A DNA stretch of 64,000 nucleotides from Syntrophomonas sp. GTDB lineage: Bacteria > Bacillota > Syntrophomonadia > Syntrophomonadales > Syntrophomonadaceae. This document shows positions 1 through 64,000 of the stretch, piece after piece (within the stretch, counting starts at the first letter, position 1; every line of letters begins with the position of its first letter). The DNA is taken from the NCBI GenBank assembly GCA_016841245.1, contig JAENZN010000013.1, positions 1 through 64,000 on the forward strand, written 5' to 3'. Both the position numbers and the translations under genes were made by a program. The notes beneath the pieces are model-generated. The model did no database searches. It saw nothing but the letters and a program-made list of their open reading frames with translations, and was not told the origin of the DNA.

Positions 1-2
1 GC

Positions 3-479
3 GTGAGAACTACGTTTGCCTTCCTGGCAGTTTTTGCTGCTTTTAGATGTTTTGGAGGAGGGGCGCACCTGAGTTCAGGAAAACGATGCGTATTTGTTAG
101 TACCGTCATGTTTATAGCTTTTGGGTATTTAAGCTGTATCATGATTCCAAAACAGATGTTGATTATCCTGGAGACAATAACCGTATTGTTAGGCCAGTAT
201 ACTATCATGAAGTGGGTGCCGGCAGGTACGGACAAACATCAAATTACTGATAATAGAATTCGATTCATGCAAAAGATAAATATGTCTGTTTCTCTGCTTA
301 TTTACACTATAGTAACCTTTCTATTGATCACGGACGGCAGCTTTACATATGCTTTGACGTTAATTCTGGGAGCAATGGTTAGTTTAGTGCTAATCACTCC
401 CCTGGGCTACAACATTGTTGCAGCAATTGATTATACTTTCGATAGTTTGATAAAAAAGGAGGTGAGAAATAATGTTTAG
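3..479 (+). CDS. agrB: AgrB-like autoinducer-processing membrane protease (5' partial)
   Basis: AgrB cleaves and cyclises the AgrD propeptide at the membrane. The visible part begins with the family's catalytic core: an RCFGGGAH stretch in which His22 is followed seven residues later by Cys29, the same spacing as the catalytic His/Cys pair of staphylococcal AgrB. Four or five hydrophobic segments follow. Full-length members have about 190-210 residues, so roughly 30-50 N-terminal residues lie upstream of the window; the GTG at position 3 is probably internal. The stop overlaps the start of the small agrD-like gene by 8 bases, indicating translational coupling. Any cognate AgrC would be upstream, because none lies downstream. 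Confidence 0.88.
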   Translation: MRTTFAFLAVFAAFRCFGGGAHLSSGKRCVFVSTVMFIAFGYLSCIMIPKQMLIILETITVLLGQYTIMKWVPAGTDKHQITDNRIRFMQKINMSVSLLIYTIVTFLLITDGSFTYALTLILGAMVSLVLITPLGYNIVAAIDYTFDSLIKKEVRNNV

Positions 480-606
480 AAGATTAATGATCCCTTTTGC
501 ATCGGTATTGGCTTTAATGCTGACTTTTATAGGGAACGCCAATGTAAGTTCATTTAAGTTTTTTATACTCTATGAGCCAGATGTACCGAAGGCTTTAGAA
601 AAATAA
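472..606 (+). CDS. agrD: AgrD-like cyclic peptide precursor lacking cysteine
   Basis: This 44-codon gene overlaps the end of agrB by 8 bases and is preceded by a strong ribosome binding site (AAAGGAGGTG). It has the three-part AgrD layout: an N-terminal amphipathic leader (MFRRLMIPFASVLALM...), a short core, and a C-terminal acidic tail YEPDVPKALEK that matches the YEP.VP..L recognition tail of clostridial and Listeria AgrD. The expected ring cysteine is absent; the whole precursor has no Cys. Ser26 and Ser27 are the nearest hydroxyl nucleophiles, so a lactone ring (as in some serine-type staphylococcal peptides) is possible; that is inference. Position and tail make the AgrD assignment firm, the mature structure unknown. 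Confidence 0.85.
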   Translation: MFRRLMIPFASVLALMLTFIGNANVSSFKFFILYEPDVPKALEK

Positions 607-622
607 TCGAGAAGAAGGGTTT

Positions 623-1333
623 ATGGTGTTTGAGGTTTTAATACTTGAAGATGAAGAATATAATCTAGAATTTTTGAAGAAGATCGTAAGTGAAGTACCA
701 GAAGTAACAGCTGTTTACGCAACTTCTAGTGCTGAAGAAGCGATTTCACTTGCTCGAAAACATAAACCGAACCTTGCTTTGCTGGACATAGAATTATCTC
801 CCGGCGACCTAAATGGCTTGACTGTAGCTAAGAGCATATTTAGTAATGACCAGAATTGCCTTATAGTCTTTATAACTGGTTATGCTAAATATGCTTTACA
901 GTCTTTTTCGGTTCATCCGTATGATTATATAGTTAAACCTATAAATAAGGCCAAGCTCAAAACCCTGGTGATGGAAATTGCACAAAAATCAAATAAACAA
1001 AAGAACGCCAGCTCGGATGTTATTACTTTAAAGAGAAAAGGTGAGGTTTTTCATATCAATCAGGAAGATATTATTTTTATTGAAAAGTATGGTAAAGAAG
1101 CCCAAATTCATACTGGTGATGAAATGTTCACTACCTATCAAACTCTTGACGAAATTGAGAATAGTCTGAATAGTTCCTTTTTCAGATCGCACAAATCATA
1201 CTTAATAAATGTAGATAAAGTACAAAAAGTAGGCAAAAATAGTAATAGGTCATACCAGGTGAGTTTTCATTATTATGGGAAAACAGCAATGATGAGCAGG
1301 GAAAAATACAAGCAATATTTATTGATTATCTAA
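623..1333 (+). CDS. LytTR-family response regulator (AgrA-like)
   Basis: A 236-residue regulator: receiver domain at about 1-120 with acidic pocket E9/D10/E11, phosphoacceptor D55 (LALLDIEL) and the conserved lysine in YIVKPINK; LytTR DNA-binding domain at about 135-236. Members bind direct repeats upstream of target promoters. It starts 16 bases after the agrD stop behind GAAGAAGGG, so it is the output arm of this agr locus. No histidine kinase is adjacent downstream; the receptor kinase is either upstream of the window or encoded elsewhere. Confidence 0.88.
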   Translation: MVFEVLILEDEEYNLEFLKKIVSEVPEVTAVYATSSAEEAISLARKHKPNLALLDIELSPGDLNGLTVAKSIFSNDQNCLIVFITGYAKYALQSFSVHPYDYIVKPINKAKLKTLVMEIAQKSNKQKNASSDVITLKRKGEVFHINQEDIIFIEKYGKEAQIHTGDEMFTTYQTLDEIENSLNSSFFRSHKSYLINVDKVQKVGKNSNRSYQVSFHYYGKTAMMSREKYKQYLLII

Positions 1334-1370
1334 GAAGTAGTATCCTGCGTTTCGTGTAAAGGAAATAATC

Positions 1371-1472
1371 TTACATCCAATCGCGAATAATCATATTGCT
1401 TTTACTTCCACGCAGGACAACGCTAGGTACATTATATGCAGCTTCTTCATCTTGCATTAGTTTTTTCATCAT
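1371..1472 (-). CDS. Possible 33-residue peptide
   Basis: Minus-strand ORF starting ATGATG with a GGAG Shine-Dalgarno 7 bases upstream (AATGGAGATTAAAC). The product is charged with no signal sequence and no family I recognise. It could be real, a degenerate remnant or chance. Confidence 0.2.
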   Translation of the reverse strand: MMKKLMQDEEAAYNVPSVVLRGSKSNMIIRDWM

Positions 1473-1631
1473 GTTTAATCTCCATTACGTAGATTTCTCT
1501 ATTTGCTTTAATAAGTTCTGCACTTTTCTACCAACCCCTAATGTCCGCACCCCCATTTTGCCATGTAAATAACACCCGCTTTTCAGTACTTCTAATATAA
1601 TTTTACCATGTCTGGTCCCCGCACATTGGCA

Positions 1632-1664
1632 AAACCGCCTAAAACTCTATGTTTTAAGCGGTTT
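1632..1664 (-). terminator. Hairpin terminator downstream of merR
   Basis: Stem of 13 pairs with one mismatch (AAACCGCCTAAAAC / GTTTTAAGCGGTTT) and a 5-base loop. On the minus strand the descending arm ends GGCGGTTTT, giving a short U run about 50 bases past the MerR stop codon. Confidence 0.6.
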
Positions 1665-1716
1665 CCTAAGCTGTGTTTTCACAAAGCCCCTTCTACAAAG
1701 CCTTTTCTATATCAGC

Positions 1717-2478
1717 TTACAGTTTGTCACAGTAGATATGCATAGCTTCTCTCAAGAAGCTGGCAAGACCCGGCTTGATCTGATCAATATTAGCAGTAAA
1801 TCGTTCATCATTGACATACAGATCACCTAATCCGCGAAAGATCTCCGGGGTACAATTGTAAAAGTTGTCAGTGATGTGCTGCCGCCATTGGGATACGGCT
1901 TCCTGCACCTGGGGATCTTCGGGTCCCCTATCCATCTTGGATGCTATCCGGGTATACAGTTCATTTCCCTGCTTCATAATAGCTGTCCAATCTTCTTTAC
2001 TGTACCGGGCGGTCTTCTTTTCACTTTCCTGATAAGCATCGGTATGGCCATATTTATATTCAGCTTCTGCGGCATACTTTTCTTTATGTCTTTCTATCAT
2101 CGACATATCAAATGCTTCAAACATTTCCTTTTTATCCATTTGTCTCACTCCTTCTATTGACTCTATAGTCTGCTCAACAGCAGAGATTATCTTTTCTAGC
2201 CGGTTCTTCTTTTCTATCAAGAGGTTTTTGTGCGCACTCAATGCCTCTTTCCTGTCAAAGCCTGGCTTATTGATAATATCTTTGCTTTCCTGCAGACTAA
2301 ACCCCAACTCTTTGAAGAACAGGATCTGCTGCAGTCTTTCCAGATCCTGGTCACTATAAAGTCTATAACCGGCCGGGCTTATAGACTCTGGCGGCAGTAA
2401 TCCGATCTGGTCATAATGATGAAGGGTTCGCACACTCACTCCAACCATATCAGCTACTTCTTTTACTTTGTAAGACAT
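1717..2478 (-). CDS. MerR-family regulator with TipAS drug-sensing domain
   Basis: 253 residues, the usual length for TipAL/Mta regulators. The N-terminal winged helix-turn-helix (YKVKEVADMVGVSVRTLHHY, then GLLPPES...GYRLYSDQDLERLQQI) is characteristic of MerR; a dimerisation coiled coil spans about 75-115; the C-terminal ~130 residues form the TipAS-type ligand-binding globin-like fold (GNELY, DPQVQEAVSQWRQHI, YVNDERF). Homologues activate multidrug efflux genes or their own gene when bound to ligands. No efflux gene is adjacent, so autoregulation or distant targets are likely. The gene has its own 19-bp-spacer promoter. Confidence 0.9.
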   Translation of the reverse strand: MSYKVKEVADMVGVSVRTLHHYDQIGLLPPESISPAGYRLYSDQDLERLQQILFFKELGFSLQESKDIINKPGFDRKEALSAHKNLLIEKKNRLEKIISAVEQTIESIEGVRQMDKKEMFEAFDMSMIERHKEKYAAEAEYKYGHTDAYQESEKKTARYSKEDWTAIMKQGNELYTRIASKMDRGPEDPQVQEAVSQWRQHITDNFYNCTPEIFRGLGDLYVNDERFTANIDQIKPGLASFLREAMHIYCDKL

Positions 2479-2496
2479 TGCCTCACCTCCATAATC

Positions 2497-2527
2497 ATAA
2501 TAAACTATGCCGTTACGTTAGAGTCAA
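2497..2527 (-). promoter_or_regulatory. MerR-type promoter with 19-bp spacer
   Basis: On the minus strand TTGACT (2522-2527) and TATTAT (2497-2502) are separated by exactly 19 bases. The spacer contains CTAACGTAACG. The over-long spacer is the signature of MerR-family-activated promoters, in which the regulator untwists the DNA. It lies just upstream of the merR gene. Confidence 0.8.
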
Positions 2528-2948
2528 TATGCAAACTTTACATATTCTAAACTATAAAATTTGTCGATTACAGATCTACGCAACTATATTTGCAGTAAAA
2601 TATGACTACTAACTATTACTTGCTTATAAAGAAGAGACAACGACTGCTGTTTCCAACTCGGAGACAACGCTGGCATATTTATGCATCCAGAATAACGAAT
2701 ATTAATTTTTGCCGGGGAATCCATATAGCTATTTTTGAATTGCATGCAGGGAAGATTAAAGTATTTGCCGAATGAAATATGAAGCTTAGTTGTCGGACCA
2801 ACAACCTTAACACATGATATCCAATTTTTTACGCCTCCGTTGGGGCAGTTTATATGATAAAATTTCCATTATGGAGAGGACGGTACAAGTTCTAATCGAT
2901 TATCACAATCCTTGATTGTGAAAAATATTAATAAGAGGAGGACTCGTT
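2528..2948. other. Intergenic region upstream of livK
   Basis: About 420 bases between the divergent merR and livK genes. It holds one copy of a dispersed repeat (2632-2722). An SD sequence (AAGAGGAGG) precedes livK; no convincing sigma-A promoter could be fixed by eye. Confidence 0.4.
2632..2722 (+). repeat. Dispersed intergenic repeat, copy A
   Basis: Shares GCATATTTATGCATYC followed by a CGAATATTA and TTTTTGC block with copies at 45982-46073 (same strand), 31261-31351 and, inverted, 32531-32578. All are intergenic. The shared part reads as a degenerate peptide (TTLAYLCIQNNEY here, TTAYLCIQNHEY in the 45982 copy), suggesting decayed ends of a once-coding mobile sequence. Confidence 0.55.
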
Positions 2949-4136
2949 ATGAAAGGGAAAGGGAACAAATTTTTTGTGATCCTGGTTGCACTGTTGTTGA
3001 TGATCAGTCTTGTTGCTGGTTGTGGCGGCGGCACCAGCGAGGAAAATCCAGCCACTGATGCTGAAAAGATTGCTGTAGGTATTAATGTCGAACTATCCGG
3101 CGGTGTCGCTAGCTATGGAAGCAACGCGAGAGATGGTGCTGTACTGGCCATCGAAGAGATCAACGCAGCCGGTGGTGTGCTGGGCATGCAGCTGGAACCT
3201 ATTGTCAGAGACTGTAAATCAACCGCCGACGAAGCTATGAGCGTAAGTGCTGCTCTGGCCGGAGAAAATATCGTAGCTCAAATCGGACCTCTGACCAGTG
3301 GTGATGTTCAGGGAAGTACCCCGGTTATGATGGAAAATAAGATCCCTCTAATTGCTCCTGCTGCAACTGCAGCCAATGTAACAGTCGATGATAAGACTGG
3401 CGAAACTAAAGCTTATATTTTCCGGGTTTGCTTTATAGACCCATTTCAGGGTACTTTGATGGCCCAATATGCAGCTGACGAGCTGGGTGCACAGAATGCT
3501 GCCATTTATGCGGATACTTCCAGTGATTATGCTAAAGGTCTGGCTGAATATTTTAAAAAGACCTTCGTTGAAAAAGGCGGTACCATTATAGCTGAAGAAG
3601 GTTTTGTCAAAGATGACCGTGATTTCAATGCTACTTTAACCAAGATAAGAAGCAAAAATCCTGATTTCATCTATGTTCCTGGATACTATCAGGAAGTTGC
3701 TCCTCTGATCAAGCAGGCTCGTGAACTGGGAATCACTGCCCCCATCGGTGGAGGCGATGGATGGGATTCTCCTGATATGGTATCAGTTGCCGGCGGAGAC
3801 GCCCTGAACAACGCATTTTTCACTAATCATTACTCTTCCCAGGACACTGACCCCAAAATAGTAGCCTTTGTTGAAGCATTCAAAGCTAAATATGACAAGG
3901 AGCCCGATGCATTTGCAGCCCTGGGATATGATTCCGTACAGCTGCTGGTACAGGGTATCAAAGATGCAAATGCTGCCGATTCGGTTAAGATCGCCGAAGC
4001 TCTGGCCAAAATTACCGACTTCGAGGGAATAACCGGCAAAATGAGCATTGACGAACAACATAATCCGGTAAAAGCTGGAGTAATCATAGAATTCAAGGAT
4101 GGTGAACAGGTAGTTAGGACCAGAATCCAGCCTTAG
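2949..4136 (+). CDS. livK: Branched-chain amino acid ABC transporter, substrate-binding lipoprotein
   Basis: 395 residues. The N-terminus is a lipoprotein signal ending in the lipobox LVAGC (Cys at about 25) followed by a Gly-rich linker, so the protein is anchored outside the membrane. The rest is a type I periplasmic-binding fold of the LivJ/LivK family (KIAVGINVELSGGVASYG, REIGPLT-like block IVAQIGPLTSGD, DTSSDYAKG). It captures leucine, isoleucine, valine or related ligands for LivHMGF. First gene of the cluster, SD AAGAGGAGG. A hairpin between livK and livH probably keeps the binding protein in excess. Exact ligand specificity cannot be read from sequence. Confidence 0.93.
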   Translation: MKGKGNKFFVILVALLLMISLVAGCGGGTSEENPATDAEKIAVGINVELSGGVASYGSNARDGAVLAIEEINAAGGVLGMQLEPIVRDCKSTADEAMSVSAALAGENIVAQIGPLTSGDVQGSTPVMMENKIPLIAPAATAANVTVDDKTGETKAYIFRVCFIDPFQGTLMAQYAADELGAQNAAIYADTSSDYAKGLAEYFKKTFVEKGGTIIAEEGFVKDDRDFNATLTKIRSKNPDFIYVPGYYQEVAPLIKQARELGITAPIGGGDGWDSPDMVSVAGGDALNNAFFTNHYSSQDTDPKIVAFVEAFKAKYDKEPDAFAALGYDSVQLLVQGIKDANAADSVKIAEALAKITDFEGITGKMSIDEQHNPVKAGVIIEFKDGEQVVRTRIQP

Positions 4137-4148
4137 ATATGCAGTTAA

Positions 4149-4178
4149 AAGAAAGAGAGGGTGAGCCCTCTCTTTCTT
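4149..4178 (+). terminator. Intercistronic hairpin between livK and livH
   Basis: Perfect 13-pair stem AAGAAAGAGAGGG / CCCTCTCTTTCTT with TGAG loop. It stands 13 bases after the livK stop and before the livH SD. There is only a weak U run, so it probably acts as a partial terminator or 3' stabiliser that raises livK transcript over livHMGF. Confidence 0.7.
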
Positions 4179-4199
4179 ATTAAGTAGTAGTAGGAGGAA

Positions 4200-5090
4200 G
4201 TGGCCAATTTGATAGAATTCATCCAACAACTCGTCAACGGCTTATCGCTGGGGGCGATTTACGCTCTAATTGCACTGGGATATACGATGGTCTATGGAAT
4301 TATTAAATTAATAAATTTTGCCCATGGTGATGTTATGATGGTAGGTGCTTATGTAGGTTTTTTTTCTATCACCCTTTTTGGTACCAACATCCTGGCAGCT
4401 ATGCTGCTTGCCATGTTATTCTGTGCCATATTCGGTGTTATCATCGAAAAAGTGGCCTACCGTCCACTGCGGAATTCAACCCGTATAGCGGCGCTAATAA
4501 CAGCAATCGGCGTATCCCTGTTCTTAGAATATATAACCATTTTCATCCTGGGCCCAGCCCAGAAAGTTTTTCCCAGCAGTGCCTTTCCGATTACAGAGTA
4601 CCATATCGCGGGTATCTCAATTTTAAATAAGAATATCTTTGTATTTATCTCGGCGGTTGTCTTAATGTTAATCCTCCAATACATTATTAAATGGACTAAG
4701 ACTGGCAAAGCCATGCGTGCAGTATCATTGGATATGGAAGCAGCCGTTTTAATGGGTATCAGCGTTGACAAAACTATATCCATCACTTTCGCTATCGGCT
4801 CTGCACTGGCTGCGGCGGCGGGTGTCATGGTTGGAGTATATTACAATACCATTAATCCCTTAATGGGGATCATCCCGGGTCTTAAAGCATTTGTTGCTGC
4901 CGTACTGGGTGGAATCGGGATCATACCGGGAGCCATGGTAGGAGGTTTCGTAATGGGGCTTCTGGAAACCATGGTCAGCGGCTACGGAAACAGTCTGTAC
5001 CGGGACGCAGTAGCCTTTGGGGTACTCATTTTGATATTGCTGATTAAACCCACCGGATTGTTTGGCAAAAACACCGGCGAAAAAGTGTAG
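4200..5090 (+). CDS. livH: Branched-chain amino acid ABC permease LivH
   Basis: 296 residues, GTG start behind TAGGAGGAAG. A polytopic inner-membrane permease with about 8 hydrophobic helices and the family signature GAIYALIALGYTMVYGI...NFAHGD near the N-terminus. The conserved cytoplasmic loop TGKAMRAVSLDMEAAVLMGI contacts the ATPases. It forms the channel with LivM. Confidence 0.93.
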   Translation: MANLIEFIQQLVNGLSLGAIYALIALGYTMVYGIIKLINFAHGDVMMVGAYVGFFSITLFGTNILAAMLLAMLFCAIFGVIIEKVAYRPLRNSTRIAALITAIGVSLFLEYITIFILGPAQKVFPSSAFPITEYHIAGISILNKNIFVFISAVVLMLILQYIIKWTKTGKAMRAVSLDMEAAVLMGISVDKTISITFAIGSALAAAAGVMVGVYYNTINPLMGIIPGLKAFVAAVLGGIGIIPGAMVGGFVMGLLETMVSGYGNSLYRDAVAFGVLILILLIKPTGLFGKNTGEKV

Positions 5091-5100
5091 GTGATAAGAA

Positions 5101-6051
5101 ATGCACGAGAAAAAAAAGACCTGGCTGACATTTTTATTTGAAGTAATCGTGCTGGCCGTATTATTTACCATAGTTCAGTATGCAATCACCGTAGGATTGA
5201 TTAATCAATCCTACCATATTAACATAACCTCCATGTGTATCAACATTATTCTAGCAGTTAGTCTAAACCTGATTAATGGCTTTACCGGGCAGCTTTCTCT
5301 TGGTCATGCAGGTTTTATGGCAGTGGGCGCTTATGCTTCGGTTATCATGACCAACAACCTGGGAATGCCTTTTATCGTAGGAATCCTAGCTGGTTGTCTG
5401 GCAGCCGGTATTGCTGGTTTCCTGATTGGGGTCCCCACTCTGAGGCTTAAAGGCGATTACCTGGCCATCGCTACCCTGGGATTTGGTGAGATCATACGAG
5501 TGGTACTACAAAATATTGATTACGTGGGCGGTCCGGCAGGAATGGTGGGCATAACCAGACTTACCAGCTGGCCCTGGCTGTACGCTTCCACCATCGTTAC
5601 CATACTGGTCATTGTTAATTTGATTAACTCCAGTTATGGAAGAGCGATTATTTCCGTTCGCGAAGACGAGATCGCATCGGAATTGATGGGAATTAACACC
5701 ACCAGTTATAAGGTTCTGGCCTTTGTAGTCGGCGCCATGTTTGCCGGACTGGCGGGGGTTTTATATGCACATTTTTTCTATATTATTAAGCCTGAAACAT
5801 TTGGATTTCTGAAATCATTTGATATAGTTGTTATGGTAGTATTAGGTGGTTTGGGCAGTACAACGGGAGCAGTTATTGCGGCCATATTTATCACCTTCCT
5901 CACTTTTGCACTGCAGAAATATGCGGCGGTGAGAATGATTATTTACTCTTTGATCCTTATCATCGTTATGATCTACCGACCCCAGGGGGTGATGGGAAGT
6001 AAAGAGCTGACCAGAAAGACATTTGCCAGGATTTGGGGTGGAAAAAAATGA
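5101..6051 (+). CDS. livM: Branched-chain amino acid ABC permease LivM
   Basis: 316 residues, polytopic, with the LivM signature NLINGFTGQLSLGHAGFMAVGAY (family block near residues 55-78) and the cytoplasmic ATPase-coupling loop SSYGRAIISVREDEIASELMG. It starts 10 bases after livH and its stop overlaps the livG start by 4 bases (ATGA), so translation is coupled along the operon. Confidence 0.93.
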   Translation: MHEKKKTWLTFLFEVIVLAVLFTIVQYAITVGLINQSYHINITSMCINIILAVSLNLINGFTGQLSLGHAGFMAVGAYASVIMTNNLGMPFIVGILAGCLAAGIAGFLIGVPTLRLKGDYLAIATLGFGEIIRVVLQNIDYVGGPAGMVGITRLTSWPWLYASTIVTILVIVNLINSSYGRAIISVREDEIASELMGINTTSYKVLAFVVGAMFAGLAGVLYAHFFYIIKPETFGFLKSFDIVVMVVLGGLGSTTGAVIAAIFITFLTFALQKYAAVRMIIYSLILIIVMIYRPQGVMGSKELTRKTFARIWGGKK

Positions 6052-6815
6052 GTTTATTAGAGATCACAAATTTGCATAAATCTTTTGGAGGACTCAGTGC
6101 AGTACTGAAATTTAATTTCCGGCTAGATACCCAGGAATTAGTGGGCCTGATTGGGCCTAATGGAGCTGGTAAGACTACAGTATTTAACCTGATAACCGGA
6201 GTATACAAACCTAATGGAGGCAGTATTGTCTTCAATAATGAGAATATCGCTGGTTTGGCCCCATATAATATCTGTAAAAAAGGTGTTGCACGCACATTCC
6301 AAAATATCCGCTTGTTTAAGGATTTGAGTGTGATCGATAATGTAAAGATCGCCTTTCACAAAAATGTGAATTACAATCTCCTTAATACTATACTTAGAAC
6401 CCCTGCTTTTTTTAGAGGGGAAAAGATAATCGAAGAAAAAGCTCTGGAATATCTCAAAATATTTAAGCTGGAGGATAAGCGGGATGAAATAGCATCTAAC
6501 CTTCCTTATGGAGAACAACGCCGTCTGGAGATCGCCAGAGCTTTAGCTACCAAACCAATTATGTTAATCCTGGATGAACCGGCAGCGGGAATGAATCCGC
6601 AGGAAACCAGAGAGCTCATGCAATTGATTGAGTGGATCCGCCAGGACTTCCAATTGTCTATCCTTTTGATCGAGCATGATATGTCTCTGGTAATGGGGGT
6701 ATGTGAACGTATATATGTGCTTGACTACGGCCAGATCATCGCCCATGGATTGCCAGAAGAAATCCGTAATAACAAGAAGGTTATAGAAGCTTATCTGGGA
6801 GAGGAGGTAGGGTAG
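6048..6815 (+). CDS. livG: Branched-chain amino acid ABC ATPase LivG
   Basis: 255 residues from the ATG at 6048, which overlaps the livM stop (ATGA); an upstream in-frame TTG at 6033 is less likely because GGGGTGG sits correctly for the ATG. Walker A GPNGAGKTT, ABC signature variant LPYGEQRRLEIARAL, Walker B MLILDEPAAGMNP and the switch His in LLIEHDMSLVM are all present. The LPYG form in place of LSGG is typical for LivG. Cytoplasmic partner of LivF. Confidence 0.93.
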   Translation: MSLLEITNLHKSFGGLSAVLKFNFRLDTQELVGLIGPNGAGKTTVFNLITGVYKPNGGSIVFNNENIAGLAPYNICKKGVARTFQNIRLFKDLSVIDNVKIAFHKNVNYNLLNTILRTPAFFRGEKIIEEKALEYLKIFKLEDKRDEIASNLPYGEQRRLEIARALATKPIMLILDEPAAGMNPQETRELMQLIEWIRQDFQLSILLIEHDMSLVMGVCERIYVLDYGQIIAHGLPEEIRNNKKVIEAYLGEEVG

Positions 6816-7519
6816 TGCTGGCAGTTAAAGAAATCAACGTATATTATGGCGCCATCCATGCTCTTAAAAATTTATCAGTGGATGTTGAGCAGGGCAGTAT
6901 TGTTACCTTGATCGGCGCGAATGGAGCAGGTAAGACTACTGCTCTTAAGACCATCTCTGGAATCCTGCGGCCCAGCAGCGGGGTCATACAGTACAAAGGA
7001 AACGACATCACCAAAACCGCCCCGGAAAATATCGTGGCCCTGGGTATCTCTCAGGTACCGGAAGGGCGCAGGGTATTTCAGACCATGTCGGTGCTGGAGA
7101 ATTTGGAGATGGGGGCTTATCTGCGTTCTAACAAAAAAGAGATCCAAAAAGACATGGACAATGTTTTTACCCGATTTCCCAGACTGAAGGAACGGCGTAA
7201 ACAAGAGGCCGGCACTTTGAGCGGCGGCGAGCAGCAGATGCTGGCGATCGGTCGTGCATTAATGGCTCAGCCTGATTTGTTATTGATGGATGAGCCGTCT
7301 ATGGGGCTTGCGCCACTGCTGGTAAAAGAGATATTTGATATTATTAAAGATATCAATTCACGTGGAACTACTATCCTGCTGGTCGAACAGAATGCCAACA
7401 TGGCTTTATCAATTGCGGATAAAGCCTATGTCATAGAAACCGGTGAAATCGTTTTGGAGGGACCTGCCGAACAACTTATGAAGAGCGAGGATGTAAAGAA
7501 AGCCTATCTGGGAGGATAG
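6815..7519 (+). CDS. livF: Branched-chain amino acid ABC ATPase LivF
   Basis: 234 residues, GTG start sharing one base with the livG stop, SD GAGGAGGT. Walker A GANGAGKTT, signature LSGGEQQMLAIGRAL, Walker B LLLMDEPSMGLAP, and LLVEQNANMAL around the switch region, all LivF hallmarks. Completes the transporter. Confidence 0.94.
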   Translation: MLAVKEINVYYGAIHALKNLSVDVEQGSIVTLIGANGAGKTTALKTISGILRPSSGVIQYKGNDITKTAPENIVALGISQVPEGRRVFQTMSVLENLEMGAYLRSNKKEIQKDMDNVFTRFPRLKERRKQEAGTLSGGEQQMLAIGRALMAQPDLLLMDEPSMGLAPLLVKEIFDIIKDINSRGTTILLVEQNANMALSIADKAYVIETGEIVLEGPAEQLMKSEDVKKAYLGG

Positions 7520-7621
7520 AATAAATATCCTATATTTTTCTAAATTCATTAAAATTTACTATTCTCCTCTTGTAGGATGAAACTAACACCAATGAAATGA
7601 AAGCGACTGGAGGGTCAAACA

Positions 7622-8287
7622 ATGAAGGTAAAGGAGCGCATGACCGAGAACGTTAAGACCGTTGAGCTTGAAAGCAGCCTTACCGAGGCATTTTCTTTGA
7701 TGGAGGAAAATAACATCCGCAGGCTCCCGGTAATGAATAAAGGTAAAGTAGTCGGAATCATCACCCTGACCGATTTGAACAGGGCGTCACCCTCTTCAGC
7801 TACATCCCTGAGTGTTCATGAATTAAATTACCTGCTGATGAAAACTAAAATAAAGGAAATTCTACCGAAGAAACAAAAGCTTATCAGTATCGGCCCAGAT
7901 AACTATATCGAAACCGCTGCCAAACTAATGCATCAAAATAAGATAAGCAGCCTGCCGGTCATTGATGATAAAAACCTGCTGGTGGGGATCGTCACCGAAA
8001 CAGACATTTTCGTAGCCTTCATCGATATCCTGGGGGTCAAACGCACTCACAGCCGTATCGACTTTTATACTTCGGAACGTCAGGGGACTCTGGCTGAGAT
8101 CACCGGAATGATCGCCTCCAAAGGGAAAAACATTCTTAATACAGTTGCGTACCTGGATGATAAAAAGGGACTTTACAAGCTGATAATACGCCTGGAAGAA
8201 CTGGAAATTGATGATGTGGTAAAAGAGCTGGAAAAGCGGGGTTATGAGGTAGAATCTGTTATCATCCGTCCGGAATATGAAAACTAA
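7622..8287 (+). CDS. CBS-CBS-ACT domain regulatory protein (AcuB-like)
   Basis: 221 residues with two CBS motifs (about 1-60 and 75-135; each with the LPV..KGKVVGIIT or LPVIDDKNLLVGIVT pattern) that typically bind adenine nucleotides, and a C-terminal ACT domain (about 145-215; RQGTLAEITGMIASKGKNIL) that typically binds amino acids. About 100 bases after livF with its own SD (CTGGAGGG). The combination and position suggest an amino-acid/energy sensor linked to branched-chain uptake; that role is inference. Similar to Bacillus AcuB in domain order. Confidence 0.85.
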   Translation: MKVKERMTENVKTVELESSLTEAFSLMEENNIRRLPVMNKGKVVGIITLTDLNRASPSSATSLSVHELNYLLMKTKIKEILPKKQKLISIGPDNYIETAAKLMHQNKISSLPVIDDKNLLVGIVTETDIFVAFIDILGVKRTHSRIDFYTSERQGTLAEITGMIASKGKNILNTVAYLDDKKGLYKLIIRLEELEIDDVVKELEKRGYEVESVIIRPEYEN

Positions 8288-8328
8288 ATCCTCATCAATC
8301 TGGCAAATTATCTGCAAATCCGTACTTT

Positions 8329-8367
8329 AAGGAGCCTGAGGAATAACATTACCTCTGGCTCCTTTTT
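8329..8367 (+). terminator. Rho-independent terminator after the CBS-ACT gene
   Basis: Stem AAGGAGCC / GGCTCCTT with an internal TGAGG/CCTCT pairing, followed by TTTTTT. Confidence 0.85.
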
Positions 8368-8455
8368 TCATATTCCTGCCCTGCCCTATTTGGTATGGAA
8401 GAGTTTTGTGATAGAATATTAAGCTGATGTATTCTTATTTAAGGAGATTAAGGCA

Positions 8456-10084
8456 GTGGCAATGATACATGAAGAAATACAGTCTCAAATCGAAAAACGG
8501 CGGACTTTTGCGATTATTTCTCATCCTGATGCGGGCAAAACCACCCTTACTGAAAAACTGCTGCTTTTCGGCGGCGCCATCCGTATGGCCGGAGAAGTAA
8601 AAGGGCGTAAAGCCAAGAAATTCGCTACCTCGGACTGGATGCAGATTGAAAAGGAACGAGGAATATCCGTTACCTCCAGTGCTATGCAGTTCAACTACCA
8701 GGGACACCATATTAACATCCTGGATACTCCGGGGCATCAGGACTTCAGTGAAGATACCTATCGCACTCTGATAGCGGCTGATAGTGCGGTAATGTTGATC
8801 GATGCCGCTAAGGGAGTAGAGGCCCAGACTATTAAGCTCTTTAAAGTCTGCAGCCAGCGTGGTATCCCTATATTTACTTTTATCAACAAAATGGACCGTT
8901 ATGGTAAGGACCCCCTGGAACTGCTGGAGGAACTTGAACAGGTACTGGCTATCCGTTCCTGTCCCATGAACTGGCCCATTGGTATGGGTGATGAGTTCTG
9001 CGGTATTTATGATCGGCAGAATAAAAAGATAGAACTGTACCGTAAAGCCGAGCAGCCCCAGTCTGTTGCCCTGGAAGGCCCTGGATTAGAAGACCCTGCT
9101 ATCGCGGAACTTATCGGTGCTACCCGTCATGAGAAACTCTGTGAAGAAATTGATCTCCTGGACATCGCCGGAGATCCTTTTGATGCAGATAAGATCAACT
9201 CGGGCCAACTTACACCGGTATTTTTTGGCAGTGCTATCAGCAAATTCGGGGTACAGACTTTTTTAGACAGCTTCCTTAAACTGGCTCCAGCGCCTCATGC
9301 CCATAACAGCAATATCGGTCTGGTGGACACAATCCAGACCGGATTTTCCGGATTTATCTTTAAGATCCAGGCTAACATGAATCCGTCCCATCGCGACCGG
9401 ATCGCCTTCCTGCGTGTCTGCTCGGGAAAATTCGAACGGGGAATGACCGTTAACCATGTGCGCAGCGGGAAAAAGATAAAATTAGCCCAGCCCCAACAGT
9501 TCCTGGCTCAGGATAGAGACATAATTGAGGAAGCCTATCCCGGAGATATCATCGGACTCCATGATACGGGTACATTTCGTATCGGGGATACTCTGTGTGC
9601 ACAGGACAACTTTGAATTTGAACGGCTCCCACAATTTCCACCGGAACATTTCGCCCGAGTATTTAATATGAATGCCATGAAATACAAGCAGTTCCAGAAA
9701 GGAGTTGCGCAGTTGGTGGAAGAAGGGACCGTCCAGACCTTTCGTATTGCTGATCGGACCGAGGACTTAATATTAGGTGTAGTAGGTGAACTGCAGTTCG
9801 AAGTCTTCGCTTACCGCCTTAAAAGCGAATATGGTGCCGATATCAGGTTGGAGCGACTTCCCTATCAGCTGGCACGCTGGATAAACCTCAGTGCTTCAAT
9901 CGATCCGAGCAGGCTTAGTACTCTCAGCAGCCTGTGTGTAACTGATCAGGACCAAAAGATGGTTGTCCTCTGTGAATATGAATCTACCCTTAATCTGCTG
10001 CAGAGGCAAAACCCGGGGCTTGAATTCTGCTCCAGCCCTTATGAGGCGGATCAACAAGATTATGTTTCTACCAACGCAGGATAA
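8456..10084 (+). CDS. prfC: Peptide chain release factor 3
   Basis: 542 residues. RF3 is the GTPase that recycles RF1/RF2 from the ribosome. G1 HPDAGKTTLTEK, G2/G3 ERGISVTSS and DTPGHQDFSED, and G4 NKMDR are present, followed by the RF3-specific domain II/III (RGMTVNHVRSGKKIKLAQPQ). Start taken as GTG 8456, which is 9 bases after AAGGAG; ATG 8462 is too far from it. Monocistronic, between two terminators. Confidence 0.95.
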   Translation: MAMIHEEIQSQIEKRRTFAIISHPDAGKTTLTEKLLLFGGAIRMAGEVKGRKAKKFATSDWMQIEKERGISVTSSAMQFNYQGHHINILDTPGHQDFSEDTYRTLIAADSAVMLIDAAKGVEAQTIKLFKVCSQRGIPIFTFINKMDRYGKDPLELLEELEQVLAIRSCPMNWPIGMGDEFCGIYDRQNKKIELYRKAEQPQSVALEGPGLEDPAIAELIGATRHEKLCEEIDLLDIAGDPFDADKINSGQLTPVFFGSAISKFGVQTFLDSFLKLAPAPHAHNSNIGLVDTIQTGFSGFIFKIQANMNPSHRDRIAFLRVCSGKFERGMTVNHVRSGKKIKLAQPQQFLAQDRDIIEEAYPGDIIGLHDTGTFRIGDTLCAQDNFEFERLPQFPPEHFARVFNMNAMKYKQFQKGVAQLVEEGTVQTFRIADRTEDLILGVVGELQFEVFAYRLKSEYGADIRLERLPYQLARWINLSASIDPSRLSTLSSLCVTDQDQKMVVLCEYESTLNLLQRQNPGLEFCSSPYEADQQDYVSTNAG

Positions 10085-10089
10085 CAAAT

Positions 10090-10120
10090 AGCCCCGCTGA
10101 ATAACTAAACAGCAGGGCTT
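10090..10120. terminator. Hairpin between convergent prfC and tetR
   Basis: AGCCC-C-GCTG / CAGC-A-GGGCT stem with one mismatch, in the 43-base gap between the two convergent stop codons. It could serve both strands; flanking T runs are short. Confidence 0.6.
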
Positions 10121-10127
10121 TACAATC

Positions 10128-10712
10128 TCAATCTATTCCCTGCTGGTCGGAATCCAGTAGTGTTTCCTGTATCAGCCCGATTAATTCTGTCAGAACTGCT
10201 TCAGCCTCATCTGGCTGGTTAAAATACTTCACAGTTATGCATTTAACCGGATAAAAGAGCAAAGAAAACATGATTACGTTATCAACATCTTTAATAACCT
10301 GATGCTCTTTAAGATCATCTAACAGGTTGAATATTTGGGAACATCCTTCAATATCCTGGCAGTTATTCACTAATGCAGGACAGCTGGAATACTGCTCAAC
10401 AAAAGAAAATATTTCTTCATGTTCCTTAATAAATTTATAATATGATCTGATAAGGGTTTCAATAAGCTGTCTCCCGCTCATCTCTCTATCAATTTCATTG
10501 AGTATATATGAATATACCTGCTCTCCATATTCCTGATAGATATCCCGCAGCATATCCTCCTTGTTTTCATAATAGATGTATACCGTCGCCGGAGACACCC
10601 CTGCCTCCCTGGCAATCTTTGAGATAGATGCCCCATGAAATCCCTGTTCTAATATTAACTTGATCACGGCTTCTTTAATGTTCTGTTTTTTCTCGTCATC
10701 TTTTTTTCTCAT
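10128..10712 (-). CDS. TetR/AcrR-family transcriptional repressor
   Basis: 194 residues. N-terminal helix-turn-helix (about 10-55: IKEAVIKLILEQGFHGASIS, then VSPATVYIYYENKEDML) followed by an all-helical ligand domain with no recognisable ligand signature. It is divergent from the 4Fe-4S/cytochrome b pair, and an almost identical 20-bp site overlaps both promoters, so it should repress itself and that operon. The signal it senses is unknown; fatty-acid-derived or quinone-like ligands are common in this family. Confidence 0.9.
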   Translation of the reverse strand: MRKKDDEKKQNIKEAVIKLILEQGFHGASISKIAREAGVSPATVYIYYENKEDMLRDIYQEYGEQVYSYILNEIDREMSGRQLIETLIRSYYKFIKEHEEIFSFVEQYSSCPALVNNCQDIEGCSQIFNLLDDLKEHQVIKDVDNVIMFSLLFYPVKCITVKYFNQPDEAEAVLTELIGLIQETLLDSDQQGID

Positions 10713-10728
10713 GGTATCACCTCAAACC

Positions 10729-10758
10729 CATAATAAATGATCATTCACTTATAGTCAA
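10729..10758 (-). promoter_or_regulatory. tetR promoter with overlapping operator
   Basis: Minus strand TTGACT (10753-10758), 17-base spacer, TATTAT (10730-10735). The operator-like block 10729-10748 reads GTGAATGATCATTTATTATG and covers spacer and -10, matching the site at 10959-10978 in 16 of 20 positions. Confidence 0.8.
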
Positions 10759-10948
10759 GCCTTAGCCCTTCCCAACAGGTCGTGAGTGGATAGACCGTAG
10801 TATCTATCATCAGATGATAGTTACTTAGATTTACTCAACTTATAATGGGCAAATGGCTCAAGCAAATTTTTCCCTGACTTTAAACAAACACCATCGGGTT
10901 TGGTTTTAGCCTTATTAATTACAGATGGGTGGGAAGAAATAAAAAGTC

Positions 10949-10978
10949 TTGACTTTAAATGAATGTTCGTTTATTATA
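10949..10978 (+). promoter_or_regulatory. Promoter and operator of the 4Fe-4S/cytochrome b operon
   Basis: TTGACT (10949-10954), 17-base spacer, TATTAT (10972-10977). The block 10959-10978 (ATGAATGTTCGTTTATTATA) is the second copy of the tetR operator, occluding spacer and -10. Architecture is the same as that of the divergent tetR promoter. Confidence 0.82.
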
Positions 10979-11022
10979 CACACATCATCATTCTCTATAA
11001 ATTAGATGAGGAGGATTTATTT

Positions 11023-12030
11023 ATGTCTATGTCCAGACGAAATTTTATTAAACGAGCTGCATACTCAGGACTTGCTGCCACTGCGGTTTTAAGCCGGGTT
11101 GATAAAGCGGCCGCATCTTTAAATAGTACGGAGGAATATGCAAGCATTATCGATTTAAGCAAATGTGATGGCTGCAGCAATCTTGACACTCCCCTCTGTG
11201 TAGCCTCCTGCAGGACCAAGAATCAGGCCAATTACCCGCAGCCTGAACAGCCGATAGGAGACTACTGGCCTCAGACCAAACATGAAGACTGGTCGGATAA
11301 ACAGGGATTGGTTAACCGCCTAACCCCTTACAACTGGACCTATGTGCAGCATCTGGAGGTCGAACATGAAGGAAGATTGGTTAAGGTAAGTGTCCCTCGG
11401 CGATGCCTTCATTGTGACAATCCTCCCTGTTCCAGTCTGTGCCCCTTTGGGGTGAATGAAAAAATGCCTGAAGGACCGGTAGTTATAAACCCGAACGGGT
11501 GTTTCGGGGGTGCCAAGTGCCGGGATGTGTGTCCCTGGAATATTCCGCAGCGTCAAGCCGGGGTTGGATTGTATAAAGAAGTAGCACCCAAATATGCCGG
11601 TGGCGGGGTCATGTATAAATGCGATATGTGTTATGACCTCATTCAGAAAGGGAAAGAACCGGCCTGTGTTTCAGCCTGCCCTAATGGAGCTCTAAGTTTT
11701 GGACCTAAAAAGGATATGCAGACTTATGCTCGGAACTGGGCGCAGGAGAATGATGGCTATCTGTATGGGGACGCAGAAAATGGAGGAACCTCTACGTTTT
11801 ATCTGTCAGTGATCCCTTTCGAAGCTATTCATCAAGCCATATTGGAACAGGAAGTAGATGGGAAGCCTGGTAAACCTGGAATGCCGGTCGGAGCAGTTAA
11901 TGTTCTGGATGAACCTGCCGGTATAGCAGAAGGTTTTGTTATCGCTCCAGTGGCTGGCTTATTGGCCGCCGGACTGAGCGTATACAGAACCATGAAAGGA
12001 GCTGAGATTAATGAAGATCCTGAGGCATAA
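11023..12030 (+). CDS. Tat-exported 4Fe-4S electron-transfer protein
   Basis: 335 residues from ATG 11023 (SD GAGGAGG 8 bases upstream; the ORF extends further back to 10963 but that covers the -10 element). The N-terminus carries a twin-arginine signal SRRNFIKRAAYSG. Four cysteine groups follow in HybA/FdnH/DmsB style: KCDGCSN...CVASC, RRCLHCDNPPCSSLCP, GCFGGAKCRDVCP and YKCDMCYDL...CVSACP, predicting up to four cubane clusters. A C-terminal hydrophobic segment anchors it. It should pass electrons between an extracytoplasmic enzyme and the cytochrome b encoded next; no molybdopterin or hydrogenase catalytic subunit is adjacent. Confidence 0.88.
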   Translation: MSMSRRNFIKRAAYSGLAATAVLSRVDKAAASLNSTEEYASIIDLSKCDGCSNLDTPLCVASCRTKNQANYPQPEQPIGDYWPQTKHEDWSDKQGLVNRLTPYNWTYVQHLEVEHEGRLVKVSVPRRCLHCDNPPCSSLCPFGVNEKMPEGPVVINPNGCFGGAKCRDVCPWNIPQRQAGVGLYKEVAPKYAGGGVMYKCDMCYDLIQKGKEPACVSACPNGALSFGPKKDMQTYARNWAQENDGYLYGDAENGGTSTFYLSVIPFEAIHQAILEQEVDGKPGKPGMPVGAVNVLDEPAGIAEGFVIAPVAGLLAAGLSVYRTMKGAEINEDPEA

Positions 12031-12706
12031 ATTGGAGATCCGTTTCGTTCACTGGGTTACTGCCCTGTCAATATTGGTCTTGTTCTTTACCGGGTTTGGT
12101 CAGATGCCGGTATACAAACGTTATTTCGTAGATCAGATCCCCGGCTTGGAATGGTCCAGCAATTATTTGATTACGCTTAATCTCCATTATTATGCGGCAA
12201 TGATACTGATGTTTATCAGCTTCTTTTATATGCTGTACATCTTTTTAACTAAGGAAACTGCTATCCTGCCTAAAAAGGGCGATTTTAAAGAGACTCTGAT
12301 CATATTTGCATCGCTATTAGGATTGGCAAAGGAGCCAGACAACGACAAATATTTGGCTGAACAAAGGTTGGCTTTTGCGGTGACTGCCCTGTCCATAGCA
12401 GCTCTGATTATTACCGGAGTGATCAAGGTGCTAAAAAATTTACCTGCTACGAATATACCTCTGTCCCTCAGTTTTTGGGCTACCCAGGTGCATAACTTTT
12501 TCACTGTGATCCTGCTGTTTTCAATCCTGGCTCATTTGCTGGCGTTTCTAATTAAGGATAACCGCCCGCTTCTGCCCAGCATGTTTACCGGTCATATTTC
12601 CCTGGATTATGCCCGGCGCAGGCATTCATTATGGTTTAATCGAATAGAGAAGCAGTATGGTGCGAGTGCTTTAACTGATGATAACAAAAAAGGATCAGCA
12701 GCTTAG
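12011..12706 (+). CDS. Membrane cytochrome b (formate dehydrogenase gamma / b561 type)
   Basis: 231 residues with four hydrophobic helices and histidines suited to haem ligation (RFVHWVTALS in helix 1, NLHYYAAM in helix 2, QVHNFFTVI and LAHLLAF in the last helices). It overlaps the 4Fe-4S gene by 20 bases with an internal SD (AAGGAG), so the two are co-translated. It would connect the Fe-S protein to the menaquinone pool. Its lone pairing with an Fe-S subunit recalls the quinone modules proposed for reverse electron transfer in syntrophs; this role is inference. Confidence 0.83.
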   Translation: MKILRHKLEIRFVHWVTALSILVLFFTGFGQMPVYKRYFVDQIPGLEWSSNYLITLNLHYYAAMILMFISFFYMLYIFLTKETAILPKKGDFKETLIIFASLLGLAKEPDNDKYLAEQRLAFAVTALSIAALIITGVIKVLKNLPATNIPLSLSFWATQVHNFFTVILLFSILAHLLAFLIKDNRPLLPSMFTGHISLDYARRRHSLWFNRIEKQYGASALTDDNKKGSAA

Positions 12707-12745
12707 GCGCAGCCCTGTTGTTAGCTGGTTCCATAGCCTGGAGAC

Positions 12746-12804
12746 AAGGGACAGTTCGCCTGCCCATAATATTATTTCTATATATGTGTAAAAGACTGTC
12801 CCTT
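12746..12804. repeat. Inverted repeat downstream of the cytochrome b gene
   Basis: Ten-base arms AAGGGACAGT (12746-12755) and ACTGTCCCTT (12795-12804) separated by 39 bases. The GGGAC-rich arm resembles GGGACGG-containing sequences near 19074, 26796, 30964 and 50938. It may terminate both convergent transcription units. Confidence 0.5.
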
Positions 12805-12814
12805 TAAAAACCTA

Positions 12815-13249
12815 TTAGTGAAAACTTACATCAATTACCTTCTGATTGCCGGCAGTGGCCCGCGGCATCTTAATTTCCAGAATGCCATTCTTATAGGAAG
12901 CAGTAGAGTTATCCGGTGATACATTATGCGGTAGTCGGATAGAACGTTGAAAGCGACCCATAAAACGTTCTTTTCTGTGCATTTGTTCATCTCCTACTTC
13001 TTCGCTCCGTTGTATGGTACCGCTTATGCTTAAAATATCATCCCGTATCTCAATCCGCACATCATCCTTTTTCTCTAAACCCGGTATTTCACAGGAAGCA
13101 ACTACTTCATTGCCAGAATCATAAATATCAACTTTGGGACTTTGCAGGGTCTGAGGATAATTAAAAAATCCTTCATTAAATAAACTGTTCATTCCATGCC
13201 GCAGGCTTTCTAACTGCCTGAAAGGGGTGTCATAAGGAACTAAAGTCAT
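12815..13249 (-). CDS. Small heat-shock protein, Hsp20/alpha-crystallin family
   Basis: 144 residues. The alpha-crystallin domain spans about 38-135, with KVDIYDSGNEVVASCEIPG at its start and the A-x-x-x-n-G-x-L motif as SYKNGILEIKMP near its end. The C-terminal I-x-V form IDV stands in for the oligomerisation motif. It is an ATP-independent holdase against aggregation. SD GAGGTG precedes the ATG; no CIRCE element was seen upstream. Confidence 0.92.
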   Translation of the reverse strand: MTLVPYDTPFRQLESLRHGMNSLFNEGFFNYPQTLQSPKVDIYDSGNEVVASCEIPGLEKKDDVRIEIRDDILSISGTIQRSEEVGDEQMHRKERFMGRFQRSIRLPHNVSPDNSTASYKNGILEIKMPRATAGNQKVIDVSFH

Positions 13250-13506
13250 TTCATCACCTCAACAATGTTTTAATATATTGTGTTTGTTTGTTCAGGGTTT
13301 TATACATAAACCTCCGGGGCCTTTTTATTATAATTTCCGAGTGAAATCATTCCACAGAGGCTAATTAATGCTAAATACAATATATCTTCTGCTGCATCTA
13401 ATAATTTTTTTCCTTTTTTTGGTGTTTGTTGTGTTATAATTATATAAAATAAACCTATAAATAACATATAGTATGATTAGGAATTTATAAAGGAACTATT
13501 CAGGCT

Positions 13507-13536
13507 TTGACACACCTACGGGTATGCCATTATAAT
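13507..13536 (+). promoter_or_regulatory. Consensus sigma-A promoter upstream of the riboswitch
   Basis: TTGACA (13507-13512), 18-base spacer ending TATGCCAT, TATAAT (13531-13536). It lies about 45 bases before the riboswitch and 470 bases before the aminomutase start, producing a long leader. Confidence 0.85.
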
Positions 13537-13579
13537 ATATATAGGTGCGGAGAATATTTAAAAGGAATGATTTTCAATT

Positions 13580-13715
13580 TTATGCCGAATTCCTGCATCT
13601 CCCGATGCAGGAAACGGGGGAACCAATTTTGGGGGTGAATCCAGATTTACTGGTAGGGCTTCCTGGCCCGAATCCGTCAGCTAACCTCGCAGGCACTACA
13701 GGAAAAGTTGGATGA
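13580..13715 (+). ncRNA. Cyclic di-AMP riboswitch (ydaO/yuaA leader)
   Basis: The conserved blocks of the ydaO/yuaA class are present in order: GGGGGAACC (13616-13624), GGGGTGAATCC (13632-13642), a GGGCTTCCTGGCCC helix (13656-13669), and the highly conserved CCGTCAGCTAACCTCG (13674-13689) followed by CAGGC. A helix-forming CCTGCATC/GATGCAGG arm lies at the 5' side. These RNAs bind c-di-AMP and usually switch transcription off. A possible expression platform is TTGGATGA (13708-13715) pairing with TCATCTCAA (13741-13749) before a U-rich tract (13751-13764). The next gene on this strand is the glutamate aminomutase. Confidence 0.88.
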
Positions 13716-14009
13716 GTAGTTAATATTTATTCCTATACAATCATCTCAAGCTTTTCTTATTTTTCATCAATAGTTGATATCTACTGCTGAACACAAGTAT
13801 TGGGCGGATATTTTTGCTTTACCATGTGCAGGAGAATACATGGTTGCGCTTTAAGCGCATATGATTTTGCTGCTGTCCTTGGTGCCGATAAAGATAATTC
13901 TTTGGTGACTAAAGGTGGTAAAGAAATATATACAAATTCAGCAGATAAATATAATTTCAACACCAAAACAGCTGAACTATCAGCAACTTCAATGAAGGAG
14001 GACTTTACT
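13716..14009 (+). other. Leader between riboswitch and aminomutase start
   Basis: About 295 bases. After the possible terminator (to 13764) there is a TGCGCTTTAAGCGCA palindrome (13851-13865), and the aminomutase frame stays open back to 13800 without a usable SD. Whether this part is a further regulatory RNA fold or relic coding sequence cannot be told by eye. Confidence 0.35.
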
Positions 14010-15302
14010 ATGGGAAAAAACTATAACCTAGATCATGCAGCCGGGTTAAAAAGAGCTGAGGAATTGAAATCCCGCATACAGGATTACTTAGACGTGGAAA
14101 AAAGCATAGAAACTGGTTTTAGCATGATGGAGAGAAGTAAGAAGAATAAAGAAAACATAATGAAGTATTTGGGCGCTAAAGAAGCAGATTGGAATAACTG
14201 GGGATGGCAGATGAAGCACCGCATAAGTGAAGTGCATGTTCTTAAAGATCTTATTCCGCTCAAAAACTTCGAGATACAAGAATTAGTAGAGATATCCCAG
14301 CAGTTTCGCTGGGCGATTTCACCATATTACTTAAGTTTAATTGATACTGCCGATTATCGTAATTCCCCCGTATATAAGCAGGCGGTTCCGGATATACTAG
14401 AACTGCAAGACGACACCGGTCATGAAGACCCTATGGGAGAATCTGAAACCTGTCCGGCACCCACCATAACCAGAAGATATCCGGATCGATTGATTATTAA
14501 CGTAACTAACCAATGCGGCATGTACTGCCGGCATTGCCAGAGACGTCGGAATTTCGAACAAAAAGATACCCACGCCACTATGGCTAATCTGGTTCTAGCA
14601 CTGGATTATATAAGAAATAATGAAGAAATCCGAGATGTGCTCATAACCGGTGGAGACGCCTTGATGTTGAGCAATTCGGTGCTGGATTGGCTGCTCAGTG
14701 AGTTAGACAATATGGAACATGTGGAGATTAAAAGATTAGGCACTAGAACTCCGGTTACACTGCCTCAGAGAATTACTCCGGAATTATGTGCGGTGTTAGC
14801 CAAACATGATCCGCTGTATATAAATACCCAGTTCAATTCCCCTATGGAAGTTACTCCAGAAGCCAAAAAAGCATGTGATAGACTGGTAAAAGCAGGGGTA
14901 GTTTTGGGTAACCAGGCGGTATTGTTAAAAGGAATTAATGATAATGCTCATATTATGAAAAAGCTGAATCAGGAACTGCTAAAGATAAGAGTACGTCCCT
15001 ATTATATATTCCATGCCAAACAGGTAAAAGGAACAGCTCATTTCATGACTAATATTGAAACCGGGCTAAATATTATGGAAAACCTCAGAGGTTATACTTC
15101 TGGTTTAGCCATCCCGACCTATATTATCAATGCACCCCATGGATATGGTAAAACTCCATTGCTTCCTGACTATATGTTGTCCCTGGATGATGAAGAACTG
15201 ACCATCCGCACCTGGGAAAACCGGGTTATAAAGTGCGATAATATCAGCTCTAACCGAGATGAATCTGATGATTTGGCTGTAGTGGGATTAAAAGAATCAT
15301 AA
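14010..15302 (+). CDS. eam: Glutamate 2,3-aminomutase (radical SAM, PLP)
   Basis: 430 residues from ATG 14010 (SD AAGGAGG 8 bases before it). Radical SAM cluster C169-x3-C173-x2-C176 in CGMYCRHCQRRR and the PLP lysine K381 in HGYGKTP mark the lysine 2,3-aminomutase superfamily. The two aspartates that bind the lysine side chain in lysine aminomutase (Asp293, Asp330 in the clostridial enzyme) are replaced here by K337 and N374, 37 residues apart, exactly the Lys332/Asn369 pattern of Clostridioides glutamate 2,3-aminomutase. The product would be beta-glutamate, a compatible solute. The c-di-AMP riboswitch upstream fits an osmotic role. Confidence 0.88.
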   Translation: MGKNYNLDHAAGLKRAEELKSRIQDYLDVEKSIETGFSMMERSKKNKENIMKYLGAKEADWNNWGWQMKHRISEVHVLKDLIPLKNFEIQELVEISQQFRWAISPYYLSLIDTADYRNSPVYKQAVPDILELQDDTGHEDPMGESETCPAPTITRRYPDRLIINVTNQCGMYCRHCQRRRNFEQKDTHATMANLVLALDYIRNNEEIRDVLITGGDALMLSNSVLDWLLSELDNMEHVEIKRLGTRTPVTLPQRITPELCAVLAKHDPLYINTQFNSPMEVTPEAKKACDRLVKAGVVLGNQAVLLKGINDNAHIMKKLNQELLKIRVRPYYIFHAKQVKGTAHFMTNIETGLNIMENLRGYTSGLAIPTYIINAPHGYGKTPLLPDYMLSLDDEELTIRTWENRVIKCDNISSNRDESDDLAVVGLKES

Positions 15303-15340
15303 AAACACCATATGCGGCAGGTATTATTTAGCCAGGAAAA

Positions 15341-15366
15341 ACCGGGGCATATGATATTGCCCCGGT
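15341..15366 (-). terminator. Terminator of the ORP-like operon
   Basis: ACCGGGGC / GCCCCGGT stem, 10-base loop; the minus-strand transcript ends GGTTTTTCC. It lies between the converging eam gene and the minus-strand operon. Confidence 0.85.
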
Positions 15367-15469
15367 CATGATTGTAAATTGTATAAAGGTCAATAATTGA
15401 TATAGCTTCAAAGCCACAGGAATCGGCACAGATTCCACAACCAATACATTTTTCGTTCACCTGCATCAC
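15367..15469 (-). pseudogene. 4Fe-4S ferredoxin remnant
   Basis: The start MMQVNEKCIGCGICADSC is a bona fide 4Fe-4S half motif, and AGGAGATGACAAGTG provides an SD. The second half of a ferredoxin is absent: the frame stays open through the terminator hairpin and into the antisense strand of eam (to 15170). I read it as a truncated ferredoxin that ended the operon. A functional mini-ferredoxin is less likely. Confidence 0.5.
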
Positions 15470-15540
15470 TTGTCATCTCCTCAAACTTAAATTTATGCAC
15501 AACAATAAGTCAGGTACCAGGCACCTAACTTATCAGCTGT

Positions 15541-16416
15541 TTAGTTTTGTTTTTCCAGCGTTTTTGCAATATTTTCCCATACCGGTAAAATCAGGTCACG
15601 CAGTTCTTTCCTGCTGACCGGAACTTCGCCTACGGCTACAGCTGCAGCCAGTTCCGAACTATAGGGCAGCCGGCCTGCACAGGGTATATCACACTCCTGG
15701 GCCCATTTTTCCATGGCCTCTGATGCTTCCGGATTAAGATCCCACTTGTTAATCAGCAGTATGCTTCTTACGCCTCTTAAGGCCAGTAATTCCCGCACCC
15801 GTTTTAGGTCATGAAAGCCGGAAACACTGGGTTCAGCCACTATAACAACCAGGTTCGCTTCCACCAAAGAGGATATTACCGGACAGCCAATTCCGGGCGA
15901 GCCATCTGATATCAATAAGGAATACCCTTCTTCCAGAGCCTTTTGGCGGGCTGAGCTTTTAACCTGAGCAACCAGTTTCCCGGAGTTTTCTTCGCCCGGT
16001 CTCAGCTCGGCATAAAAAAGTGGAACCATTTTCCCATCCTGATCCGACATGCTCGCAAACCATCTTCCAGATGGTCTTTCAGACATGCTTATGGCTTCTA
16101 CCGGACAGACCTCAGCACAAAAGCCACAGCCTTCACAGGATAAAGTTGAAATCTGGTATTTGCTGTTGATCGCATCAAATCGGCAAAGATCGCGGCACAA
16201 ACCGCAATCAATACAGATATCCTTATCCAAATCAGCAGTTAAACCGGCACTGAACTCATGACCCTTGGGATCAACAGGTTTCAGGAGAATTGGCAAATTA
16301 GAAGCATCAACATCATAGTCACAAGCTATAGCTTTCTCTGCCAGGCAGATAAACGAAGCAGTCAGGGAGGTTTTACCAGTTCCTCCTTTGCCGCTGAGTA
16401 CTAACAGTTCTTTCAC
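15541..16416 (-). CDS. MinD-superfamily ATPase with inserted ferredoxin domain (second copy)
   Basis: 291 residues. Deviant Walker A LSGKGGTGKTS at the N-terminus, then two inserted 4Fe-4S motifs (CIDCGLCRDLCRF and CEGCGFCAEVCPV, about 70-115), then the MinD/ParA core (DGSPGIGCPV, VAEPSVSGFHDLKR, NKWDLN). It overlaps its paralogue by 4 bases (ATGA). Such pairs accompany the ORP protein of Desulfovibrio and may insert or move metal clusters in an ATP-dependent way; function is inferred from family and context. Confidence 0.87.
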   Translation of the reverse strand: MKELLVLSGKGGTGKTSLTASFICLAEKAIACDYDVDASNLPILLKPVDPKGHEFSAGLTADLDKDICIDCGLCRDLCRFDAINSKYQISTLSCEGCGFCAEVCPVEAISMSERPSGRWFASMSDQDGKMVPLFYAELRPGEENSGKLVAQVKSSARQKALEEGYSLLISDGSPGIGCPVISSLVEANLVVIVAEPSVSGFHDLKRVRELLALRGVRSILLINKWDLNPEASEAMEKWAQECDIPCAGRLPYSSELAAAVAVGEVPVSRKELRDLILPVWENIAKTLEKQN

Positions 16417-17258
16417 GCTACCCTCTCCTTCACCATTTTTATCACGTTTTCAAGTATGACCTGCAGTTCCGGCATCGCTGTTAAAGGATTTTCTCCCTTA
16501 GCATATGATTTGGCCAGTTCAAGACTGTAGGGTATGCGCTCCAGTATGGGAATATCTTGTTCCCTGGCAATAATTCCCACATCGGCATCATCACCCTGCC
16601 AGCGGTTGATGATAATACCGGTACGAACATCCAGCAGTTTGGTGGCAGCAATAGATAGTTCCAGGTCATGGGCACCAAATAAAGATGGTTCGGTCACCAG
16701 CAGACAAAAATCACTATCCCGTATAGATTCTATAGCCGGGCAGGTAGTTCCCGGCGGGCAGTCTACCAGGCGGTATTCACTGTCCTGCCGCCTGGTCTCC
16801 CGGGCCGCTTTTATTAAAGGAGGACTCTGAACTTCCCCCACTAATAACCGGCCAGTAATTAATTGGCCTCCGCTGAGTAAGTCAGATTCTTCGATATCTC
16901 CTATCTTGTGGTTCACTTCGTTAATGGCATTTTCCGGGCACATATAAGCGCAGAGGCCGCAGGAATGGCACAGTTCAGTAAAAACCATAACCTCACTGGG
17001 CAGCACCACCAGAGCATTAAATCGGCATAACTCGGCGCATTTGCCGCACAGGGTACAGCTTTCCATATCAACTTCCGGAACCGGCCTGAATGCAGGCTTA
17101 GTATCTATTACCCTATGGGGCATTACTAAGCCTGCATTAGGTTCTTCGACATCAGCATCAATTACTATGGGATTATACTCAGCAAGAATTCTGGCCAGGC
17201 AGGTAGCTACCAGAGTTTTTCCTGTACCTCCTTTGCCGCTTGCAACAGCTATTTCCAT
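16413..17258 (-). CDS. MinD-superfamily ATPase with inserted ferredoxin domain (first copy)
   Basis: 281 residues, paralogous to the next gene. Walker A ASGKGGTGKTL, 4Fe-4S motifs CTLCGKCAELCRF and CHSCGLCAYMCPE (about 68-112), DCPPGTTCP, and TEPSLFGAHDLELS. The two proteins probably form a heterodimer, as expected for ATPases encoded with a 4-base overlap. SD GGAGAAGCATAA precedes the ATG. Confidence 0.88.
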   Translation of the reverse strand: MEIAVASGKGGTGKTLVATCLARILAEYNPIVIDADVEEPNAGLVMPHRVIDTKPAFRPVPEVDMESCTLCGKCAELCRFNALVVLPSEVMVFTELCHSCGLCAYMCPENAINEVNHKIGDIEESDLLSGGQLITGRLLVGEVQSPPLIKAARETRRQDSEYRLVDCPPGTTCPAIESIRDSDFCLLVTEPSLFGAHDLELSIAATKLLDVRTGIIINRWQGDDADVGIIAREQDIPILERIPYSLELAKSYAKGENPLTAMPELQVILENVIKMVKERVA

Positions 17259-17296
17259 TTATGCTTCTCCTTTATCAAAACTCATATCATAAATGA

Positions 17297-17647
17297 CTAG
17301 TTATTAGGCTGTTTTAGCTCTTCCAACTGCTGAGCCAGATATTTTTCCAACAAGGCTTGAACACTTATATTATCTTGCCCCTGATACATCTTAATCCCGG
17401 CCGAATTCAAGACCTGAAAAGCCTTGGGACCAACACGGGAAGTCAGGACAACCCCTACATTATTCTGCAGCAGAACCTGGGCAGCTCCGGTGCCGGCACC
17501 GTGAGCAGCATCGATACCAGTATTCTTTAAACTCTTAAAGTCAGATGATTCGGGATTCCATACCATAAAATATGAACAGCGGCCAAATCGCCCATCTACC
17601 ATCGCCTCAGCTTTATCTTCGCTAGAACAAATAGCTATATTTTTCAT
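17297..17647 (-). CDS. NifX/NifB-like dinitrogenase iron-molybdenum cofactor domain protein (ORP-like)
   Basis: 116 residues with the NifX fold pattern: MKNIAICSS at the start, VDGRFGRCSYFMVWN, AHGAGTGAAQVLLQNNVGVVL and GPKAFQVLNSAGIKMYQG. The Desulfovibrio orange protein ORP, with a Mo-S-Cu cluster, is a member of this family and is encoded with MinD ATPases, as here. Other members bind or shuttle FeMo-co-like clusters. SD GAGGAATAAG. No nif structural genes are present. Confidence 0.87.
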   Translation of the reverse strand: MKNIAICSSEDKAEAMVDGRFGRCSYFMVWNPESSDFKSLKNTGIDAAHGAGTGAAQVLLQNNVGVVLTSRVGPKAFQVLNSAGIKMYQGQDNISVQALLEKYLAQQLEELKQPNN

Positions 17648-17689
17648 GATCTTATTCCTCCTCTATCATACTTCTATACTATTTCAGTA

Positions 17690-17881
17690 TTATTTATTTC
17701 CTTGACCCTTATCCGGCATACCTCTGCCGGTTTTACCTGATCCACGTCCACCATTGCCGGAAGAACTCGGTCCTTTTGCTTTATCTGCATCCGGTGAATT
17801 ATTTCCTTTTTTGCATTTCCCCTGACCTCTGCCGGTACCCGCACCCTTGCCCTGCGGTCCTGTTCCATCTCCTCGCGGCAT
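17690..17881 (-). CDS. Small Gly-rich DUF5320-like protein
   Basis: 63 residues beginning MPRGDGTGPQGKGAGTGRG, the fingerprint of the small DUF5320-type proteins found next to NifX-like and MinD/ferredoxin ATPase genes. It is nearly all Gly, Lys, Ser and Pro after that, hence disordered. First gene of the operon, SD AAAGGGGGT. A longer ORF in another frame (17674-17937) is not the gene. Function unknown. Confidence 0.75.
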   Translation of the reverse strand: MPRGDGTGPQGKGAGTGRGQGKCKKGNNSPDADKAKGPSSSGNGGRGSGKTGRGMPDKGQGNK

Positions 17882-18340
17882 AACATTACCCCCTTTCTAA
17901 ATTTAGTTGTTTTTCTAGTATATCCTAGTTTTATCAAGCCTATAGTTTATGGGCATATGTTCGTTATGAATTAAATATACCAACTTTATACCTGGCTGTC
18001 AATTAAGAGTTGCTGCTTGATACTCTTTATCTGACTTCAAACCCCGGCATCATTGAGAACATAAAGGAAGATCGCTTCGTATCAACACCTAGCATCGTCT
18101 CGTTTATAAGGTGAATTAAGAATTAAAGCTTGTTAAGTGTGGACCCGTTAGGATTAGAATACCTGTTAACCCCTGATATAGATTGGAAGAATTTGAAAAA
18201 GTTTTACAGAAAGGATAATTTGGGGTTATATAATTAAAATAAAGAAGGTATACTTAGACAAAACTCTTACTAACACAAAATAATGCTCGCAAACGCATGT
18301 AAATCTGTTTGCAAAACTTATTATACGAGGTAGGTGCCAT
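17882..18340. other. Intergenic region between divergent ORP-like operon and SGNH hydrolase
   Basis: About 460 bases, AT-rich. It must contain promoters in both directions. A TATAAT-like element (GGTTATATAATTAA near 18225-18238) could serve the hydrolase. No sigma-54 element, RNA family or repeat was recognised. Confidence 0.35.
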
Positions 18341-19066
18341 ATGAGCGATATTAATACTAAAGATAGCATTAACATTCTGGTGTCTGGAGATTCAATCTCT
18401 AAAGGCGTAATATATGATGAAAGCAAAAATAAATATCTTGTGCTGCCAGAAAATTATGTAAACACCATCAGCGCTAAACTTGAAGGTTCTATCAAGAATA
18501 TATCGAGGTTTGGAAGCACTATAACCAGAGGATTTAATAAACTGGAAAAGTATATACGCAAAGAGACCCCCGATATTGTTGTAATTGAATACGGGGGGAA
18601 TGATTGTGCTTTTAATTGGGATGAAGTGGCAGACAGTCCAGATGCCAACCACCTGCCCCAGACAGATATCAGGATATTTGAAACTTCTCTGCGAGAGACG
18701 ATAGAGTTACTAAAAAATATTAAAATTACTCCGGTGCTTTTGACTTTGCCTCCGCTTAATGCTGAGAAATATTTTGAATGGGTCAGCCAAAAAAATCCTC
18801 TTACCCAAAGTAATATTCTAAAATTTCTGGGAAGCGTTCCTGAAATTTATTCCTGGCAGGAAAGATATAGTTCTGTCATTATTAAAGTTGCGGAAGAAAC
18901 TCATACGAAATTTATTGATATTAGAAGTGCATTTCTGCAGTACCCCGATTTTACCAAACTTCTTTGCAAAGACGGGATGCACCCCAATAGAGAAGGACAT
19001 AAGGTGATTGCTGACAAAATTATGAATTATATTAAAAGCGGTTATGCCTATTTACTAATAGACTAA
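18341..19066 (+). CDS. SGNH/GDSL-family hydrolase
   Basis: 241 residues. Block I GDSIS supplies the catalytic Ser, the block II Gly is probably in RFGSTITRG, block III is GGND, and block V DGMHPNREGH supplies Asp and His. All four landmark residues are present. There is no signal peptide, so the enzyme is cytoplasmic. It would hydrolyse an ester or acetyl group of unknown substrate. Its stop codon is the first base triplet of the left 359-bp repeat of the island. Confidence 0.88.
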   Translation: MSDINTKDSINILVSGDSISKGVIYDESKNKYLVLPENYVNTISAKLEGSIKNISRFGSTITRGFNKLEKYIRKETPDIVVIEYGGNDCAFNWDEVADSPDANHLPQTDIRIFETSLRETIELLKNIKITPVLLTLPPLNAEKYFEWVSQKNPLTQSNILKFLGSVPEIYSWQERYSSVIIKVAEETHTKFIDIRSAFLQYPDFTKLLCKDGMHPNREGHKVIADKIMNYIKSGYAYLLID

Positions 19067-19422
19067 TGTCAGGGGGACGGGGTTGTTGACACATTCATAT
19101 TTGACATAAGCATTGTTGGTCTGTTCAGTAACCCAGCGCTGCCCCATCATCAAAATGGGGGCGGCACTGCTAGTGGTACTGCTGAGGCGGTCCCTGTAGG
19201 ACTCTCTTTTTTCTATTAACGACACTTCGTTTTACAATTTACACCCTCACCCCTATGCCCAACATTATTTGCTTATGGTTACCCGAACAAGAACTGCAAT
19301 TTCCGGTGGAATTACCGCAAGAGTATAACGAGTAATAAGCTACCTGCTACGGCTTAACTACTTCAGTTGTGGCAGAAAAACAGGTTCTTGTACTTAATCA
19401 AGAACCTGTTTTTGGTGATATA
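19064..19422 (+). repeat. 359-bp direct repeat, left copy
   Basis: Runs from TAATGTCAGGGGGACGGGG to GGTGATATA. The right copy (26786-27144) has the same length; the offset is a constant 7722 bases and the only mismatch I noted is at base 8 (G here, A there). It contains the inverted repeat ACAGGTTCTTG/CAAGAACCTGT near its right end, with TTTTT on both sides. No convincing coding content. Confidence 0.93.
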
Positions 19423-19480
19423 TGCTCTAAGAGGCTTATTAATCATGATTTTTGTCATGGTTAGTGAATGCACTTAGAGC

Positions 19481-21150
19481 ATTTTACATACAGGAGGGCA
19501 AGAACATGGGAACGTCAAAATTACCCCGCTGTACGAACGGCTGTCCCGCGACGATGAGCTGCAAGGCGAAAGCAACAGCATATCTCACCAAAAGCAGATG
19601 TTGGAGGAATATGCCCGGCGGAACGGATTTCCCCGCCCGACCCATTTCACCGATGATGGCATTTCCGGCACCCGGTTTGACCGCCCCGGCTTTACGGCCA
19701 TGATGGAGGAAGTCGAGGCTGTTATCGTGAAAGACATGAGCAGGTTGGGACGTGATTATCTCAAAGTGGGCCAGATCATGGAGATTCTGCGGCAGAAGAA
19801 TGTGCGGCTGATTGCCGTCAATGACGGTGTTGACAGTGCCCTAAACGAGGATGATTTTACGCCCTTCCGGAACATCATGAATGAATTTTTCGTTCGGGAT
19901 ACCAGCCGGAAAATCAAGTCCGTTTTCAAGGCAAAGGGCATGAGCGGCAAGCACCTGACCGGCACGGTCATTTACGGCTACCTGTGGGATGAAAAGCGGG
20001 AACATTGGATTGTTGACGAGGAAGCCGCTACCGTCGTGCGCCGCATCTTTGCTATGACGATGGCGGGCTATGGCCCATATCAGATTGCAAAAAAGCTGTC
20101 AGAGGAAAGAATTGAGATACCCTCCGTACATATGGCACGGTATGGCGAAGGTTTGAATAAGAACAAGACGTTCAAGGATATTTACGGCTGGGGCGAGGCA
20201 CATCCTCTCACCGGCCTTATGTACTGCGCCGACTGCGGCGGCAAGATGTACATCCACCGTACCAACAACGGTAAGCGTATTCCACAGTATACTTATTCAC
20301 AGTACAGTAAAGTCCCTGTTGGAACGCTCTGCCCCACCCAGCACCGCATTAACGCCGATGTGGTGCTAACCTTGTTTGCTGATACGCTCCGAGCCATTGC
20401 AGCGTATTCCAAGAATGATCAGGCCGAATTTATCCAGACGGTAAAGGACGCTCAGGTTGCTCAGCAATCCGGCTGCATTGCGCAGAAAAAGAAGCGGCTG
20501 GCAGAGGCCAAGAAGCGCTCGGAAGATCTGGAAAAACTGTTATGCCAGATTTATGAGGATAAAATCCTCGGTAAGCTTCCGGAAGCACGCTTTGCCACCC
20601 TTGACGCACGGTACGCCGATGAGTAGGACGAGCTTTCCGGTGAGATCGAAGAATTAGAACAGGCCGTTACTGGCTATGAGCATAAGCAGCAGTCCGCTGA
20701 CAAGTTTATTGCTCTGATCGACAAATACGAAAATTTTGACACTCTAACCACCACTATGCTCAATAAATTTGTAGAAAAAATTTTGTCCATGAGCGTGACC
20801 GCAAGGGCTGCCAGGACACCACGCAGGAAGTGGAAATCTATTTTAATTTTGTGGGTAAATATGTGCCACCTCACTTCTGTGAGGTCAGCTTGACCCCGGA
20901 GGAACAGGAGGCCCTGCGCAAAAAGGAGGAACGCCGGGACAGATTGCACCGGAACTATTTGCGCAGCAAAGCCATCGGAGCACAAAAGCAATACGAGAAT
21001 AAAGTCAAGGCAGCAAAAAAGAATGAGATTGAGGCCAGAAAATCCGCTCTGCGATATGAAGACATGGCAAAGGGCGTGTTCGTTCCAGCCGGTGTTTTAC
21101 CAAAAGCAGAATCTCAAAAAGCCTCTCTACCAATCCGGTCTGCCATTTGA
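19481..21150 (+). pseudogene. Large serine recombinase (transposon integrase), inactivated
   Basis: The resolvase domain (YERLSRDDELQGESNSIS with the catalytic Ser, VKDMSRLGRDYLKVGQ), recombinase domain (GYGPYQIAKKL), zinc ribbon (CADCGGKMY) and C-terminal coiled coil are all recognisable. Lesions: no start codon is evident after the in-frame TAG at 19475; GWG at about 20190 is joined directly to EAHPLTG, losing roughly 70-80 residues compared with usual members; an in-frame TAG at 20623 where family members have Gln; and a one-base loss near 20787 (KIL-VHERDRKG resumes in the next frame to 21150). Confidence 0.88.
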
Positions 21151-21176
21151 ATACAATAATGAAAAGGAAAATTACC

Positions 21177-21530
21177 ATGGAAAAATTAACTTATTCCTGC
21201 AACGGAGATTATTACATTCCAGACCTGACCCTTGCAGAACAGCCGGACAAGCCTATCGGCAAGTATGGGCGCATGAGAAAACGGTATTTGAAAGAACACC
21301 GCCCCGTCCTGTACAACAGCCTGATTTTGAGTGAAAAGCTGTATCCGCATTTACTGGAGATCGACGAGGCGGCGAACCGTAGGTTGGAAACGATAATGTC
21401 TGAACTGACAAAATTGGCTGGAGTGACGGAGCAACTAAAAGCATGCGATCCCATGAAATGGGCCGACCTGATGAACATGCTGAAAGCGCAGGCCGAAGAG
21501 GTCATCTTATCGGAGTTGATCTATGTGTAG
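21177..21530 (+). CDS. tnpV: TnpV transposon-encoded protein
   Basis: 117 residues from ATG 21177 (MEKLTYSCNGDYYIPDLTLA), the classic TnpV start; an in-frame ATG at 21147 overlaps the recombinase end and is less likely. The motif GKYGRMRKRYLKEHRP is characteristic. TnpV accompanies serine recombinases in Tn4451-like and related clostridial elements; its biochemical role is unknown. Apparently intact although the recombinase beside it is not. Confidence 0.85.
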   Translation: MEKLTYSCNGDYYIPDLTLAEQPDKPIGKYGRMRKRYLKEHRPVLYNSLILSEKLYPHLLEIDEAANRRLETIMSELTKLAGVTEQLKACDPMKWADLMNMLKAQAEEVILSELIYV

Positions 21531-21779
21531 CGAGCAGCGGGAGTGCTTTGTTAATGCACTCCTACTCTTTTTGCTAAACCAATGGCTGAAATGTAAGGCA
21601 AGTGTTTTTGAAATCGGTTACCTTGTGGTTGTTCCGCCTCTCAGATATAATGAGAACACCCCAACATTTCGCAACATATTTTCGGCATTCTGCAACAATC
21701 GTATTGAAACTGTTCATATGATTTGAAAAAATGAAAGCAAAGGATACGCAAAAGCTATTTTTCAATAAGGAACAAGATT

Positions 21780-22487
21780 ATGATAAAAATTGCAATATGC
21801 GATGATGAAAAAATCGCATGTGAAACCTTAGAGCAAAAAATATTATCCTATATGGATAAGCGGAAAGAACCTTGTGAAATAGCCTGTTTTTTTAGTGCGG
21901 CGGAGCTTTTACAAACGCCCTGTTTCTTTGACCTGTTTTTACTGGATATACAGATGCCGGAACAGGATGGTATTGCCTTGGCGAAAAAGATCAGAGAGAA
22001 TGAAAACCAAGGTATTATCATTTTTATAACCGCTTTAGCGGAATATGTTTACAATGCCTTTGAGGTAGAGGCGTTTGATTATATCTGCAAGCCCATTGAT
22101 GACAGACGTCTACAAAAGGCGCTGGATAGGGCAATTAAGAAATTACGAGGAATCGAGAATAAATGCTTGTTTGTTAAAACGATGAACTGGTGCAAGTCCG
22201 TCAGGCTGGACGATCTCTATTATTGCGAAGTAACGAACCGAACAATACATCTTCATACAAAAAACGGAGTTATTGAATATTACTGTAAGCTGGAAGATAT
22301 TAAGAAACAGCTTGATTACCGTTTTATACAGTGCCATCGCAGCTACCTTGTTAATTTGGATTACTTGCTGGAATACTCAAACGGGCAGATCACATTAGAA
22401 TGTGGGGAACATATCCCTGTTTCAAGGCTTCGGCACCAAGATTTTATGGAAGCGATGATGCTGTATATGAAAAGGAAAGGTACATAA
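21780..22487 (+). CDS. LytTR-family response regulator on the island
   Basis: 235 residues. Receiver domain 1-120 with D8/D9, phosphoacceptor D56 (LFLLDIQMP) and K in YICKPIDD; LytTR DNA-binding domain 140-235 (HRSYLVNLDYL, ISRLRHQDF-like end). It is separated by one base from the following sensor kinase, so they form a two-component pair of AgrA/VirR type. About 250 bases without a gene precede it and should hold the promoter. Confidence 0.9.
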   Translation: MIKIAICDDEKIACETLEQKILSYMDKRKEPCEIACFFSAAELLQTPCFFDLFLLDIQMPEQDGIALAKKIRENENQGIIIFITALAEYVYNAFEVEAFDYICKPIDDRRLQKALDRAIKKLRGIENKCLFVKTMNWCKSVRLDDLYYCEVTNRTIHLHTKNGVIEYYCKLEDIKKQLDYRFIQCHRSYLVNLDYLLEYSNGQITLECGEHIPVSRLRHQDFMEAMMLYMKRKGT

Positions 22488-22488
22488 A

Positions 22489-23799
22489 ATGAGTTCGTTA
22501 ATCGTGAGTTACGGCATAGTTTCCATTTTGCTGTATTACTATTTCTGCCGCCTGTGTCATGTGGCTTTTCTTTGGTATGTGTGCTTGATATATACAGTCT
22601 TGTCATGTGGTTTGACAGGTTGCAGATATATGGAATGGATTGGAGAATTTCCGTATGTACTTTTAGGAATCCTGATATTGACTGCCTGTGGAATTCTTCA
22701 AAAACGCAGGCTTATAGAGTCTTTTGCTTTATCCTCACTCACGATATCCATATATAGTATTATGGCAGGAATTGTGCAGTCATTAACCTTTTGGATTGTT
22801 TCCGGCGTCAATAATCAATTGATACTAAAATATGCCGACTATGTTCAAAATGCATTGGTCATTATTCTGATAATTTCAACCTTCAACATTGTGATAAAAA
22901 CTTTTTCAGGCAGCATGGAAAAAATGCAGCTATCAGCACTGCCGGTTCTCATTATTCCAATTCTGTTTATTACATTGGTAGAAGCCCTTGTATCTGATTC
23001 GATATATGGAAATTCCGTTATTTGGGACACGGAAAGAGGATTGATTTTTCCGGTGATCGACAATATGCAGCTGCTGATTGTGCGCCTGTTGGCCTGCGGC
23101 GGTTTATTTTCCACATTAGTAGCTTATCAGAAACTGATAACATCCATTGAGCATGAGCAGACGATTCAGCTGCTGAAACAACAGACGCAAACTCAAGAGG
23201 TTTATATCAAGGAAGCAACGTCCCGATATGAGCGGACCCATTCATTCCGCCATGATCTTAAAAATCACCTGCTCGTTTTGCATCAACTACTTAAAGAAGG
23301 TAAGCCGAAAGAGGCAAATGAATATCTGGCAAAATTAGAAGAGGTGTCTGACAGCTTATCTTTTCAGGTGAAAACCGGAAATGTAACCGTGGATGCCTTG
23401 TTAAGCAGCAAACTGGCGCTTGCAGCTCAGAAAGGAATTAATATTGACTGTTCCGTGCGCATCCCACGGCAGAGCAGCATGAGTGACATGGACTGGTGCA
23501 TTACTTTATCCAATGCGCTCGATAACGCCATAAGTGCCAGCGAATGCATTCCGGTCCAAGACAGAATGATTCATTTATCCGGCATGCAAAAAGGAAATAT
23601 TTTTCTTTTAAATGTTGAAAATCGTTGTCAGGAAAATGCAAAACTTCCTTCAGCAGGAATAGGATTATCAAATATAAAAGCGGTTCTTCAAAAGTATAAT
23701 GGAAAAATGGAAATTGAAATTATGGACAGCATTTTCAAATTAAACGCTTTATTTATCATTCCGCAGCACTCTGGAGACATTCCACAACAATCCTATTGA
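22489..23799 (+). CDS. AgrC-like membrane sensor histidine kinase
   Basis: 436 residues. About six N-terminal hydrophobic helices (to about residue 205), a coiled-coil linker, the HPK10-type phosphoacceptor motif FRHDLKNHLLVLHQLL, and a GHKL ATPase domain with N-box NALDNAISASE and G-box GIGLSNIKAV. This is the architecture of peptide pheromone receptors AgrC/ComD. No agrBD pair is present in the island, so its ligand must come from elsewhere, from the host or from a lost gene. Confidence 0.88.
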   Translation: MSSLIVSYGIVSILLYYYFCRLCHVAFLWYVCLIYTVLSCGLTGCRYMEWIGEFPYVLLGILILTACGILQKRRLIESFALSSLTISIYSIMAGIVQSLTFWIVSGVNNQLILKYADYVQNALVIILIISTFNIVIKTFSGSMEKMQLSALPVLIIPILFITLVEALVSDSIYGNSVIWDTERGLIFPVIDNMQLLIVRLLACGGLFSTLVAYQKLITSIEHEQTIQLLKQQTQTQEVYIKEATSRYERTHSFRHDLKNHLLVLHQLLKEGKPKEANEYLAKLEEVSDSLSFQVKTGNVTVDALLSSKLALAAQKGINIDCSVRIPRQSSMSDMDWCITLSNALDNAISASECIPVQDRMIHLSGMQKGNIFLLNVENRCQENAKLPSAGIGLSNIKAVLQKYNGKMEIEIMDSIFKLNALFIIPQHSGDIPQQSY

Positions 23800-23866
23800 A
23801 TTATCCTATTTTATTCTTAAAATTAAAAATAGGAACAACATCGCGTATAACAAAGGAGGACTTTCT

Positions 23867-24451
23867 ATGCTAATCGGATCAGTGGATAATAACATCTCTT
23901 ACCAAAATCCATATGTGAACAAAGTAGAGGACCAGCAAAACCAGCCCGTAAGTGCCGCTGATAAAACGGACGATACTTCGAAAATAGAATCATCAACGAC
24001 GGCAGGCCCGTTGACCGAACCGCATGATGAATATATCCCAAGCGGCGATAAATCTAAAATTTCTGCTGGAATTTATAAATTAAAGCAGGACGAAGCCGGG
24101 CAGAAAAAAATCGTATTATACCGTACTGATTCAACTGAGAAAAATGGTGAACAGCCTGAAGTCAATCCAGAACCAAGCTCTGATAACGAACAGCCTAAAG
24201 GCGTAGACGGTACCAAAGGAAGCGACGACAAGACAGAAAGCAAGTGTACGACCAATACCGATAAGGTTGATCGTGAGATCAAAAAGCTGAAAGAAGAAAA
24301 AAAGCAGATTGAGCAAGAACTAAAAAGCAATCAGAACGATGAAGATAAGCGTAAAGAATTAGAACAGCAGTTGACTCAAGTAGAATCCGAGCTGAGCATG
24401 AAGGATAACGATGCTTATAGAAAGCAGAATGCTACTTACACTTATGGTTGA
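23867..24451 (+). CDS. Uncharacterised coiled-coil protein
   Basis: 194 residues, starting MLIGSVDNNISYQNPY behind AAAGGAGGACT. The middle is disordered and rich in Ser, Asp, Pro and Lys; a strongly predicted coiled coil (EIKKLKEEKKQIEQELK...ELEQQLTQVESELS) occupies about 135-180. No signal peptide or membrane segment. Coiled-coil FlxA-like proteins have a similar C-terminus. It lies 67 bases after the sensor kinase and may be its target or neighbour cargo; function unknown. Confidence 0.65.
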   Translation: MLIGSVDNNISYQNPYVNKVEDQQNQPVSAADKTDDTSKIESSTTAGPLTEPHDEYIPSGDKSKISAGIYKLKQDEAGQKKIVLYRTDSTEKNGEQPEVNPEPSSDNEQPKGVDGTKGSDDKTESKCTTNTDKVDREIKKLKEEKKQIEQELKSNQNDEDKRKELEQQLTQVESELSMKDNDAYRKQNATYTYG

Positions 24452-24540
24452 TAAAGGTTGTTTTTCTTTTTATACAATTAATAATAACCGTTGTTTCAAC
24501 GACGGAATTAATGTTTGCGTCAATACGTAGTCGATTGTGA

Positions 24541-24585
24541 GCGGCGGTTTTGAAATTTATCTGAATTCAAAGCCGCCGCATTTCT
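24541..24585 (+). terminator. Strong terminator downstream of the coiled-coil gene
   Basis: Fourteen-pair stem GCGGCGGTTTTGAA / TTCAAAGCCGCCGC with one G-T pair, followed by ATTTCTTTTC. Confidence 0.8.
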
Positions 24586-24803
24586 TTTCAAAAAGGAGAA
24601 TGTGGAGGGTGTAATAGTTTTACCCATTTTTATTCTGGCGGCTTTGGGATAGGAGGTTTCCTTGTACCCGAAGCCACTTTTTGCTATTCATGAGGGGCCG
24701 CCACCATCTCGTGACGGCCAAGCATAGCTGATGCTTCTACCCCCCGTAATTTTAACGATTTACAATATAATTTAGACAAATACTGCGCCCTTTTTTCACA
24801 CAG

Positions 24804-24839
24804 CACCTTTCATGGGTTTTCCTGTGAAGGTGTTTTTTT
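24804..24839 (+). terminator. Terminator-like hairpin with T7 tract
   Basis: CACCTTTCA pairs imperfectly with TGTGAAGGTG and is followed by TTTTTTT (24833-24839). Confidence 0.6.
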
Positions 24840-24975
24840 ATGCCCTTTTTTGATTACCGACCGTTACAGAAAATCTTTTTGCAACATCGGGGGACTAGTC
24901 TGCGTGATGTTCAGCCACATTGCCGGTCACCTCCTTGTCCTCTCTGAAAAAGACTTTCAGAAAGGACAGAACATC

Positions 24976-25379
24976 ATGGAGGTGTTTATCAAAATTGGCG
25001 GACAAGCTGTGTCCGTTGAAGTAAAAGTCGAGGTATGCGAATACCTTGACCAAGCCAAGCACAAGGACGAAAAGAACAGCGCCGCCATTGGGATAGGCGG
25101 GAATTCGATGAATACATAGTCGCCAGAGAGAGCCGATGCTATTCCGAGACGCCGGAACAATGGCTCTGCCGCAAGGAAACCTTGCAGGAAATCATCGCGG
25201 CGCTGAAAAGCTACACCGAGGTTCAGCGGCAGCGTTTTTTCCTCTTCGCTCTGGATGGACTGAGCTATTCGGAGATCGGAAAGCTCTGCGGTTGCTCCAA
25301 ATATGCCGTGAGGGATTCCATAGAGGCGGTACGAGAATTTTTGAAAACGGCCCCCACGAAACGAAGTCTTCGGGCTAAC
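24976..25379 (+). pseudogene. Sigma-70-like transposon regulator, frameshifted
   Basis: The 5' part (MEVFIKIGGQAVSVEVKVEV...LDQAKHKDEKN) and the 3' part (RRHWDRREFDEYIVARE, PEQWLCRKETLQEI, then the sigma region 4-like LDGLSYSEIGKLCGCSKYAV) are two pieces of the small sigma-like ORF found in clostridial conjugative transposons. They are in different frames, joined near 25080-25085, so the gene is broken. The 3' end then runs into foreign sequence. Confidence 0.72.
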
Positions 25380-25435
25380 CAAGTGAAGGGCATTTCGCCC
25401 TATCACATGAGCAAGAGGGACAGGCAGTGTAACTC

Positions 25436-26121
25436 TGTTCTGCCCCTCTTGCCGTCTGGAGGTTTAGCCTATACCGATCATCAATTAAGCATTAAAACAG
25501 ACGTTGATACAACAACGCTAGTCATTCAAGAACTCATCAAATCTAAATCGTGGCAAGATCAACAAAACCAAAGCCATCCTGGCACATTTATAGGCTATAG
25601 TAAATTCCTTGCGTATGTGCGAGGAACGTGGTATTGAAAAGGAAAAAACAGCACAAATTATTTCAGTCCTTGAAAAGAATAATAACATTGAATTGTATAA
25701 TCATATAAGAGGGGACAAAAAAAGCAATTTATGGTATAATATGACAAAGGACTCAACTTATTCGGTTAGAGCGTATTCAACAATATATTGGAATGAGTAC
25801 GAGGATCAAGATGAAATTTTATACGGAAACCTGGAAAAAGTGATTGGTGGATGGCAGATATTGGATAGCAGGGTATATCTATCTAATAGACACGTGATCA
25901 ATGGACAATATGGTTGGACCATGACAAACCGTTATAAACAATATTCGCAGAATAAATATCCTTCATCAAACACATACAGTTATACTACTCCATCCTCGTG
26001 GCTTCCAGTCAAATTTAACCCGTCAGCTCCTCCAATGGAGCTAGGATCAACCTCAAATGTAACAATTACCTTTGGTAGCAATAGTTGGAGTTTTCAGTTT
26101 ACAAATAATTATAATGATTAA
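25436..26121 (+). pseudogene. Unknown cargo gene, 5'-truncated and frameshifted
   Basis: The frame around 25460-25605 (DHQLSIKTDVDTTTLVIQEL, then GTFIGYSKFL) continues logically in another frame from about 25603 (RMCEERGIEKEKTAQIISVL, then YNHIRGDKKSNLWYN). The intact last 150 codons are rich in Tyr, Ser, Asn and Trp and end in a beta-rich segment. The N-terminus is fused to the sigma-like remnant, so a deletion probably removed its start. Not recognised. Confidence 0.45.
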
Positions 26122-26140
26122 TAAGATAGTGAAAAACTTC

Positions 26141-26196
26141 GCATAATTTTAGAGCAACTAATAGCATCAAATAGAGCTATTAGTTGCTCTAAAAAA
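26141..26196. repeat. Long inverted repeat between two cargo ORFs
   Basis: Perfect 15-base arms AGAGCAACTAATAGC (26151-26165) and GCTATTAGTTGCTCT (26176-26190), extendable through TTTT/AAAA to 19 pairs; 10-base loop. An A run rather than a U run follows on the plus strand, so it is not a classic terminator. Confidence 0.7.
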
Positions 26197-26221
26197 TATC
26201 TTAGAAGGGAATTAAATAATA

Positions 26222-26647
26222 ATGAAAAATACGACGAAAATAGGATGTTATATCCTTATTGCAATCGTAATACCAGTTATCCTTGTTTTATGTTCTAGGG
26301 GAGAATACCATGCACAAGCTACATATAATGTTTTACATATTGCAGTTATAAAGCATATTGTTTTATTATTTTCCGGTGTAGTACTCGGATATGAACAATT
26401 TAGTTGCCAAACAGCTGAACCCGGATCATTGCGCTTTAATTGGTATAAGCTTATTGTGATTTTACCAAGTCTAATCGTGTTTATTGCTGGAATGGGCTAT
26501 ATACATCCAATATTTAAGACAACAGTTTTTGCTCTTATGACGTACGATTCAATAATATTTTATTTTTTCATGATTGCCCTTGGACATAGTATTATTACTG
26601 GCTTTTACCATACCCAACAAATAACCGACGGAACCCAGAAGCCATAA
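26222..26647 (+). CDS. Small integral membrane protein, unknown function
   Basis: 141 residues with four hydrophobic helices (about 7-25, 40-57, 75-95, 105-128) and short charged ends. SD AGAAGGGAATT. Composition is AT-rich, unlike the recombinase region, suggesting a different origin within the island. No family recognised. Confidence 0.6.
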   Translation: MKNTTKIGCYILIAIVIPVILVLCSRGEYHAQATYNVLHIAVIKHIVLLFSGVVLGYEQFSCQTAEPGSLRFNWYKLIVILPSLIVFIAGMGYIHPIFKTTVFALMTYDSIIFYFFMIALGHSIITGFYHTQQITDGTQKP

Positions 26648-26679
26648 CCACTTCTATTAAGATGCGGTGATGTTACACC

Positions 26680-26785
26680 GGGACGTCAGACTGTGTGAAA
26701 AGTCCATTTCACGCATCCCAACTATACTCATTTTTGGTAAAATAAATATAGTGGGAGGTGCTAAAAACGGCATATGTAAAGGGAG
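26680..26785 (+). other. Possible IS-end remnant next to the right repeat
   Basis: GGACGTCAGACTGTGTGAAA followed by a short AT-rich leader, GGGAGG and GTGCTAAAAACGGCATATG resembles the start of an IS1182-like element with the first codons of a transposase (MLKTAY). It is cut off by the right 359-bp repeat. The IS assignment rests on general resemblance only. Confidence 0.3.
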
Positions 26786-27144
26786 TAATGTCAAGGGGAC
26801 GGGGTTGTTGACACATTCATATTTGACATAAGCATTGTTGGTCTGTTCAGTAACCCAGCGCTGCCCCATCATCAAAATGGGGGCGGCACTGCTAGTGGTA
26901 CTGCTGAGGCGGTCCCTGTAGGACTCTCTTTTTTCTATTAACGACACTTCGTTTTACAATTTACACCCTCACCCCTATGCCCAACATTATTTGCTTATGG
27001 TTACCCGAACAAGAACTGCAATTTCCGGTGGAATTACCGCAAGAGTATAACGAGTAATAAGCTACCTGCTACGGCTTAACTACTTCAGTTGTGGCAGAAA
27101 AACAGGTTCTTGTACTTAATCAAGAACCTGTTTTTGGTGATATA
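26786..27144 (+). repeat. 359-bp direct repeat, right copy
   Basis: Second copy of 19064-19422, same orientation and length, with one mismatch noted. The hairpin near its end (27102-27131, ACAGGTTCTTG/CAAGAACCTGT with T runs on both strands) would also terminate the minus-strand gene at 27157. Confidence 0.93.
27102..27135. terminator. Bidirectional terminator inside the right repeat
   Basis: Eleven-pair perfect stem with an 8-base loop flanked by TTTTT on either strand; 22 bases past the stop of the minus-strand gene at 27157. The same hairpin is in the left copy (19380-19409). Confidence 0.85.
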
Positions 27145-27156
27145 AGATGGTACTTC

Positions 27157-27492
27157 TTATTGAGCTTGAGCTGACTGAATTTCACTTATGATCTGCACCA
27201 TAGAATCTATGGGCATGCCTCCAGCTAAACGGGGATTTCCATTCACTACTGTAACCGGGAAAGAATATCCTGCTTGAATTATCTCCTGTATCTTAGGATA
27301 ATTCTGAAGATTAATTCCGGTATCAATGAATTCAAAATCCAGAACCCCTTCTCCGTATTTTTTTACCAGAGCATATTGCATTGTTTCAAATTCAGCTCTG
27401 GCATCGGCAGGAGTGCAACTGCTGCAGCCGCAGCTGCAGCCGCCACCTGCAGCATTAGTTCCGCCATATACTTCAATTTTGATAGTGTCCAT
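27157..27492 (-). CDS. Thioredoxin-fold-like protein with Cys-rich loop
   Basis: 111 residues. An N-terminal KIEVYGG strand leads into a Gly/Cys loop GGGCSCGCSSC, then a helix, and later SFPVTVVNGNPRLAGG containing the cis-Pro expected of a thioredoxin fold. Four cysteines in eight residues could bind a soft metal or a cluster. Last gene of the ArsR-linked set on this strand. Related proteins occur beside arsenite and other metal-efflux permeases; exact function unknown. Confidence 0.6.
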   Translation of the reverse strand: MDTIKIEVYGGTNAAGGGCSCGCSSCTPADARAEFETMQYALVKKYGEGVLDFEFIDTGINLQNYPKIQEIIQAGYSFPVTVVNGNPRLAGGMPIDSMVQIISEIQSAQAQ

Positions 27493-27701
27493 TGGTTTCC
27501 TCCTTTATTAAATACCTGATATCGTTTTTAGCTACTATACCATGCCTCTTTAAATAGATGCTACCCTATTTAGTTCCCCCCGAAAACTCTTAAAACTACT
27601 CAAGGGTATGTATAAATATTCATTTGATGCTGTCCATGCGAAGACTGGACGTAATTATATTCATGCATTACCTTACAACCAAATCGACTTTTTCAGGAGA
27701 A

Positions 27702-27941
27702 CTATTTAGCATTTTCCAGGATATTATATAATTCATCCTTACGGGGCAATCTACCCGAAAATTTCACCTGACCATCAACTACCAGAGCCGGTGTGCTCAT
27801 CACCTTATAGCCCATGATCTTCTTTATATCCTGCACCTTGGAGACATCAGCTGCTATATTCAAATCTGCCAGGGCATTGTATACATCCTTTTCCAGCTGC
27901 TGACATCTTGAACACCCACTGCCTAACACTTCAATCTTCAT
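27702..27941 (-). CDS. Small thioredoxin-like redox protein (MTH895/TM0996 type)
   Basis: 79 residues. The KIEVLGSGCSRCQQLE start carries the CxxC active site, and MSTPALVVDGQVKFSGRLP is the cis-Pro and C-terminal part of the family. These small disulfide reductases are commonly encoded with COG0701 permeases and ArsR regulators, as here. SD GAGGAGGT. Confidence 0.9.
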   Translation of the reverse strand: MKIEVLGSGCSRCQQLEKDVYNALADLNIAADVSKVQDIKKIMGYKVMSTPALVVDGQVKFSGRLPRKDELYNILENAK

Positions 27942-27998
27942 TATATAACCTCCTCTTTATTATTCCACTGTTCTGATTATACAGCTCCCATACTCAAT

Positions 27999-28358
27999 TT
28001 ACTGCCCGGCTTCTTCCCCATATTTTCTGGCACAGGCCTGACCGTCCATTGACTTCAGTCGCAATAATTCTTCCAATAATTCGGGATCATCATCAAGCGG
28101 TTGATCGATGTAATCCATAAAGTCCTTAATATTATTCACCAGCAGCTCTTTATTCAAACTGCAAACTCGGCGCTGTCCTTCCCTGCGTTCATTAACCAGA
28201 TGGGCATGTTTTAGCACTTTTAGATGCTGGGATATGCGCGGTTGACTGGCCTGCATAATCTCTTCCAGATCACAAACACACAGCTCTTTAACCGCAAGAA
28301 GTTTCAGAATCTTTAACCGGGTCGGTTCACCTAGTGCTTTAAATAAGGTTTCAAACAT
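27999..28358 (-). CDS. ArsR/SmtB-family metalloregulator
   Basis: 119 residues. Winged helix with the alpha-3 metal motif ELCVCDLEEI typical of As/Sb/Bi-sensing ArsR proteins, and a recognition helix QASQPRISQHLKVLKHA. An additional Cys lies near the C-terminus (GQACARKY). It should repress the permease and thioredoxin-like genes around it and be released by thiophilic metal(loid)s. Confidence 0.9.
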   Translation of the reverse strand: MFETLFKALGEPTRLKILKLLAVKELCVCDLEEIMQASQPRISQHLKVLKHAHLVNERREGQRRVCSLNKELLVNNIKDFMDYIDQPLDDDPELLEELLRLKSMDGQACARKYGEEAGQ

Positions 28359-28506
28359 GTTTTCACTCCTAATCAGATATCATTTTGGACAAGCAGCAGC
28401 AAATTATTACCAACTACACCAATCATCTCTTAGCGCCTTCACAATTATTAGTACATTACCTATTTTAAAGTATAGTGCCCTTAGCTGTTTTGTCAGTCAC
28501 TGACCC

Positions 28507-29481
28507 TTATACGGATATCAAAGCGTTAAATAAATAACCTACCAAAATTATTGAGACAGCTAAAATACTCACAAATATCACTATCAAACGAGGTTTCAAT
28601 ACGTTGCGCAAAATGATCATTTCTGGCAGGGACAGTGCGGTAACCGACATCATAAAAGCAAGCACAGTCCCCATAGCCATACCTTTCTCCTGCAGAGCCG
28701 CCACTAGAGGAATAACTCCGGCCGCGTTCGAATAGAGAGGAACACCCATTAATACAGCGATGGGTACCGCCAAGAGGTTATCCTTCCCTGCATAGCTGGC
28801 TAGAAAGTCGGTAGGAACGTATCCATGAATCCATGCACCAACACCGATTCCAACCAGTACATAAGGCCATACTCTTTTCAAGATATCCTTAACATAGTCT
28901 CTAGCATATAGAAAGCGGTCTCTCCAGGTTTGTTCTGCCACCACCATTTCGATACCCTGAATATCTTGAGCGACTTCATAGACATAACCTTCCACATACT
29001 TTTCCAGGTTAAGCTGGCCGATAATTAATCCTCCCACAATAGCCACAGTAAGGCCGGCGAATATATATATCAAGGCTATATCAGCCCCAAACATCCCCCA
29101 TAATAGTATCAGAGCAACTTCATTCACCATGGGAGAAGATATCAAAAACGAGAAAGTAACGCCCAGAGGGACACCCGCTTCCACAAAGCCTATAAATATT
29201 GGAACTGCCGAACAAGAGCAAAATGGGGTTACGATCCCCAGCAAAGCGGCTACGATATTAGCAGTATATTGATGCTTGTAACTTAATATCTTGCGAGTTT
29301 TTTCCGGCGGGAAAAAGCTGCGGATAATTGCTACAATAAAAATAATGACCGACAGCATAATAAAAATCTTTAAGGTATCATAAATAAAAAAGTCTACCGC
29401 ATCGGCCAGATGGGTTCCTTCTTGCAAATTAAACCACTGATAGGTAACTAGATCGGCAAACCACTGCAGCATAACCCTCAT
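28507..29481 (-). CDS. COG0701-type permease (ArsP_1 family)
   Basis: 324 residues with about 8-9 membrane helices. The conserved TPFCSCSAVPIFIGF motif near the first third and the repeat-like LMGVPLYSNAAGVIPLV in the second half identify the family (PF03773). Members export organoarsenicals or other thiophilic species; substrate here is not determinable. An imperfect palindrome directly upstream (29498-29513) is a likely ArsR site. The ATG is close to GGAAAGAAG; ATG three codons further in is possible. Confidence 0.86.
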   Translation of the reverse strand: MRVMLQWFADLVTYQWFNLQEGTHLADAVDFFIYDTLKIFIMLSVIIFIVAIIRSFFPPEKTRKILSYKHQYTANIVAALLGIVTPFCSCSAVPIFIGFVEAGVPLGVTFSFLISSPMVNEVALILLWGMFGADIALIYIFAGLTVAIVGGLIIGQLNLEKYVEGYVYEVAQDIQGIEMVVAEQTWRDRFLYARDYVKDILKRVWPYVLVGIGVGAWIHGYVPTDFLASYAGKDNLLAVPIAVLMGVPLYSNAAGVIPLVAALQEKGMAMGTVLAFMMSVTALSLPEMIILRNVLKPRLIVIFVSILAVSIILVGYLFNALISV

Positions 29482-29497
29482 CTTCTTTCCTTTTTTA

Positions 29498-29513
29498 ATA
29501 AGTATATGCTTAT
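29498..29513. promoter_or_regulatory. Candidate ArsR operator
   Basis: ATAAGTATATGCTTAT, a 16-bp palindrome with a single mismatched pair, 17 bases before the permease start. AT-rich dyads of this kind are typical ArsR/SmtB sites. Confidence 0.45.
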
Positions 29514-29568
29514 ATTATTATGTCTCGGGTTGTTTGTCAACCTGTATAAAGACTTGATGCTCCCCCTC

Positions 29569-30894
29569 CTAGATGATAAACTGCGGCCCCTCCGGAGTAC
29601 TATCGCTTGCCAATGATCGTGCATCTGTTTCTATACTATCTTCTGCCAGGGCTGCCGCTACTGCCGCACCGATATTTGATCCGTCTGCTGTATACAGCAG
29701 GGAGACGGAACGATCTGGCAATTCACTGCGCAGTATGCTCTCTACTCCGGCCAAAAACTCTGGCAAATGCTTAAACAAGGCGCCATCTACTGCAATAACC
29801 TGTCTTTTGTTGTTGATCTGGCCTGGTCGTCTTAAAATGGCAATATAAGTAGATGCTATCAGCTTCATGGCTCGCTCCAAAATAGCGCTACCTATAAGTT
29901 TGAGCAAGGTTAAATTCTCCAGCTTATTATCAAAACCATTTACCTCCATCCAATTGTTGAGCATTTGCCTTTCCCTGCTCCCCTCGGTCTGCAGCCAACC
30001 CAATACTTCTGTAGGCAGAGTAAAAGGTTGGTTCCAAATAGTTAATGATGGAGTATAACCAGGCAGAAGACCTTTTTCGCCCATATCCCGCAAGGTAATC
30101 CGCAGTAACTCCCCCAGGTACTTTCCTGATACCATTTTTTCCATTTTTTGTTGTCCGGGGTCGTCTGTTGCCTGATCCAGAGACCTATCATAGAGGTTGC
30201 CGGGCAGCATCGAAAAATTCCCAGCTTCAGTATTCACAATCATAGCCTGATCGGCAGCCGTTCTCCGGCTTGGTTCCAGGAGACAGACATTATACCCAGT
30301 TCCACAGATAGAGCCTGCACATACTGAAGAATCATAATAACAGCCCGCAAGGAAAACTGCCACCGTATCATTGATTATCGCTACCGGCTCTATATCAATC
30401 CTTTTTTTTATTAAAGCTTCACCCAGCATTTTGCCAATATCCCGGCCCACAGTCTGCCTGGGCTTTAGTTCCTTAGTCCAGCGAATCAGGCTCGCTGAAC
30501 AGATACTATTCTGCTGCATAGGATAGGAAAAGGTAAGACCCAGCTGGTCCGGCGATACTCCCCTCACAACTTCTGCGATCAGGTCGGCAGCAAATCCAAA
30601 GACCTCCTGTCCACTGGTGTTATCTGTAGTATAGTCATATCTGCCTTGCGGGTCCTTTAAGGGCCGAGCGATTTGCTTTATTATTTCATAACCTCCCTGC
30701 CCCTTCAGTACCACCAGCATCACCCGCAGGTTACTTCCACCGAAATCAATTGCTATATAATGACCCATTTCTTGACCAGTGGGTGCTGATAAAAAAGAAG
30801 GCAGAATTCTCAGGGAACTTTTTTCACCGGCCAGGGCTAGGTCCAGTTCGCTATTAAATTCATCAGCTATTTTTCTAAGTGAACTTAAATCCAC
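29569..30894 (-). CDS. Eukaryotic-type hexokinase family protein
   Basis: At least 441 residues. Hexokinase_1/2 signatures: SSLRILPSFLSAPTGQE, the phosphate-1 motif IAIDFGGSNLRVMLV, the substrate loop LGLTFSYPMQQ, INDTVAVFLAGCY, CGTGYNVCLLE, and the C-terminal VAVDGALFKHLP-like block followed by DGSNIGAAVAA. This is the family of yeast/animal hexokinases, not bacterial glucokinase, and is rare in bacteria. It would phosphorylate a hexose with ATP. The GTG at 30894 has no SD; the frame continues upstream to a strong AGGAGGTGA but meets only ACG (30939) and ATA (30936) as starts there, giving KKTVEKICDLYR. Confidence 0.85.
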   Translation of the reverse strand: MDLSSLRKIADEFNSELDLALAGEKSSLRILPSFLSAPTGQEMGHYIAIDFGGSNLRVMLVVLKGQGGYEIIKQIARPLKDPQGRYDYTTDNTSGQEVFGFAADLIAEVVRGVSPDQLGLTFSYPMQQNSICSASLIRWTKELKPRQTVGRDIGKMLGEALIKKRIDIEPVAIINDTVAVFLAGCYYDSSVCAGSICGTGYNVCLLEPSRRTAADQAMIVNTEAGNFSMLPGNLYDRSLDQATDDPGQQKMEKMVSGKYLGELLRITLRDMGEKGLLPGYTPSLTIWNQPFTLPTEVLGWLQTEGSRERQMLNNWMEVNGFDNKLENLTLLKLIGSAILERAMKLIASTYIAILRRPGQINNKRQVIAVDGALFKHLPEFLAGVESILRSELPDRSVSLLYTADGSNIGAAVAAALAEDSIETDARSLASDSTPEGPQFII

Positions 30895-30939
30895 CCGGTA
30901 TAAATCGCAGATTTTTTCAACTGTTTTCTTCGCTATCGT

Positions 30940-31436
30940 GGCAACTCACCTCCTGTGTGTAACAAGGGGACGGTTCTGTTGTTACATTAAGCTCCCCTCT
31001 TACAACGCTTTTTTGCCAATCCCCTGCAACCATGCTCTGAATTGGTCTTATAGCATTAAGCCGAATATGTATTCGTTGATCTCTATCCAGTGCCCCTGCA
31101 AAATTCAACTAGGGTGTAAGGTAATGCACAACTATACTTACCATTTTCATTATATCAAAGGGGCCTCCTGATGCTTAATGAAAGGCTCTCATTTTTCTTG
31201 CAAACTTCTCCCCCATCTCTGTTCTGGTCCATTTTTTTCTTGGTTTTAACTGCAAATATACTAAAGCAAGCAATTGGTGTTTCTTATAGTAGACTGATGA
31301 TGGAATATTTTTTCCCTCAAAATCACAATTCTTTCTTTTTGCACTGGATTCTTTTTTTGAAATGTTTACTCATGGATTAGTATAAGCTATATTTAATTAA
31401 CGCAACCTATCTATTTATTAGTAAGGAGGAATTTAC
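30940..31436. other. Intergenic region between hexokinase and rubrerythrin
   Basis: About 500 bases. Contains the hexokinase SD (30946-30954), a GTAACAAGGGGACGGTTCTG sequence of the dispersed GGGACGG type (30959-30978) and a copy of the TGCATATTTATGCAT-related repeat (31261-31351). A plus-strand ORF here (31171-31380) lies mostly in that repeat and was rejected. Confidence 0.45.
31261..31351 (+). repeat. Dispersed intergenic repeat, copy B (diverged)
   Basis: Aligns with 45982-46073: GCAAGCARTTGGTGTTTC, AGACTGA, AAAATCAC, CTTTTTGCASTGGA. It reads KQAIGVSYSRLMMEYFF where the other copy reads RQAVGVSHA-RLTTAYLC. Confidence 0.55.
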
Positions 31437-31976
31437 ATGGAACTAAAAGGATCAAAAACTGAACAAAATCTCTGGGCAGCTTTTGCCGGCGAATCACAGG
31501 CCAGGAATAAATACGACTACTTTGCCAGCCAGGCCAAGAAAGATGGGTTTGAACAAATAGCTGGTTTTTTTGCAGAAACAGCCCTTAATGAAAAAGAACA
31601 TGCCAAACTGTTCTTCAAAATGTTAATGGGAGGAGCAATTCCCGGTACTGAGGATAATCTCCTGGCAGCGGCAGAAGGAGAAAATGAGGAACACACCAGT
31701 ATGTATCCCGAGTTCGAAAAGATCGCCCGGGAAGAAGGGTTTAATGAAATAGCTGACTATTTTAAAGAAATAGCTGAAGTTGAAGAACAGCATGAAAAGA
31801 GATACCGCAAACTTCTCAGTAATATTAAAGAGAGTACGGTGTTCAAACGGAATGAGCCGATAAAATGGAGATGCAGAAACTGTGGCTACGTGCACGAAGG
31901 AACCGAAGCCCCGGAAGTATGTCCGGCTTGTGCACACCCCCAGGCTCATTACGAAGAGCTGGCGGAAAACTATTAA
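31437..31976 (+). CDS. rbr: Rubrerythrin
   Basis: 179 residues. A four-helix diiron domain with the expected carboxylate ligands (FAGESQARNKYDYF, ETALNEKEHAKLF, EIAEVEEQHEKRY) followed by a C-terminal rubredoxin-like domain with CRNCGY and CPACAHP. Rubrerythrin reduces hydrogen peroxide in the cytoplasm of anaerobes. Monocistronic: SD AAGGAGG upstream and a terminator just after the stop. Confidence 0.95.
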   Translation: MELKGSKTEQNLWAAFAGESQARNKYDYFASQAKKDGFEQIAGFFAETALNEKEHAKLFFKMLMGGAIPGTEDNLLAAAEGENEEHTSMYPEFEKIAREEGFNEIADYFKEIAEVEEQHEKRYRKLLSNIKESTVFKRNEPIKWRCRNCGYVHEGTEAPEVCPACAHPQAHYEELAENY

Positions 31977-31985
31977 GCTGTATAA

Positions 31986-32012
31986 AAGGTCCCCGTTTTC
32001 AGGGGACCTTTC
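31986..32012 (+). terminator. Rubrerythrin terminator
   Basis: AAGGTCCCC / GGGGACCTT stem with a 7-base loop, followed by TTCAAT. Confidence 0.8.
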
Positions 32013-32082
32013 AATATATGCTTCTATTTCTTTAAGAATGGAACAGATTTTACCATAATACCCAAGATTAATAACAATATAC

Positions 32083-32395
32083 TTAGCCCAACATAATCTT
32101 ATCTTCGGGATACTGCATTTCCGGCTGTTCCCTCCTATGGGCCAGAGCCAGCACTAACGTAAGTGGTCCCACCCGTCCTAAAAACATGGTGATAATAATA
32201 AGCAGCTTGCCGATAATATTCAATTTCAGAGTCAGACCCAGACTTAACCCTACCGTTCCCAGGGCAGAAACCACCTCAAATAGTATTTCCATCAGCCCGG
32301 CATCCTGAGTCAAACACATCAAAAAGGTAACCACAATTGCGAAAGAAAGAGCAAGAATAAGAGTACAAAATACCTGGGCAGCATAAAATCCAACA
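32083..32395 (-). pseudogene. 3' remnant of a KtrB/TrkH-type potassium transporter
   Basis: The last ~105 residues (GRGMVFVGF, VTFLMCLTQ, LFEVVSALGTVGLSLGLT, GKLLIIITMFLGRVGPLTLV) match the C-terminal selectivity-filter repeat and final helices of KtrB. The upstream three quarters of the gene are missing; beyond about 32395 the sequence belongs to the 3' end of an unrelated, oppositely oriented gene. The open frame (to 32427, TTG) has no SD. Confidence 0.8.
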
Positions 32396-32526
32396 AATAC
32401 CATTCCCCTGCCTGTAAATACGCACAAACCATCAACCCGGATAATCTGATCGTTTTCGACTCCAAAGCTGAGGCCGAAGCGGCCGGTTATTTACCATGCG
32501 CTTACTGTTGTGAAACTAAGTCGTAA
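32386..32526 (+). pseudogene. 3' remnant of an Ada-type zinc-binding domain protein
   Basis: The plus strand reads KYHSPACKYAQTINPDNLIV, then FDSKAEAEAAGYLPCAYCC and stops at 32526. This is the Ada-like metal-binding domain (C-K-Y-A ... GY-x-P-C-x-x-C) that commonly ends secreted nucleases and ComEC/MBL-fold proteins. The rest of the gene is absent. No start codon or SD. Confidence 0.72.
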
Positions 32527-32530
32527 TGTA

Positions 32531-32578
32531 AGGTTGCTTGCACTGCAAAAACCCTGTTGGGATGCATAAATATGCAGG
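32531..32578 (-). repeat. Dispersed intergenic repeat, copy C (partial, inverted)
   Basis: On the minus strand GCATATTTATGCATCC followed by GGGTTTTTGCAGTGCAAGCA, matching the core of the copies at 2632 and 45982. Its CACTGCAAAAACCCT block is also in the hairpin at 58116-58160. Confidence 0.5.
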
Positions 32579-32605
32579 AACTGGCACTTGGCGAGTATAA
32601 CAAAA

Positions 32606-32638
32606 GCAGGGTGGTGCCTTTTCCCGGCACCACCCTGC
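32606..32638 (-). terminator. Terminator of the copper-amine-oxidase-domain gene
   Basis: Thirteen-pair perfect stem GCAGGGTGGTGCC / GGCACCACCCTGC, followed on the minus strand by TTTTG. Confidence 0.88.
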
Positions 32639-32689
32639 CCATCGACATCAACATCACCCAGGCTCTAAAAGTCAATCACACTGGCAGTT

Positions 32690-34354
32690 TTAAAAATCAA
32701 AATCCATTAAAACAGATTTGCTGGCCTCATCCCATTCCAGGGTATAACCAAGATAATCAGCAACTGCCCTTAATGGTATATAAGTATGTCCATTTATTAT
32801 TACCGGTACTGTGTCCGTTGTATAGGATTGATCTCCCACGTAATAGGTAGTGGAATTGATCTTCAGGATAAGATCTTCTTCGCTATATCCATCGCTAAAA
32901 ATAACTGTATCAGGCGGCTGCCAGCTAACTTCACAGTAAAGATTTTCCCCTATTTCCCTCACTGGAACCATAGTACAGGAATTAATTATTACCGGCTCAA
33001 CCTCCCCGAAATCCATCTGATACCCGTAAAGAAATACTTTTAGTTTTCCATCTTCAGTTCCATCCGCTTCATACATGACCGGATATTCAGCATTCCAGTC
33101 TTCTTCATCGGGTATAAAATCACCCATATTCATTACCATGCTGTTGTTTTCGTTTATTTCCGGTATGCTGATTCTGGAGTGACTATCGAAGTCCATGCCG
33201 ATCCCAAATACTATTTCCCCGCTTACCGATTCTTCGCCAGATCGTATGTCACCGGCAACGCTTATATCCATGTTACTTTTGCTGGCAGAGGATGTTCCCT
33301 GCCCATGTAGTGCCAGATCCATGAATACATCAGGAGAGTCTATCAGCAAAGCGATATCTGTCTGGCTGGAGTAATTGCTGCTGCCGGTAAACACGTTGCT
33401 GCCGGTCAGGTTAAGGTTAAATTTACTCCCTTCCACGTCGCTATTGATATGGATAGAAGTATCAATCGCATCATCATTAGTTAATATTTTAAATTCTTCT
33501 ACTGTAAAAGGCAGGTCCAAATCGGCCAGGTCCGAGATTTGTATCGAATCTATACTGGCCACAATTCCGGCTTCCATTTCTTCCTTCATGGCTCTGAATT
33601 CTTCATCAGTGACATAAGGCGGTTGGCTCATAATAGCAGTAAATTTTTGAGCCAGATCCTGGCTGTTATTTTTCAAATTATTAATAAATATTGCCGATCC
33701 TAGTATGGACGGATGCAGATCCAAAACCGCATATCCATCTTCATAACAGAAGTAGCTGGATGGTATGATATTTAGCAATTCCTCATAAAAAGCCTTAATT
33801 TCGTCTTTCTTGCTGTACATTTCCATATTATAGGCAAATGACTCTTGTAGAAGAGCCCACTCTTCATCACTTTGAAATGGTTGAAGCACTACATATGCAG
33901 GCATTTCTTCCATGCCATCCATCTCTAACAGTTCTTCTATTCCTGTTTTAGCCAGCGTCTCGATAGTTTCCTTCGGTATAATGATACCATCCTCGCTCAG
34001 ATAGACCTGACCGTCTAAAACGTATTCTAACACCTGTCCGCTGAAATTGACCTGGCACTGCCCATTCTTTTGATTAGCAATAATTTCTAAGCTGCCATTG
34101 CAGGGTACATCACTCATATTGGTTCCGTCGGCGCCCTGGTAGCTGCTTTCAGTCAGCTCTCCATTAAAGTTCAATTGTATAGTGTTGCGTTTCATATCCT
34201 CCATATAAACATTCTGCATATCCAAAGTCTTATCCATTATGTGCAGGTAATTTTCAATAAATGTTTGTCTAGCTCCATCATTAGCCAGTGCATAACCTGG
34301 CATAGACAATAATAGTATCGCTAAACACATAATACAGCTGATTGCTTTTCTCAA
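32690..34354 (-). CDS. Exported protein with C-terminal copper amine oxidase-like domain
   Basis: 554 residues. A signal peptide (about 1-24, ending GYALAND) directs export. The long middle region (about 25-440) is rich in beta strands and acidic residues with no recognised family. The C-terminal ~110 residues carry the copper amine oxidase N-domain-like repeat: a first unit VIINSCTMVPVREIGENLYC and a second VIINGHTYIPLRAVADYLGY. In Firmicutes this domain is a cell-wall or surface module and not an oxidase. SD AAGGAGG. Function unknown. Confidence 0.8.
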   Translation of the reverse strand: MRKAISCIMCLAILLLSMPGYALANDGARQTFIENYLHIMDKTLDMQNVYMEDMKRNTIQLNFNGELTESSYQGADGTNMSDVPCNGSLEIIANQKNGQCQVNFSGQVLEYVLDGQVYLSEDGIIIPKETIETLAKTGIEELLEMDGMEEMPAYVVLQPFQSDEEWALLQESFAYNMEMYSKKDEIKAFYEELLNIIPSSYFCYEDGYAVLDLHPSILGSAIFINNLKNNSQDLAQKFTAIMSQPPYVTDEEFRAMKEEMEAGIVASIDSIQISDLADLDLPFTVEEFKILTNDDAIDTSIHINSDVEGSKFNLNLTGSNVFTGSSNYSSQTDIALLIDSPDVFMDLALHGQGTSSASKSNMDISVAGDIRSGEESVSGEIVFGIGMDFDSHSRISIPEINENNSMVMNMGDFIPDEEDWNAEYPVMYEADGTEDGKLKVFLYGYQMDFGEVEPVIINSCTMVPVREIGENLYCEVSWQPPDTVIFSDGYSEEDLILKINSTTYYVGDQSYTTDTVPVIINGHTYIPLRAVADYLGYTLEWDEASKSVLMDFDF

Positions 34355-34800
34355 GTAATATTCCTCCTTTATCGCTATCCTTCAAGTAAGATATAAGTAT
34401 CTACTTTATAAACATACCATATAATACTTGTATAATATACCCTTAAATATACTGAAAGTTAATAGGACCTGAACCTTGAAACAGTCCCTGACAGAAAAAT
34501 AAATATTCAGATATATAAAAAAGAGCAGTTTCCTATTTATCTGGAACTCTGCTCTTTCTTTATTTGCGCTGCTATTAGAACTTTAACAATTATTCTTGAA
34601 TTTATTATTAATCTTACCCGGATTTCTTTCTACCTGGTATTGAAAATCCACCACCCGGTTGGAAACGATAGGTGCCTCACTGCTTACTGATAATAATCTC
34701 ATCCAGCGATAACAAATTTCAACTCCCGTATCTGTTTTCCATTATTTATATACTGAATTAGGATCTCTGACGTTCTTTTTATGTATTATAAAAGGTAACC
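34355..34800. other. Intergenic region between two minus-strand genes
   Basis: About 445 bases. Contains a terminator (34518-34560) of the NtrC-type regulator gene. A 47-codon open minus-strand stretch (34570-34715, GVEICYRWMRLLS...) has no start/SD and may be relic coding sequence. An AT-rich part at 34400-34450 should hold the promoter of the exported protein. Confidence 0.4.
34518..34560 (-). terminator. Terminator of the beta-oxidation/regulator operon
   Basis: Stem AAAGAGCAG ... CTGCTCTTT with an inner TTCC/GGAA pairing; on the minus strand it ends CTCTTTTTTAT. About 240 bases past the regulator's stop. Confidence 0.72.
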
Positions 34801-36171
34801 TTATTCCACTTTTACCGGAAGCCCAATACCAAGTTTGTCAATTCTGTAATACAGCGTTCTCTGGGACATTTTAAGCGCTTTGGCACATGCCTTGACATTC
34901 AGATCATTTTCCAATAAAGCCTGTTGAATTACGCTTATTTCTGTTCTCTCAAGTATTTGCTTCAAGCCCAGGTTTTTATCTCTAACTGCCCAATATCCCT
35001 GGTTTAATTCCAGAGGAAGATGAGCACTGGTAATAAGCTCCTCATCTTTTAACAAAATCAAAGCATGCTTAATAGCATTTTCTAATTCTCTTATGTTCCC
35101 TGGCCATTCATAATGTTTTATTTTCATAGCTGCTTCTGTCGACAATATAATATCCCGGTCATCATCCTGGTTGTATTTGTTTATGAAAAAATATGCTAGC
35201 GGAATGATGTCTTCTATACGTTCTTTAAGAGATGGTAAGTCAATGGTAAATACATTAAGCCGGTAATATAGATCATGACGAAACAATTTGTCTTTTACCA
35301 TTTGTTTTAAATTTTGGTTGCTGGCAGCTATAACTCTGGTATTTACAGCTTGAGGACTATTGCCCCCAATTCTTTCAAATTCTCGGTTTTGAATCAAACT
35401 AAGTAATGCCGCCTGGCCATTAATATCAAGGGTGCTTATTTCATCCAGAAAAAGTGTCCCTCCATTAGCTCTTTCGACTTTCCCCGGTTTTCTATTAACA
35501 GCACCGGTAAATGCCCCTTTTTCATAACCAAATAATTCGCTCTCGATAAGATTGGCCGGCAGTGCTGCACAATCGATACGCACAAATGGACCATCTTTCC
35601 TGCTGCTAAGATTATGAATCTCTTTTGCAATAAGACTTTTTCCGGTACCACTTTCTCCTTCAATAAGTATTGTGTCATCACATGAGGCAATACTCTCAAT
35701 TAATTCATCCATTATCTTCATATTGGAAGAATTTCTTGATTTATATAAACTACTGCCCAATTCTTTTGAATGATTCCTGGCGTTTTGATTTTCTTGATTT
35801 ACCCGAGTATGATCCAGCCCCTTTTTTACGGTCAGCAGCAATTCCTCTACTTCAAAAGGTTTAGTAAGAAAATCATAGGCTCCCTTTTTCATTGCCTCTA
35901 CTGCTGTATTAATGGTCGCATTCCCGGTAAGGATTATAACTGCAATGTTAGGGTTAATAGCTTTGATGTGCTCCAGAACCTGCATCCCACTTATTTTAGG
36001 AATTATTAAATCCAGTAAAACTAAATCAGGAAGCTCCCTCTTGAATAGATCAACCGCCTTCTGACCATCAGCAGCCAGCATAGTAGTATATTGTTCTCTT
36101 TTAAGACATTCATCCAGAACAAAACCCATACTGCTATCATCTTCTACTACGAGAATGTTAAATGGTTTCAT
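34801..36171 (-). CDS. NtrC-family sigma-54-dependent response regulator
   Basis: 456 residues. Receiver domain 1-120 with phosphoacceptor D54 (LVLLDLIIP) and K104 (FLTKPFE); AAA+ domain with Walker A GESGTGKS (172-179), the sigma-54 contact loop GAFTGA (219-224) and Walker B GGTLFLDEI; C-terminal Fis-type helix-turn-helix (NVKACAKALKMSQRTLYYRI). It activates sigma-54 polymerase from enhancer sites. It lies 11 bases after the PAS kinase gene and downstream of the acyl-CoA/Etf genes, which are preceded by a sigma-54 promoter, so it is the probable operon activator. Confidence 0.94.
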   Translation of the reverse strand: MKPFNILVVEDDSSMGFVLDECLKREQYTTMLAADGQKAVDLFKRELPDLVLLDLIIPKISGMQVLEHIKAINPNIAVIILTGNATINTAVEAMKKGAYDFLTKPFEVEELLLTVKKGLDHTRVNQENQNARNHSKELGSSLYKSRNSSNMKIMDELIESIASCDDTILIEGESGTGKSLIAKEIHNLSSRKDGPFVRIDCAALPANLIESELFGYEKGAFTGAVNRKPGKVERANGGTLFLDEISTLDINGQAALLSLIQNREFERIGGNSPQAVNTRVIAASNQNLKQMVKDKLFRHDLYYRLNVFTIDLPSLKERIEDIIPLAYFFINKYNQDDDRDIILSTEAAMKIKHYEWPGNIRELENAIKHALILLKDEELITSAHLPLELNQGYWAVRDKNLGLKQILERTEISVIQQALLENDLNVKACAKALKMSQRTLYYRIDKLGIGLPVKVE

Positions 36172-36182
36172 GGGTTAAATGC

Positions 36183-37268
36183 CTACCCTTCCACAGGCAG
36201 TTTTATTGTAAATGCAGTCCCTATACCTTCCCTGGATTCTACATTTATATGACCACCATGTTTAGTAATTATTGTATGAACCATAGATAAGCCGAGCCCG
36301 GTTCCATTTTCCTTGGTAGTATAAAATGGGTCAAATATTTTCACATACTCTCCAGGTCGTATACCTATACCGGTATCACTAACCTTTATTACATTCCATT
36401 TTCCATCCCGAAATGCCTTTATGGTAACTACTCCTTTATTACCGCTATCGTTGACAGCCTCCATAGCATTAATAAGCAAATTTATAAAAGCATGAGTCAG
36501 CATTTCTTTATCTCCTGATATTTCCGGCAGATCAGGCTGAATGTCTTCTTTGATTTTTACCGGAATCTCTAAGTGGTTCAGCCTTCCCATGAATAAAACC
36601 CGATCAAGCATGTCTTTTATACTGATTTTTTCAACATGCAAATCCGATTTCCCGGCAAAGTTGAGCAATTGTCGACACAAACTGTCTAATCTGTTTACTT
36701 CATTAATAACCATATTTAATTGTTTTCGCAAACTTTCATCTACCAAAGTATCTGTCTTAACTAAAGTCGTTAAAGCCTTTATAGTAGCCAGCGGGGTTCT
36801 TATCTCATGTGACAAGCCCATAGAAAGCTGCCCTAAAGCTGCAAGTCTATCTGCCCGCTGCACCTCTTCTTCCAATTTTTTCTTTTCGGTTATATCTTCA
36901 GTCAGCATAACTACGCCCATTTTGTTTCCGGTTGTATCCTGGAATAGCGAAGCATGGGCATTAATATAGAGCGTTTTCCCGGCCCGGTTACCCATTATCG
37001 CTTCGCTGGCCTGAAGCGACCGTCCCGTCCTGACCACATAAAAGAAGGTTTTCTCCATTCTGGGTCTATCTAATTCCGCAATACAGTTAAAAAAAGGATT
37101 ACCCAGAGCCTCCTCTTTAGGATATGCCCACATCTCTTCGGCAGCTTTGTTGAAGATTATTAATTTCCCCTCTAAATCGGTTACCAAAATACCGGTGCCA
37201 ATACTTTCGATAATAATCTCATGAAACGATTTATCCAGCATATTGTCAGTAGTCTTAATGTCCAGCAC
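36183..37268 (-). CDS. PAS-domain sensor histidine kinase (NtrB/AtoS-like)
   Basis: About 361 residues, taking GTG 37268 (5 bases after AGGAGG). A PAS domain at about 20-125 (IGTGILVTDLEGKLIIFNKA), then H-box LSHEIRTPLATIKAL, N-box INLLINAMEAV, and G boxes DTGIGI and GTGLGLSMV. No membrane segments, so it senses a cytoplasmic signal. Gene order with the NtrC-type regulator marks them as a two-component system, possibly sensing acyl-CoA or redox status; the ligand is inference. Confidence 0.92.
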   Translation of the reverse strand: MLDIKTTDNMLDKSFHEIIIESIGTGILVTDLEGKLIIFNKAAEEMWAYPKEEALGNPFFNCIAELDRPRMEKTFFYVVRTGRSLQASEAIMGNRAGKTLYINAHASLFQDTTGNKMGVVMLTEDITEKKKLEEEVQRADRLAALGQLSMGLSHEIRTPLATIKALTTLVKTDTLVDESLRKQLNMVINEVNRLDSLCRQLLNFAGKSDLHVEKISIKDMLDRVLFMGRLNHLEIPVKIKEDIQPDLPEISGDKEMLTHAFINLLINAMEAVNDSGNKGVVTIKAFRDGKWNVIKVSDTGIGIRPGEYVKIFDPFYTTKENGTGLGLSMVHTIITKHGGHINVESREGIGTAFTIKLPVEG

Positions 37269-37401
37269 GGTCACCTCCTTACAAATATTCGATAGAATTC
37301 TACAATATCTTTCCCCCAGTATATCATTAATATCTTTAACATAATGAGTTTCACTAATTCTTGATATATAGCCTTAGGAAATTCTAAATGCAAATGGATT
37401 T

Positions 37402-38367
37402 CTACAGTCTAACCCCGTTTAACCGCTTCTTAACCAAGAGCGCTCTGGTCATTTCCGGTACCAGGTCATGTAAATCTGCTACCATGATATAGTCTGCCAT
37501 TTGCATAATAAGCGCATTTTCATCAGTGTTGACGGCTACTATGGTCCTGGCATCCCGAATACCAACAGTAAACTGTACCTGCCCGGATATCCCCAGGATA
37601 ACAGCCAGATCAGGTTTGCATTTCTTGCCGGAAAGTCCGATGATTCTTTCCTCGGGAAGCCATTTTTTATCAGTAGCTACCGGCTTGGAACATGCTATTT
37701 CAGCCCCCAGCGCTTCAGCCAACTCTTTAATAATAAGCATATCATTTTCGCTCTTGAGTCCCTGGCCTACAGCTACCAGAATATTGGCTGATTCTATGTT
37801 TGCTGTATCTCCCACTTTAGCCCTTTGTTCAAGAACTTCTAGTTCTGCAGCTTGTGCTTCTATTTTCAGGTTATTTATGGGGCCTTCTTTCCCGACTGCC
37901 ATTTCTTCAAAAACTCTGGGCTCAACAGCTATTATTTTATAATCACTTGTTATCATCTGTGCAGCAAGAACAGCACCGCCCAGCGAGTTGCGCATACATT
38001 CTATTTTATCGAGGTTAACTTTTATACTGCCTACATCAGTCAAACAGCCGGCTGCCAGTTTTTCAGCCAATCTCCCGGAAAGTTCTTTTCCCCTTCTGTT
38101 TGAGGATAAGAGGATAATGTTAGCATCAAGCTGGATGGCTGCACTTTCGAGAGCTGAAGCCATTCCCTGAGAATCCGCCAAATTTATAGCCTCATTGTTG
38201 ATCAGATAGGTTTCCGCTCCTCTGGCTGCCAGCCCTTGAGCCTGCTCACTGTTGTTTATGCATACAGCATTTATCGGCAGGCCGGTATGACCGGATATCA
38301 GCTTTGCTCCCGAAAGCAGTTCAAAGGATAACTCATCTTTATCACTGTATATCATTATTCCCGCCAT
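37402..38367 (-). CDS. etfA: Electron transfer flavoprotein alpha subunit
   Basis: 321 residues. The C-terminal FAD-binding domain signature is intact (VAVGQGLKSENDM, LAEALGAEIACSKPVATDKKW, DLAVILGISGQVQFTVGI, AVNTDENALIMQMADYIMVAD). N-terminal domain with SSNRRGKELSGRLAEKL. EtfAB takes electrons from the acyl-CoA dehydrogenases of this operon. SD AGGAGGTGA upstream; 7 bases from etfB. Confidence 0.94.
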   Translation of the reverse strand: MAGIMIYSDKDELSFELLSGAKLISGHTGLPINAVCINNSEQAQGLAARGAETYLINNEAINLADSQGMASALESAAIQLDANIILLSSNRRGKELSGRLAEKLAAGCLTDVGSIKVNLDKIECMRNSLGGAVLAAQMITSDYKIIAVEPRVFEEMAVGKEGPINNLKIEAQAAELEVLEQRAKVGDTANIESANILVAVGQGLKSENDMLIIKELAEALGAEIACSKPVATDKKWLPEERIIGLSGKKCKPDLAVILGISGQVQFTVGIRDARTIVAVNTDENALIMQMADYIMVADLHDLVPEMTRALLVKKRLNGVRL

Positions 38368-38374
38368 TTATAAA

Positions 38375-39130
38375 TCACCTCCTGATTACGCCTTCTGTTA
38401 GTAAAGCATCTACCAGTTCTTCTCCATTTTTCACCGTTATCTGTTTTCTTTTATTTTCAGGAGCCAGACTGCTCAGGGTTACAATTTTTTTATCTCCTTT
38501 TAGATCGAAACCGATATCCTCAACCTCTAATATTTGTTGGGGTTTTTTACCAGCTTTCAATATCTGAGTGACCGAGGGTATGCGTGGTTCATTGATATCT
38601 GCCATAACCGTTAATACTGCCGGAAGACTAACTCTGACTACTTCTTCACAATCTTCCAGGGAACGTGTGACTTTGACCCTGCTGTCTTCCAGCTCAATAT
38701 CACATACATATCCAACTTCAGGCAATCCCAATATCTCAGCAATTCGCGGCCCTACCTGACCGGAATAGTTGTCCCCGCTGCCTTCACCAAAGAGTATTAT
38801 CCCTATATTTTCTATCTGCTTTATAAGCTCAGCTAGCAGATGTGCACTTACTGAACTTTCTATATGTTCCAATTCGTCATCCAACACCAGATAAGCCTCG
38901 TCAGCACCAGCAGCCAGAGCCTCTTTCACAGTATCTTCCAGTTCTTCTGTTCCGGCTGATATTACTATCACATTACCACCCACAGCTTCCTTGAGCTGAA
39001 GTGCCGTCTCCAGTGCATTTTTATCTATACTTCCGAAGGTCATTGGAACACCATCCAGAACCGGTTGACGGTTCCGAATTCTAACCTGCTGCAAATCCGG
39101 TATTTGTTTCATGGCAACTACTATATTCAC
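38375..39130 (-). CDS. etfB: Electron transfer flavoprotein beta subunit
   Basis: 251 residues, GTG start. Signature pattern VAMKQIPDLQQVRI at the start, MTFGSIDKNALETALQLKE, GEGSGDNYSGQVGPRIAEIL, and VRVSLPAVLTVMADINEPRIPS. It binds the structural AMP and docks with EtfA. Directly after the acyl-CoA dehydrogenase gene. Confidence 0.94.
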   Translation of the reverse strand: MNIVVAMKQIPDLQQVRIRNRQPVLDGVPMTFGSIDKNALETALQLKEAVGGNVIVISAGTEELEDTVKEALAAGADEAYLVLDDELEHIESSVSAHLLAELIKQIENIGIILFGEGSGDNYSGQVGPRIAEILGLPEVGYVCDIELEDSRVKVTRSLEDCEEVVRVSLPAVLTVMADINEPRIPSVTQILKAGKKPQQILEVEDIGFDLKGDKKIVTLSSLAPENKRKQITVKNGEELVDALLTEGVIRR

Positions 39131-39229
39131 CTTATAACAGACCTCCCTTGTATTTCTTAAATAATGGATGGGGGAAGTTTCTAAAGATTATATTCCTCCG
39201 GAAACTCCCCCCCATTCTGCAGCTAAAAT

Positions 39230-40363
39230 TTATTTATACATGTCGGTGGCAACTACCGTTTTCAAGAGATTGGCCGTTCCTTCTATCTGAGGTCCCACGA
39301 TGGCATCACGATATATCCTGGACATCTTATAGTCTTTCATTAAACCATAGGAACCAAAAACGTTCATAGCTATGCGTGAAACATCTACGGCTGTTTCAGT
39401 TACAAATATCTTGGTCATAGCAGAATCTTTTACCAATTTGGCCTTATTGGCGGTATTATCTGCCAGATACCCAATCCGATAAGTCATCAATTTAGCTGCC
39501 TCATATTTCATAGCAATATCAACAATAGAATTTCTTACACTTTCGAATTGTGAGATGGGCTTCCCTAAATAAATTCTATCCTTTGAATAATTAAAAGCTT
39601 CATCATACGCAGCCAGTATATTCCCCAGATATATAGCGGAAAGTCCAATTTTACCCATAGCCATGGTAACTTTCAATGTTTGAAACCCCTCGTCTGGAGT
39701 CCCCAACATATTACTTGCGGGAACTTTCACATCTTTTAAATAAACGTCAGATAGAAAAGCTCCTTTACTCCCCAGCTTATCCCAGGGTTCAGATATAGAA
39801 TACCCTTCACAGAATTTGTCAACAATGTAACCGTTGATTCTTCCGGTATCTGCGTCTTTTGCGAATACAACCATTGGTCCTGCAAAGTTGGTGTTGGTTA
39901 TAAACCGCTTGGTTCCATTTACAATGAAATAATCTCCATCTTTTTTAGCAGTTGTCTTCAACATTCTTGGATCAGCTCCATCAGGTTCAGTCATTGCAAC
40001 GGATGGAATCCAACTGCCTTTACATGTACCAGTCAGATATTTTTCTTTCTGTTCTTCTGTTCCGTGAACAGCAATAGTAGAAGTACCAAGCATAACCACA
40101 GACACAAATATACCTACCCCGCCAGAAACACGGGCCAGCTGCTCCAATCCAACCACAAAACCTTCAAAGCCGGCACCTGCTCCACCATACTTCTCTTCAA
40201 CCGGAAGACATAGCAGTCCCAGCTCCCTCAAACCTTCTATTACCTCATCAGGCACCTTATTCTCATCTTCAATCTGCTTGACTATTGGTTCAATAGATTT
40301 TTCAGCATATTCTTTGGCAGTCCTTTGTATGAGTTCCTGTTCTTTGCTCAGTTTAAATTCCAT
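39230..40363 (-). CDS. Acyl-CoA dehydrogenase (third in the operon)
   Basis: 377 residues of the FAD-dependent ACAD family: N-terminal helices, FAD/substrate loop AMTEPDGADPRMLKTT, KRFITNTNFAGPMVVFAK, and the C-terminal segment NVFGSYGLMKDYKMSRIYRD followed by PQIEGTANLL. The Glu in QIEGT is in the usual catalytic base position of short/medium-chain ACADs. Closely similar to the upstream paralogue. Substrate chain length cannot be determined from sequence. Confidence 0.92.
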   Translation of the reverse strand: MEFKLSKEQELIQRTAKEYAEKSIEPIVKQIEDENKVPDEVIEGLRELGLLCLPVEEKYGGAGAGFEGFVVGLEQLARVSGGVGIFVSVVMLGTSTIAVHGTEEQKEKYLTGTCKGSWIPSVAMTEPDGADPRMLKTTAKKDGDYFIVNGTKRFITNTNFAGPMVVFAKDADTGRINGYIVDKFCEGYSISEPWDKLGSKGAFLSDVYLKDVKVPASNMLGTPDEGFQTLKVTMAMGKIGLSAIYLGNILAAYDEAFNYSKDRIYLGKPISQFESVRNSIVDIAMKYEAAKLMTYRIGYLADNTANKAKLVKDSAMTKIFVTETAVDVSRIAMNVFGSYGLMKDYKMSRIYRDAIVGPQIEGTANLLKTVVATDMYK

Positions 40364-40433
40364 AATATCGTCTCCTTAATTATTGGTTAATATTAATTCG
40401 TAAAAATGATTCTTCATGACTATTAGCAAATAA

Positions 40434-41576
40434 TTATTCGCCCATGATAATACCCGCGGCCATAACTTTCAGCAGAGGGGATGTTCCTTCTACCTGTGGT
40501 CCAATAATAACGTCCCTCCATAACCTGGCAATCTTATAGTCTTTCATCAATCCATAAGAACCGTGAACTCCCATAGCTATTTTGCAGATTTCAACGGCTG
40601 TTTCTGAAACGAATACCTTCGTTAAGGCCGCTTCCCTGAGCAGCTGATTAGGGTCTTTAACCGTATCCGCCGTAAACCCAAGATTATAAGCAGACCAGCG
40701 ACAGGCATTATATTTCATGGCCATATCAGCTATAGATATCTGGATATGCTGGAATTTTGTCCCGATGGGTTGCCCGCGATGGGTTTTCTGTTTTGCATAA
40801 GCTAAAGCCTCTTCATAGGCTGCTTTGGCTGTACCCAGAAACAGTCCGGATAAGCCTATTTTACCGTATATCATGGCTACTTTTAGCACCCATAAACCTT
40901 CACCGCTTTTACCCAGCACATTGCCTTCAGGGATTTTCACATTATCAAAATAGACGTCATATAATGGGCCTCCATGAGCTCCGATTTTGTTCCACTGTTC
41001 AGACAGCGAATACCCCTCACAGAATTTATCAATCACAAATGCACTTGCTTTATCTGTTTCACTATCTTTAGCAATTACCACCATGGGGCCTTGAAAACCA
41101 GCATTGGTAATAAAACGTTTGCTTCCATTCAGGATATAACTATCCCCTGCTTTGGTTACCGTACAGCTTAATTGCTTGGGATCTGAACCGGTTCCCGGTT
41201 CAGTAAATGCAAACGAAAATATTTTTTTACCAGTCATACATTCCGGCATATATTTTTTCTTCTGTTCTTCCGTACCGAAGGCATTGATTACAGATAATCC
41301 TACCGAATTAACAGATATAACTACCGCAATTCCGGCACAAGCTTTAGCCAATTCTTCTATGGCCAGGATGTAACTCAAATAACCTGCCTCTCCGCCGCCA
41401 TAGGCTTCTGGAAATGGTATTCCGAACATCTCAAGGTCTCCGAGTGCTTCAAAGATTTCTTCTGCTATGTGGTTCTCCTGATCTATCTGTTCTGCAATAG
41501 GAACTATCATCTTGTCAGCAAAATCACGCGCTGCCTTTTGTATCAGTTCCTCTTCTTTGCTTAACCTGAGATCCAT
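40434..41576 (-). CDS. Acyl-CoA dehydrogenase (second in the operon)
   Basis: 380 residues from ATG 41576; an in-frame TTG 7 codons earlier is less likely. AFTEPGTGSDPKQLSC, SKRFITNAGFQGPMVVIAKD and GVHGSYGLMKDYKIARLWRD with PQVEGTSPLL mirror the neighbouring gene, so the pair arose by tandem duplication. The catalytic Glu in QVEGT is present. The two may form a heteromeric enzyme or act on different acyl-CoAs. Confidence 0.92.
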   Translation of the reverse strand: MDLRLSKEEELIQKAARDFADKMIVPIAEQIDQENHIAEEIFEALGDLEMFGIPFPEAYGGGEAGYLSYILAIEELAKACAGIAVVISVNSVGLSVINAFGTEEQKKKYMPECMTGKKIFSFAFTEPGTGSDPKQLSCTVTKAGDSYILNGSKRFITNAGFQGPMVVIAKDSETDKASAFVIDKFCEGYSLSEQWNKIGAHGGPLYDVYFDNVKIPEGNVLGKSGEGLWVLKVAMIYGKIGLSGLFLGTAKAAYEEALAYAKQKTHRGQPIGTKFQHIQISIADMAMKYNACRWSAYNLGFTADTVKDPNQLLREAALTKVFVSETAVEICKIAMGVHGSYGLMKDYKIARLWRDVIIGPQVEGTSPLLKVMAAGIIMGE

Positions 41577-41612
41577 CTGCTCACCTGCTCTTTCCAATCT
41601 AATAAACTTTCA

Positions 41613-42923
41613 TTAACAGAACCTCATTCTCTTGGCCTCAGACAGCAACCAATCTCTAAAATCCGGGTGAGCTATATTTATTACTGCCTTGACCCTGTCG
41701 CTCATGGTTTTACCTTTAATGTATGCGATGCCGTATTCAGTGACCAGGTACTGTGAATTCCATCTGCTTATTCCCACAAAACCGTTAACTGTGGGAACAA
41801 TTTTAGACTGCAGGTTTCCTTCCTTATCCCTATAGGTAGAATAGGTGGTTAAAAAAGATTTTCCTCCTTTTGAATACCAGGCTCCAGTTACAAAGTCTTC
41901 TTGTCCTCCGATACCAGTATAAGGACTGTAGCCGATTGATTCGGAAATACACTGACCAGCTAAATCAATTTCCAGCACACTATTTATTGACATCAGGTTA
42001 TCATTCAAGCCTATTACCCGGGGGTCATTTACCCAATCGGTGGGATGACTTTCAACCAGGGGGTTATCCGCAACAAAATCATAAAGGTCCTGACTGCCCA
42101 CTATAAATGTACATATCCATTTATTGGGCATGAAAGTTTTCTTTTTACTGGTTATTACGCCCTTGTTATATAAATCCAGCATAGCATCACAAATGATTTC
42201 CGAATGAACGCTCAAGTCCTTTTTGCTTTCCAACATTTTTCCTACTGCATTTGGTATCCCGCCAATTCCCAACTGGATGCATGCTTCATCAGGTATCTGT
42301 TCAGCAATAAGAGCAGCAATAGCTTTATCCTTATCATTGGGGGCTGCTGCCGGAACTGCAAACAGCTTCCAATCATTTTCGATGAGAGCATCTATTTCCG
42401 AAATATGCAGATGATTATTACCATGAGTTTTGGGATAATTTTTATTAACCTCAACAATTATTTTTTTAGGATAATCTCTTTTCGCAACTGGATAAGCAAA
42501 ATCCACAAAAACACCAGTACTGAAAAAACCGTGTTCATCCATTGGTGAAACAGTCATCATCACCACATTAAACTTTCTTTCATCCCCAATTAGCCGGGGA
42601 CAATCCGATAATTTTATGGGATGGAAGTCACCTACCGCATCGGCCGTAAGTGCACGTGATATAGGAGTGCTGTATCCATCCTCATAATGGAATTTTTCCA
42701 TTACTTCTTTAGTACACAGGTTAGGACAATTATAGTTGAAACCAGAAAAATAACGTGTATCCCTGTAATCTCCGGTTTTAACCAGCTCAGCCAGGGCATT
42801 TCCCAGCCCTCTTGGGGTCCCATTTCCAAGGGGAGCAACAATCTGGTCGCCATTATTAATTAACTTCATAGCTTCTTCAGCGGTAGTCAGTTTTTCTTCA
42901 TACATTTTTTGCCAACGGTTCAT
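41613..42923 (-). CDS. Acetyl-CoA hydrolase/CoA-transferase family protein
   Basis: 436 residues. N-terminal and C-terminal CoA-transferase domains of the 4-hydroxybutyrate/butyrate:acetate CoA-transferase family: CIQLGIGGIPNAVG, VHSEIICDAMLDLYNKG with the catalytic Glu, and IGYSPYTGIGGQEDFVTGA. It would move CoA between acetyl-CoA and a carboxylate, activating a fatty acid at no ATP cost, consistent with syntrophic butyrate-like oxidation. Substrate pair is inferred from context. Confidence 0.9.
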   Translation of the reverse strand: MNRWQKMYEEKLTTAEEAMKLINNGDQIVAPLGNGTPRGLGNALAELVKTGDYRDTRYFSGFNYNCPNLCTKEVMEKFHYEDGYSTPISRALTADAVGDFHPIKLSDCPRLIGDERKFNVVMMTVSPMDEHGFFSTGVFVDFAYPVAKRDYPKKIIVEVNKNYPKTHGNNHLHISEIDALIENDWKLFAVPAAAPNDKDKAIAALIAEQIPDEACIQLGIGGIPNAVGKMLESKKDLSVHSEIICDAMLDLYNKGVITSKKKTFMPNKWICTFIVGSQDLYDFVADNPLVESHPTDWVNDPRVIGLNDNLMSINSVLEIDLAGQCISESIGYSPYTGIGGQEDFVTGAWYSKGGKSFLTTYSTYRDKEGNLQSKIVPTVNGFVGISRWNSQYLVTEYGIAYIKGKTMSDRVKAVINIAHPDFRDWLLSEAKRMRFC

Positions 42924-42958
42924 ATTATCTACCTCTTTTCTATTAATAATTGGAGAGC

Positions 42959-44125
42959 CTACCCAATCAATGACCTGGTATCTGTTATCAATCTAGCAAC
43001 CAATTCAGTTAAAACCTGTTCTGTGCCAGCACCTATCTGGACCAGTTTGGCGTCCCTTAAAGAACGCTCCACTTTATATTCACGCATAAGTCCATATCCA
43101 CCGTGAATCTGAATGGCCTCAGAGGCACTGCGCTGACTGGCCTGTCCGGTAAATATTTTGTATTCGGTAGCTTCCAGGGGACCATCCTTGCCGCTGTCTT
43201 TCTTTGATGCAGCTCTATACATCAATAATTTTGAAATATCATAATCCAACTTCATATGAACAAGTCTTTCCCTTATCTGAGGAAACCTGATTATAGGATA
43301 ATCGAATTGGGTTCTCTGTTTGGCATAATTAGCAGATAAATCGTAATTATAACCTAAGTTACCCGTCCATATTGCCACCAGTGAATTTCTTTCATACTCA
43401 AGTATTTTAGCCCCTACTTTGGTAAATCCTGCTCCTTCTTCCAGCAGACGATTCTCAACCGGAACAATACAATTGTCAAAGATAATCTCAGATGTTTCTG
43501 AACCATGCATGCCTATTTTGTCCAGGCGTTTACCTACACTGTATCCAGGAAATTTACGCTCAACTATAAACGCTGATACTCCTTTGGCCCCCCTGGATTT
43601 ATCAGTAGCCGCGAATACAACCGCCAGGTCGGCATTAGGTCCATTAGTAATAAACATCTTGGTTCCGTTCAATACATAATGGTCACCTTTTCGAACTGCT
43701 GTACACTGAACGTGTGCTGCATCTGAACCTACATTAGGCTCTGTAAGGCAAAAACACCCGATCCATTCACCACTGGCTAAACGGGGTAAATATTTCTTTT
43801 TTTGTTCTTCATTTCCGCAGAATACGATCGGCAAGCTTCCAATAGTACAGTGAGTCCCCCAGGCCAGGCATGTACCAATATCAGCCCCAGCATGGGCTGC
43901 TGCTTCAAACATAGTACACAGCTCCAGCAAACTCAGTCCTGCTCCACCGTATTCCTCAGGTATCATCAGACCGCACCAGCCCATTTCCTTAAACTTATCC
44001 CATAACCACATAGGGAATCTTTCTTCTTTGTCAATCTCAAGCGTTCTGGGTTCCCATTCATTTTTTGCAAACTTGTACACCGTATCATGCAGCATCTGTT
44101 CCTGATCACTTAGGCTGAAGTCCAC
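42959..44125 (-). CDS. Acyl-CoA dehydrogenase with isovaleryl-type catalytic base (first in the operon)
   Basis: 388 residues from GTG 44125, which is preceded by TTAGGAGGTATTGCT; the ATG at 44158 has no SD. FCLTEPNVGSDAAHVQC, FITNGPNADLAVVFA and IQIHGGYGLMREYKVERSLRDAK are ACAD landmarks. The usual Glu of the YEGT motif is replaced (IGAGTEQV), whereas helix G reads KILEYERN, placing a Glu where isovaleryl-CoA and long-chain dehydrogenases keep their catalytic base. So it probably acts on branched or longer substrates, unlike its two neighbours. First gene after the sigma-54 promoter. Confidence 0.92.
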   Translation of the reverse strand: MDFSLSDQEQMLHDTVYKFAKNEWEPRTLEIDKEERFPMWLWDKFKEMGWCGLMIPEEYGGAGLSLLELCTMFEAAAHAGADIGTCLAWGTHCTIGSLPIVFCGNEEQKKKYLPRLASGEWIGCFCLTEPNVGSDAAHVQCTAVRKGDHYVLNGTKMFITNGPNADLAVVFAATDKSRGAKGVSAFIVERKFPGYSVGKRLDKIGMHGSETSEIIFDNCIVPVENRLLEEGAGFTKVGAKILEYERNSLVAIWTGNLGYNYDLSANYAKQRTQFDYPIIRFPQIRERLVHMKLDYDISKLLMYRAASKKDSGKDGPLEATEYKIFTGQASQRSASEAIQIHGGYGLMREYKVERSLRDAKLVQIGAGTEQVLTELVARLITDTRSLIG

Positions 44126-44215
44126 AGCAATACCTCCTAAACAACTATATATTTGCATTAACTTGGTATAACTCGTTTTTCACTCCCTTCTAATGATTAC
44201 CTGACAATTACAAAT

Positions 44216-44231
44216 TGCAACATACGTGCCA
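44216..44231 (-). promoter_or_regulatory. Sigma-54 (-24/-12) promoter
   Basis: Minus strand TGGCAC (44226-44231), GTATG, TTGCA (44216-44220): TGGCAC-N5-TTGCA, an exact match to the sigma-54 consensus, 91 bases before the first acyl-CoA dehydrogenase start. The operon's last gene is a GAFTGA-type sigma-54 activator. Confidence 0.88.
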
Positions 44232-44377
44232 TACATTAATAACTAAGAAACACCTGCGAATAACCTTCGAAGATCACTATTTCAAAATTGCTTTGCAAAT
44301 TTATACAAAGAAGTATAATATCCGACAGCTCTTTAGACTGTCTAAGACACATAATTGTGAGCCCTGCTTCTTAAGAA

Positions 44378-44427
44378 AAATCCTGCAATAGTTTTTGCAA
44401 AAAATTGCAAAAACTATTGCAGGATTT
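44378..44427. promoter_or_regulatory. Perfect 23-bp-arm palindrome, candidate enhancer
   Basis: AAATCCTGCAATAGTTTTTG continuing to 44400 is repeated in reverse complement at 44405-44427 with an AAAA spacer. Its centre is about 185 bases upstream of the -12 element, a usual distance for an NtrC-type enhancer. The minus strand continues with TTTTTC, so a transcription terminator for the gene at 44623 is an alternative reading. Confidence 0.55.
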
Positions 44428-44622
44428 ATAACAGGTTCTTTCCTCTGAATTATTAACATTTTTCTTGCCGTTATGTGCAATATTTTAATGGAATTGCTGC
44501 AAAGCAACAACTTCCAGGTTATGGCTTTGCAGTAAGAACAAGGCCTGCTATCTAATCAAAAGCAGGCTGGTTATTCATTTCTTATCACATATTTAGTTTT
44601 ACTAAAATAGTTATACATTTTA

Positions 44623-45687
44623 TTATAGAACTGCTTCCAGTATAGCAAAGGCAAATTCAAGGGCTATGAGGATAATAATGATCCACTCCAGGAAATTGGA
44701 ATGCCGCACATTCACTTCATTGCTCAGCAGAGTATAATTTCGCTGTATCACCTGCAGCTTACGATCTACACTGTCGTTCCACTGCGCAGTGCGCAGAACC
44801 TTCAAAGTCGTCTGATATACTCTGGCATAATAGACATCTTCGGTTATTTTGATAAGGTTGCCTATTTTTTCTGTAACCTCGGTCAGATCTGCTATAAGTT
44901 CCATCAAGGCGGTCATGATATTCTGATACTGTCTAAATCGCCAGAATCGGCTCTTCTTATCGGCAGCCTCTATATCGTCGTACATCTTATCCATATGCTT
45001 GCTCAGCTCAGTATCATAGTATCGCAGTTCCAGCAGCTGCACATTGGCAAATTCTATTAGATCCCTGAGATCGCTCGATGACTCCGGATCACAAATAAGA
45101 GCTGTATCCCAGGTTATTATCACATAATCTTCGGTGCTGTAACTGAGCCGATTGTTTAAGACCTGCTCTTTGATTTGAGGACTGAAATCAGTATTTTCGC
45201 CCATAAGCAGGGATACGGGATCTTCAATTTCAGACGGTTGATTAATATAGTAGATGGTGTAATCTTCGTAATACTCTTTGTCCATCATTAAATCTGTAAC
45301 AAATATCTTCAGAATAGAATGGATAATCCCGAGCTTTTCCTCAAATAAGGAGTCCATTCCTTCCTGCCCGGCGAATATCAAAGCCAGTTCTTCCAGCCCG
45401 CGCTTATCATCTGCTGGGTTTTCATAACTAAGGCAGATACTAATGGCCCCGATATCATAAATCCTGGCCTGTACCTCCAGTTCCAAAAAATGTCCATCTT
45501 TTTCTACTGTGCCAGTTCCAAGCCTGAGCAGCAAGGGCAAAACTTCCATCTGGATAGACTTGGTTTTTACCCTGGATAGCCCGGTTCTGGAATAATTATG
45601 CCCACTGCCAGGAAGATCACTTTCCAATTGAATTAGATCGATTGATTTGGTGGTTTCATATATTCTATAAAAATGCATGGCATACAT
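44623..45687 (-). CDS. RMD1/YagE family (DUF155) protein with C-terminal membrane anchor
   Basis: 354 residues. DUF155 features: ARIYDIGAISICLSYE, DYVIITWDTALI, LLELRYYDTELSKHMDKMYDDI and a conserved helical stretch with RVYQTTLKVLR and NYTLLSNEVNVRHSNFLEWI leading into the final membrane helix (about 333-353). Yeast Rmd1 and relatives are membrane proteins of uncertain role linked to meiosis or mitochondrial translation; the bacterial role is unknown. Confidence 0.82.
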   Translation of the reverse strand: MYAMHFYRIYETTKSIDLIQLESDLPGSGHNYSRTGLSRVKTKSIQMEVLPLLLRLGTGTVEKDGHFLELEVQARIYDIGAISICLSYENPADDKRGLEELALIFAGQEGMDSLFEEKLGIIHSILKIFVTDLMMDKEYYEDYTIYYINQPSEIEDPVSLLMGENTDFSPQIKEQVLNNRLSYSTEDYVIITWDTALICDPESSSDLRDLIEFANVQLLELRYYDTELSKHMDKMYDDIEAADKKSRFWRFRQYQNIMTALMELIADLTEVTEKIGNLIKITEDVYYARVYQTTLKVLRTAQWNDSVDRKLQVIQRNYTLLSNEVNVRHSNFLEWIIIILIALEFAFAILEAVL

Positions 45688-46184
45688 AAACTGCCGCTCC
45701 TTTTAGCCAAATGTACCACAAATATTATACCCTCTGCTTCCCAACCCTATAAATTCTGGTATCCTAATCATACTAAATCTGCCCGTTGGAATAAATAAGC
45801 TAAAAACCTTGACCATAACGTACGGCAGTTACTACCCTGCGAAGACTCATAGCAAATGGGGTTGAGCCCCACGGATGGGACACCCTCGGGCACAACTGAT
45901 GTTCGGTTATCACCTCACCAATATGGTCGCGAGAGGGCAGTTGAACACGGATGTGAATCTGCACGGTACCCCATTTACTTTGAGGCAAGCAGTTGGTGTT
46001 TCCCATGCGTAGACTGACGACAGCATATTTATGCATTCAAAATCACGAATATTACTTTTTGCAGTGGAATCAACCCTAAATAAGCAAGCAGGACTAAATA
46101 TAGCTAGTATAGTCCTGCTCCGCGTTAATATCGATTATTCTGTTTTGCTCACCCAGTGGCATGAGTCATTATTAGTATTGGATT
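45688..46184. other. Intergenic region with remnant sequence
   Basis: About 500 bases. 45830-45980 contains GGGGTTGAGCCCC and CCCTC...GAGGG pairings and reads RGQLNTDVNLHGTPFTLRQA on the plus strand up to a stop at 46012; this continues into repeat copy D. It looks like the decayed 3' end of a mobile or multi-copy sequence. No intact gene. Confidence 0.4.
45982..46073 (+). repeat. Dispersed intergenic repeat, copy D
   Basis: Best-preserved copy: GAGGCAAGCAGTTGGTGTTT, AGACTGACGACAGCATATTT, then ATGCATTCAAAATCACGAAT and CTTTTTGCAGTGGAATCAA. See copies at 2632, 31261 and 32531. Confidence 0.6.
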
Positions 46185-48071
46185 TTATTCTTCAGCCCGC
46201 ATGATACACCCGGTAATTTTACCATCTTCCCATACCGGCCTGATTTTTATCCTGGCCACCTGACGTATACCATCCTTGGTAATTAATTGAATATCATAGA
46301 TTTTGGCATCGTTAGCTTGAAGAGCACTCAGTAATTCAGCCCCTATAATCTGGTCACTCTTATCTTCAATAATTTCTGCAATATTCATACCTGGCAGTTC
46401 TTCCACCCCGTATCCCAGTAAATTGCCAAATTTCAGATTAGCCATCCTTATTCTGCCATGCAGGTTGCAGGTAAGAATAGCGCCTTCCAGATTATCAATC
46501 AAGGTGAACAGACATTTCCGATCCCGCCTTACTTTCTCTTCAGCCTCTTTGAGGGCCTGTCTGGTTTTATAACGTTCAGTAATATCACGCAGGGATTCAA
46601 TAGCACCAATCAAATTACCCTGTTGATCATACCAGGGCATCGCCTGCCCCCATAGATAGTGCCCTTCCCCTCTTAAATGAGGGGTATCAAATTCACTGAT
46701 CATGGTGTATTTATCTACTTCTACAATCGAGTAATACTGTTTTACCTCTTCTGGTCTTAATACCAGATCTACCATAATAGGTCTTCTCTTATTATAAAAC
46801 GCCAGTCCATACTCATAATCACCTTTACCCAACATGTCCTCCGCCTTGATTTCGGTCAACTCTTCCATGGCCTTATTCCAAACTACTACTTTACCCTCCA
46901 TGTCAATAGCCATAGTCGCATCCGGCAGATAATCGACGAAATTAGCCAGATTTTTGGCCGTTTCAATTAATTCACTTTCCTTCATTTTTCGTTGGGTAAT
47001 ATCACGAGCTATACCCTGCACTGCGGTGGCTTTCCCACCTTTATAAATCGGACTGATGTTGACATCCATAAACAGCCGGGTATCGTACTTGGTAACAAGC
47101 TCTAATTCATAATTGCTGCTCTGATCTTGAGGCATCCTCTGGTATTGGAACCCCCGCAGTAGTTTTAGACTATCAGTGCTGGCCAGTTGCTGAATGTTCA
47201 TTTTAACCAGTTCTTCTGCCCAGTAACCGGTTATTCTTTCTGCCGCCTGGTTAACCGATATGAAATTTCCTGCCAAATCATGAATAAAGACCATGTCAGT
47301 TGGGTTTTCAAATAGACTCTCATAGCGTTCATACAACTCCCGCAGTTCTTTCTCGGTATACTTGCACCGGGTGATATCCTGAATCACAGCAACTACTCGT
47401 ATTTCATCTCCAATTTTCATACGTTTGGATTTTATCTCAATCCAGAAGGTACGGCCGGATTGGTCCCGGACTTTCCATTCCATAAATTTATTTTTTAATT
47501 CAGGCGGTTTCTTTAACCAGCGTAAAAAGTCATCCCGGTTGTAGGGCGGTTCATCTGCGGTCAGGTCCCCCATAGACAATTCCAGCATTTCTTCCCGTCC
47601 ATAGCTAAACATATCACAGGCAGCTTTATTGACATCCACAATCCGGTTATCATTTACATCATGGATAACTACAGCATCATTTATTTCATCGAAGACCGCA
47701 CGCTGATCAGTCGTCAGAGATTCAACGGCTTCCTCCCAGCGCTTGAGATTGTCTACGTTATCAGCCAGAGATATTATTCCTACCGGGGTTCTAAATATCC
47801 GTTCACTAAAATATTGATTTCCCATTTTACTTTGAGCACTTGTGGATTTGCCTGTTTCGAGTACTTCCAAGTAGGCCAGATGAGATGCATTTCCTGTGTT
47901 CTCCGGAAATATTTCCAAGAGATAATACCCTTCTATTTCATCCACCCTCCGACCCACCTGTTTAGCATAAGCAGGGTTGCAGTACATAACCTTTAGATCC
48001 TCCTGTAATGCGATTACCGGATTATCAATACTGTCCATCAGAACTTGATACTCAGTATTTTCCCCTGGCAT
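46185..48071 (-). CDS. Multi-PAS sensory protein without output domain
   Basis: 628 residues from ATG 48071 (SD AAAAGGGGTGAAG). Five PAS repeats follow each other (starting near residues 5, 120, 245, 375 and 510), several with PAC ends such as VIQDITRCKYTEKEL, IARDITQRK and SLRDITERYKTRQAL. It ends after the fifth PAS with no kinase, GGDEF, EAL or HTH domain. It may act by protein contact with a kinase or regulator encoded elsewhere. No membrane segment. Confidence 0.85.
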   Translation of the reverse strand: MPGENTEYQVLMDSIDNPVIALQEDLKVMYCNPAYAKQVGRRVDEIEGYYLLEIFPENTGNASHLAYLEVLETGKSTSAQSKMGNQYFSERIFRTPVGIISLADNVDNLKRWEEAVESLTTDQRAVFDEINDAVVIHDVNDNRIVDVNKAACDMFSYGREEMLELSMGDLTADEPPYNRDDFLRWLKKPPELKNKFMEWKVRDQSGRTFWIEIKSKRMKIGDEIRVVAVIQDITRCKYTEKELRELYERYESLFENPTDMVFIHDLAGNFISVNQAAERITGYWAEELVKMNIQQLASTDSLKLLRGFQYQRMPQDQSSNYELELVTKYDTRLFMDVNISPIYKGGKATAVQGIARDITQRKMKESELIETAKNLANFVDYLPDATMAIDMEGKVVVWNKAMEELTEIKAEDMLGKGDYEYGLAFYNKRRPIMVDLVLRPEEVKQYYSIVEVDKYTMISEFDTPHLRGEGHYLWGQAMPWYDQQGNLIGAIESLRDITERYKTRQALKEAEEKVRRDRKCLFTLIDNLEGAILTCNLHGRIRMANLKFGNLLGYGVEELPGMNIAEIIEDKSDQIIGAELLSALQANDAKIYDIQLITKDGIRQVARIKIRPVWEDGKITGCIMRAEE

Positions 48072-48420
48072 AGTCTTCACCCCTTTTCTATTGTTCACTA
48101 CTACTTTTTCCTACTGCGATATTATGTATTACTATTATCCCGTGAAAGCAGCTAAAAAATCAATGGATCCGAACCAAATACTTTCTTTCACATATCAGAA
48201 CAGATTAGTGGTATAAGAGAATTGCGAATTGGATAAATGTCATAAATGATTAGATTCTACAACCGCTTATTATTTCCTGCTATTGAATCGGTCACAATTT
48301 ATCACCTTTCAGAGATGATGGAAAATGAGTTCAATAGTCTCGGGTCAAGGAACGGTGACACACCTACCCTTGTTGAGTCTGGTGGCAGGAATGTCCCCAA
48401 GCATGTATCCCCATTGTGAT
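48072..48420. other. Intergenic region upstream of the PAS protein
   Basis: About 350 bases between two minus-strand genes. Near 48337-48375 is a GGTCAAGGAACGGTGACAC sequence of the dispersed GGGACGG-related type. No gene or clear promoter assigned. Confidence 0.35.
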
Positions 48421-49182
48421 CTATTCGCAGGCCAGCAAAGCTGCCCCCAGTGCTCCCGTAAACTGACATAAATCAGGTATTATTATGTCACAGTTAAGCT
48501 CTTCACTGAGAGCTCTTCTTACTCCGTTATTTATGGCTACTCCACCGGTAAAGGCTATCTTTTCTTGTATGCCCATTCTGCGGGCCATGGCCGACACCCG
48601 CTTTCCTACCGATTGATGAAGACCGGCAATCACACCATTCCGTGATATACCGCTGGCAATCAGCCCTATTATTTCTGATTCCGCAAACACCGTACACATA
48701 CTGTTAATACTTATCATCTGCGATCTGTCTTCGGCCAGAGCCAATTCGCTGACATCCATTCCCAGAGCGGTAGCGGTTACCTGCAGAAACCGACCGGTAC
48801 CAGCAGCACATTTATCGTTCATAGCAAAATCAACTACCTGACCGGTTCCATTAACTTTGATAACCTTACTATCCTGGCCGCCTATATCAATTATCGTTCT
48901 CACCTCCGGATGCATTATGGACACTCCCCGGGCATGACATTTTATTTCTGTTATCGTCTTATCGGCATCAGGAATAGCTATCCGTCCATATCCAGTGGCA
49001 TAGATCCTGCTAATATCTGAGCGTTCCAGACCGGCATGGTATACAAGTTTTTCAATTAGCTGTCCAGCTGCCTCACGGGGACTCCAGCCGGTTGGCAGTA
49101 TTTCTCGATAATGTTGGTTATTATCATGGATCAGCACCCCTTTGGATGCGGTGGAACCAATATCAAGACCGATACCCACCAT
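48421..49182 (-). CDS. ATP-dependent activator of a 2-hydroxyacyl-CoA dehydratase/DCCP-type protein
   Basis: 253 residues of the BadF/BadG/HgdC ASKHA family. Phosphate-binding motifs GLDIGSTASKG and IDIGGQDSK, adenosine motif AFTGGVAINNGV. C125 (CAAGTGRF) and C163 (SMCTVFAESE) are the expected ligands of the [4Fe-4S] cluster that bridges the homodimer. It uses ATP to push a low-potential electron onto its partner. The only partner nearby is the divergent gene at 49633. Confidence 0.92.
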   Translation of the reverse strand: MVGIGLDIGSTASKGVLIHDNNQHYREILPTGWSPREAAGQLIEKLVYHAGLERSDISRIYATGYGRIAIPDADKTITEIKCHARGVSIMHPEVRTIIDIGGQDSKVIKVNGTGQVVDFAMNDKCAAGTGRFLQVTATALGMDVSELALAEDRSQMISINSMCTVFAESEIIGLIASGISRNGVIAGLHQSVGKRVSAMARRMGIQEKIAFTGGVAINNGVRRALSEELNCDIIIPDLCQFTGALGAALLACE

Positions 49183-49632
49183 TTTAGATCAACTCCTGTC
49201 TGAAATAATATGGGTTCTGTGAGTAGACTATAATGTTTAATTATAGTTAAAATTATTTTTTTGCAGTACCATTATAGCACAGCATTAATTATTGTGCTTA
49301 TTCTGCTTACAGTGGTAAGTTTTCGGCAGATGAGAGAACATAAATTTTTCAGCCTTTTCACTATAATATTAATAATTCAGCTTGAATACATGTACTTCCA
49401 ACCCTCTGATGTTTCATTATTTTAAGGCAGCTATCACCAGATATCTTATTCTGCAGTAGCTGTAAAAAGGCAGCAGCCGGTCCCTTCTCATTTCCTCACC
49501 TTATTACTTTTGGTTATACACTTAATCTGTTATTGTTATTATTATTATCCGTTGGTAAAATACTATTGTAGTTACTTGTTTGTTTTTTTAACTAATTGTT
49601 ATTTTTTGTCATATAGTGGAGGTGTAGTATTA
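49183..49632. other. Divergent promoter region of the activator/DCCP-like pair
   Basis: About 450 AT-rich bases. A TATAAT element lies at 49363-49368 on the plus strand (TCACTATAATATT), with only a weak -35. The plus-strand frame of the next gene is open back to 49510 but the real SD is at 49617-49624. Confidence 0.4.
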
Positions 49633-50916
49633 ATGGCAACATATCAGGAAATCAGACAGATGTGGTCTGATGTAGGCATGGACCTTGATAAGCATGACGG
49701 ATTTTTAAATACTTTTCCTGGTATTTATAAGAGGATTATTCAACCGCAGGAAGGCCGACCAGATAAAATTGATTATTTTAGCAAGGTAGTTACCAGCGTA
49801 CATGGTCGTCGCCCTTACGAGCTTTTTAAACATAAGCAGAACGGGGGCAAGGTTTTCGGTACTTACTGCGTTTATGTTCCAGATGAAATTCTCCTGGCCT
49901 TAAACGGTGTTAGTACAGGCTTATGCGGCGGAGACCAATTCTGGGTACCAGGCGGAGAAAAATTTCTTCCGGCGAATACCTGTCCCTTGATCAAATCATC
50001 TATGGGCTCCCGCATGGATAGAACCAGTCCTTTCTGCCAGGTAGCGGATATGTTTATTGGTGAAGCAACCTGCGATGGAAAGAAAAAAGCCTGGGAAATT
50101 CTAGCCCAGGATGTTCCCATGCATATTATGGAAGTACCGCAGATGAAAAGAGAAAAAGATATCCAGCGCTTTGCCGAGGAAATATGGCAGCTAGTTGAAA
50201 TAGCACAGAATTTGACCGGAAACCAGCTGAATTATGATACTCTGGCCCAAAGCATCATAACCATTAACAATAAACGAAGAGCTCTCAAGCGTCTTAATAG
50301 AACCCGTCAGGCATCTCCGGTACCCATCAGCGGCAAAGATGCCCTCATGGTCATCCAGGTAGCATTCTATGATGACCCGATTCGTTTTGCAGAGATGACC
50401 AATATTCTCTGTGATGAATTAGAAGAAAGGATAATCAAAAAAGAAGGTCCTTTTGCAGCTGATATTCCTCGTATATTGGTGACCGGAACGCCGATGGCTC
50501 TGCCCAACTGGAAACTGCATCACCTGGTTGAGACTTCAGGTGCGGTAGTGGTTTGTGAAGAATCCTGTACTGGTACCCGTTATTTCGAAGAGTTGGTAGA
50601 AGAAGATAGCACCGACCTGAATGGACAGATTATGGCATTAGCAGAGCGGTACATGAAAACCAACTGTGCTTGTTTTACTCCTAATCAGGCCCGTACTGAA
50701 GATATTATTCGATATGCTAAAGAGTATAAAGCAGATGGAATCATAGATTATACCTTGCAGTTCTGCGGTTTATATTCTACTGAAAGTTACCTGCTCAGAT
50801 CAGCATTAAAAAATGAGGCAATACCATTCCTGCACATTGAAACTGATTACAGTGAACAGGATTCTGAGCAGCTGAGAACCAGAATAGAAGCTTTCATAGA
50901 AATGCTGAGAGATTAG
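49633..50916 (+). CDS. 2-hydroxyacyl-CoA dehydratase subunit-like / double-cubane cluster protein candidate
   Basis: 427 residues from ATG 49633 (SD GGAGGTG). HgdB/BcrC-type family (2-hydroxyglutaryl-CoA dehydratase D-component). Cysteines C79, C98, C117 (NTCPLIKS), C135 and C147 and a later EESCTGTR could ligate clusters. Only one such subunit is present, whereas true dehydratases need two different ones. A single-subunit homodimer paired with its own activator is the arrangement described for double-cubane [8Fe-9S] cluster proteins (DCCP with DCCP-R). Assignment to that group is inference. The substrate is unknown. Confidence 0.82.
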   Translation: MATYQEIRQMWSDVGMDLDKHDGFLNTFPGIYKRIIQPQEGRPDKIDYFSKVVTSVHGRRPYELFKHKQNGGKVFGTYCVYVPDEILLALNGVSTGLCGGDQFWVPGGEKFLPANTCPLIKSSMGSRMDRTSPFCQVADMFIGEATCDGKKKAWEILAQDVPMHIMEVPQMKREKDIQRFAEEIWQLVEIAQNLTGNQLNYDTLAQSIITINNKRRALKRLNRTRQASPVPISGKDALMVIQVAFYDDPIRFAEMTNILCDELEERIIKKEGPFAADIPRILVTGTPMALPNWKLHHLVETSGAVVVCEESCTGTRYFEELVEEDSTDLNGQIMALAERYMKTNCACFTPNQARTEDIIRYAKEYKADGIIDYTLQFCGLYSTESYLLRSALKNEAIPFLHIETDYSEQDSEQLRTRIEAFIEMLRD

Positions 50917-51089
50917 AAAGTCCGGTGCGTTCAAAAGGGACGGCCTTTTAACACCCTACTAAAATAACAGCTGGCAAATGGAACCGCGTGTGCCGGTTAG
51001 GTATCCCCAGTATCAACATAAGATAGCAAACCGATGACAGAAGCCCTTTACAGGAACCACCCCGTACCGGTCTTTTGTCATCGGTCTGA

Positions 51090-51114
51090 AATCCCCGGAT
51101 ACATCCCGGGGATT
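51090..51114. terminator. Hairpin between the dehydratase-like gene and a small minus-strand gene
   Basis: AATCCCCGG / CCGGGGATT with a 7-base loop. The plus strand continues ATTATTTCTTTT. Just upstream an ACCGATGACA/TGTCATCGGT inverted repeat (51030-51086) brackets a GC-rich segment. Confidence 0.65.
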
Positions 51115-51131
51115 ATTATTTCTTTTAGTTA

Positions 51132-51284
51132 TTACACTTCATTACAGAGTTCTTCTGCCAGTCGTTTGCTCTGTTCCGACAATCGCATCGCCAGGTCAGC
51201 TGCATCTTTATGCCGACCAGTAATTAATGTTGATGCCAGATCAGCCAGAATATTTTTTATTTCCAAAAACAATTTGGTTATCAT
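51132..51284 (-). CDS. Small helical protein, 50 residues
   Basis: ATG 51284 behind AAAGAGGTGGG. The product (MITKLFLEIKNILADLASTL then HKDAADLAMRLSEQSKRLAEEL) is one or two amphipathic helices. A plus-strand ORF over the same region is a shadow. No family recognised. Confidence 0.6.
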   Translation of the reverse strand: MITKLFLEIKNILADLASTLITGRHKDAADLAMRLSEQSKRLAEELCNEV

Positions 51285-51413
51285 AAAACCCACCTCTTTA
51301 TGAGTGATCAATTACTTAACGCAACTTTATTTTATTGTATTATACAACATATTGATATACAATATTATAATATTTTTATACTTTGGTCAGTCCCCTTACT
51401 ACTGCAGCATTTA

Positions 51414-52184
51414 TCATGCTTCTATCTCCAAATCCAACCGGATAGGACAGTGGTCAGATCCCATAACCACATCTAATATTCTGCAATCCCGCACGTGTTT
51501 AATCAGTTCCTGGCTTACATAAAAATAATCGATTCGCCATCCCGCATTTCTTTCTCTGGCCATGGTTCGATAACTCCACCATGAATACTGAATTTTATCC
51601 GGGAACAGGTGTCTAAATGCATCCACATATCCCCTGTCCAGGAAAGCATCCAGGGCCGCTCTTTCTACCGGCAAAAATCCAGACCGGGTTTCATTGGCTT
51701 TAGGGTTTTTAAGATCAATTTCATGATGAGCAGTATTGAAATCACCACAAATGATCAATCGCGGCTGTATTTTCTTCAAGCTCTCACAAAATTCTATTAC
51801 TTCATCATAGAAACGCAGCTTGTATTTTAACCTGGCCTGGTTCTGCTGCCCATTAGGAAAATAAATGTTCAGTAGTGTGAAATCATCGTGGGTAGTGATA
51901 ATAACCCGACCCTCATTGTCAAATTCTTCCACCCCTAAACCACATTCTACCACCAGGGGCAGTTTCTTAACGTAAGTTGCTACTCCACTGTAACCCCTGC
52001 GTTTAGCGGCATTCCAGTAACTGGTATATCCCGGGAGGTCCAGAAGTTCTTTCGCGAGCTGATCGGGATGGGCCTTGGTTTCCTGCAGGCATAATATATC
52101 CGGCGACTCAGTTCTTACCCAATCAAGAAATCCTTTTTTACCAGCCGCTCTAATTCCATTTACGTTCCATGAACAGATTTGCAA
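51414..52184 (-). CDS. xth: Exodeoxyribonuclease III
   Basis: 256 residues from TTG 52184, 6-7 bases after GGGGAGAG; the open frame extends to 52295 but that part covers repeat sequence. EEP-fold AP endonuclease landmarks: CSWNVNGIRA, LCLQETKA, NIYFPNGQ, CGDFNTAHHEIDL, NAGWRIDYFYVS and MGSDHCPIRLDL, including the catalytic Glu, Asp/Asn and Asp/His residues. It repairs abasic sites. Length agrees with typical ExoIII. Confidence 0.94.
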   Translation of the reverse strand: MQICSWNVNGIRAAGKKGFLDWVRTESPDILCLQETKAHPDQLAKELLDLPGYTSYWNAAKRRGYSGVATYVKKLPLVVECGLGVEEFDNEGRVIITTHDDFTLLNIYFPNGQQNQARLKYKLRFYDEVIEFCESLKKIQPRLIICGDFNTAHHEIDLKNPKANETRSGFLPVERAALDAFLDRGYVDAFRHLFPDKIQYSWWSYRTMARERNAGWRIDYFYVSQELIKHVRDCRILDVVMGSDHCPIRLDLEIEA

Positions 52185-52221
52185 ATTCTCACTCTCCCCT
52201 GGTTGACCTATATTAAGTAAA

Positions 52222-52425
52222 AAGCCGGGGACTCCACCCCGGCTCAGCCCGACGACAAAACCGAATCTCTGCGTTATTTCAAAAACCCCGCTCAATCAGC
52301 GTACTTAAGTACGCCTCAATCGCGGGCTTTTTTTATGCCTTGACCTCCGGTTCTGTCATCGGGCTGGCATTTTATCAACTTTGTCGATAAACTAAGCCGG
52401 GGACTCCACCCCGGCTTGGTATACC
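52222..52425. repeat. Nested palindromic element
   Basis: Two identical hairpins AGCCGGGGACTCCACCCCGG+CT (52224-52245 and 52395-52416) flank a long imperfect stem: AGCCCGACGACAAAACCG (52245-52262) against CGGTTCTGTCATCGGGCT (52350-52367, two mismatches). Inside is CCCGC...GTACTTAAGTAC...GCGGG followed by TTTTTTT. The CCGATGACAGAA motif of the outer stem also occurs at 51032. The inner hairpin with its T run (52289-52332) could terminate a plus-strand transcript. Confidence 0.7.
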
Positions 52426-52431
52426 TTTATT

Positions 52432-53277
52432 TTACGGTAATTTGACTATAATCTTGCTTATTATGTTTTCCATTTCATCTGACGAATACTCTTCAATTTT
52501 TCCTGCGTCAACCAGCTGATTCAGTTTGATGTCCCAGGGCAAACTTCCCAGGTAATCTATACCAGCTTCGCGAGCAACGGTTTCTCCCTGGTTCTGGCCA
52601 AATATTTCAATTATCTCATTGCAGTGAGGACAAATAGCGTGGCTCATATTTTCAACAATTCCCAGAATGGGTATATTCATCTTCTGGGTCATCTTGATAG
52701 TTTTCTTTACTACCATAAAGGCCAGATCCTGTGGAGATGATACTATAACTATTCCATTTACCGGCAGGGATTGCATTACGGTTAACGGTACATCACCAGT
52801 ACCTGGGGGAAGATCCACTATCATATAGTCAAGATCTCTCCAGTCAACTTCACCCCAAAATTGGTTGACTGCTCCAGCCAGAAGCGGACCTCTCCAGATA
52901 ACAGGATCATCCTCATTAGGAAGAAAGAAATTAATAGACATCAATTTTATTCCCAGCCGGGTAGTAGGAGGTATTATTCCATATTCTGATGCCAGCATTC
53001 CAGTATCTTTACTTACACCAAACGCTTTGGGCTGGCTGGGTCCGGTTATGTCAGCATCCAGAACCCCAACCGTTTTGCCCTGTCTGGCCAGGCTGGTGGC
53101 TATTAATCCAGTAACCGAGGATTTTCCTACTCCCCCTTTACCGCTCATAACCACGATTACATTGCGAATGTTATTAAATGCCCCCAGAAGGCTTTTATCC
53201 TGCTTAGCTTCCCCACACTCTGCGGGATCTAAATTACAGTTTCCACTAGAAGCACAGCTGCCGCATTGTTCCGACAT
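52432..53277 (-). CDS. mrp: Mrp/NBP35-family Fe-S cluster carrier ATPase
   Basis: 281 residues from ATG 53277 (SD AAGGGG 7 bases upstream). Walker A MSGKGGVGKSSV, N-terminal Cys-rich extension (CGSCASSGNC...AEC) as in NBP35-type proteins, DLPPGTGDVPL, and the C-terminal cluster-binding CPHC in MSHAICPHC. It carries [4Fe-4S] clusters to apo-proteins, useful in an organism with so many Fe-S enzymes. Confidence 0.93.
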   Translation of the reverse strand: MSEQCGSCASSGNCNLDPAECGEAKQDKSLLGAFNNIRNVIVVMSGKGGVGKSSVTGLIATSLARQGKTVGVLDADITGPSQPKAFGVSKDTGMLASEYGIIPPTTRLGIKLMSINFFLPNEDDPVIWRGPLLAGAVNQFWGEVDWRDLDYMIVDLPPGTGDVPLTVMQSLPVNGIVIVSSPQDLAFMVVKKTIKMTQKMNIPILGIVENMSHAICPHCNEIIEIFGQNQGETVAREAGIDYLGSLPWDIKLNQLVDAGKIEEYSSDEMENIISKIIVKLP

Positions 53278-53380
53278 TTTCATTCCCCTTTCCAATAATA
53301 ATTCATTTCTATTATACACCCTTCATCCTGTTTTTTAACAAGTATTTAAGGCATATGTCCTTTTGTTGTTTCTGATATCT

Positions 53381-53827
53381 TCATATCATTTTAACCAGAC
53401 CTTGTATAAGACGTATAAATTCTTGCTTAAACCGAAGATCATCCTGGGGAGTCCTCTTTTTGTTGCGGGCCGTTTTTATTCTTGATTCTCTGGCCTTCTG
53501 ATTAACATATCTCTGCATCAATAGGTTATCAATATTCTCCTTAGTATATATCCTGCCTCCAGGGTGGATAGCCCCGATACCTTTCTCCAGTACCATAGCG
53601 GCCAATCCATAATCCTGGGTTACCACTATATCTCCTGGTACGGCTTTATTTACAATAGCTATATCAACCGACTGTGAGTACGAATCCACCATCAATACCT
53701 GAGCATAAGAGCTCTTTATACCATGATGATGATTACTTACCATCAATACTCCTATTTTATATTGTTTGGCAACTTCTTCAATAATATTCTTTACCGGACA
53801 GGCATCTGCATCAACTAATATCCTCAT
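53381..53827 (-). CDS. YaiI/YqxD family protein (DUF188, PIN-like)
   Basis: 148 residues. MRILVDADACPVKNIIEEVA at the start, VVTQDYGLAAMVL and HPGGRIYTKENID are the family markers; acidic residues in VDADACP, VDSYSQSVD and TQDYG form a PIN-like metal site. Putative nuclease fold; role unknown. Stands alone. Confidence 0.9.
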   Translation of the reverse strand: MRILVDADACPVKNIIEEVAKQYKIGVLMVSNHHHGIKSSYAQVLMVDSYSQSVDIAIVNKAVPGDIVVTQDYGLAAMVLEKGIGAIHPGGRIYTKENIDNLLMQRYVNQKARESRIKTARNKKRTPQDDLRFKQEFIRLIQGLVKMI

Positions 53828-54067
53828 AATTGTTCCCCTTCAAAGAATAATGTTTGTACCTGTAAACAGGGGTCAGTTTGACCAGTAATATCCTTCCCAG
53901 CCTGCCTGCCTGATATTTCATAAGGCGCCTCCATTGTGTTTTGTAACAGTTTAGCATATATATGGAAGCAATTTCATCTTACCGGAAAATAATTTCGATT
54001 TAATCGCTGGTTATCCTATCAAAATGAACTCTCTTGGTGTAAGCTTTTAATAAACTGGACGTAATAA

Positions 54068-54691
54068 ATGTTGAACGGATTTGGGGAGCTGATTGTTTTG
54101 ACAAGTGACGAACTACTCGCCAGTAAATCTCTGGACGGCGACCTGGCAGCTTTTGAAGAACTGGTTAACCGCTTCAAAAACCGGGTATTCGCATTGGTTT
54201 ACAGGATAGTAGGCCAGCACCAGGAAGCAGAAGATGTAACCCAGGATGTTTTCCTAACGGTGTATGAAAAGTTGTATCAGTATGATAACAGCAAAAAATT
54301 TGCGCCCTGGATTTTTCGTATTGCTACCAATGCGAGTATTAGTGCATTACGAAGGAAAAAGAAGGTGGTAATACTTAATTTTGATGAAAGCTATCCCAGT
54401 AATTATGAACTTAATAATGCTTCGTTCTTAACTGACCCCCAATTGATGTTCGAGCGCAAAGAGCTGGAAAAAGAAATATCAGCTGCGATCATGAAACTGC
54501 CGGAAAACTACCGGGCTGTGATTACGCTTAGATATCACTTAGATTTAGACAATCAGGAGATCGCTGATATCCTGGATATAAACCGAGAAAATGTTGAGGT
54601 TAGGATTCACCGAGCCCGTAAAGCCCTGAGAAAAATTATCCTGCAGCAGAAGGAAGAAAGGGGGATGAAGCTTGAATTGTCAGCAAATTGA
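54068..54691 (+). CDS. ECF-type RNA polymerase sigma factor
   Basis: Up to 207 residues. Region 2 (AFEELVNRFKNRVFALVYRI, then EAEDVTQDVFLTVYEKL, and FAPWIFRIATNASISALRRKK) and region 4 (LPENYRAVITLRYHLDLDNQ, then EIADILDINRENVEVRIHRARKALRK) are complete. The ATG at 54068 lacks an SD; TTG 54098 has GGGGAG 9 bases before it and may be the true start. Its 3' end overlaps the anti-sigma gene by 20 bases. Confidence 0.92.
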   Translation: MLNGFGELIVLTSDELLASKSLDGDLAAFEELVNRFKNRVFALVYRIVGQHQEAEDVTQDVFLTVYEKLYQYDNSKKFAPWIFRIATNASISALRRKKKVVILNFDESYPSNYELNNASFLTDPQLMFERKELEKEISAAIMKLPENYRAVITLRYHLDLDNQEIADILDINRENVEVRIHRARKALRKIILQQKEERGMKLELSAN

Positions 54692-55748
54692 TGAATATTT
54701 ATTCGCCTATTGTGATGAAAAACTATCCCCTGAACTCCGTTCCTTAATCGATGAGCACCTGGATAGTTGTGAGACCTGTCAAAACATGGTTAGAATGGCT
54801 AAGATGGAAAGCCAGATCCTGGCTGATACTACAGACATTCCCCTCTTAAGTGAAGATTTTACCAGCCAGGTGATGCACTCTATTTTTGATCAGCCCTCAA
54901 CTCCGGCTGGGGCTTCCTCAGCAGGTTTGCTGGCCAGGCTGAGCCAATATCGATTGTACATCGGCGGGACCGCTGCAGCTGCAGTTATCTTGCTGGTCCT
55001 TTACCTGCCTGGCTTCATACCATTGAATACCAATCTAGATTCAAGCAAATTAGCTGATCGTTCAATTACTGGTGAATCTGCTCCTGAACAAGTGGCAGAT
55101 ATTCCACTTCCCGATGTTAAAACCCTGGAAACCGATTATGGTAATTCTGCTTCTGTCGTGCAGGATGATTGCTTGGCTGATAAAATTTCAACACCAACTC
55201 CCCCTGCTTCTTCTGCTGATAATACTGCTGAAGAAAAGCAAAAACTGTCTTCAGAAATTGATAACAGCAAGGATAGCCATACTACTTCAGCCGTTAAACA
55301 GAATGATCAGTATTACACATTAACGTTACCTGAAGGGTCTGAACTTATTGACCAGGATTTGAATGAATCAGAATTAGATTTACTCTCACTGTCCCCCAGC
55401 AATCTCCCGACGGAATATAGATTAGAAAAAATTATTAATACCAGCTACAATGCAATAACATATGTATATAGTAATACAGTTAATAATGACGCCCTGGAAA
55501 TCACGGTCGCCCTGGCATATAATGCTGATATCACCCAACAGTCTCTGGCAGGCAGGTCAGGTGAGGGCACTGATCAGAAATACGTCCGCTCAGGGGATGC
55601 TTTACTTAATACTGCTAATACCAGCATATCCTATCAAGGTCATTCTTTTGAGATTAACCTGAAGGCAGCTATGCCCCTGGATAAGCTGCAGGAGCTAGCT
55701 AATTCTATAAAATTCCAGGAGGCTTTGCCCGATGAACTAATCGATTAA
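54672..55748 (+). CDS. Transmembrane anti-sigma factor with zinc-finger (zf-HC2) domain
   Basis: 358 residues, TTG start 54672 with AAAGGGGG about 8 bases upstream, within the sigma gene. The cytoplasmic N-terminus has the zinc-binding anti-sigma motif (NCQQIDEYLFAYCDEKL, DEHLDSCETC), then one membrane helix (about 97-117) and a Ser/Thr/Asp-rich extracytoplasmic region ending in a globular DUF4367-like domain (YRLEKIINTSYNAITYVY..., HSFEINLKAAMPLDKLQELA). It holds the sigma factor inactive until an envelope signal. No target gene is evident nearby. Confidence 0.88.
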   Translation: MNCQQIDEYLFAYCDEKLSPELRSLIDEHLDSCETCQNMVRMAKMESQILADTTDIPLLSEDFTSQVMHSIFDQPSTPAGASSAGLLARLSQYRLYIGGTAAAAVILLVLYLPGFIPLNTNLDSSKLADRSITGESAPEQVADIPLPDVKTLETDYGNSASVVQDDCLADKISTPTPPASSADNTAEEKQKLSSEIDNSKDSHTTSAVKQNDQYYTLTLPEGSELIDQDLNESELDLLSLSPSNLPTEYRLEKIINTSYNAITYVYSNTVNNDALEITVALAYNADITQQSLAGRSGEGTDQKYVRSGDALLNTANTSISYQGHSFEINLKAAMPLDKLQELANSIKFQEALPDELID

Positions 55749-55829
55749 TCGATCTAAAAATATAGTATATTCTCTGATCCTTAGCAGCATCTTGCTGATG
55801 GTTTCATGTCAGGAATCATTCCCTATTTA

Positions 55830-55866
55830 CAAAAAGGCCCGCTGTGTTTATTACAGCAGGCCTTTA
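55830..55866. terminator. Bidirectional terminator between anti-sigma and EF-G genes
   Basis: AAAGGCC-C-GCTGT / ACAGC-A-GGCCTTT stem with a 7-base loop and AT-rich flanks; lies between convergent genes. Confidence 0.8.
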
Positions 55867-55876
55867 ATTTCATAAT

Positions 55877-57898
55877 TTATGCGGTTTGATTTTCCTCGTA
55901 ATGAGAAAACTGCATGGAAAAACCGGCTCTTCCCTGGGTAAGTGACCTTAATACGGTTGAATAGCCGAATAACTCGGCCAGCGGGACATAGCCCTTGATT
56001 ATCTGAGTATTGTTTTCCATGTCCATGGAATCCAACCGCCCTCTTCTATTACTGATATTGTTTATAATATTACCAGTAAATTCTTCCGGGGAAGTGATTT
56101 CCAGGCACATAATCGGTTCCAGTAACTTGGGCTTAGCCTTTTTCATACATTCCTTCACAGCCAGCATGGCAGCAGTTCTAAAAGCCATTTCTGATGAATC
56201 CACTTCATGGTAGGACCCGTCCAGTAAAACAGCCTTCACATTTACTACCGGATATCCTTCCAGAATCCCCTCCTGCAGAGCCTGCTTGACACCAGCCTCA
56301 ACCGCCGGTATATATTCCCGGGGAATAGCACCACCGACGATTTTACTTTCAAAAACAAATAGTTCTTCAGTTGGTTCCAGGCTTATCACCACATGGGCAA
56401 ACTGCCCTTTACCACCTGTCTGCTTAACATAACGAGTGACATGTTTAGCTGAACCGGAAATAGTCTCTTTATAGGCCACCTGCGGCCTGCCAGTATTAAA
56501 TTCAACTCCGTATTCTCGGGTTAATCTCTCGGTAATTATCTCCAAATGCAGTTCACCCATACCTTCGATCAACATTTGCCCGGTTTCATTATTATGGGTA
56601 ATCTTAAAGGTCGGATCCTCAGCCGATATCCTGGCCAGAGCTTCACCTATCTTGGCCTGATCAGCCTGAGTCTTTGGTTCAATAGCGACCTGAATAACTG
56701 GATCAGGGAATTCAATTGCTTCCAGTAAAATCGGCTTTCTTTCATCACAGATGGTATCGCCGGTATTCACGTCCTTTAAACCTATAACCGCAGCAATATC
56801 ACCGGCCTGTATTTCTTCTATTTCTTCCCGGTGGTTGGCGTGCATTTTTACCAAACGCCCTACCCGTTCCTTTTTACCGGTAGTGCTGTTATAAACGTAG
56901 CTGCCCGCTTTGAGTTTTCCGGAATATATCCTGGCAAAAGCCAATTTGCCGACATGACGATCGCTGACAATTTTAAACACCAGGGCCGAAAACTGCTCAT
57001 TCACGTCGGGTAATATTTCAATCTCTTCATCACTATCTACAACTTTTGCTATGGCTGTGGGCACATCCAGCGGTGAAGGGAGATAACTTACAATAGAATC
57101 AAGCAGCAGCTGTACCCCAATGTTTTTGTAAGCACTGCCGCACACCACTGGAACTACAGTGTTTTCAATAGTATTCTTTCTAACCGCTTCCACCAATGTT
57201 TCGGCTGATATTTCTTGATCCGCATAATATAGATTAAGAATTGACTCATCGTTTTCCGCCAGAGTCTCAATCAGAGCCAATCTCCAGGTTTCGGCCTCGT
57301 CCTGATAAGCATCGGGAATGGCAGTTTGAGTTACTTCATTGCCCAGTCTCCCGGTAAAAGTAATATATTTCATACATATCAGGTCAATGATTCCGCAGAA
57401 TTGATCCTCTTCCACTACCGGCAGGCTCATTACTAATGGATTGGCACCCAGCCTGCTGGCTATCTGCTTAACCACCCGGTGAAAATCTGCTCCCATAGCA
57501 TCCATCTTATTAACAAAAGCAAGTCTGGGCACCCGGTATTTATCGGCTTGCCTCCAGACCGTTTCAGATTGGGGTTCAACTCCCCCTTTGGCACAAAAAA
57601 TAACTACCGCTCCATCAAGTATCCGCAGACTCCGCTCCACCTCAGCGGTAAAGTCAACGTGCCCGGGTGTGTCTATTATATTAATATTATTATTTTTCCA
57701 CACACATCTAGTAGCCGCGGAAGTAATAGTAATACCGCGTTCCTTCTCATAGCTGAGATAATCCATTACGCTTTCTCCGTCATGGGTTTCTCCAATTTTA
57801 TGGGTAAGACCGGTATAGTATAATATTCTCTCGGTAGTAGTGGTCTTACCGGCGTCAATATGGGCAATAATCCCTATATTACGTAACTTTTGAAGCAC
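55877..57898 (-). CDS. fusA: Elongation factor G (separate paralogue)
   Basis: 673 residues. G1 [16 protein letters not shown]2 [12 protein letters not shown]3 [17 protein letters not shown]4 [10 protein letters not shown], then domains II-V ([70 protein letters not shown]). All regions of a functional translocase are present. It is a monocistronic gene away from any str operon (no rpsL, rpsG or tuf nearby), so it is probably an additional EF-G; whether the genome has another copy cannot be seen here. Driven by a consensus promoter at 58015-58043. Confidence 0.93.
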
Positions 57899-58014
57899 CT
57901 ATTTTCACTCCTTATTCCTGGACAAAAAATAATCGGCTCAGCAAATGCGGCCGAAACCAGTATCCTGATTAAATTTTAATAGACAGGTTCCTTTATTAAG
58001 CCCAACAGAATGAT

Positions 58015-58043
58015 ATTATATTACCTGGATACCCTTTTGTCAA
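58015..58043 (-). promoter_or_regulatory. Consensus sigma-A promoter of the EF-G gene
   Basis: Minus strand TTGACA (58038-58043), 17-base spacer, TATAAT (58015-58020), both hexamers perfect. Confidence 0.9.
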
Positions 58044-58115
58044 TAAGATTCTCCTATTAACAGCAAAATATACTCAGCTTTTTTAGTGACCAGGTTGTAA
58101 ATGTTATCAAATTTT

Positions 58116-58160
58116 GTTTCTACTGCAAAAACCCTCAAGATTGCTTTTTGCAGTAGAATC
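58116..58160. repeat. Long hairpin sharing the TACTGCAAAAACCCT repeat
   Basis: CTACTGCAAAAA (58120-58131) and TTTTTGCAGTAG (58145-58156) form 12 perfect pairs, 16 with one mismatch, around a 13-base loop. ACTGCAAAAACCCT also occurs in the repeat copy at 32540. It lies downstream of the hydrolase gene at 58318 (minus strand) and could act as its terminator. Confidence 0.6.
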
Positions 58161-58317
58161 AATTTTTAATTTTGTAAAAATTATATCCGTTGGACCATTT
58201 CGAACGTTTTTCTCTCAGCTGCCGCTAAACCAGACATTTATTTACGTTAAACGCGCAAACGCCTGGCATTTCAATACCATATACTGATATGAACCAGCAG
58301 CCTGAATAGTGTATCAT

Positions 58318-58878
58318 CTATTTCAAGATAGCAGATATTACTTTAAAATCAGGAGTACCTGAGCGCTGCAGCATATCAAAGGCTATGGTTTCAGTATTAT
58401 TTATGACCGCGCCCATGTTTTCCATTAATTGCAATCCGCTTAAATAATTTTCTTTAAACCGGGAACATACTCCATCCCTGACTACATGTACATTATAGCC
58501 GGCTTCCAGTAAATCCCTGGCAGTCTGGAATACGCAAACATGCGTTTCCGTACCGGTTATTATTATGGTATGCCGTTCAATCTGCTTTAAAATATCCTGG
58601 AGATCCTGTCCATATGCTGAAAACACAACTTTCTCCAGACTAAAATGTTTTTCCGGCAGCAGCTCTGCAATTTCAGGTACCGTACTGCCTAAACCCCGGG
58701 GATACTGTTCACACTTGATCACCGGGATATTCATCTGACGGGCTAAAGCCATCAATATCTGGTGGTTTCTATATACCTGGTCTCTATATTCCATAGTCAC
58801 CATAAGTTTTTCCTGAATGTCAACCAGGATAAAGACGGTATCCTCAGGATGTAATCTGAATTTACTGGCCATTCTCAT
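58318..58878 (-). CDS. Isochorismatase-fold cysteine hydrolase
   Basis: 186 residues. Catalytic triad of the family: Asp in FILVDIQEKL, Lys in FSLEKVVFSAYG region, and nucleophile Cys in TGTETHVCVFQTA; cis-peptide GTETHV present. YcaC-like subgroup by length. Such enzymes hydrolyse amides or isochorismate-like ethers; substrate not predictable. Alone on its strand. Confidence 0.88.
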   Translation of the reverse strand: MRMASKFRLHPEDTVFILVDIQEKLMVTMEYRDQVYRNHQILMALARQMNIPVIKCEQYPRGLGSTVPEIAELLPEKHFSLEKVVFSAYGQDLQDILKQIERHTIIITGTETHVCVFQTARDLLEAGYNVHVVRDGVCSRFKENYLSGLQLMENMGAVINNTETIAFDMLQRSGTPDFKVISAILK

Positions 58879-59052
58879 TTCCTCCTTTGCCTAATTCATT
58901 TTAGATACTGAAATCATTTCTCGATAATAAAATCTCAACTTGTATGGTCTGGCTAGTCCTCAGGCAGACTTTGGCGGTAGTATAATTATCACATTACTGT
59001 TACACTAAAAAAAGCAATAATTCTGCTACTACCTTATTTCAGGAGTGATACT

Positions 59053-59988
59053 ATGAACAAAAAACGCTTGACCATCTTAATAATTCTATCCATCTGTATA
59101 TTCCTATCCTCAATCATGATGCAGCTGGCTATTAGTGCCGAATGTACAATTCTCAATACAAATTTTTACGATTCTTTTGTTCAGAAGCATAACCTGTGTA
59201 ATATTCCGCAAAATTTTGTTTTATTAACTATTAAAAACAATACCCGGGGATTAGATGATAATACCTATCAGTCTATAATCAAAGCAACTAGCAGTACATT
59301 TTCCCAGGATTGGACCCAGGACCAGGTTTCTGGGATTATAACTAATTTGTTAGCTTATCTTAAAAACACCAGTGACGAATTGGATCTGCGGATAGACTTT
59401 AGAGAACAGAAATCTCAGTTTCTTGCCCAGATGCTTCAGGTGCTTCCCCAGTCTGCAGAAGATAACATACTTAATAATATGTTAATAACAAACATGGCCG
59501 AACACTTGAGTAAATCTGCGGGTATTCCTGATTATTTGGATTTACGGTACACTTCATTGATAAAAGACAGTGGTATCTTTACATATATTGATACCGTACG
59601 AATTTATTATCCATACAGCAAGTATCTTCCCTTCCTGCTGTTCGCCTTTTTCTTCTTGTCCACGCTGTTTATATTTCATCTATCAGATACCTTAAAAAAT
59701 ACCGGATATGCACTGGCTGCATCAGGTCTGGTGACTTTAATGTTCGTATCTTATATCAGTGGAGTACTGGATAACAGCATCACCGCACAGCTTTCCTCCT
59801 ATGACGAACTGTTAGCCATTACTGGCAATAATCCAAAAATCCTGGCTGCTATATTTAAAAACTCCATTTTAACTGTTACCAACAGAATAGCTATAATTTA
59901 CTGCCTCACGGGTATGATCCTCTTTATCGCCGGTAGTTTCATAGCCAAAATAAAGGGAACCTCCAGAAGAATATCACAACACGGTTAA
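59053..59988 (+). CDS. Uncharacterised membrane protein with large extracytoplasmic loop
   Basis: 311 residues. One N-terminal hydrophobic segment (about 6-28), a soluble region of about 160 residues outside the membrane (TRGLDDNTYQSIIKATSSTF, QVLPQSAEDNIL), then three hydrophobic helices (about 194-212, 218-240, 275-298). SD AGGAGTGATACT. Not recognised; the layout suggests a surface sensor or exported structural protein. Confidence 0.7.
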   Translation: MNKKRLTILIILSICIFLSSIMMQLAISAECTILNTNFYDSFVQKHNLCNIPQNFVLLTIKNNTRGLDDNTYQSIIKATSSTFSQDWTQDQVSGIITNLLAYLKNTSDELDLRIDFREQKSQFLAQMLQVLPQSAEDNILNNMLITNMAEHLSKSAGIPDYLDLRYTSLIKDSGIFTYIDTVRIYYPYSKYLPFLLFAFFFLSTLFIFHLSDTLKNTGYALAASGLVTLMFVSYISGVLDNSITAQLSSYDELLAITGNNPKILAAIFKNSILTVTNRIAIIYCLTGMILFIAGSFIAKIKGTSRRISQHG

Positions 59989-60005
59989 TAATATGATATC
60001 CGCCT

Positions 60006-60395
60006 TTAATCTCCCACCTCAAAATCAGCATGCACCACAGGGCTAAAAACCATCTGCGCTACTTTTTGTCCCGGGGATAATCGAACCGGTTTATCGCCTA
60101 CATTCAACAGCAGTAAGTGCAGTTCCGCAGTATGGTCTGAATCGATTGTACCAGGGGCATTAGCAACTACTATCCCTTTTCGTGCCATCCCTGCCCTGCT
60201 TCTTATCTGCCCTTCATAGCCATCGGGTATTTTAACCGCAAAGCCCACCGGTATATTTTTAACCTCATGTGGATACAATACAATGTCCCCTCTCAGAGGA
60301 AGGCCTATATCACATCCGGCCGCAGAAGCGGTTTCATATTCCGGTATTTGTGCGCCTGCTTCTAACTTTCTAAATTTAACATCGATCTTTTCCAT
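60006..60395 (-). CDS. dut: dUTP diphosphatase, short form
   Basis: 129 residues, about 15 shorter than typical trimeric dUTPases. Motif I (SAAGCDIGLP), motif II (RSRAGMARKG), motif III as GTIDSDHTAELHLLLLN (usually DSDYRGE), and motif IV (KVAQMVF) can be seen. The C-terminal Gly-rich motif V that closes over the nucleotide is missing. The enzyme hydrolyses dUTP to dUMP; altered motif III and absent motif V make activity or specificity uncertain. SD GGAGGTTAAT. Confidence 0.85.
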   Translation of the reverse strand: MEKIDVKFRKLEAGAQIPEYETASAAGCDIGLPLRGDIVLYPHEVKNIPVGFAVKIPDGYEGQIRSRAGMARKGIVVANAPGTIDSDHTAELHLLLLNVGDKPVRLSPGQKVAQMVFSPVVHADFEVGD

Positions 60396-60501
60396 ATTAA
60401 CCTCCTGAAAGCTTTATTATTATGGTCCTTATATTATATCAGTACTTGGAGTCATTTATAATTAATTTATTTGCCTGGTATGGTTCTGCTTAATCTCAGT
60501 C

Positions 60502-62190
60502 CTATACTATCTGGTTCATTTCCTCTAATTCCTCTTCCAGAACTCTTTCAAAGGAAGCAACTAACTCCGGATCAAATATAATACCAGTATAATCTTGTAT
60601 TTCTTTCAGGGCCTCACTCGATGATAGATTCCTCCGATAAGGACGGTAGGATGTCATAGCATCATAGCTATCTACTATTCTTATAATTCTAGAGATGACT
60701 GGTATATCATCCCCGGCCAGCCCATCTGGATAACCCGAACCATCGTAATTCTCATGATGGTGACGAATTATAGGTACTATCGGCCTCATTTTGGCAAGCG
60801 GCTTGACCATATCACTTCCCCATATGGGATGCTGTTTGATAACCAACCATTCTTCTTCATTCAGCCTGGATGGTTTGTTTAAAATATCCCGGTCTATCTC
60901 TATCTTGCCTATATCATGCAGGAAGGATGCATAATCAACCCACTTGATCTCTTCTTCACTTAAACCAATTATCTCCGCTACTCTATGGCTATAATAAGTG
61001 ACCCGCTCGGAATGTCCATAAGTATATCTATCTTTAGCATTAATTACCGATACCAGAGTCCGAATAGAATTTAAAATCTCTCTTTCATCATGGGTAATTT
61101 CTATATTATCAAAAACGGAAAAATATAATTCCACATTATGCCGACTCAGGCTTCTCGATTTATATAGGGCCTGTTCAGCATATCCCTGCAATTCTTTGCT
61201 ATTGCTGGCATGCTGGGGATATGAGGCAATACCACAGGATACAGTAACTTTGCCCTCCGGTTGATATTTTTCACCATAGAAATGATAATCATTTATTTTT
61301 CTGATAATGTCTTCAGCGATCTCAACCGCCTCGCTCTGCTCATACCCCTGCAGTACCAGAGCAAACTGCCCTCCTGCATAGCGGGCTGCAAAAGCATTTT
61401 CCAGTTTTAAGCCATGCAGGAATCCAGCAATAATCTGCAAGAGCTTATCTCCCATCAGGTGCCCGAAGCTGTCATTGTAATATTTAAAATAGTCTATATC
61501 CAGCAGTATCAGCACCAGCGATTGCTGATGGTCCGGGTTTTGGAAGTATTCCTGCAATTTATCCTGTAAATAGCGGTAGCTGAATAACCCGGTTAACAAA
61601 TCAGTGTTGGCGAGTGTGATTAAATAACCTCGCTGTTCCTTCTCAGAATCGGCTTGTGAGCCTATAAACCAGCCTACCACAAATAAAATACCCAGAAAAA
61701 TAAAATTGGATTCCACCATACTGTATACCGCGCTGGTATGCCCGAAATATTCAAACAAGAATAAAATCACCGCACAGAGAGCAGCCATTGTAAGCCCGAA
61801 CACCTGTCCGCCTATGGATGCCGCAATAATAACCGGCAGCAGCAGCATAATTTCAGGATAGACGATACTGCTGTCCCGCAGTATATATAGTATTATCAAG
61901 GTCATAAACAGCGGGTACCCTACATAAGATATCTTAAGCCAGTTAAAGCCTTTCCTTTCCACCTGACAATAATAACGACGGTTGTATAGGTTGACTATTA
62001 CAAATAACAGCAAACAAACAGACATAAATAATAGAACTTTATAATTTAACAAAGGAAACATATAAATTGAAAAAAAGTCCTTATTGATTACCAGCGTAAA
62101 CAGCATGATATACATGCACAGCATATGCAGGGTAGTGACATTTTCAAATATATCCCGTTTGCGTTTTTCCTCGTGTTCTAATGCTTTCAC
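60502..62190 (-). CDS. Membrane protein with degenerate GGDEF and HD-GYP domains
   Basis: 562 residues. Five or six membrane helices (to about 190), then a GGDEF domain (about 190-360; DLLTGLFSYRYLQDKL, DIDYFKYYNDSFGHLMGD) in which the active site reads YAGGQFALVL instead of GG(D/E)EF, then a complete HD-GYP domain (about 375-550; YGHSERVTYYS, FLHDIGKIEID, RHHHENYDGSGYPDG). It should be a c-di-GMP phosphodiesterase with an inactive, possibly GTP-sensing, GGDEF domain. It follows the second agr locus on the same strand, after a terminator. Confidence 0.9.
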   Translation of the reverse strand: MKALEHEEKRKRDIFENVTTLHMLCMYIMLFTLVINKDFFSIYMFPLLNYKVLLFMSVCLLLFVIVNLYNRRYYCQVERKGFNWLKISYVGYPLFMTLIILYILRDSSIVYPEIMLLLPVIIAASIGGQVFGLTMAALCAVILFLFEYFGHTSAVYSMVESNFIFLGILFVVGWFIGSQADSEKEQRGYLITLANTDLLTGLFSYRYLQDKLQEYFQNPDHQQSLVLILLDIDYFKYYNDSFGHLMGDKLLQIIAGFLHGLKLENAFAARYAGGQFALVLQGYEQSEAVEIAEDIIRKINDYHFYGEKYQPEGKVTVSCGIASYPQHASNSKELQGYAEQALYKSRSLSRHNVELYFSVFDNIEITHDEREILNSIRTLVSVINAKDRYTYGHSERVTYYSHRVAEIIGLSEEEIKWVDYASFLHDIGKIEIDRDILNKPSRLNEEEWLVIKQHPIWGSDMVKPLAKMRPIVPIIRHHHENYDGSGYPDGLAGDDIPVISRIIRIVDSYDAMTSYRPYRRNLSSSEALKEIQDYTGIIFDPELVASFERVLEEELEEMNQIV

Positions 62191-62225
62191 TTATCATTCA
62201 CCTCGGGTTTTTCTGTTCCTCCGCC

Positions 62226-62255
62226 AATAAGGGGAGAGTCCACTCTCCCCTTATT
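62226..62255 (-). terminator. Terminator after agrD
   Basis: Thirteen-pair stem AATAAGGGGAGAG / CTCTCCCCTTATT with loop TCCA, 9 bases past the agrD stop. It separates the agr operon from the HD-GYP gene. Confidence 0.82.
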
Positions 62256-62263
62256 GCTGAAGA

Positions 62264-62395
62264 TTATTTACGTAGTGATTCTGGAACTTCCGGCTGATAA
62301 TGACAATAAAAACATGCTGAAGCTGATGCAACGTTAGCAATAAAAACAAGAGCAACAACTGCAATTCCCATCATAGAATATAAGACCTTTTTCAT
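62264..62395 (-). CDS. agrD: AgrD-like cyclic autoinducer precursor
   Basis: 43 residues, too short for usual gene calling. Amphipathic leader MKKVLYSMMGIAVVALVFIA, core ASACFYCHY, and tail QPEVPESLRK, the canonical clostridial AgrD C-terminus. C28 in ACFYCHY is the expected thiolactone residue; a second Cys (C31) lies inside the predicted ring. SD AGGAGGTGAAAGAGGA just upstream, 24 bases after agrB. Confidence 0.93.
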   Translation of the reverse strand: MKKVLYSMMGIAVVALVFIANVASASACFYCHYQPEVPESLRK

Positions 62396-62419
62396 TCCTC
62401 TTTCACCTCCTGAAATATG

Positions 62420-63040
62420 TTATTGCTGCCTGTCCAACAGCTGCGAAAGCTTAGCTGCGGTATCAGTTAAGTTGAAACTAACCCATAAAATGGTCAGGGC
62501 ACCGCACATCTGCAGTGTACGGGCATACAACCACATTGATGAGCCTACTTCCAACAACAGCATTACAGCAGCCAATATGCCAATTACCAGGTAAGAATAT
62601 TTTTTCAATCTTCTATGTCTAGCTTCGGATATTATGGGAGCCTGGACTGAATCTACCGGAGCATACCGGCATATCGCATAAATACCCAGCAGAAAAGCCG
62701 CAACAGCTGCAACCCTGGTATATACCACCGGCAAACCAGCCAGTTGAGCTCCCAGCCAGGCCAGGACTGGAAACACGCACATGGTAATCGCTGCACAAAT
62801 CCAGGGACTCCGGGCATGGGTCCCTCCGGCAGTGTGGCGATAAGCGGTGGCTACTAATAAGCAGGCTGCGGTACCTGGCAGAACCCCCAAAAGCCAGCCG
62901 ATCAGCAGGGTTAAAGTCAAATTTAAAATATTAATAAACAGCACTTCCAGGGCATAAGCCAGCTCGTATTCTTTTTCAGCCGGCAGCTGGTTTTGCTGGC
63001 ACAAGTAAAAAGCCAAGCGCCGGTAAAGATTAGGTTCCAT
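62420..63040 (-). CDS. agrB: AgrB-family autoinducer-processing protease
   Basis: 206 residues from ATG 63040 (SD GGAAG), the family's full length. Catalytic His75 and Cys82 (GGTHARSPWIC) lie seven apart as in staphylococcal AgrB; YRHTAGGTHA is the family signature. Five to six hydrophobic helices. It overlaps the upstream membrane gene by 11 bases and is followed directly by agrD. It would process the 62264-62395 peptide. Confidence 0.93.
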   Translation of the reverse strand: MEPNLYRRLAFYLCQQNQLPAEKEYELAYALEVLFINILNLTLTLLIGWLLGVLPGTAACLLVATAYRHTAGGTHARSPWICAAITMCVFPVLAWLGAQLAGLPVVYTRVAAVAAFLLGIYAICRYAPVDSVQAPIISEARHRRLKKYSYLVIGILAAVMLLLEVGSSMWLYARTLQMCGALTILWVSFNLTDTAAKLSQLLDRQQ

Positions 63041-63497
63041 TATCATTCTTCCAATCATATACTGGTCTTAAGAATATCTGCAGCACCACAGCGATAATGT
63101 TCATCAGCACTGCCTGTATATAGCCTTCTAACATCCATAAACTTCTTACTTCACCCACATCCTCAATATGCAGCAGATTCAGCCTAAATAACATCCAGCT
63201 TATTGAATATTCAATGACTCCCAGGACGAGAAAACTGGCAAATACTGCTATGAATGCCCTGGATTTGTCAGCTGTAGTTACGCTGATAATAAATATAAAT
63301 GTCATTATTATACCTGCAACCATGTGTATGCCAAATACAACTGGCAGGTTTCTTATTCCAATCATGACAGCCGCTATAACCGCTGCTGTCAGCGTAGTTT
63401 TTACCCATTTAATCCTGACACGGGAAAATACCAGGGCCAGCGCGATAGATCCCAGGACTTCGATAATACCCTGAACGTAGGAAAGGACTATATCCAT
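63030..63497 (-). CDS. Small polytopic membrane protein resembling an AgrC sensor domain
   Basis: 155 residues in five hydrophobic helices with a short charged C-terminus (VYDWKNDNGT). Size, topology and position upstream of agrB match the N-terminal sensor half of AgrC-type kinases, but no kinase domain follows: it stops and agrB begins, overlapping. It could be a detached receptor, an immunity or transport factor, or a truncated AgrC. First gene of the operon. Confidence 0.65.
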   Translation of the reverse strand: MDIVLSYVQGIIEVLGSIALALVFSRVRIKWVKTTLTAAVIAAVMIGIRNLPVVFGIHMVAGIIMTFIFIISVTTADKSRAFIAVFASFLVLGVIEYSISWMLFRLNLLHIEDVGEVRSLWMLEGYIQAVLMNIIAVVLQIFLRPVYDWKNDNGT

Positions 63498-63784
63498 TAA
63501 ACTTCCCCTTTACATCATACTAAAAGTGATTATTAAGGGCTTTCGACACAAATTGTTAATAACCTGCTAGTTAATAGAATTATTGATTAATTTCTTTAGG
63601 GTGGAAAATTTTTCAATATGTACTTTATTGAGGTTTTTCGAGTATTCATCGAGGTCGAAAACATCAATTGATTATTGGAAACTAAAATAACCAATCGGAA
63701 TCTTCCAAATAATTAATATTATTTTACATGATTTATCCAGCGTGATTGTAATTGTTAGACTACTGAATAAAATGTTTATAATCT
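63498..63784. other. Upstream region of the second agr operon
   Basis: About 290 bases, very AT-rich, expected to contain the operon promoter and any LytTR-binding repeats. A TCGACCTCGATGAATACTCG stretch (minus strand, around 63645) shows repeated TCGA half sites. Nothing firmer could be assigned. Confidence 0.35.
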
Positions 63785-63991
63785 TTATATATTATCGCTA
63801 TTCATCTTCCTCATAAATACAAGAATGGCAATCGCCATAATAACAACTGTATATCCGATTACCCACCATAAATCCGGAAAAATGAAAAAGTAATTACCAG
63901 ATTGGTCGTTTGAATTGCTATCATTCCTTTTGCTCCTCCTCAGCACTGATTCTTTTGATTTCCTTTGCAAAAAATAAGCTGTCTTCCTCAC
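63785..63991 (-). CDS. Small membrane protein (possibly 3' part of a larger gene)
   Basis: 68 residues in the open frame, with a basic, Ser/Asn-rich N-terminal part and one membrane helix (WWVIGYTVVIMAIAILVFM). The GTG at 63991 lacks a clear SD and the frame is open to the window edge, so the gene may start outside. A strong SD (GAGGAGGAGC) inside this frame precedes a different 21-codon ORF at 63940. Not recognised. Confidence 0.4.
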   Translation of the reverse strand: MRKTAYFLQRKSKESVLRRSKRNDSNSNDQSGNYFFIFPDLWWVIGYTVVIMAIAILVFMRKMNSDNI

Positions 63992-64000
63992 TATGCTCCG

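Follow-up and report, generated by a model that had tools for sequence, protein, structure and literature searches.

Reviews describe the autoinducing peptides (AIPs) of agr quorum-sensing systems as thiolactones with a few serine lactones, C. difficile Agr2 and E. faecalis GBAP being examples with Ser (PMC12312760). Cleavage of AgrD by AgrB is thought to run via a cysteine thioester, which is attacked by the ring cysteine of the precursor (PMC10482373; PMC4979651), and the leader is removed in S. aureus by MroQ (PMC10885120). In the serine-lactone AIPs, found in S. intermedius/pseudintermedius as well as in the two systems above, another nucleophile replaces the ring cysteine in the same position, and the resulting ester hydrolyses. 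Amide-closed products of AgrD also exist in nature, namely the homodetic AIPs of Listeria and Ruminiclostridium, but these arise when a thiolactone on an N-terminal Cys undergoes a spontaneous S-to-N shift, and they involve no lysine side chain. Lactam AIPs are on record as synthetic analogues only, whose potency is greatly lowered in S. aureus and which are well active in Listeria (PMC11297923); no natural lysine-lactam or lactam AgrD product was found in the literature searched, most subscription journals lying outside it. Microviridins, which are RiPPs made by ATP-grasp enzymes, are likewise ribosomal peptides with lysine side-chain lactams, but their synthesis is ATP-dependent, joins Lys to a Glu side chain and employs no peptidase (PMC4979651).

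Here we describe an agr locus with lysine at the ring position. It lies at the start of the window, by which we mean the whole stretch of 64,000 nucleotides that was analysed, from Syntrophomonas sp. contig JAENZN010000013.1. The window starts at the contig edge within agrB, and the 5' part of this gene is missing. The features of the locus are as follows.

3..479, + strand: agrB, C-terminal 158 aa, peptidase/cyclase (PF04647, 65.9 bits, cut-off 23)
472..606, + strand: agrD, 44-aa Cys-less AIP precursor (TIGR04223, 32.3 bits, cut-off 19)
556..558, + strand: AAG codon of Lys29, which aligns with the Cys/Ser ring column and precedes Tyr34 by five residues; predicted ring-closing nucleophile
556..570, + strand: predicted five-residue macrocycle KFFIL, from the tail alignment with canonical AgrDs
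571-573, + strand: Tyr34 codon, before which cleavage is predicted from the same tail alignment
571..603, + strand: AgrD C-terminal recognition tail YEPDVPKALEK, with an E-P-x-x-P core conserved across the family
623..1333, + strand: LytTR-family response regulator, AgrA-like partner (Response_reg 59.4 bits, LytTR 75.8 bits)

The product of agrD, MFRRLMIPFASVLALMLTFIGNANVSSFKFFILYEPDVPKALEK, scores above the curated cut-off of TIGR04223 (quorum_AgrD) and below the gathering cut-off of the narrower staphylococcal AgrD family PF05931 (17.4 against 22.7 bits). The reading frame overlaps agrB by 8 nt at its ATG, which is preceded by AAGGAGGTG, by its sequence a strong ribosome-binding site. An earlier note on this DNA had recognised an AgrD overlapping agrB, with the characteristic tail and without any cysteine, and all of this is borne out by the translation and the family score. 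As in staphylococcal systems, the precursor has an amphipathic leader, a core and an acidic tail with a conserved V-P, and AgrB carries the catalytic His/Cys dyad (His codon at 66-68 and Cys codon at 87-89, within GGGAHLSSGKRC). A signal-peptidase-like site, GNA/N, is visible in the precursor.

In canonical AgrDs the ring cysteine stands five residues before the conserved tail, as in the S. aureus sequence CDFIM/DEFEVPKEL; the window counterpart is KFFIL/YEPDVPKAL, in which residue -5 is Lys29. The earlier note had expected an unusual ring size, but with Lys29 aligned to the ring cysteine the predicted ring has the standard five residues and the bond alone would be unusual, an amide in place of the staphylococcal thioester. 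For members of TIGR04223 one expects a neighbouring agrB that has the catalytic His and Cys, as is the case here, and Cys or Ser as the ring residue, where this protein has Lys29. The label "cyclic lactone/thiolactone" is therefore unfit for it, although it is an AgrD homologue. Serine-lactone AIPs have Ser in the ring column, and the residue found there is Lys in 10/10 distinct members of the clade described below.

The possibility of a sequencing error, raised in the earlier note, is ruled out, since Cys-less copies occur both in a paralogue and in an independent assembly. The same genome encodes a second Cys-less agrD (contig C53, 474-608), a diverged paralogue with five leader substitutions and an identical NVSSFKFFILYEPDVPKALEK, and the sister genome G001 (JAENZE, Syntrophomonas sp. 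BL5_bin.17) encodes three Cys-less copies. One of the three sister loci (L038, 2090..2224) is without a response regulator after agrD. When the window (601..1200) is compared with the C53 locus (L131), identity is 99-100% in the response-regulator segment and agrB/agrD are about 4-18% different, as if gene conversion or recombination had homogenised the regulator. The window locus and the similar locus of the same genome break at the same agrB base, as expected for a repeat. A third Lys-type locus of this genome, on contig C24 (L127, about 4010..4660), is decayed: a kinase remnant is fused to agrB, the agrB frame is broken and agrD is cut down to the tail FFLLYESDVPEALEK. We considered it as a Ser-type copy and rejected this reading, as a deletion joins agrB to the agrD tail; having decayed in this way, C24 is uninformative on the ring residue.

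Further AgrD sequences were collected with an alignment (A2) built from Cys-, Ser- and Lys-type members, in which the ring column (29) was set to X against bias. The searches covered 63 genomes of the class and 398 genomes of the phylum, and sequences with E<1e-4 were tabulated. Among 155 distinct AgrDs the masked column holds Cys in 110, Ser in 33, Lys in 10 and Thr in 2, these being counts over mutually related sequences in which the family was sampled and the phylum hits were read in part. All relatives found within the family have Cys, Ser or Lys at this position, and the sole other residue is a Tyr, with a weaker score, in a stop-broken frame. As judged from these alignments, the ring column is limited to side chains able to attack an acyl-enzyme. 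The earlier note had placed serine lactones in a few staphylococci, which is too narrow given the number of Ser-type sequences here and the occurrence of Ser in Agr2 and GBAP. Outside the family, the AgrDs of L209 and L218 have Thr in the ring column (ATTIAAYQPEVP and ATGFWSYQPEVP), predicting threonine lactones. No independent origin of Lys outside the family was seen among the hits read from the 398 phylum genomes and one further order, and the same search method returned no relatives from viral contigs.

Lys-type agrD genes are spread over seven genera within one family (the window genus, G034, G028, G017, G005, G026 and G008), the window genus contributing two genomes and five closely similar copies. 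The cores around the invariant Lys are VSSFKFFIL, LSSFKFFVL, ISATKVFIL, MNAFKLFLL, ANSFKWFIL, AHSYKWFLL, VGTSKLFIL and VNSFKWLIL, and its codon alternates between AAA and AAG among relatives while Lys itself is constant. The G008 gene (L116, 4009..4140) is an orphan agrD without agrB, and its tail starts with Cys (CEPEIP), not Tyr. AgrBs adjoining Lys-type AgrDs form a single clade (support 100/92) nested among Cys and Ser types, with a single change of state to Lys on the AgrB tree and about 4.5 substitutions per site within the clade in total (sum of branch lengths). On this tree the Lys type has one origin, followed by retention; since it is one clade, the conservation within it carries the weight of a single evolutionary origin only. 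The columns of the AgrB His/Cys dyad show no variation within the Lys clade and 98% conservation elsewhere, and three AgrB positions are specific to the clade (Val62, Ala80 and Ala196 in L010 numbering). A structural argument from AlphaFold prediction of Lys-clade AgrB (five sequences) was dropped, as the model (pLDDT 62, pTM 0.51) is too poor for a pocket or for placing these three residues; a sequence search of the PDB returned no solved AgrB relative.

We propose that the locus is an agr-type quorum-sensing module in which the AgrD ring would be closed by Lys29 to give a lactam AIP, a reading to which we assign a probability of roughly 70%. AgrB would cut AgrD between Leu33 and Tyr34 and keep its C-terminus as a thioester on the catalytic Cys; the epsilon-amine of Lys29 would then attack this thioester and free the side-chain-to-tail macrolactam c(KFFIL), with 19 ring atoms against the usual 16. 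The amide would also distinguish the product from the Ser-lactone AIPs, whose ring is three atoms smaller. The lactam would bear an N-terminal exotail (for example VSSF or NVSSF) and, after export, would be sensed by a split AgrC-like receptor made up of a membrane subunit of about 164 aa and a GHKL kinase, which would signal to the LytTR regulator. Amine attack on the AgrB thioester would be chemically favourable, and it has a parallel in class C sortases, the pilin polymerases, in which a Lys epsilon-amine attacks a Cys acyl-thioester to give an isopeptide bond. These enzymes differ from AgrB in having an unrelated fold and in joining large proteins in an intermolecular reaction. Two counterpoints are that the lactam route must involve a deprotonated Lys amine in the AgrB site, and that Lys could be kept so that the receptor or AgrB recognises a peptide that is uncyclised or closed by Ser. 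The comparative case for a lysine lactam is strong, and it is from this case that we infer the bond. The earlier note had named a Lys29 lactam last among its options; as the positional equivalent of the ring cysteine, Lys29 now appears the favoured nucleophile. With slightly less confidence, we regard the AgrBs of the clade as probable side-chain-to-tail macrolactam synthases of peptidase type that make natural Lys-lactam AIPs, in a family that would use thiol, hydroxyl or amine according to lineage.

An unlikely alternative is that the signal is linear, AgrB or thioester hydrolysis freeing an uncyclised peptide such as VSSFKFFIL in which Lys serves recognition by the receptor or by AgrB. The residue does give a very hydrophobic core a positive charge that a receptor could read, and the macrocycle is itself a prediction. 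This would leave unexplained, however, why Lys stands in a column that otherwise holds Cys, Ser or Thr only, the catalytic dyad of AgrB is unchanged, and AIPs in linear form reportedly lack activity in S. aureus (PMC12312760). Quite improbable, in our view, is closure through Ser27 or Ser26 to a lactone of seven or eight residues, which the earlier note had preferred. Both positions are variable in the Lys clade, where several members have Ala, Asn, Thr, Gly or His instead, and the core NMNAFKLFLL of G028 is without Ser, Thr or Cys. Serine lactones are predicted widely in the family (33/155), and a nine-residue Ser ring exists in E. faecalis GBAP (PMC12312760), but in Cys-less relatives that fall outside this clade the Ser or Thr occupies the ring column itself and not a site 2-3 residues upstream. 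The comparison with related AgrDs thus yielded Cys-less relatives and conservation of Lys, not of the upstream serines; from the earlier note, the AgrD identity, the absence of Cys and the Lys29 option stand, and the lactone of seven to eight residues finds no support.

Closure of a homodetic ring, in which the exotail would be lost first and the backbone closed by the alpha-amine instead of the Lys epsilon-amine, is very improbable. Its precedent in Listeria and Ruminiclostridium arises by S-to-N acyl shift (PMC11297923), a route that first passes through a side-chain (thio)ester, and plain attack by an alpha-amine needs no nucleophilic side chain, so that the restriction of the column to Cys, Ser, Thr and Lys would be unexplained. 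We give almost no credence to the idea that the Lys-type genes are non-functional or decaying copies. The decayed C24 locus in the same genome and the orphan agrD of G008 point in this direction, but two genomes between them carry five closely similar copies, there is conservation through synonymous change, and another four genera (G034, G028, G005 and G026) have sets of agrB, agrD and regulator together with the kinase.

The lysine variant of the agr peptide system appears to be new, and a natural Lys-lactam AIP seems not to have been reported previously. If the lactam reading is correct, it would extend a well-studied signal class by a member that is closed by an amide and resists hydrolysis, and would indicate that the nucleophile choice of AgrB is evolvable. 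For comparison, within 22 h at pH 7 hydrolysis consumed 36% and rearrangement 48% of a lactone analogue of the Listeria AIP (PMC11297923); one may speculate that a stable signal would suit slow-growing syntrophs. An ATP-free enzyme for Lys-to-C-terminus macrolactams would also be useful in peptide engineering. The AgrB of S. aureus is reported to be unable to process even Ser-containing AgrD (PMC10482373), and the Lys-, Ser- and Cys-type AgrB/AgrD pairs found here are closely related and share one gene order. The basis of selectivity is therefore testable with natural pairs of three types.

Intact relatives of the locus encode, in order, a membrane protein of about 164 aa, a GHKL/SPOB_a kinase of about 290 aa, agrB, agrD and a LytTR regulator, so that, unlike in staphylococcal agr, the sensor kinase is split. 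The kinase lies directly upstream of agrB in L037-L039, L112, L113 and L115; in the window genome the assembly ends at the contig edge and lacks the part upstream of agrB, and the LytTR regulator is within the window. The Cys-type relative L128 has the identical operon order, and the layout is hence not tied to Lys. Two GTGAANNGNCC-like repeats, spaced by exactly 21 bp, precede the operon in L037-L039, L112 and L128, a pair that L113 and L115 are without. This spacing is the one expected for LytTR sites, and the repeats are possible regulator sites whose position suggests autoregulation of the operon, the pattern having been derived from the same sequences and the shuffle counts being post hoc.

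The window contains a second agr system, of Cys type, at 60502..63497 on the - strand:

62264..62395, - strand: agrD, Cys-type, ring CFYCH
62420..63058, - strand: agrB of the Cys-type system
63030..63497, - strand: 155-aa membrane protein beside the Cys-type agrB
60502..62190, - strand: GGDEF + HD-domain protein, immediately downstream of the Cys-type agr

The presence of the GGDEF/HD protein next to this system suggests a link between AIP sensing and cyclic-di-GMP.
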